64,000 bases of DNA from Owenia fusiformis. Lineage: Eukaryota > Annelida > Polychaeta > Sabellida > Oweniidae. The notes under the pieces were generated by a model. The model saw only the letters and a program-made list of their open reading frames with translations. It had not been told where the DNA came from and did no database searches. The stretch covers positions 11,256,842 through 11,320,841 of the forward strand of contig CAIIXF020000011.1 of assembly GCA_903813345.2 (NCBI GenBank), in the 5' to 3' direction. The translations under genes were made by a program, and so were the position numbers. This document shows, piece after piece, positions 1-64,000 of the stretch (positions within the stretch are counted from its first letter, which is position 1; the number at the start of each line of letters is the position of its first letter).

Positions 1-889
1 ATATGTAACACCACTTTACATGTTGATCAGTAGGTGTAATGTGATATATTTTAAACATCTCAAACACACAGATTTAAAGTACATACTCAAAATCCTAAAT
101 ACTCCATACTGGTGCAAAATATGTAATAGTCATGTAATTCAGTATTTGTTAATATGACTAGTCCACTTTCGGAAGCATGTAACCTATTAGCCTACATGCA
201 AGTAGAAATAATCTTGATTTACATCATTAAATATTCAAAATTCAGTCGATGTGATACCATATTGAAATCTACATGTGGTAACAAAAACAGTTAATCAACT
301 TTCAAAATTTAATTTTCTTTGAAAATGTGACTTCTAGGTCGGGGAGATTCCCCATAGAGCCCATGTTATAAAATCACAAAAAGTGAATGATGTCTTTTCA
401 TTTAGTGGACAGATAGTGGACAGATAATATTTTGCTTTACTTGACATTTTTTTCATTTGTATAACTATCAGATACATAAGGGTTATATGAAAATTATTCG
501 ACCAGAACAGATGGATATTTAAGTTTAAGGGCACTTTCTGCTATACCTGCCATGCTATTTACGCCGAATTAGCCACCTGGTGGTGAAACTGGTTACTAGT
601 TATTACTACCTACTTGCATCTGGGTAATTCCAGTGCAGCATAATGTGAAACTAATACTCCATTAGTTTAATTATGGTAAATAATTACACAGAGTACACAG
701 CCATTTAAAAAGTACTTGAGCAAAGATGGTTCAAAGTACCCAAACCCCCAATTACTCCAAACTGGTGAATGGTGCAAAATAATACACTCATTTGACATTG
801 ATTATAAACAAATACTTCTATACAAATTATAAAAGTGCTACTGTTAAAAGTGTACAGTGTACCTGTATATCCAAATAAATAATAAATAC

Positions 890-1007
890 CTGAAGACACA
901 CTACCACTACTAGTGCCTGGACTGGTATTTGGTGTTGGTTGGCATTTTACACCACAGTGACAGCAAAAGTTTCCCACAGCTGGTTTCCCACAGCCAGTGC
1001 AAAACAT
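890..1007 (-). CDS. First coding exon of a small zinc-ribbon protein (partial gene)
   Basis: The exon begins with ATG (1007-1005), only two bases after a good acceptor (TTTTACAG, ending at 1010), so the 5' UTR is spliced. The peptide starts MFCTGCGKPAVGNFCCHCG, with CxxC pairs of the zinc-ribbon type, followed by a Pro/Thr/Ser/Gly-rich linker. The frame stays open past a good donor (TCTTCAG|GTATTT, exon end at 890); later exons would lie at lower coordinates or outside the window and I could not place them. A possible upstream noncoding exon lies near 4340-4400. N-terminal CxxC/CxxC ribbons of this kind occur in many unrelated animal proteins, so no function is assigned. The splice sites and Cys pattern are seen; that it is a real gene is inferred. 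Confidence 0.55.
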
Positions 1008-1009
1008 GT

Positions 1010-2515
1010 CTGTAAAACAAAAATTTCATTAATCTGAGAATAGTGGTAGTTTAGAAAATACATCACCAATAAAATGCATGATGGGGCTCCCGTAGGATAA
1101 TTGCAGCATGCACAATTTACCTATTTCTAATCACATTTCCACATATATGCGAATATGCTCACTATTTCTTTGCATTATTTAGGACCATAGACGAGAAAAC
1201 CCTGTTTCGAAATCTGAGGGGGCCCCCGATTGAAATCGTGAAAAACTTTGCAAATTTAATCACTTATTCTGGACGTTTTAATTCAAACGGTTTAATATCT
1301 TAAAATAAAATAATGTCAGCAGATGTGGTTGTCACAAATCGAGCTAATTTAAAGTTTAAATGTCATTGGAGATAAAGTTTCTTATTTGTGTCATGGAAAA
1401 TCCTGAACTTCCAGATTGGGATTTACCAAATTAAATAAACGGCTTTATTAGATTCTAGCCACATTTACAATTTTACCGGCAATCATCTAAATGATTGATT
1501 TAACTTCTGGTATCAGTAAAACCCTAAATCATTCGAAATTCAAATGTAATTGGTCGTAATTGGCATCCATGGTATTGCCAAAACAAGATGGCTGCAGGTC
1601 CAGATAGAATTCAAAATGGAGGGAGTTTGTATTAATTCACGGTATTTGTTTGTGAATTAAAGCTAATGATGGTCTGTGTAAAATTTAATTAATGTGTATA
1701 CAGTATGCACAAAAGTTGAACAAAGGGTCGATCAGACTCAATCTTACTTGAGTGTGATAATTGGTTACGTAACAAAGCTTTACTGCATGGTCATGGTGTA
1801 TTCTACTCTATTTTTATGCATGCTTCCAGGCCTATGCTGCTTATACTGCATGTTTACTAGTATTTTAGAAAATGTGAATAAAAATTGGTAATTTAAAATT
1901 GTATATGTTGTATTTACCCTTCAGGAACCCCAAAATGCATTTTATTAGTGATGTATTTTCTAAACTACCGAGAATGGTACATCCTTCCAAGCATGTATTA
2001 GTACCATAAATTAAAGTATAAATGTCATTGGTCATTTCAAAATATATGGTACATTGTCATCATAGCCAGTCAATTATACTTTACATGGCAAATGTAAATT
2101 TTGCCTAATCACCGGTAAATTATATCAATTCATTCAACTCACTTAATCATCAATTCACACATAGCTAGGCAAAGTGTGTCAGATTCCAGCCAATCCGAAC
2201 AGAGTATTTTTACATGACAGCAGTGCATGAAATAATCAACAATAACGCATTTGTTGTGTATAGGTCACCAGTATGATATTCACCCGGTCCTGGGGTAACA
2301 CCTACTGGTGCACTGATATGCTGCATGGTGAAATGTGTCTATAGGCAAAGGCAACGCAAGACAAAATATTTTGGAAAATATTCAATCAGACATTCTTTTT
2401 TCAGACCCAATGTCATATTTGGATAAGATTTACAATTCCTGTGATCGTGCCACATATAACGCCACGCGATTACGTGTTGATTTTAAACTGAATTTGCAAT
2501 GAAAACGATCGAAGA

Positions 2516-2516
<1 letters not shown>
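1010..2516. other. Non-coding stretch, presumed intron/upstream region of the zinc-ribbon gene
   Basis: AT-rich sequence. The longest open frame (1694-1891, plus) has no family resemblance, no splice context and no compositional signal, so I see no gene here. Confidence 0.4.

Positions 2517-2517
<1 letters not shown>

Positions 2518-2553
<36 letters not shown>
2518..2553. repeat. Poly-T tract
   Basis: A run of about 36 T flanked on both sides by the inverted short motif GAAGATC / GATCTTC. It may be a slippage tract or the loop of a small hairpin element. Confidence 0.7.
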
Positions 2554-2759
2554 CGAAGATCTGGTACTTTCATTTCTCACATGTTTGATAGCGGGTCATT
2601 AACTCTTAGCCTATTATCCATGTCTTATTTTTCACAAAAAAAACTCAGAGGAACCCCGCAGAATTCCAGCAGAATTGGCTTTTTTCTTTGCAGAATTCAC
2701 TAATTTCACTTGCAGAATTCAGTATTTTAACTCACGGAAAACTGGGGGGAGTGCCCTAG

Positions 2760-3995
2760 GCCCGGGAGGTTCACTGTATACAAAATTCAGCGGGTTCCTA
2801 GGCTGAACCCTCAAATATGATCAATATGTTCCCATACCAATCTGTTAAATTTCAATGTGTTCCCATACTGACAAAAATAATGCCCCAAAGCACACCAAAT
2901 GTCCAAATATAAGACCATTGCCATACCACATGTCCAGATGTAAGACTAAGGCCATTTAAAATGTCTAAAGCCCCGAGAAGAAGGCAGATCTTTGAGGAAA
3001 ACGATCCAAAACAACCTCAAACTAGAAAACTGCAACTCCGCGAAGTAGCAAATCCCAACGAACAATATATCAATTACCAAATTAATTCCAATCAGTCATA
3101 GAATTGAAAAATTTAGATTTTATGATTGCGAATTCCTGAAAGGCAGCCATTTTGAATTTTCTGAGGTACAAATCTGAAAAATAATACCATAATTGTGATC
3201 TACTCTAAAATTCCTTCAATTTGAGTATAATATAGGCATACTTTGAAGGGATCGCAAAATTATTGCGAAATCCAACATTAGGCGGCCATTTTGAATTTCA
3301 CGAGGTCTGAATCTGAAAAAAGATACAATCAACTCTAAATTGCCTTTCATTTGAGTATAATAAAGCTATACTTCAGAAATACCTCAAAATTAACGAATAT
3401 TTCTGTTTTCCTGACCCCCCATACACGGCCCCAGGGGGTCAGCATGAAAAACAAGGAATATATGTGAAATAAATAGATGTTGTGAATATACTACCAAAAT
3501 TTCAAACAAAAATATTTATTACTTTGGTTTCGAATGAAAAATTCATGATTTTTACGAAAAAGTCTAGTCATTTTTAAAGCGGCGGCCATCATGGAAAATT
3601 TTTTTTTGGGTAAAACTATTCACCAATATACATCGTTCCACCAAATATGAAGAAAATCCGTCAACTGGTATTTGAGTTATCTTCCGGACGGACGGACGGA
3701 CGGACTGACAGACGGAGGGCTTCACTATATCCCTACAGAACTTCGTTCGTTGGGATAATTAAGGATATGTGTAACTACTAGACCAATGCCATACACAAGT
3801 GAGAGGCAATGTATTTTCCATGACCATTCTCATACCAGGAGTGGAAAAATCTGACCATTGCCATACCTCAAATCATAATTTAGGGGGCATTCTCATTCCA
3901 GATCCTAAAAATTGGGTCCATTGCCATACCAAATGTCAAAAAAGGGACCCCACATGAGCCGAGGATCCCCCCCGTCAAGGTTTATATACAGTGAA
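2760..3995. repeat. Composite interspersed repeat with imperfect inverted ends
   Basis: The left end reads GGTTCACTGTATACAAA and the right end is its approximate reverse complement (TTTATATACAGTGAACACC). Inside, the phrase CCATTGCCATACC and variants recur on both sides. Between about 3110 and 3400 two similar units occur, each with GGCCATTTTGAATTT and TTTGAGTATAAT. The segment around 3687-3757 is a GGAC microsatellite followed by a tail (ACTTCGTTCGTTGGGATAA) that recurs near 53255, so at least two repeat families are mixed. No protein coding is visible. Confidence 0.45.
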
Positions 3996-4339
3996 CACCC
4001 CAGGCTAGGAGCCCTGGCCCTGTGTCTAGTATTCAGTCAGTGAAACCCCTGCTCTAGCTAACCATCCCATTAAAAAAAATCAGGGTGATCAACTTTGGCC
4101 AAAAATCACTTGAACTGAGTTCTAAATTGTTGAAAAACTGCATGATTTTGAATGAATTTTTGTCCAGGCCGGTCTGAGGGGGGGTGATGCACACGTGGTT
4201 CACGTCATGTCTGGCTTTTGAATGGTTTATCTGTAAAGTGCAACATCTACGTTATTTTGAACAAACAGATTGCCTTACAAAGGTAAAATATATAAAAGAT
4301 AGTCCACTAGTATAGACAACTAGGCCTACATATACTCAC

Positions 4340-4400
4340 TTTTCTGCTTGACAATTCCCGCTTCCTTCACTTCCGTTAATTTCAACCGTGACACGCCACA
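4340..4400 (-). other. Possible noncoding first exon of the zinc-ribbon gene
   Basis: On the minus strand a GC-richer stretch ends in a good donor (CAGAAAA|GTGAGTAT, exon side at 4340) and lies upstream of the spliced 5' UTR of the 890-1007 exon. The left limit is arbitrary. Only the donor is really seen; the link to the gene is inference. Confidence 0.25.
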
Positions 4401-4664
4401 TAAAGTTTTCCTTTACAGAAGACTTTTAAAAAATTTCAGACTTATCTAAAAATCTGAACTGACTTATGAATTTCCAAAATCAGTTTTGCAAAAAAAAATT
4501 GCAAAAATATTTCTAAAAAATTATTATAATTTCTATAAATCATTTTACATTTACATATTTGATTTTTGAAATCCTAAAATAGAGTCTAAAGTTTTAAGGA
4601 TTTTCTAAAAGTGTTTTTTTATATATATTTTGAAATTAAAAAATTAAATTTTCAAATTACAAAA

Positions 4665-4915
4665 GTTACTTCAATTTTTATTAAAGTTTTTGAATTTTAA
4701 ATAAGTGTTTTGCGAGTTTTCAAAAGTTATTTATGATTTTAAAAAACTATTTACATTTTTATTTAAGTTTTTAAATTTTCAATAAGTATTATGTGAGTTT
4801 TTATAAGTTAATTATGATTTTAAAAAACTATTTTTATTTTTATTAAAGTTTTTAAATTTTCAATAAGTATTTTGTGAGTTTTTAAAAGTTAATTATGATT
4901 TTCAAAAATAGAAAT
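4665..4915. repeat. AT-rich tandem repeat, about 80 bp x 3
   Basis: The phrase AATAAGTATTTTGTGAGTTT and variants starts near 4701, 4781 and 4861, each followed by a run close to ATTATGATTTTAAAAA. It lies inside a very AT-rich stretch (about 4440-5050) with no coding signal. Confidence 0.6.
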
Positions 4916-6275
4916 GAAAAAATGTCCCTTTTAAAGCTTCGTACCGAACGTTTTTCTGTCAACAATTTGAATATTTTAGAAATTTTTATCTCAAAATAAC
5001 AAAATATATCCTTTGTAAATCTAATAAAACATGTTTTAAGAATTAAAATCAATTTTTATTTTTGACCCCCTTCCCTGGGTTAGTAGACAGGCAATATCTC
5101 GCTAGAATCTAGTTTGCATCAATTGAGAGTGTTTTGATGTATTCCCAAATGCTTATAAGAGGAAAATTGGTGACAACCATTTCCGGTAAAAGAACAGCAA
5201 ATGAGTGTGAAACAATATTTTCCATTGAAAAGTGGGCGTCACCCGCAATGTAATCGAATGGGACGGAAAGAATGGCCGCCGGACCAATTTATATGTTATC
5301 CGATTTTGTTGAAAAGAAATTTGTGAACTACAAGCACCATCTGTAACCCTGTGTCAAAGGGCCGCTTTGATCTGAGAACATTCTTGAAAAATGAAACACC
5401 CATTGTCCACCCTGTATTTCTGCAGCCATCGGATGTGACAGGTAGTAAGGTGAACTGAGAATATTCCCTAGAATATTTTTGGATTTTTAAATCTGTATAG
5501 ATGGCTATCTAAAACATTGCATCAATATGTGTGACAAATGTGGTGACTTATGATTATTATTTCGTGATTATATGTGCCCATATAGCCTATTGCAATGCCA
5601 TTATTTTCATTAAAACTGCCAAAACATTGGACAATAAAATAGCTTATATAGCATAACAAACGAAACTCAAAATTTACTTGTTGATTTATCGAGTTGTTTG
5701 TTTTAGCAAATAATGTGATCTCGTCGTTAATGATTAACAAGAAGAGGAAACCATCTTGTAGTGAATGTAGTTCAAAGTCCACATATGATTCATACTACTG
5801 TATCATAGCGTTCTTGTTTGTCGAATTCCCAAACTAATCTTCTTTATAGCATGTTATAGTTAATCATTAATCAAGACGAATGTGCAAACAAGAAGTATAT
5901 TCGGTCAGATGTATAAATTATAGAATAAATAATAAAAACAAATGCCAATGTAAATGGTACACAATATCAAAAACCTGATTATATATATTTTGTTGAAATT
6001 TTGATTGTCAATGATTGTACGTTGGGAAGTGAGACATTTCTATAACTATAATTTCGTCTCAGGTATTAAAATGGCAAACCATTATCTCATTGCTGACGAT
6101 CAACCTTTGCTCCAAAGCAATGATAAGTTAGTGTTTAGCGTATTTACCTTGATTAATCATTGAAACATTCGACGCCATTTTGATTTTATAATTTTGAAAC
6201 CAACAGTAATTTTGGAGGATATTTAGATTATTGTACAAAGTAGAATGCTCTCTTTGGGCAATAACTAAGAACATC

Positions 6276-9200
6276 ATGAGGAGCGTAGCTGCCGTGGTAT
6301 TCGCGGTGGCCCTGGTGGCCTTAGCTGGGCTGGAAGCTCAGAGAAGTAATGGTAAATTCGATTGGATGAGCTATGACAATTTTGATCAGATTATTGATAG
6401 GATGGACAGCGTCACTCCGGAGAACTGTAACTCTAAACCATCAGCTGAACTGAGACTCCACCCAGATACAGTATCACAGCTTCCCCTCACTAACAGACTT
6501 CTAAGTACTATTATTTATCCTAACAGGACATCTTTACTTCATCTACACAATATGGCGCTCAATCGGGCGTTCTTTCATAGCTACGTTAACCAGATTCTCA
6601 ATAACTCCCAGGTTGACCATAAAATGCAGCCCGGTCTCATGTACTTCTATTTCTCGACGGAGGCTGATATTGCCGCCAACCCCTGGGGCATTAACGGATC
6701 GGCCGTTATGTTCGACAACAACTGCAGTTACGCCAACTGGTACACCAATCTGGAATTCAACAACACGCTGCCATTATTCGGACCCCGAGCCTGGCGTTTC
6801 GACGACTACAACGATCCAACAAACTGGCTACGTGAACCAACAAATGAAACGCTGAACATCGATGACTATGGTGCAGGACCAGAACACAATTATAGTAACC
6901 CATCCTATAAAATAAACCAGTGGTATGACTACTGGATGCCTGATTATGACCCCTCCAGGGACTCAGTCATGAAACATACCTATACCGTAGGGATAAAGTT
7001 CTCCAATGAGACCGGGAGGTTCGTAAATGATGAGTTCGAGGGGAGATCGTTCTTTGGTCCACCACAGCCAAGTCAGAACTCTCCAGAAGAGGATCTACCG
7101 GTCAGATTTACAGCCCCCTATTACGATTGTGGTCGCTCTAACAAGTGGATTATGTCTGCCACTGCCCCCGTCCTAGACTATCTTCCTAGATACCTAGAAT
7201 GGATGCATCTACGACGGCAAAGGTAAGACAGAGATGTTGCCAATATAGCCCATTCATTCTCGGCAATTAGGCAATCGCGAGTCTTAATATTATTTAGTTC
7301 AGTCACAATTTTCTCATCATTGTTTTCATACAAACAGGATGGCTAATGTGTGAAACAACATCCACCAGGTATTCCATCATACAATGTTGTATCTGTTAGA
7401 ACCTCAAGTGTGCTTTATAGCTAGTCTACTGGTCCCCCTCCTGTAACTTTCTATTAACCATGCACATTAGAATTTCCATTTCGCGTGCTTTTGTCACAGT
7501 TTTATCCAGAAAAAGACATCATTGTCAAGGAAACCACCCCTCCACAAAAACTTCCAAACGGAGAAACTTTCCAATGTTAAAAAATGGGGTATGTTTGGTC
7601 ATAGATAGTTGAGTTACATGTAACAATCGTTTCCATTTAGGTTCGTTGCCGCCACTGTGCTGGACATAGATTTCCTGACCCTGGATTTCAACCCCTGCCC
7701 GACAGCTCAGGGTAACCCAGCCCCTAATTACTTCGCAAACACCGCCAGGTGCAAGCCTTCGACGATTGTGAGTAAATATAATGATGTAAAAATTTTGCAC
7801 AGATCGCCTATAGGGAATTGTGAATCTGTCTATATATTTCTATAATACATTATGCCAGTCTTTGTGTAGTAAATGAATCTTCATAATGCCTTGGTACAAA
7901 GGAAAACACAAAGTCACCAGGACCTAGATATCACGAAAAGTATCTCAAATTAGCTAGAGTGACCTATCATTAATGATTATGACAAGATACTTCTATGACA
8001 TGCTATTTGTATTCTCCCTTCTAGTGTGAGCCATTGATGGGGTATGGATTTCAACGGGGAGGCTACATTTGCATGTGCAGACCAGGCTACCGATACCCAC
8101 GTTGGCAGAATGGGCCCTATCTGGGAGTGGACATAGAGAGAGCTACGGAGGAGGAATACCAGTATGGATTCGAATGTGAAAAAGTGGACTGTAAGTTGAG
8201 CCTGAGACTGCAATACATACATGTCAGTATTGTGAAATTGTTTATATTATGCAAAGAAAATCTTAGTTAACCAATTTATAATTATCGAAATACGATTGTT
8301 TGCTTTTTGTTCTTGTATACCCCATCATATTTCTATAATTGTAAATTCCAGGGCGTGTGGTTATTCCTATAATCGACGGAAGTGACAACATGCCAACAAC
8401 AGTTGCAACTAAGTATGCCGTTAACAAGCGCGATATTTCCCAACTGTCAGCAGGTGGCTCTGTGGATGAGCCCCATAATGCACCTGTGGTAAGCAGACGA
8501 AAACGATCTGTTTCGAGGTGGCATGGTTCAGACAAGGCAGCTTTACTAAGTGCATTGGGACTTAAAGAATCGAACTTAAAGAAAGCCAAATTATCACCAA
8601 GGAAACGTATGGCTCCAAAGGTTTCCACAAAGGTAAGAATGATTAGAAAATGTTAACCAAGTTTTACCACAGAGATTCCGTACTATTGAGGTACAGCATT
8701 AATTGAAAGCAGAGACATATACAGTGTGTCCCATAAAAAACGCAACAAACAAAAACATTGTAAAATCACAAAACCAGTGATGATTACATCAATTTCATTT
8801 AGTTTATCATGAAGCCACATGTCTCCCCTTTACAATGGTATGTTATTTGTTCATATCTGATCATGGACCACTGGAAAATCATTGTTTTTTCGTACATGGG
8901 TGAAAAGGCCTTTGTGCCAAGTAATGAAATATCAATCAACTGATCCTTAATTGTGCAATCAGGTAAATCATGTAATTGGTACTGGGGATTAAATTTTTGT
9001 CACAAAATTTACATAACACAAGTTTCTGATTTAGATTTAGTAAGAAAAAATTAAAAGAAAATTTAACTTTAAGTATTCATCAGTATTCTTGTTGGTTCAG
9101 GTAACAAAATGCAAGACATATGGAAAAAAGTGGCATAGACAGTCGTTGTCTGTCATCTTATGAAAGATTACTTATGAAAGATTACATTCCATGCCCTTTC

Positions 9201-11861
9201 GCATGACCACTATTTAACACTGAGACTGGCCTTTGTGTCCATGTCGCACACCTCTTTGAATCATCTGGGGTTCTGGCGGAGGGCAGCAACCTCATTGGTG
9301 ACTCTTTGTTGCAATGTCTAAAACTTGGCCCAGAGCAGATTTTGGCACGTTGTGCAAAAGGAATGATGATTCAGTGGTCCATGGTTTTATATGAATAACT
9401 GACATACCATTGGAAAGAGGAGACATGTGGCTTCCTGGTAAACTAAATCAAATTGATGTTATCATCACTGGTTTTGTGATTTTACAATGTTTTTGTTTGT
9501 TGCGTTTTTTATGGGACACACTGTATATTTCATATGTCTCTGTTGAAAGACATAACTAAACAATATCAATAAAGAAATCATCATCAGTTGTACTTGTACA
9601 TCCTCATAACAGTGGTTTATTCACGTGACTGTGTACTATGTACGAAGAATTATAGGGTCCATTATTTCTTACGTATTGCTTTACTTTGCAAGGTGGAAGA
9701 ACCTCCTAAACGTGTATGGGCGCCACGTCATCAACGTGACACGTCATCCTTTAGAGTGAAGCGTTCATTCGACCAAGAAGCCAGAAGTAGAATAGAGCGC
9801 ATCATTGACCACATGAACACAATAAACAAAGATAACTGTAAAATAAAGACAAACACTGAACTTAATCTCCCTGGAGACCTTGCCTTTGGTGCCAAAGAAC
9901 AATTGCAGAATCAAGCCAGGACAGCCTTAAGGATGGCTCACTTCCTTAGTAACTTCCTCGAAAATGTCGACTTCTATGAAGAGTATGGTAACTTGCGAGG
10001 CGATCGACCTTTGAATTTCGAACTTTTGTTCGGTGAAGCCATTGCTAATGTTATGGGTGATTATAAAATATTTGGAAGTGGTGTGTTCTTTGACACAGAC
10101 AAGTTTAAAAACATGGATGGCACAACAAGGCAATATTTCGGACCATATTCTTGGAGAGGCAGTGGGACGAGAACTATGGCGATTGATTATGCAGGACATG
10201 ACGAGACCTACATCGAAGACGCTTGGTTTGTGGATGTTAAAGAACGTTGGCAGTCGAATGTGTACGGTCTTAAGAAATGGACGACTAAAGCCATGTTGAG
10301 GTCCAACTTATTTGGCACCAGTCTGAGGAGGTTCGAGCACTATCCCATGTACTATCGAGCCCCATCAATGGAGGATGGCCTTTGGTCCGCACCATATTTT
10401 GATTGTGATGGTTACATTGATGATTGGGTAATCACATACAGTGTTCCGTTCTTCGGGATGAACACACTGGGAACTAACATAGAGTTTAAGTAAGTTTTGT
10501 ACCAAAGTTGATTGTGGAATAGTTATCAATATTTCTGAAAAAAGGCTATTCGATCGTAAAAATCAGAGTGGCAAAGTTATGAAAACACAGAAATAAATCC
10601 TTTAAGGGCTGGTCTATGTGAAAAAGTCAGTCGACCTCAGCGGTTTTGTATGAATCATCGTTTGCTCCACTGTTAATGACATACGAATATCATTATTGTT
10701 TGAGAAGTCATACAGAGACGCTAATTTGTAATTTCTTACATTTTCCATCTTGTTTCTAACAGGGGTGTTGTTATAGTTGATGTGAAGCTTGAAGAACTTG
10801 ACGTAAATCAGTGCCCTGGGGAGTTCCATGTTCCCAATGCCTTTAAGTCTACTGCACGATGTGATTACGAAAGCACCTATGTAAGTACATAACATAAAAA
10901 TATAGAACTCAAATCCTTAAACAAAAAATTACTTCTTTCCTATTTGTACCTCTCACATTACCACTAACACGTCCGAATGTGGTGGAGCTGCCGGGTATCG
11001 ATCCCGGTGTGAAAGAAATGATGGTCCCCCAGGGATTATGGTCCCCTTTATCAACGGCCCTTTCTGGCCCCGATTGCGTATAAGGTAATTAGGGAAAGAG
11101 TTGTATTTAGGTCACCATATAACCAATGGAGAGTAGGACCATAATTTGATAGGACCTCCTACCCTTTTACACCGGTCCTCTCACATTTACCACTTCCAAA
11201 GTAAGCCAACATTATCTTGCTCTATAGGTAATATGTACCACCTCGCCAAGAATGAGGTATTTTGTTCAAATCACAAAATCATATTCATTTTGTTACAGTG
11301 TGTACCTCTACCGGGTAAGAGGTTTACTCGTGGTGGCTACAAATGCGAATGTCTCCAAGGTTTCGAGTATCCATTCAACGACCGAGCCTGGTACTATGAT
11401 GGTCAGACAATGGAGGAAGAGTACGATAAGATGATGCGTGGAGAAAGACATAGGTATAACATGAAGCCGTTTAATTAGCGTGAACAATTATTTTTATTTG
11501 TGATACAGTTTATGGGTTTGTAATTCTTGGCCAGTGTTTATGTTTTGAGAAAGATATAGTCTATTGTCGCATTGGTTCCATAAGTGTTTTGGGATTTACC
11601 TTTTCAATATTCATTGTTGGGTTCGGTCTGACAAAAATAATTTTATTTTAGATGTTCAACTATATCATTGTATTCTGAATGTATAAATAAAACTGGTTGA
11701 AGCTCAAAATATAAGTATCTCTGCATTTCAATTTAATTTCATATATATTTTTCAGGTTCAACACTCTCAAATGCCGAGAGGCAGGGGCGCCAAGAGTTTC
11801 AAGTGGATCAGTGTTGCTCATATCTGTAATTGCTTCAATCATGGCGTTCTTTGGCCGATAA
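6276..11861 (+). CDS. Tandem GPR158/GPR179-like ectodomain protein without seven-helix domain, probably GPI-anchored
   Basis: Exons: 6276-7222, 7641-7767, 8025-8190, 8352-8632, 9693-10489, 10763-10880, 11299-11453, 11756-11861; all phases fit and give 898 aa. The start is the ATG that opens a signal peptide (residues 1-22). Unit 1 (about 23-413) is a Cache-like domain (landmarks YYDCGRSNKW and DYLPRY) followed by a Cys-rich EGF-like stalk (CEPLMGYGFQRGGYICMC). Unit 2 (about 532-863) repeats it (APYFDCDGYIDDWVITYSVP, then CVPLPGKRFTRGGYKCEC). The linker carries basic cleavage-type sites RRKR (462-465), PRKR (496-499) and RVKR (528-531). After LKCREAG, where GPR158 relatives enter the seven-helix domain, there is only SSG plus a hydrophobic tail ending AFFGR, like a GPI signal. 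GPR158 is the metabotropic glycine receptor and its Cache domain binds ligand. Here I infer an extracellular ligand-binding or co-receptor role. Homology is clear; the anchor and function are inferred. Confidence 0.82.
8722..9523. mobile_element. Tc1/mariner-type inverted-repeat element in intron 4 of the GPR158-like gene
   Basis: It begins CAGTGTGTCCCATAAAAAAC and ends in the reverse complement, with TA on both sides (8720-8721 and 9524-9525) as the target duplication. The arms match over about 100 bp. The 802-bp interior has no intact transposase, so it is non-autonomous. A related element lies at 15911-16865. The flanking bases outside the TA (about 8703-8720 and 9532-9550) are also inverted copies of one another. 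Confidence 0.85.
10946..11198. repeat. Insert flanked by direct repeats, in intron 6 of the GPR158-like gene
   Basis: The phrase CCTCTCACATTACCACT near 10950 recurs as CCTCTCACATTTACCACTTC near 11177, bracketing about 210 bp. Near its left end is a perfect stem CCGGG-(7 nt)-CCCGG resembling a tRNA T-arm, so the insert could be a tRNA-derived SINE fragment, but no A box or tail is convincing. Confidence 0.35.
11686..11691 (+). other. Possible alternative poly(A) signal in the last intron of the GPR158-like gene
   Basis: AATAAA lies 208 bp after the stop codon (TAG, 11476-11478) that would be used if exon 7 were not spliced to exon 8. An mRNA ending here would encode a form without the hydrophobic tail. 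Confidence 0.4.
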
Positions 11862-11877
11862 CATAAAGAACATGTCT

Positions 11878-11883
11878 AATAAA
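11878..11883 (+). other. Poly(A) signal of the GPR158-like gene
   Basis: AATAAA starts 17 bp after the TAA stop of exon 8, which would give a very short 3' UTR. Confidence 0.55.
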
Positions 11884-13086
11884 CTAATGTACAGTCGGTA
11901 ATTGTCACATGGATCATATCAGCTCCGCCTTTTCTTTAGTTACACAGTGTCGGAAATGAATCTACTTGAAGTTTTGAATTTTCATGTGGATATTACTTCA
12001 TTCTCAATGTTTGTTGGTTGTACATGCAATAGTGCAAAATAACGATACAGAGGAATGACAAAGAGGATACAAGTTAACGTAAGAATGCTTATACTAAGCC
12101 ATGAAGTAGAATCGGCAGGAGAGTAGATTCATTCCATTGTAAATAGCACACAGGAAGAAATACAAAAACTTCCGTATGAGATTGCCATATATGGGACATA
12201 GTAAAAGGCATTAGGCAATCACTTATTGGTATTTCAGTGTGTCATGTGTATATAAAGTTTTTATACTGCTTAACGTATTTTTATAATAAGTAAAAATATC
12301 ATATCTGGACGTTTAGAAATATTGCCTACATTGTGCACTAAATATTCGCATTTAGATTCATTTACGCGATGTGGCAAATATATTGTAAACTGTCATATAA
12401 TGATTGTCTGTCATCAGACGTTGAAAATACAAGTGTTATTACACAGAGAAATTTATTGACATCTATAATTTGAAAATGATCATCAGATGCATGGATGAGT
12501 AAATCTAGTCTTCATATTAAATGTTACCTTACCAGTGTAAAGTCACATTAATTTTGCACCAATGAAACGTTTGTTATATCCATAACGATGAAAATAATTT
12601 TAAACCCGGCCGTGTTGTTAACATCAAGGTCAACACAGTAAAAAGGGAACCAAGGGGAGGTCACATTTTCTATTATAGCTAGACATGATTTGTCTTGTAC
12701 AAAGGTACCACAACGCTTGCCAAAATTACATTTTCTGAATATTCATACCAAAAATCGTAACACATGCTACACAAATGTATAGTTGGAAACCCATGCCTCT
12801 CTATCGTTTCAAAAAATTTACCCAACGTGTCGGTCTCTGTTAATTTATGGCATCCATACTTTTCTGAAAGGTAACACTTTGAGGTTCAATTTTCTGCCGG
12901 ATGCCCTTGCAAACTCTCATTGGTTGCTCTGTATTGTAGCATTCCGTTACCATGGTTACGCATCTATAGACATCTTACCTTGGAATCTTAAAGCATTTGT
13001 AGCTTTGTCATTATTTGGTCTATAGATATGATATTGGTATCAAATTAAACCTAGATAAATTTCTCATATACTTACAATATTCAATT

Positions 13087-13122
13087 ATGCAAATTAGCTC
13101 ATTTGCATAAATTGTGACGTCA
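13087..13122. promoter_or_regulatory. Palindromic octamer pair with adjacent CRE-like site (one of four)
   Basis: ATGCAAAT and its complement ATTTGCAT sit head to head (13087-13108), followed by TGACGTCA (13115-13122). The same module is at 13458-13479 (a perfect 22-bp palindrome, with a one-base variant TGATGTCA beside it) and, mirrored in the right arm, at 18276-18311 and 18649-18684. ATGCAAAT is the POU octamer and TGACGTCA is the CREB/ATF palindrome. That either factor binds here is inference. Confidence 0.5.
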
Positions 13123-14353
13123 TAAATCTATTTTTGGTTCAGAATTTTCAAGTATAGCAATGTATCTTCAAGAACTGAAGCTGTACGGTAGAATTTCTTC
13201 AATGTTATGACTTTTATTCTATGAGCAGAAGGTTTAAGCAACATAAAAGTGAAAACAAATTCAAAATTGGATCAGAACTAACAAAGTTATTAAGCTTTCT
13301 GGGCAGCTACCATGAACGTCATCATTGAACAATTAACTTCAACATCTTACCTTAGAATTGAAATGTTTGGTAGCTTTGTCACTATTTGGTCTATAGAAGA
13401 GATCTTGGTATCGAATTGATCCTATTTGAATAAACGGTATGGTAACGATATTCAATTATGCAAATTAGCTAATTTGCATAAATTATGATGTCATCAATCT
13501 ATTTTGAGTTCAGAACTTCCAAGTATAGCAATTAATTTATTAGATCCGAGGTTGGATGTTGACGTTTCTGCATAGTTTGTCATTTATTCTATGAGTGGTA
13601 GAGGTATGAGCAACATAAAAAATATTCAAAATTGAATGAGTATTAGTAAAGTAATTCAGCTTTTGAGGCAGCTGCTATGAACGTTACTATTTGACAATCA
13701 TAAATAAAACACTGAAATAACAAAAATGAAACAAAGCTGATTCAAGCTTATTGAGTGAAAAATATATATTTTACATGTCACTGAATTAGTTGGTGTATAG
13801 AAATGATATGGGTATTCATAATTTTGACTATCATTGACAGGGGTCAAAACAGTTTTTTTGATTTTGTAACATGATTTATTGTTTGTGAGAAAGTTATGGA
13901 TTAATCAGTTAGTGAATGGGCGAATGGTATGGTGACATCTGTTATGTAATCTATAAATCTTTGAAATAATTTGCTTCATAGGCGTCAATCTATTTAAAAA
14001 TGCGAAACATCGTGACTGGTCAAACATCAATATTTATGCTTCAATTCAAGCAGTGAACATCTACATGAATTTTTAAACTGATTTGCAAGGACGAAACATC
14101 ATGACTGGTCAAACATTAATATTTGTGCTGCGATTCAAGCAGTAATCATCTACATGACCTGTTAATACAAATTGATGAGGTTATATCACAAAATGTATGT
14201 CATTGCTTTTTTTATGTCACCACCAAAAGCGGTGACATACAGTATTGGTCTCCATTTGTCTCCATTTTTAAGATGTCATTTGACAATCGACTCCCTTCAC
14301 TCATTTTGTCCGATTACTGGCAGTGACATTAAATAGTCAATTTTTATTATCTA

Positions 14354-15317
14354 GAGTGCCTCAAAAAATAAACCAAAGGTATATCAACAGCAAAGATAAA
14401 TCAATCAATATTTTCAGATATTTTTGCATGGTCATTTTGGAAAAGCATGTAAGTTTTCTCTCCAATACTAATTTTTTAGTTCAGTCTTGCCTTTTTAATG
14501 CTTTAACCCTTTTTATACCATGTGTTTAATTTAACCTCCTTTCATTTCGATAAAAGCCTGCATCCTTACTGCTACATTGTTAATCATATATGACAATGTT
14601 TCTGGTGGAATGTTTTGAATTTCCTTTCACATGTTGACCTCAAATTGTTCTATGTCTCTTGGCTTGGGATAAACATAAACATGGTTCTTGAAGTCATTCC
14701 ATAGAAAATGTTTGGGGTGTCAAATCTGTTGAATGGAGAGGCCTTCAAACTGTCTTTATATAGAGAAAAGAAACTGCTTTCATGGGAATTTTTGTGTGGC
14801 CCTCGCTGTACATGGAGGGGCTCAAACTGTCAGGAACGACAGTGTTCTCATTTGGATATCATTCAGTCTCTGTAACTCTGGCAGATGGAACTCCATTATC
14901 AATTAACCGCTAAATCATTTGACGATAATTGAGCTGGTTCTCTGTGATTGTTCTGCCATCTTCAACCTTGGAACTTCTTCCTCTGGGGCTATTTGAAGGA
15001 GCATGTTAAGCTAATCCCAAGCCGAAAGACCTAGAACAACATAAAGCCAACACCCAAAGAGAAATTCAAAACGTTCCACCAGAAACATTATCAAATGTGA
15101 TGAACAATGTAGCACAAGGATACAGGCTGTCATCGAAATATGAAGTAAAAAGTAAAGGGTTAAATCATCAAAATGCAAGACTGAACTGAGTATTGGGGAG
15201 GAAACTTACATGCTTTAGCAACATGACCATGCAAAAATATCTGAAAATATTGATAGGTTTAACCGTGGTCCCTTAGCAAAGTTAATATACTTTTGGGTAC
15301 ATTTTTGAGACACCTTG
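14354..15317 (-). mobile_element. Foldback element built from the 3' end of a mariner-like transposon
   Basis: Ends are GAGTGCCTCAAAAAATAAAC and the inverse of CAAGGTGTCTCAAAAATG, next to TA. On the minus strand about 14535-14700 translates to a degenerate transposase C-terminus (FKNHVYVYPKPRDIEQ, then EIQNIPPETLSYMINNVAVR). The plus strand of the other half (about 15010-15150) carries a second, more decayed copy of the same segment. The element is thus a head-to-head pair of 3' ends and cannot encode a whole transposase. Confidence 0.7.
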
Positions 15318-15339
15318 TATTATTTATCATACCAAGCTA

Positions 15340-15840
15340 TTATAGTTCATAAATAGCATTGCATTTTTATATTAAGTGTTGATGAAGCGAAGACTTTAAC
15401 CCAAGAGTTCCTACATCCATGTGACATTTATTTCCATGTGACTAACATCACCTTAATAGTGTAACTTTGAACAAATTAACGTTTTATCACCATGTCATCC
15501 ATGTGACATTGATATCCGCATTAACATCACCTCTATGGCATTCATTCATGTTATAGCCATCTACATGAACGTATATGTAACATCGATATTCATGTAGCAT
15601 TACCCATGTCAAGGACCTATATGGCAGTGGTTGAATTTTTCTTTTGTTAATCTATTTCAGTGGTGACTTTCATGACAGGGATGCTTTTTATATTCTTAAT
15701 GTTTCCATCATCTTTGTTACATCTCCATGTTCATCTCACCAGTGAGATTTGACTCCCAAATATCATCTGTGTGACATTAATCTCCTTGTTAACATCATCT
15801 ATAGCTGTGACATTGATTCAGCTCCTCTCAGCACATCTTA
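15340..15840. repeat. Degenerate tandem repeat rich in CATGTGACAT
   Basis: Phrases such as CCATGTGACATTTAT, CCATGTGACATTGATAT and TGTGACATTAATCTCC, alternating with AACATCACC, recur with roughly 35-70 bp spacing. It looks like an old decayed minisatellite in the core of the large inverted-repeat element. Confidence 0.45.
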
Positions 15841-15910
15841 TTGTGATGACTTTTGTCCCAGCGTCCAGGCCTACATGTACATCTGAGACTTTTTGATAAA
15901 ATCTCTTATA

Positions 15911-16865
15911 CAGGGCGTTTCAAAAAAACGCAACAGGTAGTTATCTCGTAAAATCACAGTACTAGTGATGACTTCATCAATGTACCATAAAGCCACGTCT
16001 CTCCTCTTTGTGATGATGTCTTCATTTACATTTGGTAATGGTTCGGTGAGAAATCCTTTCATTTGCACAGTGGGTCAAAATCGGCTCTGGACCAAGTTTT
16101 AGATATTGCAAAAATCAGTGCAAGGGCTAATAAGTGCCAATGGAAGTTCCCCTGACTTGAAATGCTGTGACTTTTTCTTTTGGAGCTATCCCAGGAGCAT
16201 CTGTGCTCACAATTCCTTCACCAGATATTGCGAAACCTCAAGAAAGAATTGCCCATGGGCTGCTTTCCTCTGCTTTAACCCACAGATGACTCAGGGCTGA
16301 ACCATGCATGACGTGGACTAATGAGCGCATCTTTATGTGCAAGGAAGTGGTGGCAATTTGGAGAGGTATAGGATGTACTCTTGCAAGAGTATGAGTATGA
16401 ACACTTTACTGTCTATGCCACACCTGTCACACCTTCTTCCAATAGCCCATATGCCCCTTGTACTGACTTTTGCAATGTTTGAAACTTGAGTCTGAACTGA
16501 ATTTTGCCCTACTTTGCAAAATTAATGATTATTCCGCCAGCTATGACACCCTGTGAATGAATGATATTCCATTGCAAGGAGGGGTAATTCGGCTTTTCGG
16601 TACATTGAATGAAAAGGATACAGTCAGAATTGGCTCCATACACTGACTTTTGCGATGTTTATAACTTGTCCCCAAGCTAATTTTGGCCCACTTTGCAAAT
16701 GGAATGATTACTCGCTCAACCATGACCAAATATCAATGAATGATATATCATTGTAAAGAGGAGACACATGGCTTCATGGTGCATTGAATGGAATCAATGC
16801 TGTTATCACTGGTTTTGTGCTTTTCTGAGATAACAATCCATTGCGTTTTTATTTGATACGCACTG
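15911..16865. mobile_element. Tc1/mariner-type element with transposase remnant
   Basis: It starts CAGGGCGTTTCAAAAAAACG and ends CGTTTTTATTTGATACGCACTG, flanked by TA at both ends. The arms include GTGATGACTTCATCAAT-type and GGAGACACATGGCTTCATGG-type sequence shared with the element at 8722-9523. A plus-strand fragment near 16150 reads SPDLKCCDFFFWSYPRS, which resembles the SPDLxPCDFFLWGYLK block of mariner-like transposases. It is broken and non-autonomous. Confidence 0.8.
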
Positions 16866-19059
16866 TATTGATTAGATCTTCATTAGATTAGATCATTCCA
16901 TATTAAAGCTTCTAAACTTTAAAAAGTGTAAAATAAAATAGTTTAGATTCAACCTCTGTCAATCATACTACGTGATTAACTCCTTTATTTTGCACTTAAA
17001 TCTCCTGTTGTTACGGTTCTCAGTTTTGAATGGTATCCATTGTCTATGGGGATATACCTGAAATCCATCCATTTGAGACTCATATTTTCATAGATTTTTG
17101 GTATTTCATATTTTGGAAACCTTTTAAAACAAGTTCAGATTATAAGTCCTATACCATACATACTTTTGGACATAAGAGATAGATGTAGGAAACCTATATG
17201 TAGATGTAGGAAGGGTTAGTTAAAGTCCTACAAAAATCAGTTCTTTCAAAAATATTTTAAAGGGCATTTTTTCTTCGTGGCTATTTTGATCAATAGACTT
17301 TAATTTCAGGATTACTAGCTAGTACTACTACTGAGCTCTTGTATGGATTTTGTCATCATTTTTCATTGCATATCGAAGAGGTTATATTATGTAAAAGTAT
17401 ATAAAAACTACTTTTCATTTTGCTTCTCTAAGTACCCACTTTCTGCTTATAGTCCATTTTCAGAAAAGCTATAACATAAATCATTCAAAGGTTGAATCAT
17501 AAAGGATTTTGAAGGTTAAAAAATTCCCCTAAAGTAGTTGTCACATTAGCTGTGTGGGCTCGCCATTTGCTACCGATTGAATTATTTTGGGCATTGATTT
17601 TTGGAACTGTTTAAATCTAAGTTCTAAAGTTGACACTCTATCTGTATTTTAAATATAAAATGGTAATAATTAAGATTTATTTAGTTTATGTCATAATATC
17701 AACAAAATTTTGTTTTCAGCTTTTTCACATGTTAGAAATCAAATGAAAGCAGGAATACTCTTCCATATAAATTTTGTAAATATTGATATGTATATTAGTC
17801 AACATATGTCAAAATAGCATAATTAAAGCATTACTATGTATTCATATGGATCATAGACAGTGTATGGTAAATCATAAAATTAGATTTTAAAATCAAGATC
17901 ACATGATTTTGACCCCTGTGAATGATAGTCAAAATACATGTAACATTTCCACATACTTTCATGTACATTTCAATGGAAAAATATGAACAAGTCATATATA
18001 TTTAAACTCAATAAGATTGAAACAACTATGTTTGTTTCTTTTTTTTGTTATTGTAATATTTTTATAATTGTCAAACAATGACGTTCACAGTAGCTGCCCC
18101 AAAAGCTGAATAACTTTGCTAATTTTGACCCAATTTCGAATCTGTTGTCTCTCGAATGTTGCCTCTATCTTCCACTCATCAAATAAAGGTCAAAACTATG
18201 CACACATCTGTCATTCGGCCTAAGTTTTAATATATATGTTGCTAAACTGGGATATTCTGAACAAAAATAGATTGATGACGTCACAATTTATGCAAATTAT
18301 CTAATTTGCATAATTGAATATTGTAATCGTACAGGAAATTTTATAAGGTTTAATTTGATACCGATATAATTTCTATAGGCCAAATAATGACAAAGCTACA
18401 AACACTTTAAACGTCAATGGTAAGATGTCTGAATATAATTGTCAAATAATGACATTCACAGTAGCTGCCTCGAAAGTTTAATAACTTTGGCAATACTGAT
18501 CCAATTTTGAATCTGTTTTCACTTTTCTGTTGCTTATACATTCTTCGTATAGTCTAAAGGACCAAACTTTGCCGAAATTCTGATATACGGCCTCAGTTCT
18601 AATAGATATGCTGCCATTCTCGAAAATTCTGAATCAAAAATTGATTGATGACGTCACAATTTATGCAAATTATCTAATTTGCATAATTGAATATCATTAC
18701 TTTATGAGGAATTTAATTAGGTTTAATTTGATACCAATATCATCTCTATAGACCAAATAATGACAAAGTTACAAATGATTTAAGATTCCAAGGTAAGATG
18801 GCTATAGATGCGTAACCATGGTAACGGAATGCTACAATACAGAGCAACCAATGAGAGTTTGCAAGGGCATCTGGCAAAAAATTGAGCCTCAAAGTGTTAC
18901 CTTTCAAAAAAGTATGGATGCCATAAATTAACAGAGACCGACACGTTGGGTAAATTTTTTGGAACGATAGAGAGGCATGGGTTTCTAACTAGTAGCAAGA
19001 ACCCATGTTACACCCATGCACAAATCTTGTTATTTCAAAGACACCATCGATATAAAACC

Positions 19060-19320
19060 AATTTATACCACTCTAAGTCCGTTTACAGTTGTATAACATG
19101 GGTCTATAACAACGATATACAGTGGAGAGTGGTATATCGTCATCGTATACAACTCCTCCGTATACACTCCAGCGTATACCACTGTAGAAGTGCATTCTGG
19201 GAACTAATGAATAAAAAAAATCATGAAAATTTTCATGATTTCCTAGAATCAAGTGATGTCATAAATGGTTCCGGCATGATTTGCTAGAATCAAGCCACGT
19301 CATAAATGGTTCGAGATCAA
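19060..19320. repeat. Repeat-rich segment beside the large element
   Basis: It contains several GTATAC/ATATAC-rich inverted phrases (19060-19200), then two tandem copies of about 40 bp with TAGAATCAAG..GTCATAAATGGTTC (about 19236 and 19276). No coding is seen. Confidence 0.4.
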
Positions 19321-19408
19321 CATCAGCATTATTGAGTTGGCTATGGGATATTTCTAGGGTTTTTATTAATTGTTATGATTGTGTTCGAATCAACTGTAAT
19401 TGAACTTA

Positions 19409-19586
19409 GAGTGGCATAATAAGATTATATAATGGTTCATTCTGTATATCGTGCATTTTATACTCTCGTGAGAATATTATATATTCACTCGTTCGCTACG
19501 CTCACTTGTGAATATATCATATACTCACTCGAGTATAAACACGATATACAGAAAGAACCATTATATAACCTCATAATATCCCACTC
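19409..19586. mobile_element. Hairpin MITE-like palindrome
   Basis: Nearly the whole 178 bp is one inverted repeat centred near 19498. It begins GAGTGGCATAATAAGATTAT and ends ATAACCTCATAATATCCCACTC. It has no coding capacity. Confidence 0.7.
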
Positions 19587-20357
19587 CTTTGATATGGTAA
19601 ATATCAGCTGTAACTGGTTTACTTAGTGGAAAGAATTGTTTTAAATGTATTGTAATATTTTATAAAATGGCACTTTGATTCTAATACATTTTATAATAAA
19701 ATAAAATAAATTCTGTTCTGTTTCTATTTTACGACGAACTTTGGTGTGAAGGTTCAGCTTTGCACGTGGTATCGAGGAAAATTGTGCATTGACTGTTTCT
19801 TGAGTATTGGACGTATGATTTATCTTTAATTCCAATCCATCTCTTTCGTTAATACTTCATTTGTTAATCATTTGTTAATATTTATTCAAAGTGTCCACTT
19901 CACTTAGAATGTACATAATATCAACATTCCTTTCTACAAGACCCTCGACAAAAGATAAAATTCTAGTACTCCATGTACACCGTTGGGAAAAATTAAGGGA
20001 TATTTGTCACTTATAATTCGTTTTGCTAGAAACAGTCTTCCAATCAATACCTGCCTAGAATCCGATTATTATTTTGAAAATTGTTTTTGTTTATGTCGCC
20101 ACACATATGCAGCGTTTAAATAACACGTTGTTCAATAAGGGGACTTCTCCTTGCCAATCTTTTGAAGGGGAGTGTAGCACTGTCATAGAATTGATGAGAT
20201 ACATGCATGGACATGTATCTTGTACATGTACATATGTACCAGTGAGTTTATAGGTAAACAACGTGAACAATCGATCATAGTAGCACATTCGTGGTTTGAT
20301 ATGTAGATAACGAAACTCAAATCTTATGTAGTGAAAACTTCATCAACGACATACACA

Positions 20358-23300
20358 ATGGATCAAAAAACAAGAATACTTAAAAACATCACTGTTGTAA
20401 GTTTTGCATTTTTGCTTAATTTCACTGCTTATCAGTCTTTGCAGAGCCTTCAGAGCAGTCTCAATCGAGTGGAGGGATTAGGGACAGCCGGATTGGCTGT
20501 TCTCTATGCCTCTCTCCTCGTTTCTAGCGTCTTCCTTCCAAAGGCGATCATTAAAAGAATAGGATGCAAATGGACCATTTCTGCAGCTTTATTTTGCTAC
20601 ACGATATACATAGGAGCCAATTTCTACGCTACTTGGGCAACAATTATTCCAGCCTCTATTGTTGTTGGCCTGTGTGCTGCCCCCTTGTGGACGGCCAAAT
20701 GTACGTATCTGACTGAATCTGCAGTTGTCTATGCCAAGATGAATGAGGAAAAGGCTGAGTCAGTCATCAACAAGTTCTTTGGTATCTTCTTTATGGCATT
20801 CCAATCAGGTAGAAATTTCAGTTAAAGCACAAAGTTTAACCTCAATTTAAATCTTTTACTGATGATAGAAGTATAGTCACAGCAATTGATTCAAGTTGAG
20901 TGCAATAAAACGTCTGCAATATTCTTTTTGGGGTAGGCAAAGTTGATAATATTTTGAACTTTTACTGGGCTTTCAATAGCACGGGGCGAGTGTCCGAAAT
21001 CGCCGTTTGTTTTCGATAATTCGCCGTTTGTTAGAAGTCAAATATTGTCTAAGTTTTGGGGGAAAATATAAGTCTTCTATAGACTATCCTTTATTTTATT
21101 CAGCGATCTTGTTTTGCACTTCCTTGTCTATGATTTGTACCTCAGTTTCGAACTGCAATGGAACTCACTATAATCGTAAGGATCACTTGATCTCATTATA
21201 GTAGTAAACACCGTCCAATTTTGTACCTGTTTGGGCTATGGATTTTAGATCACTATCTGACCACTATCATGTGCATGATAATTCAAATTCCAACCTTTGG
21301 TATAATCAGAGTTGGTTATTTTTCACTGGACATGCAGTTACATGTATGATTGATACAACTCTGTCCAACCAGTCACAGTACAGTCTACCCTGCGTCAGTG
21401 CGTGCAGAGTCTAGTTAAACTACTGAAGACGAAGAAGCTCTCTTTTAAGAAGTGAAGTCAAACGAATGCAAAGGGTAATTGCAGTCCTTCCAATGGGTGT
21501 AAAATTGTATTAATCAGTTAAAGGCCCCATATAAAGTTTAAACCACTTTGGCTTATATTTTTGTCTTATCCAATGTTATCAAAGCGTGAAATGTGAAACT
21601 TTTTATTAATTTCAAAAATGTTTTTGAAGGACTTTTTGTTTAAAATATCGTGAATTTATTCAAAACTAACTTTAAGAGGTCACACTAATCCTTTAAAGCG
21701 ATAATTCACACCGATGTATAGCAATCATCCTCACTTGTTCTTTTGCCGACAAAATCAAGAAAATTGGTTGATAGGTGAGCGAGCAATGAACTCATCCATG
21801 CATGAAAGTGGTTCAGGGAAAGATGCATTTCAAAATTTTAATTCTCATAGAAACCAATGGTAAACTAATATTTAAAACATATTCATCCTTTTAACCTGGT
21901 TAGACAGTCAAAATTGGTTTATTGTTTAGCATATTTAGAAAAGATTGACATTGAAAAATGTTGCCACCTAAGTGATGTCACGATGTGGTCACTTAGGTTG
22001 AAAATATTTTCGATATGCTAAATCATTAAATTGGCACATTAGATATAACATTTTATTTTTAACATGGTGTGTCCGTTATATATTGGTGTTAAAAAGATAT
22101 AGAGGTTCTTATATGAGTACCTGTGCAAGATCGTCCATTCTTGATGAGATTTAATAATTCCTCTTTATCGAGTCGCAGACGAGATAAAGAAACATTATCA
22201 AAGCGACTGTCGGATAAATTATGAATGTAGTTTCGCACAGGTGTCAACGGAACCAAACAGTGAACCCCGCTTTCCCGAACCCGAGTTTCCAGAATTCGCC
22301 TCGCATGCCTTCGACTCTTTCTCAAGATTTGGGCCCTAATTTTCTCAAAATATATTGTACCCCGACATTATCATCCTGGTGTCTCGTTTATAACACCCTT
22401 GTAATTACAATGCGAAGTTACTTAAGCATGATAAAAAGTGTATGTGTGGATGGGGGGAGGAGGTTTGACCCCCGCTTACCAAAAGCTGGGACATGTATAC
22501 CTTTATATACTCAACCGGCCAAGTATTAACAGTACAAAAGGGAGAAAAAATCCACCAGGTCCATAATTCTACACGTTCACGTACAAGTTTAAAAAAGTGT
22601 ATCTTAAATTTATGTAGAACTACGCCTTTGTACAAGCGACGCATTTTCACAGGTGCGTCTTTACAATGAAACACAATAACGAGAATTGCAACTTTAGGAT
22701 CTTGAAAAAAGTTGCAATATTCTTCCTGGTTAGAATAGGTTTCCACGTACAACTAGAAACACTATATAAAATAACTATCTATACACCATCAATGCAAATA
22801 TATGCTTTCTTCCATTCTGATACTCATGGCATCTTACTGTTTCACCTGAAACACAGGGCTGAGAAGAAATGAGATGTCATGATGGCTTTCTTCGAGAATA
22901 CATAATGCGGGCCCGGGAATGCGGGGTGCCACATTCATTGCAACACACCTTGCAACAATGTCTTATGAGGGTAATTTCTTATATTGAGAAGTTTATCATC
23001 TATTGAAATTAAATACTTGTAGCTACAAAAAGCGAATTTGTTTGAGCAGTCCTAGCTCGACATATTGAAAACAATATTTACAACATGGTATTCTTAGTAG
23101 ACTGTTCAATTTGGAATTTCGAAGTAGCCAAACATCAGCTTTCTAACAAAAATCATCATTAAAGGATTTTATCAAAGTCTTCCATGCAAATGAAGGTGTG
23201 AATTCACATTAACAAATTAAGATTAGATCCACAATATGATATCAAATGGTTAAATGCGCAAAATGTGTAGATATGTTTTCCTTAATAATGTGTGAGGAGG

Positions 23301-26300
23301 CCTTTCAGGCAATTTTCGAAAACGTAGTGAGAACAAGTTTGGTGTAGAGGGGAGGGGGATATCTCCCACCTCGGTCTCTCGCTAATGCCTTGGCCACATA
23401 TGCGCCGGGCGCCGGCCGATGATTAGTCATCGGCCGATTTCTAAATCAATTTCGACAATAATTATCTAATTCGGCAATTTTAGTTACAAAACATGAAGGT
23501 ACATTATGTAAAATTTTGAAGACAATTGGTGCATATTTAACAAAATACCGGCACCAGTCCTGTTACTTTTGGAACACCCTGTATGTCACCATTTCTGGCA
23601 ATGTCTGGAGGCGGTAAAAACTAAAATGAATCTGATATACACATAATCACAAGTGAATCATCTATTAATACATCACTCTCATTTTAATAATGACAATTCT
23701 AGATTTTGAGTTCTATTAAAAGTGTTCAATTCAACGGGTGCATTTGGATTTGTGAAATGCAACCTGTGTAAGGGTAAGTTATCTTATAAAAGGTAAATGA
23801 CATTCTATATAAGTTGCCCTAGTCATTCCACAGTTCCAGGTGTTATTTTGTGGAGCCCATGTCTTGTCACATCACACGTGGAAATGACTTTGACAAACCT
23901 TGGACATCTTTCTTTCAGTCCATGGACTCTAAAATAACAAGAATTTGCATTGTCGGGAGCGTAAAATTGGTTATTTTGAATGCCGCCTCTTGTATTTTTC
24001 ATCTGCCCCTTGTACACAAAGTTACTGAAACCACTGTTTTAACTACATACCCTATGAGTTGGTTCATAAAATAAGTCAAAGGCCCTACAGTCCACATGTA
24101 AGTCAACAGAACTGCCACCTTTCTTTTGATCAAGTCTATGAAATGAACAATGAAACTTTCGAATTTGGCTTATCTAGGTCAGATATGGGGCAACATTATA
24201 TCGTCCCAGGTACTGAATAAGAGATCTGGGAATGATACAGAGCCTGTACCTGAATCAGAGCTACAATTCTGTGGTGCAGCCTACTGCACTGAACGAACAA
24301 ACTCATCCAATAGCAATCTGGAGAAACCTCCAATCAACCAAGTAAGTCAGCCCCGGGGGCCGGGATCATATTCTAAGATCATGCAATGCAGGCTGTGTTG
24401 TAGGGGAAATCTAAATGTTTTTGTATTCCACTTTGTGACCTTTTACCGTCATATTAAAAGAACGTGAACTCTCTTTACTATATTTCAGTGAATTGTCTAG
24501 GTCAAGTCTACATGTACATATTGATAAGCGTTGATGACGACAACGATGACAATGATGACAATATTAAATGGCATCATGCTGATTCTATCTTAAATAATGA
24601 AAATGGTGGTACAAATACGCACTGCCAAGAATCAGAACGTAAACAATTAAATAATAAGAGTAATTGTATTTCCAGGTGTATATGCTATGCGGAATTTATG
24701 CTGCTTGTTCTTTCATCTCTTCCATTATCATCGCGTTATTTCTCGATCCCCTTAACCAACACGCAGACGACAAAACTCAACCGAAAAGCCAGCCGAAAAA
24801 TTATGACGAATCAAAAGATTATACAAATATGAGCAGTGAGTTAAAGAACAGACGAGATGAAAGAGATGTTAACGAAAAAACAAAAATACGAATAGATGAT
24901 TCTGTAGAAGATAGGTCCAACAAATTCAAGCCTGAGCAGCTAATAGCAACGTTCAAACATTTTAAACATTTTAATCAAGTACTTCTCATACCATTAACAA
25001 TATTTACTGGTTTGGAGCAAGCGTTCTTTGCGGGTGATTATACGAAGGTAGATCGATCCTTTTGTATGATATATTTTATTTAAGTAAAAGAAAGTTACAT
25101 GTTTGAACTATTTACAAGTATAGTCCCATTGCCAGTAAATTTACATTATCAATTGGCTTGCTAATTTCAATTTCTTTCGGGTTAATGAAACGCAATACTC
25201 ATATTTTGATATTCAATAAGTATCCAAAACAAGCGACATCCATTCCAAATGCACTCGTGTGGTAAACATAACAGATTACACATTTTAGTCGTACGTGAGC
25301 TGTGCATTGGGTATCTTCATGGTTGGTTACGTTGTCATCTGTTTTGGTGTGTGTGATGCCATCTTCTCTTTCACATTTGGACGTCTCGTCAAGTACATCA
25401 ATAGATGGCCATTGATCGCAGGAGGTATGTACCCATAAACACAGGTACATTATCGCAGGAAGAAGATGTCCACAAACATTTGCAGATGTTCTATTATGTT
25501 TTTGATCAAAGAATTTAAAATAGTAATCGAGAGTAATTTGTTGTATCATCCTAATAGAGGAGTTTCTAAATGATTTTGAAATCTCGCTAATTCTCGTTTT
25601 TTCATGAGATTTTAAGAGATTTGCACATTTTACCTCAAATGACTTACTTTTCTTTCTTTTTGATAGCATATTTGAATTCAGTGATATGTTTCCTCCAATA
25701 ATAGCTTTTATTTACACATTTATGTCATTTAAATCATTCTCCATGACATTAAAAAAAAACTTGGGCCAAATCTCCATTGATGTTATGCTAAAATTCTTTA
25801 AAACCATGGTTTAATCGTATGACAACCAACATTTTCATGTTTAATCACAATATGTTCATTGACAGGGTCATTTTATAGTATGCCATTCAAATTTCAGACA
25901 GATTTAACTTACACTTTTTGATAAATCATGAAATTAAGTGGCTATTGCAAGCTTTTAGCATAGAACTAAATGGAAGGTTGGCCCAAGATGAACAAAGGTG
26001 ACATCTATTATGTCAGCTTTATTCAGCTTAATTGAGCTATTTAGAAACTATACTATTGCCCATAAATAAAACAAAATTGTTATTCTGCAAAGTATGTTTA
26101 TAATAATATAAACTTGGTAAACTTCAGTGTAAACTGTCCTCGTTTTAAAATGCAACAATCAGTCAACCAGACCACGTTATAGAAATTCATTCTTTCAGCG
26201 GCAGCATTGCACTATGGGATACTTATAACAGCGTTATTGTGGCAACCAAGACCAAGTTCTCTTCCGATATTCTTTCTCATTGCTGGTCTATGGGGAATGG

Positions 26301-26900
26301 CAGATGCAGTCTGGCAAACACAGATAAATTGTAAAAAATATGAAAAGCTCATAATGAACTCTTAGCTGAGTTGGTCCAATTTGTTTATTCAAGTATTTTG
26401 ATCTTGCTTCCTTGTACACAAGGCTAAAGTTACAACTTTTATATTCTTGCTTTGTGTTATTTTTTTACCAAGTTGTGCGCCCGTTCGTTACGATTTCGTC
26501 ACTTTTAAAAATGCTTCATTTGAATAAAAAGTTTGTCACGTTGTGCTTGGGGGGATCTTGACTTATACATTGTGTGGCATTAACAGTTCTGATCTTACCT
26601 CACAGGTTATATTTTTGTGTGACCTTGCTATTTCAATGTATTTAAAGCTCTCGATTGCTTTCAGCTCTCTATGGAACACTTTTCTCCTTTGAATCTGAGG
26701 CCGCCTTCTCTTCCTACAAACTATTGGAGTCCATAGGATTTGTGATGGCGTTCGGTTATAGCAACTATCTTTGCGCCACTGTAAAAATATACATTCTCAT
26801 TGGATTCCTTACAGCGGGGATTCTTGGCTATATTACCATTGAAATAAGACCGATGAAGTGTTGTAGCAAGTCAGAAGAGTTTGATGTAACCAATGATTAA
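20358..26900 (+). CDS. UNC93A: UNC93A-like major-facilitator membrane protein
   Basis: Exons: 20358-20808, 24178-24341, 24676-25047, 25289-25424, 26199-26330, 26665-26900; phases fit and give 496 aa (human UNC93A is about 457). The start is the ATG giving MDQKTRILKNITVVSFAFLL, which aligns with the family N-terminus. Family blocks in order: LLNFTAYQSLQSLQSSLNRVEGLG, AAPLWTAKCTYLTE (about 113-126), KFFGIFFMAFQSGQIWGNIIS, CGIYAACSF, GLEQAFFAGDYTK, GLWGMADAVWQTQ (about 403-415), NSLYGTLFSFESEAAFSSYKLLESIGFVMAFGY, with the usual series of hydrophobic helices. A Lys/Asp/Glu-rich hydrophilic loop (about 230-300) between the two halves is longer than in the human protein. UNC93A relatives are membrane proteins of poorly defined transport activity linked to nutrient state and, in worm UNC-93, to a potassium channel. 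Intron 1 (3.4 kb) carries a MITE copy. The symbol follows family resemblance, not proven orthology. Confidence 0.88.
21378..21484. mobile_element. Short deletion copy of a MITE in UNC93A intron 1
   Basis: It shares TGCGTGCAGAGTCTAGTTAA and CTCTCTTTTAAGAAGTGAAG with the longer copy at 33135-33531 but lacks the middle 290 bp. The ends near CTACCCTGCG and GCAAAGGGTA are inverted. Confidence 0.65.
21966..21998. repeat. Short inverted repeat
   Basis: ACCTAAGTGA and TCACTTAGGT are perfect inverted copies 13 bp apart, within an intronic repeat-like stretch (about 21530-22080). Confidence 0.5.
23413..23436. repeat. GC-rich perfect hairpin in AT-rich intron
   Basis: CGGCCGATGA and TCATCGGCCG form a 10-bp perfect stem with loop TTAG, preceded by GCGCCGGGCGC. 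No terminator or RNA gene context is evident. Confidence 0.5.
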
Positions 26901-27113
26901 CGATGGGCACAGTGAGACAACAGTGAGATCTTTTGCGCATATAATGTAAGCACCCAATGCTACAAGAACAAGGCAATGATATGCAAAAATATCACCACCT
27001 AAAATATATTCAATCTCATGTAAAAGTAGACAAAAAAGACCAATAAGAATAAGAGGTCTCAAGATGTTCTCTTGGAGTATTGCATTGTGGGTAATTATTC
27101 AAGGACACATTCC

Positions 27114-27119
27114 AATAAA
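27114..27119 (+). other. Likely poly(A) signal of UNC93A-like gene
   Basis: This AATAAA lies 213 bp after the stop codon and is the first good signal downstream. Confidence 0.5.
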
Positions 27120-28479
27120 AACATAATTTGTGGGAGAATGTTCACTTTCTTTATTGCCAAAATTATGATGAATTCCATTTTTTATTAAATCATCAACATG
27201 TACGCAGATAATCATGTTTTTATTTTTGAGTTATTTCTTTAAATCATCCATAAAAAGTACAAAATAAGATTTTCTTGGAATGTGTACATTCTCCAATTTT
27301 GAAAACCCAAAGGCAATGCTTATGTATGAAATATGGGAAATTGCCTACCCATCTAGTTGAAAGCCCATGATTGTACTCGTGGCTCACCAGAAAATTTCAA
27401 ACACCTTTTTTCCACTGTCCACGGAAAAAGCAAAACAATAAACGATATGGTGTTTATGAAGTAGAATATTGGCTTCGATATGACTTCAACAGGACAAAAT
27501 CAACTTATTTCTTTTTGGCGACTCTATTAAACTTGACTTCATTTCAACCAAAACTTTTTTTTCAACTTACCTCAACATTTTTCATAGACAGCGTTTGATT
27601 TCCATGCAACTCAGACATGTTGATAGATAAGTTCAATCAAAAGTCAATGAAAGAAGGTGTCGAGATCAGAGAATGTAATAATCGTTGGAAGCAATCTTCA
27701 ACAAGGCATTAACATGCAAAATGTCACCATCTGCCGTTTGTTTTTTAGAAAAAGCAACGAAATGATTGTAATGATGTAAAGTTGTGAGAACTTTTTCCAA
27801 AGTTACTCACTATCCATTCTAATCCATTAAAATAAGCTTCCATAGATCTGTGATGGATACTACAAGTATTAAAAAGATAAAAATTAAATAGAAAAGTACT
27901 CAATTGTGTAGAATACACGTTGGAGTGTACTGAGTTTGAATTCCTATTTGTTGGGTAAAGACTTGTTCATGTAGAAAGAATAACTGCTCCATGGGACTGT
28001 AGTGATATGCAGAATATGGGAGTCTATACAATGTCAGATTAAGGTCACTTGAGAAATACATAAGGGGACAATAATTCCCGGGGACCACAGTAATTGTTCC
28101 ATAGTAACAAAACGTTTTACATGTTTTAAGGATGCTTTTATTTTAATGAAATATAGTACCATAGTGACTTTAAATCTAAACTGGAAAAGTACAGAAATCA
28201 TCATTGTGAACAGTCTGGTTTAACCAGAGAAAGACGTATACAAGGAAAAATTCCTTAAATCATCCAGTATCATTGAAATGTACAATTGAATACAAAAAAT
28301 ATTATATTGCCGTCACCAGAGAATATTTGTTTCCACAAACTGGTTTTTGTAATGTGTAACTACTCCTTTTGGAACCATACAAATTCAAAATAAAAAAACA
28401 ACAGTAAGGCATGTAAACCACATAACAATGACCTCGTTCTATTTTTGCAACTGCCAAATATTTTGATGATGTACATATT

Positions 28480-28743
28480 CTTATCCTATGCCAAGTAGAG
28501 TTTTAGGGAGATAAGTTGGTAAGATATATCCCGTATCCTGATTTTGAGGTTTCCATATCCAGAACCTCCATATCTCCCGCCATATCTCCCGCTTTGGTGC
28601 ATATCTTCCCGCTTCCGGTGCATATCTTCCAGCTTCTGGCAATGCAATAAAATGACTTTGCATATGAATAATTTGTTTATTTTTACACATTGAACTATTG
28701 AAATGGCCATATGCCCCTGGAAACTCTACTTGGTATAGGATAA
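28480..28743. repeat. Inverted-repeat-flanked segment
   Basis: TCCTATGCCAAGTAGAGTTT near 28484 is repeated inverted near 28722 (AAACTCTACTTGGTATAGGA). The interior has three phrases like ATATCTCCCGC / GCATATCTTCC. It is probably a small non-autonomous transposon. The 26.9-28.5 kb stretch before it shows nothing else recognisable. Confidence 0.5.
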
Positions 28744-29379
28744 AGCAGTTATGTACGGTCGGTTTGGATATTGGGTTCATCCCTCGTGAGATATGCACAT
28801 CTACCTTCGGTCCCTACGGTCCCTCAGGTAGATATGCATATCTCCCTCTGGATAAACCCCATATCCAAAACCTCCCAGTACATAACCCTTACTTATGTGC
28901 TCATCCTTTTATCATGTGAAACAAAATAACAAAGAGAAGCAGTGAGAAATATATGATATAATTAATATATTAAACTATTGTGGGTTTGATCATTTTAACA
29001 CAGGTGGGAATGGTGTTACAATTTGTATCTTACGTAAACCTTATATATCCTGCCTGGATTTATATTTGGATCCGGAATGTATTTAAACGGCACTTATATG
29101 TTATGTTGAGCTTGATATCTGTAACAATTTACAGAGAAAATAGTGTATGCTTTTTAAGAAAGTCTATGTCATACATACAGCTAGGCAAGAGGCGGGCTAA
29201 TTTTACAGAAATGTATTTTCTCAGATTTTTTCAACTACAAATATGGAAATGAAGTCCAAATGCAGTAATATACCTCCTTTAACCTAGATTTGCCTTTTAG
29301 ATTTTGCATTGTCTAAATTTAGATACTTGCTGGCTGCACCCCCAGAAATAGCTTAATTTTATAAACAAAATACTTACTA

Positions 29380-29790
29380 GAGGGCCTTTGACATTACAGC
29401 TTGAATTGAAAGGCAAATGTGGTATTTAACATCACAAGGTTTCATGAAGAGAGGGCCTTTGACATTACAGCTTGAATTGAAAGGCAAATGTGGTATTTAA
29501 CATCACAAGGTTTCATGAAGAGGGGGCCTTTGACATTACAACTTGAACTGAAAGGCAAATGTGGTATTTAACATCACAAGGTTACATGGAGAGAGGGCCT
29601 TTGACATTACAACTTGAATTGAAAGGCAAATGTGGCATTTAACATCACAAGGTTACATGGAGAGAGGGCCTTTGACATTACAACTTGAATTGAAAGGCAA
29701 ATGTGGCATTTAACATCACAAGGTTACATGGAGAGAGGGCCTTTGACACAACAACTTGAAATGAAAGGCAAATGTGGTATTTAATATTAC
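29380..29790. repeat. Tandem array, 71 bp x 6
   Basis: The phrase GGGCCTTTGACATTACA starts near 29382, 29453, 29524, 29595, 29666 and 29737, exactly 71 bp apart, each unit ending with AACATCACAAGGTT. No exon boundary or coding frame is seen in it. Confidence 0.9.
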
Positions 29791-30584
29791 AACTTTAAAT
29801 CACATTGGACAAACCTTGAGCATAAACCTGACTTTAACAGTGAACAATACTTAAATATTAATATTTCATAAAGGCCACCCTTGATATGATAATCACTAGA
29901 CAATGCCTTCAACATTGAAACTTGGTTTCTATATGAAAGACAGCCTGTTTGTATATAACAGATTTAGTATGCCATGGATCGATTCACTATTCAGTTTTAT
30001 TCACAACCCTTTAAAGTGTCAGGCTATATTTTCCTCAAGTTACATGTACTACTTGAAAATGTGAACTGAAACATCAGATTTGCTTTCTTAGTAATGTAAG
30101 CAACCTGAGGAAATTAGAAAGTTTGAATTTCAAGATCCTTCATAACTACAATATACAGGGTGGTGTTTCACTAAGACTGTTTCATCCAGAGCTAATTACA
30201 GACAACACACTCCATATATGATGATTTATATCATTTTAAAGCTAATGTACATGTTACAACTTTCTAGTCTAAAGGCACATTTTCAAAATATTGAGATCAT
30301 TTGTTTACATTGCTCTATACCATGGTCTCGATGATTCATTATTTATACATTTTATGAAATTATATGTTTGTTATACATATGATGTTATATTTAGAATTAC
30401 AAATGATATGTTGTTATTAAAGGACAACTGAAATAGCTTTTCTCAACTTGCAGCTACAAAAATGCGGTTTTCTCCATTGTAAGCCCACCGTAGAATTCTT
30501 GCGATAGCCATTATAAAATAAATGTTAGATAACTGCTAACGGTCATAGATAACGAAATAAAACTAACTGATAAATCAAATTGGC

Positions 30585-30775
30585 CCCCACGTGATTAGTA
30601 ACGTCATATACAAAATATAGCTTTGGTTTCTTGGTTCCATAGTAATCACAACGTCACGGCAACCATAGGATTGTTGTGTAAACAAATAACAAAACATTTT
30701 GGCATTATGACGTCATGATCTAATGGCCCAAAACGGGCCACGTTGGGACCAGTGAGAGATCACGTGGGGGCCAAT
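30585..30775. promoter_or_regulatory. Inverted E-box / CRE cluster, possible enhancer or small repeat
   Basis: TTGGCCCCCACGTGAT (about 30590) and its inverted copy ATCACGTGGGGGCCAA (about 30759) carry CACGTG at 30598-30603 and 30761-30766. Between them lie TGACGTCA (30708-30715) and two further ACGTCA half sites. It could be a MITE arm pair or a regulatory cluster. Confidence 0.35.
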
Positions 30776-32022
30776 AACGTCACAACCAATTCGAATATTG
30801 CTTATTAAGCAGCTATAACGATCGTTAGAGTGAAATAGTTTTCACACTACTGATGAGAAAACATGTCCAAATACATCTATCAAAAAATTATATTGATTCC
30901 TTTAGGTTAAAAATACCATTTCATATCTGCTTTAATATTGAGCAATGACCATATTGGAACAGTTTTGAAATACTGATTCTTATCACACTTCACAAAAATA
31001 TAAAGTAGATAATTTGGGATTTCACTTTTCACTCAAAAATTTACTAAAAGGTTTGTATGAGCAGTAAATGTAAATGGCCTTGAATTTCTTATCACAGTCT
31101 AACTTAATTAATTATATATTTAATTACTCAGATGCTAGTTAGTTAGTTTAAAGTTTCACAACTAGGTAAAAAAATTGGGTCAGATATAACATAAGAGACA
31201 TTTACCTTGAATAAAAAATGAATGTCATGACTTTTTATGCCTGCATATTCTACAAAGCTAAGCTTAGGATAATCCAAAAACACATGTTTGACATAAATTC
31301 TAGAAAATAAACGTCATCATCTCTAGAGGATACATATTTGATATTAAAACTTGGTTTTGTCATTCATGCAAGGTGTGATATAAGCACTGATCATCAGTCT
31401 AAAATAACTCAGTTCAGACTACATAGTCATTCATGTTGAACTGCTTAAATGCAAAAACATTCATTTAGAGCAATCAATTGTTTAGAGCACTCAACATGCT
31501 GGACTGCATTTTAATAAGTTGAGAACGAGAGCTCTAAACTAATTTCGATCACAAGTACAACACGGGTGATTATGTAAAGGTGGTACTAGTCTCACTATAT
31601 ACATGTAGTTTAATTTTGATCCTAGATCTGAACTCACACCCTGCATTCATGCATGACTGAGCAGTGTTTACTAAGTAAACTGTTTTATATAAGACATAAC
31701 ATAGGTTCACCCTGAAATGAGCTGAGATCACAATTATTGCTGGATTTCTCTATCAAAATCACATTTTCTGCATTTAAAAATATGTTCATTTTAAGCCTCA
31801 ACGATGATTGCTAGTTATACCACATGAAATTGTACAATGTTCTGCAAAGCACATTCATTCTTATATGGTTGCATTTCTACTTATATTAACATTAATTATT
31901 CATTTAACAATGGTATAGCATGTTCCTGGTTCTCTGCATCGAACTACAAACTTTTTTGTCCTTAATCTTCTAATGTACATGTATGCCCATTGCGATAGTC
32001 ATCAATGCTACTAGACATAATC
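30776..32022. other. Intergenic or 3' UTR sequence downstream of the BCL2L13-like gene
   Basis: AT-rich, with no open frame of note. Some of it is probably the 3' UTR of the minus-strand gene ending at 32023, but I found no clear AATAAA on that strand close to the stop. Confidence 0.35.
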
Positions 32023-35000
32023 CTACTTCAGCATATAAAACGCTGATACTGCAAGGGCACCAAATGCAAATGCATAGACTGCATATTTAGTGTTTGATTT
32101 AGTAGCCCCATCTGACACAACTGGTGTAGTCCCACTTGGTTTTACCTCCTCAACTGGCTCTTTAGCACTGTCAACAATGTCTACTTCTTCCTTTTGAATT
32201 CCTTCTTCACTTATAGGTGTGGGGACAGTTACAGATTGTGAATCAACTGCTCCTGATTGGTCAACTGTCTGACCTTGACAATTTGCCCCATCTATTGGCT
32301 GTTGTGGGGTGACTGGGAATCCAGGGTGTTGCATGGTGTCACCTGGGGTTTGGGGTGCAGGAGTGGAGGGACAGCTTGAGGTGGGGGTGTCAAGGGGCAT
32401 TTCTGACACAGCACCCTGAAACAAACAAAATATATGAACTAGTTTACATTGCAAGGCTTACATTTCCTAAGCATTTCATTTTCTAAAACTCAATTTTGGA
32501 CATAGTCTATAAAATTAAAAATTTGTATCTTCTTCTATCTTCTTATTTCATTGGAGGTTAATAAAATTAATTAGAGGAGCTGCATCACAGATATTACAAT
32601 GTTGGGAGAAAGCCATGCTTACCCATCCTCCTTGGTTGATGATGAATTCTGTGTATTGATCAGTGACAATCCTCTCTGTGTATTGCACAAGTTCATTCAA
32701 GCCCCTCTGGCCGTGTCCAACCAGAGACCGCCCAATATCACGACTAAACACCAACAAGCAGGCAACCTAAAGTATGGAAAATTAAATAGATTTAATAATG
32801 AAGAAGGGTAATGGCTAGAGACTAGTCAGTTCTTATTGTGGTTTGGGAAAATTGATTGTAAATGACAAAGTAAATTTCTAGAGCATGTCTACATGGTTAG
32901 ACCACAATCTAAATAAAAACATCACAATTAAATATATAAATATTTCAATCAAATTGGTCCCAAGTGATGTTTTGAATGAAGCAAGGTCTCATCAAATTCC
33001 TAGTCTACAAAATATATTGAAAACAAAAAGTTGTTTAGCCCCGAGATGATTACAATGACCGACTTCAATGTTTGTACAGCATAAGAGTCCTTTAAGAGAG
33101 GAAAAAATTATCTCGAATCTTGATTGTTTGCAGTGAAGTGACTTTACCCTGCGTGCAGAGTCTAGTTAAACTTCACTCTGCCTAGTAGAGACAATATTAC
33201 AGTTTAGTAGCCCCGCCCCCACGACGGGTACCGGTGACAGTTTGGGTAATAAATCACTTCTGACCTACGCGCTGACCTTTCTTCCACAAATCAGTGAGCT
33301 TGAAGAAAATACGCCAAATGCGTTCTAATTAAATATGCCCATGTCATTGGTCAATTCTGGGCTCAACGATGACATCAGAAGGAATGACCATATATAGAAT
33401 GTCGGTCAAATTTGGCCGACGAACACTGATTGGCGCGGTGAGTTCACAGGTTTATTTTAGTTTGAAAGAGTGAAGACGAAGCTCTCTTTTAAGAAGTGAA
33501 GTCAAACGAATGCAAAGGGTAAAGTGACTTCAGATTTTTGAAAGGAAAATGAGTTGAACATTTGCCAAAGTAAAGGTTTACAAAAAGTGGTTTTGATTAT
33601 TATTTTGATCAATTGCCAATTTTGACGTGACTGTGGGGGAATGGTCTTGACCTAAATGAATATTTGCAAGGAAATAAATGTTAAAAAAAGTAAATGTAAA
33701 TGCTTTCTTTTACCTTTCACCGCTTAAAGGAACTGTGGCACCTATGCATGATATGTGGACAAATTATCATATTCTATAGTTCCCATGTCATAATAAGTCA
33801 GACTTAGTTCAAATATCAAAGCATAACGTCAACTATAAAGTAGTTCAATTTGATGAAAACTAAAAATATCAAAATCGACATTTCCCCTCCGCCATCTTTG
33901 ATACGAAGGTGACGGCCATTTCCTTCACTTGATACTGACCAGTGAAAGTGGGAGTCAGGTGATTCAAATATGGGAAATTTTAGTCATACAGGCAACAACA
34001 ATAACTTACCCGTGCCCAGCCATGCGTAAAAGCACCATGTGGTTCAGGAACAATAGCATCTAGCAGACTCTTTGTGATATTCACAAACACATCATAGGTG
34101 ACATTCTCCCTTGGCATTCCCATTACCTGGAATAATACAGGAAACAAACACATCATAGGTGACATTCTCTCTTGACATTCCCATTACCTGGAATAATACA
34201 GGAAACAAACACATCATAGGTGACATTCTCCCTTGGCATTCCCATTACCTGGAATAATACAGGAAACAAACACATCATAGGTGACATTCTCTCTTGGCAT
34301 TCCCATTACCTGGAATAATACAGGAAACAAACACATCATAGGTGACATTCTCCCTTGGCATTCCCATTACCTGGAATAATACAGGAAACAAACACATCAT
34401 AGGTGACATTCTCTCTTGGCATTCCCATTACCTGGAATAATACAGGAAACAAACACATCATAGGTGACATTCTCCCTTGGCATTCCCATTACCTGGAATA
34501 ATACAGGAAACAAACACATCATAGGTGACATTCTCTCTTGGCATTCCCATTACCTGGAATAATACAGGAAACAAACACATCATAGGTGACATTCTCCCAT
34601 GGCATTCCCATGACCTGAAATAATACAGGAAACAAGCACATCGTATGTGACATTCTCCCTTGGCATTCCCATTACCTGGAATAATACAGGAAACAAACAC
34701 ATCATAGGTGACATTCTCTCTTGGCATTCCCATTACCTGGAATAATACAGGAAACAAACACATCATAGGTGACATTCTCCCTTGGCATTCCCATTACCTG
34801 GAATAATACAGGAAACAAACACATCATAGGTGACATTCTCTCTTGGCATTCCCATGACTTGGAATAATACAGAAAAAGCACATCATATGTGACATTCTCC
34901 CTAGGCATTCCCATTACCTGGAATAATACAGGAAACAAACACATTGTATGTGACATTCTCCCATGGCATTCCCATTACCTGGAATAATACAGGAAACATA

Positions 35001-38000
35001 CAACATGTACAGGGTGGGCCAAAAAAACGCCACTTTTTTTTCAAAATGCTGTAACTTTTTTAATTTTTGATACAAAATCATAATTTGCATACCAAATGAA
35101 ACTTGAGGTTGTTATCTAGCCATGGATCATGAATTATATACCTTTACTTGAATAAAATATGTCACCAGCGTCTCACTTAAACATGTGGTGTGCCATGAGA
35201 AATAAGCATTATTTGCAAAGTGTTCCTGAACTGATACGGCCTGATGACCGCCAAGCTAATAGCCCTAATGCAAACCCCAGTGAGTATAGGATATGGGAAG
35301 GTCTCCAGGAGATGGTATGAAGGCACCCAATCTAAAAAATTGCTCAACTAAAGCTGGCAATTAAGACAAATTGAAAAAAATATAGCTAACATTTCATTGA
35401 TACTGCTATATCAGCAAGGCGACCAAAACTAAAATCTATCATCAAACAGAGTGGCGGACCAATTGAACTCCTCTTTTAGATCAAATATAATCCCAGTTGA
35501 AGGACTTGTTACATTATATTATTACTAAGAACCCTTGGCACTTTATAACTGCAAAATTTGGGGTATGTAGGTTGGAAAATAAAAAAGTTATAGTGTCTTG
35601 AAAAAAAAGTGGCGTTTTTTTTTGGCTCACCCTGTATAATGTTTTCACATTTATACTGATTAAGCTGCATTGTACAGTACAGTAAAACCTGTATTAGTGA
35701 ACACCTCTCTCTAGTGAACACCTGTGACCTGTGTCTAGTCAACATCTCTTTTCAGCACATATTCCACTGACATCTGTATAAAATCGGCTCTTATCTCTGT
35801 ATTCAACATCTACCTATGGTGGACACATTTCTGTGACTATATAGGTGTTCACTGTACACAGGTTTTACTGCATATGATTGTACTGTATTATGTCATATTG
35901 TTATGTATTGTATTGTATTGTATTGTATCGAATTGTATCGTATTTAATGTATTCAATGTATTTAATATAATATGGAATTAATGCAATAAAAAAGAAAAAT
36001 TGATGTTTCTCCAAACAAATGTTTGAAAGTGTGTATTCGCTAGAAAATATTGCAACTAGCGGTGAAGTAATATTATATAATCTGTTTTATGAAGTTTCTA
36101 GCGAACATTTTGTCATTTGGTGTTAGTTTGAGATAGTTATCATGCAATAAAGCTATTAAAGCAACAGGGTCCAGGATAGCCTATTGATATTATGAATGAT
36201 GACCCTCATTTGAAAGATTAGGTAAACAGATAAGCTTGATAGTTGAGTCAAAAGTCGACCCTCACTCGATAGTTGTTGGCTAGCGGACTTCCCAGCAGTG
36301 GGCAATAAAATCTATTCAAATGCTAATTGAGTAATCATTATTTCAGCTGACGGGGGGGGGGGGGGGGGGGGGGGGGTCCGATATTTGGTATATAACGAAT
36401 GCACACAAAGTTTATGACATAACTTTAATAATCATCAGATCAATAAGCCTTGAACTTATGATGCACTTCTTTTAAGAATCTTATGACCTCACCAAAGAAC
36501 ATATAAATAAGAGATAAGATAAGACAGAAGCCAGACAGCACAGAACATTTTTATCAAAAATATGTCACTGATAAGACCAAACTGAAACACAATTGCATGA
36601 TGAAATTGGATGACAATATGATAACAATGTTTACTTTAGAACCAAACTTTAGTAATTTATTAAGTTTAATAATTTTACAACTTGAGAATAACTAAATATG
36701 AATATTACAGTAGTGATGATTAGTCATAAAATAAACAAAGGGTGTTATACATAATATAACATTTCAAAATATTATGTTATATGTCAAAGTGACATTTGAG
36801 GCTTTCAAGTGTTATTTTGTTTTGTCTAAATGTGATGATTGGTCTAGCTACATCATGTTGGTCTATGACCTGAAGAATGTATATGTAAGACTTATTTTAA
36901 GAAACATTATTCATTTTGCATTTAGCAATGAATCAGGCAAATCACCTGCTTTTCCAGACAGGTATATTAACTAATCTTGTTTATGTGAACTTTGAGTTGC
37001 TGTTTATGATGTATGTGCAAGAGTGTGCCATTATTTGCTATGTAACTACTTCCCTGTGTTATGTACACATGTTAACTTTTTATAGCTAAAAGTGCCTTCT
37101 TCAGTCATTTCTTAATAAAATTTATACTTCTGACATTTTAAAGCTGCTTTCTTGATCAAATTCTATTTTCCTAAATTCTAGAGCACACCTCAAGAATTTT
37201 GAAAACTGTGAAAATGAGAATTTGATCTAACTTGTGAAAAAATCTAAGAAGATCACTTCATGTTTTTGGGGATTAAGAGCTGGATATCTGTGAATTAAAA
37301 TATGGTTATTTGAAAGTATGACATACTTGTTGTTTGCTTGCTTATTTGGCATGCGAGTGACTAGTGAGCCATAATATTCTCAACGTTAACATCTGGAATT
37401 CATTTAATATCTAAACAGCACTTCACACTTTATAATACATTCTGCCCATATATAACTTTTAGTAAAATATCGATGTTAACAGACTTACCAGACCAAGAGC
37501 ATTTTCAAACTGCGGCTTATATTTTTCTGCCATTTCATCCCCAATCAAAGCCAGTCTTTGTGCAACTTCAGTTTGAGTTCCTTCTGGAGTCAGCGCAAGT
37601 GGTGTTCCGACAGATTCCGCAACTTTAATAAGAAAAAAAAACAATTCCAATCTACAATACCATAAATTTTAATTATCCACGATTGTGTTATTATCTAAGC
37701 ATTGATAATTACAGTTACATGTAGTCTTGTAAGCAATCAAACTATCATGTCCAAAACTTCTTGTAATTTTCAAATCTGAATTTCTTAAAATAAAATTTAA
37801 ATAGAGAAATCATAATACCTTTATGTACTTCTTCAATGTATTCATGATCCACGTGTGATTGCACATCCAAGGTGAGGTGTGATCTATCAGGGCCCATAAG
37901 ATGAAATCTAGGAGGTGCTGCTCCAAGGTCACTTATGCGAGAGCTTACGGAACTTTGATCCGATAAAATAGACTCCCTGCTATAACCACGCCTATGGGAG

Positions 38001-38938
38001 TGCCTCGGTAGGTCTTCAGTTTGTGATGATCTGTCAGTACTTGTAGTGGAATCTTGACTATGGCTACGCATGTGGTTATTCAACGCTGTCATGCCATCTT
38101 GCATCGGCATCAATAATGTCGCAACCTGTCCCCCTTCATCATGGCCTGCTTCATCTCCAAGGGCCATATCTCCCTGACTCTCTGTCTCAGAATTCTCTGC
38201 TTCTGGGCTGAACTCTTTAAAGCCAGCTTGGTGTGGAGGCATAAGACATGGTTCATCTTTCTCAACCTCTATTTTGGAACTGATAGGACTATCTGGTACA
38301 ACAATGCGACTGAGTGGAGCATCTGCTGATTCTGAATTATTGTATCTTTTGATATGGTTACTTACATCTTGAGCTTCTATTTGAGTTCCTGAATCAGCTA
38401 ATACTATGTCCATTTCACTTTCAATACTTGTGGCACTGTCACACTGATAATGGTGAGCACCTTCTCCTGTGACTGGAATTGCAGTGTCTGGCCTGGGTTC
38501 CATGGGACTTGATTTCTTTTTGAGAGGTACTTTCGTATCTGATGAGGTTTTAATAGGCAACCCCTTATACTGATCATCTGGGGGCCAAGGCTTTGGAAAA
38601 CCATCTGGGGAATCTAGATCCCGCATTGGAGATACATTTCGCCTGACACCCTTTTTTCCAGTGACACGATTTATCACTTTATTTTCAGGTATTACATTTA
38701 AGTGATCCTTTCTAGGGGACTCACCTGGAGTGCCCCAGCCACTGTATGTGGAAGAGGTGGCTGAACCATGTTCATCTTCTTCAGAAGAAAGATCCCAATT
38801 TCTGTGATGGAGGTGTTCAGGCAACATGCCTAAGAAGTTCAGAACCACCATTTTGGTTTCATGCGATAAATCCTCAGGTGTCATGGGCGATTTGCTTCGG
38901 CCACGAGAGCCACTAACACCTAAATATTTGCTTCCCAT
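32023..38938 (-). CDS. BCL2L13: BCL2L13 (Bcl-rambo)-like protein with a long insertion between BH4 and BH3
   Basis: Exons in coding order: 38938-37819, 37622-37489, 34126-34010, 32766-32623, 32415-32023; phases fit, 635 aa. Order of parts: BH4-like HETKMVVLNFLGML (26-39, cf. human ETKYVVLSYLGLL), a 340-residue Ser/Pro/acid-rich low-complexity segment, BH3 VAQRLALIGDEMAEKY (393-408), VTYDVF, BH1 around HGWARVACLLVF (454-465), BH2 EFIINQGGWG (497-506), an acidic Pro/Thr-rich linker (507-613), and a C-terminal membrane anchor (about 616-634, ending YMLK). Human BCL2L13 is an outer mitochondrial membrane protein acting in mitophagy and apoptosis. There the long insert follows BH2, whereas here most extra length precedes BH3, and the BH3 core (L-x3-G-D) is closer to BAK. 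It is head to head with V-ATPase E, as in human. Exon 3 begins inside a 61-bp tandem array. Homology is firm; mitophagy function is by family. Confidence 0.85.
33135..33531. mobile_element. MITE in intron 3 of the BCL2L13-like gene
   Basis: The ends GAAGTGACTTTACCCTGCG and (inverted) GAAGTCACTTTACCCTTTGC form terminal inverted repeats of about 20 bp. It has a shorter relative at 21378-21484. No open frame is present. Confidence 0.7.
34088..34995. repeat. 61-bp tandem array (15 units) spanning the exon 3 acceptor of the BCL2L13-like gene
   Basis: Units start near 34088, 34149, 34210 and onward. The first contains the first 39 nt of exon 3 (34126-34088) and the last 22 nt of the intron, including the real acceptor TTATTCCAG|GTAATG. 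The other 14 copy both parts into the intron. Units 1-8 and 10-13 alternate CTCCCTT / CTCTCTT, showing a 122-bp higher-order repeat. Last copies near 34880 and 34940 have small indels. Confidence 0.95.
35010..35634 (+). mobile_element. Tc1/mariner-type element with transposase remnant
   Basis: It begins CAGGGTGGGCCAAAAAAACG and ends in the near reverse complement (CGTTTTTTTTTGGCTCACCCTG), flanked by TA. A plus-strand fragment near 35240-35325 reads SPNANPSEYRIWEGLQEMV, like the SPDLNPxDYxxWGxLQ block of mariner transposases. It lies in an intron of the BCL2L13-like gene beside the 61-bp array. Confidence 0.85.
35680..35870. mobile_element. Small inverted-repeat element (MITE)
   Basis: The ends CAGTAAAACCTGTATTAGTG and the inverse of CACTGTACACAGGTTTTACTG match, with GTGAACACCT-type phrases repeated inside. 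A T/A-rich simple repeat with ATTGTATTGTATTGT follows (35885-35990). Confidence 0.65.
36352..36376. repeat. Poly-G tract, about 25 bp
   Basis: An uninterrupted G run in the BCL2L13-like intron. Its exact length is unreliable in any assembly, and on the transcribed minus strand it reads as poly-C. Confidence 0.8.
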
Positions 38939-39479
38939 AATTGATATTATTGGCTTGTAGTCTAGATTCTTATGTTCCTCTCGTCCGAAATTGTTGATAC
39001 AATGTATTTCTTAGGCTAATGAAATTTACACTCTATTATTTTGTGGTAAGAATTGCCCTGTTGAATCAACAAGTTGATCGCTAGCTGTTATTTTTTGAAG
39101 TACTTCGAGTGTTCAAGGTATTTATATCAAGCCAAATGATGAGTTCTGCGAAGTTTTGTAGAGGATAAAAATATTTTCTCTTTCTGCAATTTTCAACAAA
39201 ACGGAATTCCCATATCTTAGGTCACGTGACCTTTTAAATGTTATCCAAATTCAGGGATATCGTCGAGTTTGTTATGAGAATACTTTTAAGGTCCATTTTA
39301 GGATATGTTCACTCATAATACTGTTTGAAATTGGCACAAAACGTGTTTGGTGATTAATAGACCATAGGGAATTCCCAAAGTCACATGATAGCCGCCATTT
39401 TAGCTCTGAAAAGTGAAAATCTCAAAATATCCAATAGTTCCCGATTTTCTCAGTCTTGAGGCTAAAATAAATATTCGCC
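38939..39479. promoter_or_regulatory. Shared head-to-head promoter of BCL2L13-like and V-ATPase E genes
   Basis: Only 541 bp separate the two divergent ATG codons. The interval contains GTCACGTGAC (39221-39230), a related GTCACATGAT (39380-39389) and GCCGCCATTTT (39391-39401), which resembles a YY1 site. No TATA box is obvious. Human BCL2L13 and ATP6V1E1 are also adjacent and divergent. Confidence 0.75.
39221..39230. promoter_or_regulatory. CLEAR-type E-box (TFEB/MITF family site)
   Basis: GTCACGTGAC is a perfect 10-bp match to the CLEAR consensus that drives lysosomal and V-ATPase genes in vertebrates. It lies 283 bp from the BCL2L13-like ATG and 250 bp from the V-ATPase E ATG. Confidence 0.6.
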
Positions 39480-42400
39480 ATGGCTCTTAGCGATGCAGAT
39501 GTACAGAAACAGGTGATTTATATATGTTTAATGCTTATTTTACTTCAGATTTACTAAAATTAAGAAATGCAATTTTTGACCCTCCCTCTGTCAGTTTGAC
39601 TTGTCAAAAGTTATTCTGGGATGAAACTTTCTGACTCAAATGGTGTCCATTGGATATATTTAAGTCAATAATAAGATAAACTTTGGCAACATTGAACATG
39701 TTTATAAGATAAGGACAAGATGCATGAAAGCTAGACGGTGAACACCGCCTCTAATGCGTTGGATTGTCGTAAGGACTTACATTACCAACACGATCCTCAG
39801 AGACCCAGAGGGTGCATGAATGCACCTACATGAAAGCCAGAGTAGGGAAAGCAGAGCTTGTTCAAAATCTCTTGCTTACCATCTTGATTTGTTCAAATTT
39901 TGACTTGCTAGTTTCCAAATACTCAGGGGCGGATCCAGGATTTTGTGTTAGGGGGGCGTGTGATAATAACTGTGAGAGAAGAGTCAAATTTTGTAAAAAG
40001 CGATGAGGTAAAACACAAATTTTCCGACTTTTTAGAGGGGGGCATGTACCCCCACGCCCCCGTCTAGATCTGCTGGTGATACTACACTTCAATGTGATGT
40101 TTCAATTGAAGTATGCATAATCTTTACATATTGCATTATCTTGATGTGAAATGAGAAGCTATGATATTGGTTAACAAGCCAGAGAACATTATATTATTCA
40201 AAGCGTATTTCTAAAAGTTTGAAGCTGCCATTGGTGATGTCATTTGTTTGTAAATTTTTGACCAATCAGAGATGTATGTCATCTCAGTACAGGTTTACAA
40301 AAGCATATGTCATCTTTGAACTCTGGGGTTATTCACATCTGGATATACAACATGGTATTTCCAATCCCAAGCTGATGATTGTTACTTGCCAACCTGAACT
40401 ATATAACTAATAACTTCCTATTACTAAGAATAAGAGGAAATTTAAGAAGGAAATGTAATGAACAAATGGTTGGCAATGACATCATGGTCTTGAAATGTTG
40501 ACCATGTTGGTCTAGAAACTTCCTTTTAATTCTGTATATTGTGATAACCATTGATATTTTTTCTACTGAATGAGACATGTTATTCCCAATTTGATGTTGT
40601 TACCTACCAGCCTGAACTACTTGTATGTATGTATCATTTATTTGCATCTTAAATATATTAGTAACTTCCTATTGCCTTGAGGAAGTAGTTGAGTTATAAA
40701 GAATTACTGCAAGTCTTATGATCATCATTGTCTCTGGTTTGATGTGTATTGTCATGTTGGGTGAGAATGGGGACTTAGGGATTGACCAGTTCCCATCAGT
40801 CTTGTGTCACCCCTTGCGTGGTCAGAACCCCCTCGCCTTATGCCCATGCCTTGGAAAAGTGAGTGAATCACATGTTCTCTACAAACAAGTACTAATACAC
40901 ATAATAAAGAAACAATTTGTTTAAATATGATTATGTTTATTTCAGATCAAGCATATGATGGCCTTCATAGACCAAGAGGCCAATGAAAAAGCTGAGGAGA
41001 TTGATGCAAAGGTAAGCGACTTTAACTTGAACTAGTGGATTACATACTATAAAACAGTGAATCTCCCCATCATAGAAGCAACCAGGCTACACCCTGTTCA
41101 AAAATTTGCAGAACATGCCACTTCGTTAAAAATCTTTTACCATTTTTGAGATATTTGACGTAAAAAAAAACAGTAAAAATAAGTTATTTTTCAACTTCAG
41201 CTTCAATTTGATCAAATTATTTTTGAAAATCAACTCCAAATTGAGTTAAAATCTGACATTAGTTTTAGGATTTGACCTTTACTTGACCTTCAGTGACCTT
41301 CGAAATGTTAAAAAAGTTGATTTTTCAAATTGATTTTTGGATGTAAATTTTGGTCAGCTTAATCACAAAAGACCTTACTGAGCTCTGACTAAGTAAAATT
41401 TTCAAGGTCAAAGGTCATCAAACTAGGTCACACAACTGTGCTATCTAAGTTTCTCAAAATTTGAGACTACAAATCCAAATCAATATTTTTGTTTGAAAGT
41501 CAGGATATACATTCCTCTGAAGGTTCCAAACTGTGTGAGCACAGGATCTAGGACCGTGGGTCCTTTCATTTGATTATGTCATATGGCGATGATAGCGTTT
41601 GGACCTGAAATTTGAGAATGGTTGTACATATAATTATCTGCCAAATGTTGGAGCTCTTGTGTGATGATATTTTATAATGTTGAATGCCTTAGCTTGTATT
41701 ATATTTTCCATATTACGAGTTTAAATAGATAACATTGTTCCTTTCTTTTTAGGCAGAGGAAGAGTTCAATATTGAAAAGGGACGTCTAGTGCAACAACAG
41801 AGGGTCAAAATTATGGAGTATTATGAGAAAAAAGAGAAACAAGTAGAACTTCAGAAGAAAATGTAAGTGGATCATATAATATTTACTGCTACAGAGTTAC
41901 TATTAAAAATATCTGAGTTGCCTTGTATGTGTATGTTTCTTATGTTTATTGTTCTTGTTTTTTTTTATTATATTCTAAATGCAGTGCAATTTAGTTAATC
42001 GTCTCTTAAGAAGGAGACTAGATGAACTGGAGCCCCATATGTGACAGTTGGATCTTTGATATATTATGTTAATTGTCTCTTAAGAAGGAGACTAGATGAG
42101 CTGGAGCCCCATATGTGACAGTTGGATCTTTGATATATTATGTTAATTGTCTCTTTAGAAGGAGACTAGATGAGCTGGAGCCCCATATGTGACATTTGGA
42201 TCTTTGATATATTATGTTTTCTGTATAAAATATGAGTTGTGTTTATCTGTTACAGTCAGAATTCCAACCTGCTGAACCAAGCTAGGCTGAAAGTTCTAAA
42301 GGCTAGAGAAGACCATATCAAGGTATAGAGCAGGTTTATTTACTGTATTTAAATATATATAAAGGTCAGCAGTTACAGTTTCAATGATTTATACATGTAC

Positions 42401-44830
42401 ATGCAAACCATAAAAATTGTATTTACAGAAGTATTGAAAGGTTTTAGATTATATGTCTATTTTAAGGTGAAAAAGCTTAATTTGTATGAACATTGATTTT
42501 AATGTTTCAATCGCGATATACAACGTATGTCAATATTGTAAGTCTACTTCAATGTTTTGTATCTTATTGAAGGCCCTACTTGATGATGCCACACAGAGAC
42601 TTGGGACAATCACAAAGGAGCCTGCTAAGTACAAGGAACTGCTAGTGGGACTCATAGCTCAGGTAAGATGCAAGATTACAATGTTATTGACAAAGCATGC
42701 CAGTGATAAGTCTCACTAAACTCCACACTCTTCAATGGTTTGGTAATCTGCCTTGAAATGCACACCAAAACCTCAGGCGAAGTTTTGTAACTTTCTAGTC
42801 TTGTTCAATTGTTCATAATCAAAAAATTTTATGTCACCACCACTACTGGTGACAGTTCGTTATAGTGTCCAACTTTTTTGTGGACAGTATTTGGTGTTTA
42901 GTGTGTGGCATTTGGTATCTTTAACAAATGACAAGTGGTGACAATTTGCATGTTAATGCCTTGTTATAATTTTGATGAAGTTGGTTATGTACATTCTGCA
43001 TGTGGGAACTATTTATTCCACAGCTGTTTTGTTTGTGATTTTAGGGACTCTACCAGATGTTGGAACCAGCTGTAGTGATCAGATGTAGGAAGCAGGATGC
43101 AGAGCTAGTCAAGGTAAGATATTACAGTACTATATTTTATGTAAGGTGATCTTATTGATTTAAAACAACCACTTCTGCTTGATGATGATTGCCCCCCCCC
43201 CTCCAGAAGTGCAGCGATCGGTGCTTGTTCTGATTTTTTTGTTCAAATCATAGTCAAGACTAAATGTCTGGATTGAATTATGAAGCACAAATATTTGATG
43301 GTGTATGCTATAATGACAAAGGGCCATTTAAAAGCGTTTAATTATAAGAAGGAGGTAAAAAGACCAGGTGATTAAGTTATTTGGCTTATTGTTTGCAGGA
43401 AGCTCTTCAGGTTGCTGTGAACAAATACAAAGAAGCAACCAAGAAGGATGTCAAAGCAGCTGTAGATGCTGTGACATACCTTCCTGCTGACATGTAAGTA
43501 TTGCTACAACACTCTGTGTGATGTCATAATGAATGATGGCGTAATGTATGATGTTACAAAATTTCTTGCTGTACCATTGCAAAATCAATGTATTACATAC
43601 CTAGCAAATCATTTGTATGGAAGTCAGTGGGAAAGTTAGCGGGCTATAATATCCACCAATATTGCCTATTACCCCGATATAGCACGCTTACCTCATTGTA
43701 AAATTAGATTTCTTTCATAACCGTGACAATATTATGACATCATCTCTCATTTCGATCAAATTCTACTCGCACACAGATGTGTGACATCATTGATACAAAG
43801 TAGTCATGGGACTAAAATAAAGGTATGTAATACAACAGTTATGTCACTATGACGTGAAATTTGCCCAAAAATAGAGCCTCCCAATGTCTGCCTATATTGG
43901 GAGAACTCGGGCATATTTCACGTAATAGTGACATAACCTCTAAGTATTATGTATCCAAATTTTCATCTATTAAGGGGAATTTATATATTAAAAAGTTATT
44001 CAGTAATGGAGGTTTATTGATAATTGAAATACCAAATCAAGAGCTTGTCTAAATCACCCTCTCTCAACCCCAGGTAGTAGTATTGAATGTAAGGCCTGGT
44101 TGGCATGCACCCCATTCAAATGAAAGTTCAAGCTTTTATCTATTGTCAATTTACATACACATGATTGTGTGGAGTGAAAAAGATGTTAATGCTAAATTTT
44201 CTCAAGCATACATGTACTTATTCATAAATGTGTTTACATGTATTAATGATTCTGCTTCCAGAGCTGGTGGAGTAGAACTACTGACTCCTAATAAACGTAT
44301 CAAAGTTGAAAATACTCTAGAGAGCAGACTAGCCCTAATGAGTGAACAGGTTAGTGCCTTCTTACATAGACAACTAAATGAAGAATTCCATTTATTTATA
44401 TTTTGGGTTCAAATGATACCCAAACAGTATTTATTTGTGCCGTTTGTCATCAAATAATATTTTCATTTGTCTGTAAAAAAGAATTCAAATTGAATTCATC
44501 CATTTGGTTGTATAAAGATTGACTAATCAGTAAGTTTTTTTTACTTTACTAAGTCATTGTTGAAGGTACTTGTGTGTCTGAATGTTATCAGATAAATATG
44601 ACCACATGTCTTGAGCTCTATATATGACCTTGTTTTGACCTGAAAATTGATATACACTGTAACTTGTTGATTCAAAACCATATAAACTACAAAATAAATA
44701 AGTGAAGTGCAGCTTATTTATACCACATGTGTATTTTGATTCAAAATCTTTACTTTTTGCCTTTCAGAGAACACCAATTATACGCCAAGAACTATTTGGT
44801 AGCAACGCTAATAGAAAATTTGACAACTAG
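39480..44830 (+). CDS. ATP6V1E1: V-type proton ATPase subunit E
   Basis: Exons: 39480-39512, 40946-41011, 41753-41862, 42256-42322, 42573-42662, 43045-43113, 43399-43493, 44262-44349, 44768-44830; phases fit and give 226 aa, the same length as human ATP6V1E1. The protein starts [21 protein letters not shown] long Glu/Lys-rich helix follows ([17 protein letters not shown], about 34-50, then [19 protein letters not shown]), then [17 protein letters not shown], and the globular C-terminal half with [35 protein letters not shown] and a terminal RQELFG segment. Subunit E pairs with subunit G as a peripheral stalk holding the V1 sector against rotation, on the cytosolic face of lysosomes and other acidic compartments. 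The first coding exon is only 33 nt and intron 1 is 1.4 kb. Nothing looks broken. Confidence 0.96.
39924..40078. mobile_element. Small MITE with GGGGCGGATCCAGG ends
   Basis: The left end is CAGGGGCGGATCCAGGATTT. The right end is a decayed inverse (CGCCCCCGTCTAGATCTG). The interior has GGGGGGCGTG and CCCCCACGCCCCC, giving a strong hairpin. It lies in intron 1 of V-ATPase E. Confidence 0.65.
41273..41430. promoter_or_regulatory. Cluster of nuclear-receptor half sites in V-ATPase E intron 2
   Basis: Three TGACCT/TGACCTT motifs (about 41275-41300) face AGGTCAAAGGTCA (41405-41417, a perfect direct repeat with 1-bp spacing) and AGGTCA (41425-41430). DR1 elements bind RXR/HNF4-type receptors. It may equally be part of a dispersed repeat. 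Confidence 0.35.
41993..42220. repeat. 74-bp tandem repeat x 3 in V-ATPase E intron 3
   Basis: The phrase GTCTCTTAAGAAGGAGACTA starts at 42001 and 42075, and with one change at 42149. The array ends before the acceptor of exon 4 at 42256 and does not include a splice site. Confidence 0.9.
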
Positions 44831-45477
44831 GTAATTTCTAAGAAAGCAGCTTCCAGTATTTAGAATAGACACATGTGATAGGCCAGGCAGGGAAATGTCT
44901 TCATATACAATGGCCGATAAGTAATAATGAAACATTAAAATAGAGATACCTTTCTCAAGCTAGTGAACACATCTTCGTAGATTGATCATGATGCTCTGTA
45001 ATCTGTATGGTTATTTTATGGTGTTATTTATTCTGCAATGATGTGTCTACAATAGTTGGCATCAGTGAAAAACAGGAACCAGGAAGTTGGTAAAAATGCC
45101 ATTTTGGTGCAAAAACATGGAATTGCCATACAGCTGTATTTATGTTAAGCATGAGTAAGCCAAAATTTTCTGAACCTTACATTAGTTACCTTACTACAAA
45201 CATTTTATGACTTAATTCCTGAATACTGAACATGCACATTTTCTTTCTCTCAAACTATATTCAATAATGACCTAATCAAAGCACAAAACCACACCAATGA
45301 AATGTTTTTTATTTATTCATGATATTATGAAATCATTAATTGTTAGAATATCACTCATACCTGTATATTCCACAAAGTTGTACCTCAGAATATACAGAAA
45401 TACTTGTATTTGCGCACTTCTCAGAACTTGCTATTTCTGGACACTGATTTGCAAACTGAAGGTTAATAAGAGTTCCA

Positions 45478-45483
45478 AATAAA
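45478..45483 (+). other. Candidate poly(A) signal of V-ATPase E
   Basis: This AATAAA lies 648 bp after the stop. Further AATAAA copies at 45805-45810 and 45833-45838 are followed by a TGTCTTGTTTG stretch and could mark the longer 3' end. Confidence 0.45.
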
Positions 45484-45859
45484 GTATGATCGTACATACT
45501 AATGTTTATTATCATGTGAAGCATTCCAAAGTTCAACATTCTATGTTAGCAGACTTTTGTGAATCATAGAATGTTTGTATGCCAATTGTAGCACAGTCCT
45601 TTGCATAGCCCCTAGTTCAAATTGTCGCATTCCTTCATTGGTGTGGTTGTCATGGAACTATATTCTTGTATTTTACATTATTGGAGCTATGCAAATGACT
45701 GACCAAGAATGTATATCGTAGGCAGAAACACGTAGCTGTATAATGTGAATAATCTCACATGTTATCATTGTGTAAAATGTGCAATATGTATATGTTGTTA
45801 TGTGAATAAACAGATATGAAATGTAGATAAACAATAAAGACATTGTCTTGTTTGATTGA

Positions 45860-48800
45860 AGTGTTTATATGGAGTGAGAAACTGTTTTTTTTATTTTAAG
45901 CAGTCATGAGTCTTCTGAATGGAGGGCAAATAATTTGTCTCACATCAAGTCTGGTTCATATTATATACTTATTATTTTCCAAACCTTGGTTTGATATATC
46001 ACACTACCCTACCCCCATACTGTAGCCTGTATTTCTTTAAAACCGATACAGTCAGTCTATAGTCAAGTTGCAAATGGAGGATGTTTGTTTCCATATTTAA
46101 AGACTAGATTTTACATATATTCCAAGTGTTAATTCTATACATTTTATAGATTTATCAAGCAGGCTGCATTGTATTATTATCAGAAAAACCCTATAGACAA
46201 AGATAGAGAATACCTGCTCCATTCGCAACTTCTCTGCAGCCTTATTTGTGTCCCTTTTGAAGAAATCCAGGCTACTAAAGTTCTATGTCCAAGAATCCAT
46301 GCATTTTGTCTCCTAAATCTGACATTCAATACATTGACATTCAATACATTGAAATACCATAGGCTATAAACATGGTTAATTAGTTATCTATTGACCAATG
46401 TTTAATATTGCACAAAAATAAAGCGTACATAGAGATTATCCTATATGAGCTTCCAACCAACTAGCCAAGTTCAAAATAAGATAGAAAAGTTAAAATATGT
46501 CATGCCATTTCAATTTTGAGTAAGACGATTTTGGTATTTTAAACTTATTGAACGTTTGTGTTCATTCAGATGGGGCGACATTTGCACTGTAAATTGGTTT
46601 AATTTGACAGCCATTTTTAATTACGTGAATTTGGCGAGAATAAAAAATGGCAAAGTATTAGTCTCCGCCAATTTATTGATAGCGAAATTCCATGGGAATT
46701 TTGTCCAGTGCACGATGAAACTTTGGTGAAAATCTTGATTGAACATGGATAAAATGTGAATTTAAAACTATTTCTCAACATCTAGAGTCCCTACCATGTT
46801 AATTAAACAATCTAATACCAGGAGAGTTTGAGCCAAAATTGAAAAGCAGTCAAAATTTCAGAATTTGCCCAATTGGCCAAATTAAATACCACCAAATTGA
46901 AGCAACTTACAGTATCAGATTTTGATAGTATGGGAGTCTGAAATGGGCAGAGTACATGGAATAACAGATCAAAATCATCTTTCAGAGATTTAATTAAAAG
47001 GCCTTGTTTTTTATTTGCGCCTCAAGTTAGTCATTCTAATGCAAGGTTCATGCAAAATGTAACTCATGGGAAATATAAGAATCGGTAGAAGTTTGGTGAG
47101 TCATAAGTACTGAGTCATTTAACTGTAATCACATGTACTCAAAACATTAAAGATATACAGTAATACAATTTATTTGAATATTTATTCTAGATTCATTAAC
47201 AATTCTTATAGAATCTCTACAAACAAAATTATGAACTACAGTATGTAAACAAAATGTTCAACTTTAATAATACTTTATAGCACAGTAACATAACATATAA
47301 TTTGGCACTCCTAGCTAAAACACAGGATTCTGACTAACAATCAAGAATATATCACTAGCTGTTCACTAATTATTGTTTTCAAATGTGTTCTCTACATAAA
47401 ATCTATAAACTTAATACAGTAATACATATTGTTTAAAATATCAGGGTTCTCCACCTAATAGAGCATAATCTTATATGTGAAAATGGCACTAATTAAAAGA
47501 CCACCTTGCACCTATGTTTTTATACCTGTGAGGCAAGGTATATAACATAAACATTTATATATTGCTGGGTATATCAAGTACTCATAGCAGGTTTTTTAAT
47601 GGCAACTCTAATTCATATATATTCACTTAGAATTTCAATAAATCATATTACTTGATATTTCATGTTGATGTGAATTGTAAAATTTGCACAAAACTAATAC
47701 CAAAGAGAATATCATAATTTAATTCAAATATAAAGAACATAAATGCTGTTTCTGATGGACTCTGATTTTAATTTACTATATAATTAGTATTTCATGTATT
47801 GAATAATCAGTAAAAATATCATGAACATTTATGAATACTTTAATTCATATAACAATCTAGCACACATTGTATTGGCCCATGTAAAGCATAGAAGCCCTAT
47901 GTACATCATAATCATGGTGATGGCACAATCAACACACAACCAACTGGCACTCCTCACAGACATTTAGCATTGTCTAACTGTACTGATATATGGTTACATT
48001 GAGCCTTTCACCTCATGTTTGCCTCAGGTTTGTCAAAGTTGCAAATCATTTTTTGTCTCATCCATTATTTCATTTCATCTCACTCATGTTCAATTTATCC
48101 AATTATAACATTAATATTTTTTGGCATGAATACATTTTAATGGCATGCCGCACAAGAATTATAGATGACCCGTTTCAAACATACACAGAAATTTACAATG
48201 TTTCTCAATTCTAAGAGTAACGTTAATTAACTGATCATATAGGTTTGACATTGTGCAGTTTACAGGATAACTTTAAACTCAATTTTTTAAATGGTATCTT
48301 CTTCATTTAGACTTCTTCTTTACCACATTTGATGCAAAGAGGAAACAAAGTATAAGTATCCATGAAATAGATAGACTACACCTGACCATCTGTATATATC
48401 TCTGGTAGACTAAAACTACTTAACATTCTTCTTGACAATGCATTGATATGATATTGCATCAAATAACACAGAGGTAGAATTGAGTAATTCGACACACCTA
48501 AACTAAAATTCGGAAGATCTCCCAGTTTCTTCAAAACCAGTCTAAACTAAAACAATGATTACACCAACCTAGTTTGGAAGCTGATATGGCCAACCAACAC
48601 AAGAGTTGCTCCTCACTGGTCAATCACTTATATGCATGAGGCTGAATTAATGGAGGTTTCAATATGGGCTTCATTCTCAGGGAAAGATACGCAAAATATG
48701 CTGAACCATTGCACTGTTGCAACCGGGATAAAATATATATTTTTGGCACGGGAAAAATCCCCATATCCAAACATAACCATATCATTAATGATTTATCCTA

Positions 48801-48959
48801 TACTTCGAAAAGTAAAAATACTTATATGATGGTTTAATGGTGGTAGTTACAGACACAGCAGACATACAAGTATATCTACTATTCTGAAACTCTTCTTAAT
48901 ATAGGATAAACATGCCAAAATGAAACAATATCTCCCTTCATTATAATAATAAATTGTTC
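45860..48959. other. Convergent intergenic region between V-ATPase E and the glutamate carrier
   Basis: AT-rich, with no convincing exon on either strand. The part next to 48960 is probably the 3' UTR of the minus-strand carrier gene; TTTATT (AATAAA on the minus strand) occurs for example near 47191, but the end cannot be fixed. Confidence 0.4.
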
Positions 48960-51900
48960 CTATTTCTTAATGCCTAGTATATATTCTGCTATACCAACGT
49001 AGTAGACTGTCTGTGCTATACCAAACAATGGGGCTATGACCATGATTCTGCAGCCAGCACCTTTGAAGAAAGCCAGAACTCCTTCATGTTTCAATGTGGA
49101 CCTGCAAATACATTAACATAAATATACAAAATTTAAGGTAAGCATTTGTAACTACACTTATAGCTTAAACACTCATTTTTGATTAGTCAAGTTTATATTG
49201 CTGTCTATAATTGTATACTGAAGCATTGATAGACATTTCAAGATAGCAGAAAAAGGTACATTTTCTTATCTGTCACTTGGTCAGCCAGGTTTGTCCATTT
49301 CATAAATCATTTTTATCTCATTGATACATGTAGCTCTGCCAATTCTGACAATGTGTTTATGTTAACAATTAACAATATTCCAAAAAAAGAAATGATCTGT
49401 GTATGCAGGAGTAAAGATTTGCATGTTGCGATTAGAATAAATATGTGAATATGTCACCTGAAACAGTGCATCCAGCTTGTGTACGTCTTATCTGATGATC
49501 CCTTTGTTAAAGTTTGAAGCCTAGTTTTCACAACTGCAAGGAAATATAGCACAATATGAAACACTTTATACGTACATTGATGAATTACATGATACATTAC
49601 ATGTTTATCAAAGGCAATGTTCATATGTAGAATATGTGTCCATCAACTGACTGAAATACATTTCTTTTAGGTTGACAGAGCGATGGATTAGTTTCAATAC
49701 TTCACACAAGAAACTCATTTTGTTCTTACAGATCAATCCAATCATTCCCTTAGTTTTTCTCAAAATGCATAAACAAGACATCGCAGCAAAGATTTCGGGA
49801 TGGAAAAATCAAAAATGGCCGTTTTCATACCTAGAAATATCCCTGAAAAATTATCTCCAATACAGTTTGCCTGGAAACCTGTAGACGGGAAATGGCCACC
49901 AATCTGAACAACTAATATGTCACAATATGAAACCAGTGGGGATAAAAGTTATTTGGGGGATTTTTATATTGAATTGCTTTTCTTTTACTTTAAATATGAA
50001 TGTGCAAATGTGTACCTACCATCTAGAGGGTTTACTGAGAATGAGGCTACACAACCAGCTGCCAGACCAGATATAAATGAAACATAGAATACTGCTTCAT
50101 GACTCCCTTCCTTCCTTTTACCCTGAAATAGCAATGTAATTCATAATGTATATTGTAGACTATTTAGTACTGTATATATAAATGAAATATAGAATACTGC
50201 TTCATGGCTCCCTTCCTTCCTTTTACCCTGAAATAGCAATGTAATACATAATGTAGATTGTAGACTATTTAGTACTGTATATATAAATGAAACATAGAAT
50301 ACTGCTTCATGACTCCCTTCCTTCCTTTTTTCCCTGAAATAGCAATGTATTATATAATGTATATTGTAGACTATTTAGTACTGTATATATAAATGAAACA
50401 TAGAATACTGCTTCATGACTCCCTTCCTTCCTTTTACCCTGAAATAGCAATGTAATACATAATGTATATTGTAGACTATTTAGTACTGTGTATATAAATG
50501 AAACATAGAATACTGCTTCATGACTCCCTTCCTTTTACCCTGAAATAGCAATGTAATACATAATGTATATTGTAAACTGTTAATACTATTTTGACAAGCA
50601 TAGTATTTTACAGCCCACCCCCTCCTTTCCCCTTAAACAAGACAATGAATGAATGTTGGGGACAGGTCACTATCACGTACAAATACAAATGTAGTAAATA
50701 ACATCAATATTGTCCAAAAACATATAATTGCATAATTGCATTTCAGGTTGACCTCATCCCCTTATTTATTGGATTTGAACATTAATTGATTCTTTAAATT
50801 AGAAGAATACTACGGATCCATTTCAATGTATAGCATCTATTCAATTTAAAAATATGATGAATCCTATTCAATTCTATTAAATTAATATATGTATGTTTAA
50901 TAAATACAGTTTATGGGAAGGGGAACAATCAGAAATATTATATTTTGGGGCAATACTAATACCAACACTACTGTCTTTCTACATACTACAGGGTGTCCCG
51001 AAAGTATGGCCCCCCCCCTAGGCAGACATATTCCAATGTCCTCATAGTATGTGTCATATATCATTTTAAAGCTTATCCAAAGTTACATTAATTTGCCAAG
51101 TATCATGGTTTAACTCCCAAATGGGAAAAAGTTACAGTCATTTTAAAAGTTAGTGTTTTGTCAAAATAAAGTTCAATTTTACACCAGTCAATGAGTCCCC
51201 CCTTGGCTATGCTCACAGCAGCAATTATTTTCAGATATGACCTTAAAGCCCTTCAAATAGGGGTGTGGAATTTTATAACCATCTTAAAACCTGTTAAGGA
51301 ACTTTAGAAGAGTTTCCTTAGAGTTTCTACCCTCACCGTTCTCTTTTTCCAACTCAATATCCATCCAACCCGAAAATAATTGCTGCTGTTAAAATGGCCC
51401 GGGAGGACACATTGACTATTGATTTGGTGTAAAATTGAACTTAATTTTGACCAAACACTAAATTTTGAAATGCCTGTAATTTTTTCACATTTGAGAGTTG
51501 AACCATGATACTTGGCGAATCAATGTAACTTTGCATAAGCTTTAAAATGATATATGACACATACTGTGACGACACTGGTATATGTCTGCCTAGGGGGGGG
51601 GGGGGGGGGGCCCATACTTTCGGGACACCCTGTACACAGAAAATATTGAGCTTCATAATGTAACATTCATATATTTCAACATGTATTGTATCAATTGGTA
51701 GAGTTGCACCTTCTCCAGAAATTGATCATTTTGGGTTAGTTAGTGCACATTATGTCACGGTGCACATATTTGTCAAAACTCACCTTATTCATAACAAAAG
51801 AAATAACAACCAAGAAGAGGTCATTTAATTGGTGAAAAGAAATTCAAGAATTTTTGATTGCTTCTAAGTTTAGGATGAACTATGGAAAGAGTGAGGTTTT

Positions 51901-54900
51901 AATAATTTCAGTAAAGAGATGAGGATTAAAACTAGTTGAAGGTGTATTAGTACCTGGAACAATCACTAAGATATTCAGTTTGCATTACTTTGTTGTGCAA
52001 ATTATAAAGTGCAGAACTGGGCATGTTACAAGCGAAATAGTAAACTGAATTTTCAAAACGTTTCCGGTTCCTTACCATCTCAAATAATTCATCTAAAAAA
52101 GATCCATTTTTATTATAATAAATAATACGCAACCTTTTTTATAATCCAAAATGTCTAAAAGTATCCTGGAAAAAATTAACAACCAGAACAACAGCAATGC
52201 CAAAGCGAAGCGAATCCCATTGAACAGAAATGGCTGGCATTTTTACATTTGAAATATATAGCAAATATCATAAAATAATACCCATAAGAAAGGCCACCAT
52301 TTTCAAAATGGTTGATCACTCGCCAAGTTGTCATCAGAAGAAGTAATATGCTTTTAAAGCCACATATAAAATTCTTAAAAAATCGCCAAGGCTGGCCATT
52401 TTTTAAAATGGCCGCTTACTACCCAAAATGTCATACGACAGTATGCAATCCTTACGAGTATTCACATATCAAATATGAACAAAATCGCTCCATTACTTTT
52501 TGAGTTATAATAAAAATGTAAAATAACACATATAAAATTTTTCAAAAATGGCTGACTACTCCCCAAAGTTTTATTAGACAATGTGCCATGCTTAAAGTAT
52601 TCACATATCAAATATGAACAAAATCGCTCCACTACTTTTCAAGTTATCGTAAAAAATGTAAAAATGACAGCCATTTTTTAAATGGCCGCCTACTACGGTA
52701 AGTGTCATGAGACAGTGTGCAAGGCTCATAAGTATTCACATATCAAATATGAACAAAATTGCTCCACTACTTTTTGACTTACAGTGAAAAATGTTAAATA
52801 ACACATGTAAAAATGGTGCCATTTCAAAATGGCTGCCTACTACCCAAAATGTCATTAGACATTGTGCCATGCTTAAAGTATTCACATACCAAATATGAAC
52901 AAAATCGCTCCACTACTTTTCAAGTTATTTTTCAAGATGGCTGCCATGTATTTCTTCTATATTTACATTTCTAGCTTAATCAATGTTTTATATAACTTTT
53001 TTACATTTAAAACATATTGCTATTACAGTTTTAAATGCAGTACCTAAATAACTGTAAAATCAGCACTAAAATGGCATTGAAAATCGGTTTTTCGAGCAGA
53101 ACTTCTACTCCCATTGGGTATATGTGTACTTAATATGAACAAAATCGGGCCAGCAGTATATGAGTTATTGCCAAGACGTACGGATGTACGTACGGCGGAC
53201 AGACGGATGGACAGAGGCATTCCCTATATCCCTCTGAACTTCGTTTGATGGGATAAAAATATAAACAATACAATGCGTACAGGTCACACTTAAGCTATAA
53301 AGTGTATGTTATGGTTCTTTAAAATACTTGTGTCCTAGCTTTTTAGAACATTGAATATCTTTCCCAGAATATGTTAACCCTTATCCTCATGGACACGCTT
53401 TAAAGCGTGGTGCTGAAAATCCCTATACAGATTTAGAAAACATAGTGTTTAACTGATTATTTTGTGACACCATTATGGCAAATCGAAAAAAATATTTAAT
53501 TTGGAATTAAAGCTGTTGTATGACCACAAATATCCAGACAAATGGCAAATTAGAAAAATCATTATCATATTTTGAGCAGATGAAGTACCCCATATGGTGC
53601 AGATAGTCAAGAAATAATATGGAATTTAAGTTTGTGTTGGTCTTCTCAATTGATATTTTCAAAATTTTCCGACAACATTTATCTTACTCTAGATTTTAAG
53701 CCTTCAGACAGGCGCAAAAGTTCAGTTTTCCAGTTCATTTTAAATCAGGAGGATATGGGTTAAAATTGTGAAAATTCCCTTTTTACATTCCTTTTTTACA
53801 TGAATTCCTAAGTCATGAAAACAATTAAGCAGTGCAAAAAGCACACACATAAACACTTATAGAAAAAGCACTTACTAATGAATTTAAATGTGCGAATAGA
53901 GGGAAATAAATTGCAGAAAATGTAATATCTCTGAGTGCGGTAGCAGCACAGCCTTTGTATATACCAGTGATGCCTTTCTCCTTTATGAGTTGCATAGCTA
54001 TACTAGTGGCAGATATCTTAGGGGGTTTCACTGCAGCAGCCTTGCTACCCTCAACTATAAGCAACAAAACATGATGCAGAGATTATTTTATGTATTGGAA
54101 GTTTTCTTGAAAAACAAATGAAGTTCCAATGAGGTACATGTAGCAAAGTTGCAAAGCTTAGTTGAGGGTTTTAAGTGGTTTAACTGGAAAAGAACATTCT
54201 ACAATTTACTCAAGATATGATTTTTATCCACTCATAGATATTAAGATCTAAAATCTTTCACTATCTTCACTTGTATGTGTAATGTATGGTACTTTATTGA
54301 TGGAAAACTGGTTCCTAACATGATTTTGAGAGCATCTGCCCCCATTGAATTAAGGGATCTTATCCAAACCTATTGTAAGGATGGATTTTGCACTTATCAG
54401 ACTTGTAGATGCCTACTTGCAGGATTATTGTGCATATCTGTTACTGTGAGGTGGGTAATTGCCAAAACACAATGATGGTTGGGGAAAAGCCATATCCAGA
54501 TGTTTAGAATAAAGATGTTTGAAATAATCATATCATCATATAATATAATTATTCTATTGAAAGATGTAAGCCCTTATATGTGAAATGATCATAACATTTA
54601 CCTGATTTTTATATGCATGAATATTTTGATAAGTATATCTGATTAAATGTTGAATGATGTTATCATTGTGTCTTAATGCACTGTTAACATACTGATATTT
54701 CCTGCTACATATGCATGACATACAGGGTGGTCCAAAAAAGTGAACCCTTGCAACAGGGTATATTTTCCTTAATACTTGCATGAATTGCCTCATATTATCA
54801 CATGTTGTAAAGAAAGGTCTAAATTTTTTGTTGATGCCATAATTTATTCCCAGTCTTAAATTTTCAAGAAATTACAAGACTTAAACGAACATGCCTGAAA

Positions 54901-57900
54901 ATTAGATTGTGCAAAATTTTACCAACGTAATTCATGGAAATAGTTGAAACATGTTAGGTATTCTTAAAACAGATTTCAGTTAGAGATATAAGTTTAAAAC
55001 CCTACCATATGACAAAAGGGATACTATTTGAGCAGAAAACACATTTCACACTCTCATTGATCATTTTGAAGCAGTTTTAATTGTTCAACAGTTAAGGGGC
55101 ATGTTACCTACACAAATGGATAGAGGGGGGCAAAGTTGCCCCCTGTGACCAGGAGTCTGAGAAGCCCTTCATCAAATATCTTTAGAAAACCAAAGGAAAA
55201 TCTAATATTCAATGTTTTGAGCCATAATTCACTAGAATTGGTCCATGATTAATGAAGATATTGACATTTCAAGATCGTATAGGGGTATGTTGCGATTTCG
55301 CTGGGAAAAATTTTCGTCTATGGAAACTTTTCTTTGGATCACAATATCTTTGCAACTAACAGAGGTAGGATGCTAGTTTTTACGCCATAATGTGCGTGAT
55401 TCATAACCAAACAAAGTCAGAAAATAATAGCCCTTTAAGACTGCAGCTAAAAAATTGTCAGGGGAGTGGTGTTGATGGGTTGAAGAATCGCGGATGTTGA
55501 AAATCACATTTTATCCCTTTTCAGTAATATTTGGTTAGGGCTTATAATTTCTGCAAATTTCAAGACTAATAAAAATGTATGATACCAACAAAAATTTTAG
55601 ACCTTTCTCTACAAAATGTGAAAATATGAAAGGATTCCTGAAGGTAATAATTACATAATTCCAAGTCCAAAGTATTTTTGATAATTATCAAAATTTATTT
55701 TAAAGTAGATACACAATTAATATTTACTTAGCTCATGATTTCAGTTTATCATTTCCCCTAAAAATGCTTTACAAAAATGCTATTTCATAACAATAGATTA
55801 CATAACATTATGTCATATTTATCGAATCTGACCCATATTTCAATCTGTCAAAATTGGTTTTCGCAATGTACTCAACAAGACGAACATTTTGATACCCATG
55901 ACGACTTGTTATACTGGGTGCGGGGGTCAAGTTGATATTTGGCTCATAGGTAGCCTGCACTATTGTGCAAATATCAATATTGATTCTTGATAAAACCATA
56001 CCACTCATAAATCATAGGATATCTTCTTTAAATGTACTGTATATACGAAGTCTTACTCCCCTCAACAATAAACATGAACATATCAATGTGTGGCAATAAA
56101 TACATTATGGCACATTTTTACCACATTCAAGTCTTTTCAATATTTTATGATCATTACCAGGGGGGTTCACTCTAAATAATTTGGCACCATCTTATTTTAT
56201 GTAATTTATAGCATGCTACTTACTATTTCTTTAATAACATTTCAATTCACTCTATAATTGAAATGTCCTTTTATACTATGACTATGAATATGACTATATG
56301 CATTAAACAAATAAGTAGTAGCTATATTTCCAAACCTGTTGCTGTTCTGCCAGCATCTTGGAGTTGTATCTTCAGTAGTTCCATAGGTGTTGTTACTATT
56401 ATCTGACAGGCCCCTGCAGAGGACCCAGCTATCATCTCACGTGTTAAACTTAATTTTTTCCTGATTGAAGAAAATTGTTAAGAGGATGTTAGACAATGTT
56501 TTTATATCTTATCGCATAGTTGTATGATTACATGTAAATATACATGTATTTATGATATTTTGCAAATGGATATCTTTGGAATATGGAGAATATTTGTGAC
56601 GTGTATATTTGGGATTTCTTTTCCTTCTTATTGGTTATGCATTTATGTTTCTTTACATTTTGCTCTTTCTCTTACTTGTTCTTCTAATATAGTTTTACAG
56701 GTTTTAGTGCAAAAGTATTTGATGAATAGCAGCACATTTAAACTATTTCAAGATAAAGTTTCACTATAATTCCATGTATCGTGAGTGACACCGAGTATTA
56801 TTTCAACCTACCCCTCTTGTTTGAGATGGTACCTAAAGAAGTCATTTCCCACTAGCTTTATGGCTTTCTCCGGTGTGATAAGTAGAAGATTCACTCCAGA
56901 GCCTGTAAGTATTGAATCAAACATACATTTTACATGCAAATCCTTGCTTTTCAATCATTTACGTTATCTTTCCAGTTAAGATTTTGCAATGTGAGTAGAG
57001 GGTAGAAAACTTATCTGAAAAAAATAATCAACGCTATTTAGAGAAAACAGTGAATATAAGAATGTTGCATCCACTTGATGAATTAAAAATATTTTAAGAA
57101 TATTGTACATTGTATTTTATTATTCTGTAGGATTATATACAGTACATGAATTCTATTCCTACCATATTTATTTCATTTTGTTCATGTGGGAGGGGTATAT
57201 GTTTTTTGATGTTTATTAAAGCACCCATTTATTTTTTGTCAAACTTTAATGTCATACAGAATTTCAAACTACATGTACAGCCATATTCTATTTAGCTTAA
57301 TACATACCTCTGTACATGCCAAGAGCTTAATACATACCTCTGTACATGTCAATAGTTTTGAAAAATTGGAAATAGAGAGTCTGACTTTAAGTGACATTTT
57401 TAAAAGTAAAAGATACACTAAGATGTTTGGCCAGTATTTAATTGACATAATGCAGATCAGGAAAGACTTTATTTTTAAACAATAACTAGTTATTTTAAAA
57501 TGTTCAAATGTGTCTCATAAGCCCAGATAGGGCTGGTTGTATGATATGATACAAGTGACACTTTAATAAAATAAATAAATAAATACCTCTGTACATGCCA
57601 ATAGCTTAATACATACCTCTGTACATGCCAATAGCTTAATACATACCTCTGTACATGCCAATAGCTTAATACAAACCTCTGTACATGCCAATAGCTTAAT
57701 ACATACCTCTGTACATGCCGATAGCTTAATACATACCTCTGTACATGTCAATAGCTTAATACATACCTCTGATCATGCCAATAGCTTAATACATACCTCT
57801 GTACATGCCAAAGAACTTTTCCTTCTTAAAAGTCTGGACAAGACAGTCTCGACTGGAAGATAAAAAAGTAACATTTCTTTCAATTACGTCATGATCATAG

Positions 57901-60900
57901 TTTATAGGAAGACAAAATTTGAAAATTTAGAATACCTTAAGTCTAAAACTACTATCTTTGATAATATAATACTGTAACACTGTAATTTTTGCATAATCAT
58001 TTAATTTGCCTATTGCCTAATTTTTGCCTAAGGTTTGGAAAATTAAGTGTTGGAATTTATTATCTTCATAATGTTATCCAATGGGAAGTTTCTTGTTATA
58101 AGGAAAATTAAAATTAGGAAAAATGATATTTGACCATTCAGCAAATTAACCACTCAGATTAAATACCCCTTAAACAGTATTGCATGGTAAAACGTGATAG
58201 GTTTCTTTCCAAGTCACAATTCAATTTTTTGTTTTCCATTTTATTCAAAAATCTTTCCCTCTTGGAACTTCACATACAGTCATACAGCCATGGTGTATGT
58301 AGAAGGAGGGGAAACATAAACATACCTCAGATTGGGTCATATCTGATACTCACAAGTTTTTATACATGAGCTGTCCATTGGGTCCAGGTTGTTGGTTTTG
58401 TAGCCGAGTTTTCACCAGATCTATAGGGAAGACACACGTCACACCAACTATACCAGCTATACCTCCATTAATCACTTTGGGAACAAGTCTGCAATGAATG
58501 ACATGATTCATATCACAAACATCCAGCATTAGACGCAAGTAGATGCTGCACTCTCAAAACAAACTTGCACTCATTTGAAAATCAGAAAAATTGCCATATT
58601 TTGAACACTTTGAGTGTATTTTGGGGTTGACTTTAGAGAAGGGTAACCATCAAGAGAGATTGGAATAGAATATTTCTTCAAAATCATGCAGCATAATTTT
58701 CTGTTTATAAGAATGATTGACTTTTTTCATACTTAGGTTATACAATATACAAAATACAATGTCCATACTGCATAAATATAAATAGACAATGAAACATACA
58801 ATACTGTAGTTGTACAAGTAAATATATATTATTACATTCCTATCAATGAACAGATTTGTGTACTCAAAATACAATAAGTATAAAAACAAAGAACAACTGC
58901 AATTTCCAATCATTTAACAGAATTAAACAACCACAGCTCCATATAGCCTAGATGTCAAACATTCAGGTTAAGTAAAATATCTCTCTATATAATATACACA
59001 TGATTCTTATATTTGAAGACATGAAAAGACTTAGAGGAACACTGCATGACTTAAAAAATGTCATAAAACTGATCATGTTGTAAAATGAATGAACATAAAT
59101 GCTGGAAAATTCATTATTCACTCGTATCTTGAAATATTGTTTTAGAACAGTACAGTGTAGATCCAGAAAACAAACAGTTGGAAAACACAAATTAGAAGGA
59201 AAATACAAGACACGCCATGGACCTAGCAAGGGGGGGGGGAATGGATGGGTGTGATCACACCCCCACAAAAAAAAGAAAAAAGAAAGAAACATTATAGTTT
59301 GAAATGCTTAGAATGCACCATATGCAATATAAATTTGAAAATCTGGGGGTGAAGCCATGAACAAAATTCAAAATTCAACAGTCACAATTTCTCACTTCAG
59401 AATTTGAATTGTGAGTTTTGGTTTATTAAAATGTTCCTGACAACAAAATTCAAAACAAACAAGAAGTGATCAAGTTATTAGTTCACATCTTTTGATTGCT
59501 GATTGTAAATTTGTAGCCAGATAAATGTCAGACAACTAGACACTATTTACCAAGAAGATTCAAGATTTTAATGCCCAAAACCTAATCAGTTCTGATCTTT
59601 CAAAGTTCATACCAAGACAACATTGATCAAAATTTCAAAGCAATCCTTAAGCAATCTTATGGTCGTCGGCAAGACGCTACAGACAAGATTTAGGACAGAA
59701 AACTCACAATAGGAACCTCAAAATTTATTCAACAAGCATGTTCTAACCAGTTGTTGTTTTTCATACCAAGAGGCACCTTGGAAATGCAATATAGCTTTAC
59801 AACTTCACAGAGATCATTCTGATGCAATGGAAGGCTGACCTTGAATGTATTTATATTTACAAGGTTTTACTTGCTCCACATATGAAGGCAATATAATAGG
59901 TTTACAACTTTCTCTACTCTGGGAATTGGGACAATTCCTCAATAGAAAGTAACATATGAAGAGAGCAAAAAATATCATTATCACCTTTATAGTTTTGTCA
60001 CATGATGCTTAAAAGTACTCAAATAAAAAATAAAATACAATAGTTATGGCATAGACTGAGGGAAAATTAGTAGTACACACTATTTAAAAGATCATTTGAA
60101 GAATTAAACATATTATAGCTGGAATATACTGAATAAAACCTAAATTATATATATACCTATATGATATAATTGTTACAAAAATGTATCCAAGTACCAGGTG
60201 TTTTGCTATATATACTTAGCAGTAGCTAGTACATGCTGGTATTACTCAATTACATCCTCTAATTTTCAATTATATTATTATGCAACCTGTTACTTTACTG
60301 TTGAACTTAATATAGTTTTTTTCTATTTGTCTTCAGGACTTCCCATATTTAGACCACTACCCTCTTCCTTCTGGATGTAATGTCCAGAGTGAGGGGGGGG
60401 GGGGTACAAGCCAGGGTTTGTTATAAGCAACTCTATACAGTTCCCTTCAAAATTATAGGATCACTACTTTAAAACTAGAGCAAATACATCAACGTATAAC
60501 TAGATATAGTCATAACTTAGATATTCCTAAACATAGAACCAGAATTGGTGAAAATTCTATTTAGGTCCATGGTTCATATACAGTATATGGAATTCCATCA
60601 ATGAAGATTTTAGAAATAAACCATTAAATTCACTCATATCATATCTCTTTTGAAAACTGACCTCCTGAGTACAGAATAACCGAAACATTTTATTTAATTT
60701 CTTTATTGTCTCATATTATTGTATTTCTATATTGTATTCATATTATATTATTTTATATTATTGTTTTGATGTATGTACCACTTTAAATGTTCACAGTTAA
60801 TCATGTTTATTGTAAATTAAATTATGGGCAGTTATACACCCCCTGGGGTGTCAAAGCCCGTATAATGTTGTAAATTTTGTAATGAAAACTGAAATAAATT

Positions 60901-62295
60901 ATTTTGAAATTGAAATTGAATTAAGACTACTAATTTTAAATGTACAATCACAATTATACTGTATAGTATATATATATTACTTAAGAATCAGAATTCAGAT
61001 GTCTTACAGGATATTTGTAAGGAAACAATACATGCCAATTTACTTAAATATTTAAGTAGATCAGCTAAATCAATCAAAATCAACTAAATGTTTCCACTCC
61101 CCTTACCACCCTCACCCCCCAAAGTACCCTCACCCCCCAAAGTTCTGATTAACAACATCAAAGATTTCACAATTACTTAATTTGAAGACTTATAGAAAAT
61201 CAATCATAGTAAGTTGTCTATGAGTCTTTATATAGCAATCTTGAGCATTAATATTTCATGCAATTTGTATTGATTACTGCCAATTCGGAAAAATCTTGAA
61301 TTCAGTAATTGAATTCTGTTGAGAGAATGTCATGCAATCCAGCTTTTCTAGTAAACTGTCTAGCAATGGTGAATCAACCAAGATGGACAGGAATATAAAA
61401 ATTTTGTGAAAGTAGGCCATTTAGACTGCTGAGACATTTTAAGGGGTATTGAACCATATATCTTTTGACAAAATAAATATATTGATTTGTAACTTGAAGC
61501 ACTAAGATAGAGCCTCATATCCACAATAGATCTGACTTGCCTTTGTGCTAACAGATAAATGATGAGTATTTAGGTGTCTACCAGTGCTCACAGAGATAAC
61601 ACCTAATACTGTACATGTGCAGTCAACTACTGATGTATATGAATGTAGAAATCAGCTGTTTGTATGTGTCTCAATTTAAAATGTCATTAATTTCATGTCA
61701 TCTAGAAGCTCAAAAGGTTTTTTTCTATGATCAAAGTGTGTTATTTTCTTCTATTTCTCATTAAATTTCAATTAGGTGTCATGCAAATTCTATGTTTTAT
61801 TCTTTGCTCATTCACCCATATTGCAATATTATTATTGATATAATTAATATGAAATGAAAAACTTTACACCAGCATAATATAAAACCACATGTTAAACAAT
61901 ATGCCTGGTTTATATTACATGACACCCACATGGTTTATACACAATATTTTAATTAAATAATTGTAAAAATTAAGGATCCCCTATAATTAGATGCACATTG
62001 CAGTTTTGGGATTTTCAAAGGCTGAAAGTAGACAGCTTAAATGTCAAATTTTATACATAATTTTATATAAATATATAGTATATTCCTCAGAAAATAATAT
62101 ATGAGATTAAAAATGGAATGAACTGCATATTTTATGGTTACTGTTCCCAAAAAACAATCTACAGTATTTGTGTAATTATCATTAACTCACTTAAATTTGT
62201 GACAAAGCCTATATTTGAAAATACATTGTTTGCTTTACATGTAATATAATTTAATTCTAAGTGTTAAGTACTTACGAAAATTGAGTATCTGCCAT
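48960..62295 (-). CDS. SLC25A22: Mitochondrial glutamate carrier, SLC25A18/SLC25A22 type
   Basis: Coding exons in order: 62295-62276, 58488-58354, 57852-57797, 56902-56812, 56460-56336, 54054-53876, 50122-50020, 49533-49458, 49101-48960; phases fit, 308 aa (human A22 323, A18 315). The first coding exon gives only MADTQFS and is preceded by 5' UTR back to an acceptor at 62380, so a noncoding first exon lies further up. Three carrier signatures mark the three repeats: PIDLVKTR (28-35), PMELLKIQ (126-133), PLDVVKTR (234-241). Family blocks include [41 protein letters not shown]-type GIYKG, and [11 protein letters not shown] before the C-terminus. The family imports glutamate with a proton across the inner mitochondrial membrane. 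It converges on V-ATPase E, as SLC25A18 and ATP6V1E1 do in human. Two of its splice junctions lie inside tandem arrays. Whether it predates the A18/A22 split is inference. Confidence 0.92.
50068..50585. repeat. 106-bp tandem array (5 units) spanning an acceptor of the glutamate-carrier gene
   Basis: ATAAATGAAACATAG starts near 50072, 50178, 50283, 50389 and 50494. The first unit holds the first 55 nt of the exon at 50122-50020 plus 51 nt of intron with the real acceptor (GCTATTTCAG|GGTAAA). The other units copy exon start and acceptor into the intron with few changes. Confidence 0.93.
50989..51632. mobile_element. Palindromic Tc1/mariner-type MITE with about 250-bp arms
   Basis: It begins CAGGGTGTCCCGAAAGTATG and ends in the exact reverse complement, with TA on both sides. 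The arms include matching C/G runs and ATGTGTCATATATCATTTTA, leaving only a short unpaired centre. No transposase remains. Confidence 0.9.
52300..53256. repeat. Dispersed repeat with about 140-bp internal units
   Basis: TTCACATATCAAATATGAAC recurs near 52461, 52600, 52735 and 52881, each with AAAATGGC and CTCCACTACTTTT-type phrases. The end (CCTCTGAACTTCGTTTGATG then GGATAA at about 53255) matches the tail at 3735-3757, after a similar GGAC-rich stretch. The left border is uncertain. Confidence 0.6.
54723..55665. mobile_element. Tc1/mariner-type element, right end decayed
   Basis: It begins CAGGGTGGTCCAAAAAAGTG after TA. About 100 bp inside, the phrase AAAGGTCTAAATTTTTTGTT recurs inverted near 55585 (AACAAAAATTTTAGACCTTT), but the outer 50 bp of the right arm are not recognisable. 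No transposase frame was found. Confidence 0.6.
57291..57812. repeat. 30-bp tandem array spanning a donor of the glutamate-carrier gene
   Basis: On the minus strand the unit reads GGCATGTACAGAGGTATGTA then TTAAGCTATT. The copy at the end of the exon 57852-57797 supplies the real donor (CAGAG|GTATGT). About seven more follow in tandem into the intron and two stand beyond an interruption (57361-57580). Each carries the same donor consensus. Confidence 0.93.
57490..57588 (+). mobile_element. LINE-like 3' tail inside the 30-bp array
   Basis: GCCCAGATAGGGCTGGTTGT, then a pyrimidine-poor stretch and (AAAT)n, resembles 3' ends of CR1/L2-type LINEs. It separates two blocks of the array, so it probably inserted after the array formed. 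Confidence 0.35.
60700..60925 (+). mobile_element. LINE-like 3' fragment
   Basis: A stretch with TATACACCCCCTGGGGTGTC and AAAGCCCGTATAATG, ending AAATTGAAATTGAA, looks like a short non-LTR tail with a simple-repeat terminus. It lies in intron 1 of the glutamate carrier. No coding is seen. Confidence 0.3.
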
Positions 62296-63660
62296 AACTG
62301 TACTCAAAGTATGAGAAAATATAAGCTCCTACATGGACCTCAGCACGTCCTTTGTAAGTTATCTGTATCACTGACTTAATCTGAAAGTTGATAACATAAA
62401 TTCATCATCAACTGAATATCTGAAATTTGTATTTAGTAAACCTAGTTTTGCATTAAACCTTGTTATGTGTTGCCGACCCCCCCCCCATTCTCACTCCTCA
62501 CTGGATCAGAGAGTTAATGTATGACCTGGTATGTACAGGGAATTCACCAGAAACCTTGATGCAAAACTAAAGCAAACTACAGTGATTATAATTGATTTAA
62601 AACTGACTAATGCAATGAAAATGCACGAAGGTGTGGTCCTGATCTGATTGATCTGGATCTATGCCTAGATGTGGAGCTATCACATTTGATCAATTCAGTG
62701 ATCTTTTTCAATGTTTCTTGGTGATATTTTCTCTGCTTCCAATTTATGCTCCCACGTACATCCACTTAACTCTGGTTGATATTCATCTAATAATTGACAA
62801 TGTATTTTCATGATGAAATGTGCAAGATTTGTTCTAGAAAATTGTACTTGTTTTGAGAGTACATAACTAATGAGCTAACGCTGCAGTGCCATCGTTGATT
62901 GGTCAAAGTTGACTGACAATAACAAACTGTCGGTATGTGTCTAATAAAGTGATTTTCTGTGAAAACAAAATTTACAAATAACTGAACTTTGTTTAAAAAA
63001 AATAAAGACACCACCTTGGGCAAGGCTAACCACAGTATGAGTATGTAAAATTAGTCCAGAAATTAGTCTTATGTGTAATCGATGCATGGCGGACATTTTC
63101 AATTACTGGTCGACTTCAAGATTGAAGTGTATATTATTAGTTACTGCAATTTGAGACACAAGACAACCCACAAGACAATCTCATATAGTAGAAGAAGTTT
63201 ACAGTTATGCATCTTTTTGCAATGAGATTTCTGCTGTTGACAAAAATGTATGACTGATTTGAGGCCATCTGATATCCAGATGGAATTAGCCTTGAAATTC
63301 ATATCATAACTTACTTTTTTCTAGCAACTCATGATGTCCTGGTGAATTTTATAATGCTTTTATATATATATCCTCATAAATAAGTGGTTGTTTACATCCA
63401 AAACTTCTAATGAAATCTGCTAAAAATTTTGGAGGTGCTTTTACATTCTACCTAAAGGCTCCTTGTACAAAACTTGTAAGCTAGTGATTTTTTAAAGATA
63501 CGGTTTCGATTCAGCAACATGTAACCCGAAGTGATATATGATGAACTTGTTCGATTGGAGGTGATTCTATCATAAATGGGGTATTATCGTTAAAAAGCCA
63601 ATGGGGAATTGATATAGATTTATATCATGAATGTATGGGGTCTTCTAAAGAAAAACAAAA

Positions 63661-63696
63661 ATGGCGACAGTTCCGGCAGCAGAAAGACGAAGTCGG
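63661..63696 (+). CDS. Possible first coding exon of a further gene (partial)
   Basis: ATG GCG begins MATVPAAERRSR and is followed at once by GTAATATTT, a usable donor; the ATG follows AAAACAAAA. The codon use is GC-richer than the surroundings. The gene would run off the right edge and I do not recognise it. Confidence 0.35.
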
Positions 63697-64000
63697 GTAA
63701 TATTTATTTCCGTTTAACACTAAGTTTAAGCAGTCAGCATCCATATCATGATATATATTTCAATAAACAGTATGTAATTCGCATCTTGTGTGAATTTTAG
63801 AGAAGGCTAAGCTTCATTAGGTGTTGAATTTCATGGAAAGATTTTGTAAATAAAAATTCATATGAAATGAAACAAATCTTGAAAGTTGTCTGACTATGAG
63901 TCATTGGAATTTTACTAAATATCGTCTCTGATTGGTGCTTAGGTGCATCAATGCACCCTTGGGGCGTTATTTATATATCTGAGATTTGTCACTGCCACAG

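Follow-up and report, generated by a model that had tools for sequence, protein, structure and literature searches.

Introduction

Until recently, GPR158 counted as an orphan receptor. Its coupling is unusual in that it proceeds through RGS7-Gbeta5 (sources including PMC8611064). In the same source, the ectodomains of GPR158 are described as dimerising side by side, and its D-loop as contacting extracellular loop 2. The combination of a Cache domain with an EGF module is a receptor architecture of metazoans (PMC12716839).

Two further kinds of system bear comparison with the gene described below. The alpha2delta subunits are GPI-anchored, cleaved and Cache-bearing, and have a VWA domain next to their Cache domains. 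In soluble or truncated receptor ectodomains and decoy receptors, the ligand-binding part of a receptor is made without its signalling part. A partial literature search found no receptor-less, doubled or GPI-anchored GPR158 ectodomain, and unnamed relatives in databases are possible.

Here we describe gene A, which very likely encodes a two-unit, receptor-less protein with a secretion-signal-like start, an anatomy read from the sequence and intact in two paralogues. The window is the whole 64-kb stretch of DNA that was analysed (C11:11256842-11320841). Genome searches were made in the window's own assembly, which comprises 498 Mb in 525 contigs.

Structure and domain content of gene A

Gene A (6276-11861, + strand) consists of eight exons that join into a single 898-aa frame, ending at 11861, and its introns have GT-AG borders in 7/7 cases (Table 1). 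The N-terminus is hydrophobic (KD 2.79 over 15 aa) and gives the protein a signal-peptide-like start.

Table 1. Features of gene A, with positions in the window
Feature	Position	Strand	Description
Exon 1	6276..7222	+	Start codon, putative signal peptide (about aa 1-21), unit 1 Cache part
Exon 2	7641..7767	+	Unit 1: last Cache strand and first half of EGF-like stalk; phase 2 to 0; PF22572
Exon 3	8025..8190	+	Unit 1: second half of EGF-like stalk; phase 0 to 1
Exon 4	8352..8632	+	Basic linker between the units, without cysteine, poorly conserved
Furin-type site 1, RRKR (aa 462-465)	8495..8506	+	Pattern
Exon 5	9693..10489	+	End of linker, then unit 2 Cache part
Furin-type site 2, RVKR (aa 528-531)	9753..9764	+	Immediately N-terminal of unit 2; also in paralogue B
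Exon 6	10763..10880	+	Unit 2: last Cache strand and first half of EGF-like stalk
Exon 7	11299..11453	+	Unit 2: second half of EGF-like stalk
Exon 8	11756..11861	+	LKCREAG (end of receptor match), then GPI-signal-like tail, stop codon
Candidate GPI signal	11781..11861	+	A-G-A (aa 873-875), spacer PRVSSGS, hydrophobic VLLISVIASIMAFF, stop; by eye, similar layout in B

In the Pfam scan, PF22572 (GPR158_179_EC) matched the whole 898-aa protein in two stretches (E 3.9e-48), and each unit alone was above the cut-off (E 1.1e-18 for unit 1, 3.2e-28 for unit 2); this model has 96 positions and covers only the Cache end plus the stalk. EGF models stayed below their cut-offs with the gene A protein. Among solved structures, the best match of unit 1 was GPR179 (E 8e-07), and five of the six rows up to E 1 were GPR158 or GPR179, the sixth being C1r (E 0.6). 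Unit 2 matched GPR158 best (E 4e-14); here GPR158/GPR179 accounted for five of seven rows up to E 1, and the rest were lumazine synthase (E 0.95 and 0.96). Compared with one another, the two units show 27% identity (E 2e-21). The first-pass annotation had placed two GPR158-type units in one 898-aa frame, and the splice borders, the PF22572 match in each unit and the structure matches bear this out, so far as sequence comparison goes, firmly.

The same annotation regarded both as full Cache units, a reading that is less secure for unit 1 than for unit 2. The Cache-type model PF22673 matched the whole protein (E 9.2e-11) and unit 2 (E 2e-09) and gave no match with unit 1 alone. For unit 1, a Cache fold is therefore assigned by resemblance to unit 2, and a full Cache domain appears better supported for unit 2. 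AlphaFold models of exon 5 with exon 1 as a second row, and of the reverse arrangement, were unusable (mean pLDDT 29.8 and 29.6).

Several other elements were recorded downstream of gene A and elsewhere in the window. An inverted pair with 562-nt arms (12780-13341 and 18430-18991, 88% complementary) is accompanied by further overlapping pairs. On the + strand at 20361-25083 there are two open frames with matches to UNC-93 (PF05978), one with E 4.8e-08 and the other, barely at the cut-off, with E 5.7e-05. A 61-bp tandem repeat occupies 34083-35002 (about 15 copies, 95% matches), and a 421-aa open frame at 37745-39010 (-) has no Pfam match at E 0.01.

A paralogue of the same layout

With E 10 as the limit, a search of the gene A protein against its own genome listed 21 matches, of which eight were the exons of A, eight belonged to a second gene, B, and five fell at loci on C3, C7 and C8. 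There was no third twin gene among the matches listed, the counts being lower bounds. Gene B (C11:30688651-30715020, minus strand) has nine exons and encodes 915 aa, with its parts in the same order as in A: a signal-peptide-like start, unit 1, a basic linker, unit 2 and a short hydrophobic end. Each of the seven introns of A is matched in B by one of identical position and phase (phases 2, 0, 1, 0, 2, 0, 2), and B has one additional intron inside the Cache exon of unit 2.

Overall, A and B are 63.7% identical over 882 aligned codons (pS 0.841, pN 0.255). The identity is 67.3% in unit 1 (388 codons; pN 0.217, pS 0.858) and 72.9% in unit 2 (339 codons; pN 0.183, pS 0.872). It is 34.5% over 110 aligned codons in the linker (aa 412-531), and 48.5% in the tail (33 codons, a few of them shared with unit 2 as delimited), the less well conserved of the two protein ends. 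As synonymous sites are saturated, no dN/dS ratio is given. Set against the low pN, the saturated pS means that both units are under purifying selection and have long been kept by it.

The units were also placed in a small tree (107 columns, nine short rows, one of them partial, with long branches). Unit 1 of A grouped with unit 1 of B, and unit 2 with unit 2, both groupings being well supported; the layout therefore predates the duplication that gave rise to A and B. The branch of unit 1 is long and stands apart from every receptor.

Receptor genes of the same genome

Genome-wide, PF22572 gave eight matches, distributed as one in A, two in B, three on C3, one on C7 and one on C8. In the stretches searched, the loci on C3, C7 and C8 each hold one ectodomain exon set, with matches to 7tm_3 (PF00003) further on; at C8, one of these is above the cut-off and one below. 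The assembled ectodomain of the C7 receptor matches human GPR158 with E 5.7e-32 and is the closest GPR158 relative among those compared. At the C8 locus, tandem copies of a short piece, FRLNSTHHAIEIDFVQPTVDIADGHWTY, lie just before the Cache-end exon (L016:7001-7665 = G000:C8:6607001-6607665).

The receptors on C3, C7 and C8 have one intron after F-K at the end of the Cache part and one directly before CVP in the stalk. Both are common to unit 2 of A and, by alignment, to unit 1. From these shared introns it follows that one unit corresponds to the exon triplet of the receptors, which is doubled in A and B. The intron after the stalk differs, being in phase 2 in A and B, in phase 0 in C3 (counted manually) and absent from C7. 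In the C7 and C3 receptors the stalk continues as C-L-P-C-x-x-G-C, with the D-loop cysteines, and then helix 1; a pattern search did not find the D-loop exon in C8. This cysteine pattern is present in human GPR158/179 and absent from A and B. The match of gene A to a receptor of its own genome stops at the CRE motif, where the first-pass annotation had put its end: gene A reads FNTLKCREAG, as against FQCLPCRHGC in that receptor, and human GPR158 has CLPCREGC at this position.

One gene, no seven-helix domain

Two findings could have overturned the proposal of a receptor-less double ectodomain, namely two separate genes or a seven-helix exon downstream. The DNA gives no sign of the former. The frame of A leading into exon 5 is open back to 9573 and contains no ATG as a start codon for unit 2, and in B the frame into the unit 2 exon is closed at once, also without a start codon. 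Intron 4 was also scanned, crudely and with phase-0 donors only, for hydrophobic ATG frames, and no signal-peptide exon of any conviction emerged. In gene A the scan returned two hydrophobic ATG frames, at 9425 (weak donors) and 9487 (no donor), and in gene B one such frame without a donor. Since no start codon was found for unit 2 and a twin gene has the same layout, the two-gene reading was rejected. Intron 4 of A also contains an inverted repeat with 176-nt arms (8714-8889 and 9356-9531, 89% complementary) that resembles a non-autonomous DNA transposon; the frames at 9425 and 9487 both begin within one of its arms.

Nor was a helix exon found in the DNA near either gene. The 7tm_3 search gave 72 matches in the genome, three of them on C11. 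These lie at 10.76 Mb and 30.47 Mb, some 0.5 Mb away from A and 0.2 Mb away from B. The helix exons of the C3, C7 and C8 receptors match each other across loci with E 2e-8 to 8e-18. The best E value of these exons was 0.028 against the 64-kb window of A and 0.020 against 40 kb around B, including 8.6 kb past its stop. A missing helix exon was likewise rejected, since the 7tm_3 search matches 3/3 receptor loci and nothing near A or B. In both genes the stop codon immediately follows the tail, and neither gene model contains a cytoplasmic region, the part that binds RGS7-Gbeta5. The receptor-less double ectodomain of the first-pass annotation is thus upheld, with a 64% identical twin gene of the same layout and the receptor genes elsewhere serving as controls.

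Linker, glycosylation and cysteines

Lysine and arginine together make up 22% of the linker in A and 30% in B, and neither linker contains a cysteine. Sites of the form RX(K/R)R are confined to the linker in both proteins (2/2 in A, 5/5 in B), and the RVKR before unit 2 is common to the two. When the linkers were shuffled 5000 times, the mean number of sites was 0.28 for A and 0.64 for B, and the observed count was reached in 3.1% and 0% of shuffles, respectively; with whole-protein shuffles it was reached in 8.9% (A) and 0% (B). By these frequencies, the excess of furin-type sites is weak in A alone and strong in B. Furin-like cleavage in the linker is likely, with candidate sites recognised from the motif pattern.

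Unit 1 carries eight N-glycosylation sequons in A and eight in B, seven of them at shared columns; in unit 2 there are none in either protein. The four units have eight invariant cysteines each, of which two belong to the Cache part and six to the stalk; in addition, unit 1 has one extra cysteine in A and extra ones in B. As the shared cysteine set is even and the linker lacks cysteine, there would be nothing obvious to join the chains after cutting.

The C-terminal tail

The protein of A ends in LKCREAGAPRVSSGSVLLISVIASIMAFFGR and that of B in LKCRPASAPRIAGSSILLLVIAAVIHMMH. Both follow the pattern CR-x-A-(G/S)-A-P-R, and then a short hydrophobic end. In A the hydrophobic run is about 14 residues long, in B 10, and almost nothing lies beyond it. 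A GPI signal consists of small residues, a short spacer and a short hydrophobic end, while a membrane span is normally longer. Read by eye, A and B both have GPI-signal-like features, namely small residues, a seven-residue spacer and a hydrophobic end of 10-14 residues. A GPI anchor, attached via this putative signal, is the probable outcome. The first-pass annotation had noted neither this tail nor the linker with its furin-type sites nor the restriction of sequons to unit 1.

Reading through the donor of exon 7 in gene A (11454-11691) adds YNMKPFN before a stop is reached; an AATAAA comes next, at 11686, and another lies at 11878, behind exon 8. At the equivalent donor in gene B a stop follows immediately, with AATAAA about 30 nt further. 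An alternative soluble end by such read-through is conceivable for both proteins.

Ligand-contacting positions

The residues that contact glycine in GPR158, which we take to be S172, R173, Y269, E271 and D307, with E/D on the acidic amine side, were numbered by hand on alignments; the numbering fits the residue numbers named in the literature consulted. In chained alignments, the equivalents of S172-R173 are N-G in unit 1 of both A and B, F-G in unit 2 of A and H-G in unit 2 of B. At the other positions, all four units keep Y, have D for E, and keep D, the acidic amine-side positions being retained. The N of the N-G pair in unit 1 forms part of a sequon shared by A and B. The C7 receptor departs further, with F-G replacing S-R, F in place of Y and S in place of E, while D is kept. 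In the C3 and C8 receptors, the position of Y is occupied by Y and that of E by D.

Glycine had been put forward as the ligand by analogy with the mammalian receptor, and the residues do not support this: the Ser-Arg pair taken to contact glycine is replaced in all four units and also in C7. As the pair is not conserved, mammalian-type glycine binding is unlikely in A and B. The ligand is probably not glycine bound in the mammalian way, and an amine or another ligand would be possible.

Discussion

We propose that A and B encode precursors. In the Golgi, a furin-like protease would cut the linker. Unit 1 would thereby become soluble, with heavy N-glycosylation, and unit 2 would have its C-terminal signal exchanged for a GPI anchor. 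With no helices and no cytoplasmic tail, the protein would presumably be unable to signal by itself. It could act as an extracellular partner of the GPR158-class receptors of its own genome, pairing with their Cache domains, or it could bind the same ligand as these receptors and so tune their activity as a decoy or co-receptor. The chances are about even for this scheme as a whole, that is, a furin-cut precursor yielding a glycosylated soluble unit 1 and a GPI-anchored unit 2 that serves as a non-signalling partner or decoy. Points that weigh against it are the mild excess of furin-type sites in A alone, the want of a Pfam match for the Cache fold of unit 1 beyond the PF22572 part, and the lower conservation of the tail. 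The receptor-partner role taken separately, as non-signalling partner or decoy, is more tentative, falling a little below even. A co-receptor or ligand-sequestering role, as raised in the first-pass annotation, is plausible, and the furin-type sites and GPI-like tail give it a candidate anatomy. It is important to note that interaction with GPR158-class receptors may occur but is something we purely infer. A further version seems improbable, in which furin would free unit 1 as a diffusible glycosylated Cache-EGF protein that acts as ligand or decoy for GPR158-class Cache domains, the GPI-anchored unit 2 would be its matching partner, and the anchor signal would derive from a truncated helix 1. 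To see a remnant of helix 1 in the hydrophobic tail is guesswork.

The structural reading could be mistaken in two ways. Neighbouring genes might have been wrongly joined, or the seven-helix exons of an ordinary receptor missed or lost in the assembly; the gene model does come from DNA alone, and both units are like receptor ectodomains. Against such an artefact stand the repetition of the layout in gene B, the unit 2 start codon that was not found, the lack of a helix exon near A or B from a search that matches 3/3 receptor loci, and the stop codon directly behind the tail in both genes, so that this explanation is extremely improbable and already close to refuted. The hydrophobic C-terminus might also cross the membrane once, as a stub of helix 1, instead of serving as a GPI signal, given that the tail sits where the D-loop and helix 1 stand after the CRE motif in receptors. 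A run of about 14 (A) or 10 (B) residues has the usual length of a GPI signal and falls short of a typical plasma-membrane span, and we consider the span improbable as well, far less so than the artefact.

The function, too, could be a different one. If the linker were incompletely cut, both units would remain in one chain as a built-in pseudo-dimer on a GPI anchor, copying the side-by-side ectodomains of the GPR158 homodimer. Two diverged units in one chain, each under selection, would suit this, as does the side-by-side dimerisation of GPR158 ectodomains (PMC8611064), but the restriction of furin-type sites to the linker in A and B and the strong sequon difference between the units speak against it and leave it unlikely. 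About equally doubtful is an auxiliary or adhesion protein in the manner of alpha2delta, working with other partners (channels, proteoglycans) and no longer tied to GPR158-type receptors. The long branch of unit 1 apart from the receptors in the small tree and the absence of the presumed glycine-binding Ser-Arg pair fit such a protein, and GPR158 itself reportedly acts with the GPI proteoglycan glypican-4, as cited in PMC8387153. However, the Pfam scan showed no VWA or other alpha2delta domain among its eight families up to E 1, and unit 2 is more receptor-like.

On the proposed reading of a receptor-less precursor, A and B would exemplify the conversion of a GPCR ectodomain into an extracellular protein in its own right. 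As a natural, long-preserved ligand-binding part without a receptor, present alongside the receptors themselves, they could provide a tool for finding the ligands and partners of invertebrate GPR158-class receptors. The residues of A, B and C7 further suggest that glycine recognition may not extend to the invertebrate members of this class.

Comparison with known systems

GPR158 (mGlyR) and GPR179, both of class C, share with A and B the Cache plus EGF-like unit of PF22572, and the C3, C7 and C8 receptors of the same genome have the Cache/EGF and mid-EGF exon borders in common with A. Compared with GPR158/GPR179, A and B have two units, a furin-type linker and a GPI-like tail, and they lack the D-loop, the seven helices, the intracellular tail and the presumed glycine-binding Ser-Arg pair. 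The alpha2delta subunits resemble A and B in their extracellular Cache modules and, if our reading of A and B is correct, in proteolytic maturation and GPI anchorage; they differ in that A has no VWA domain (eight Pfam families, E up to 1) and its units belong to the GPR158 family. In contrast to soluble and decoy receptors that arise as a splice form or a shed fragment, A and B are a pair of dedicated genes in which the ectodomain is duplicated.
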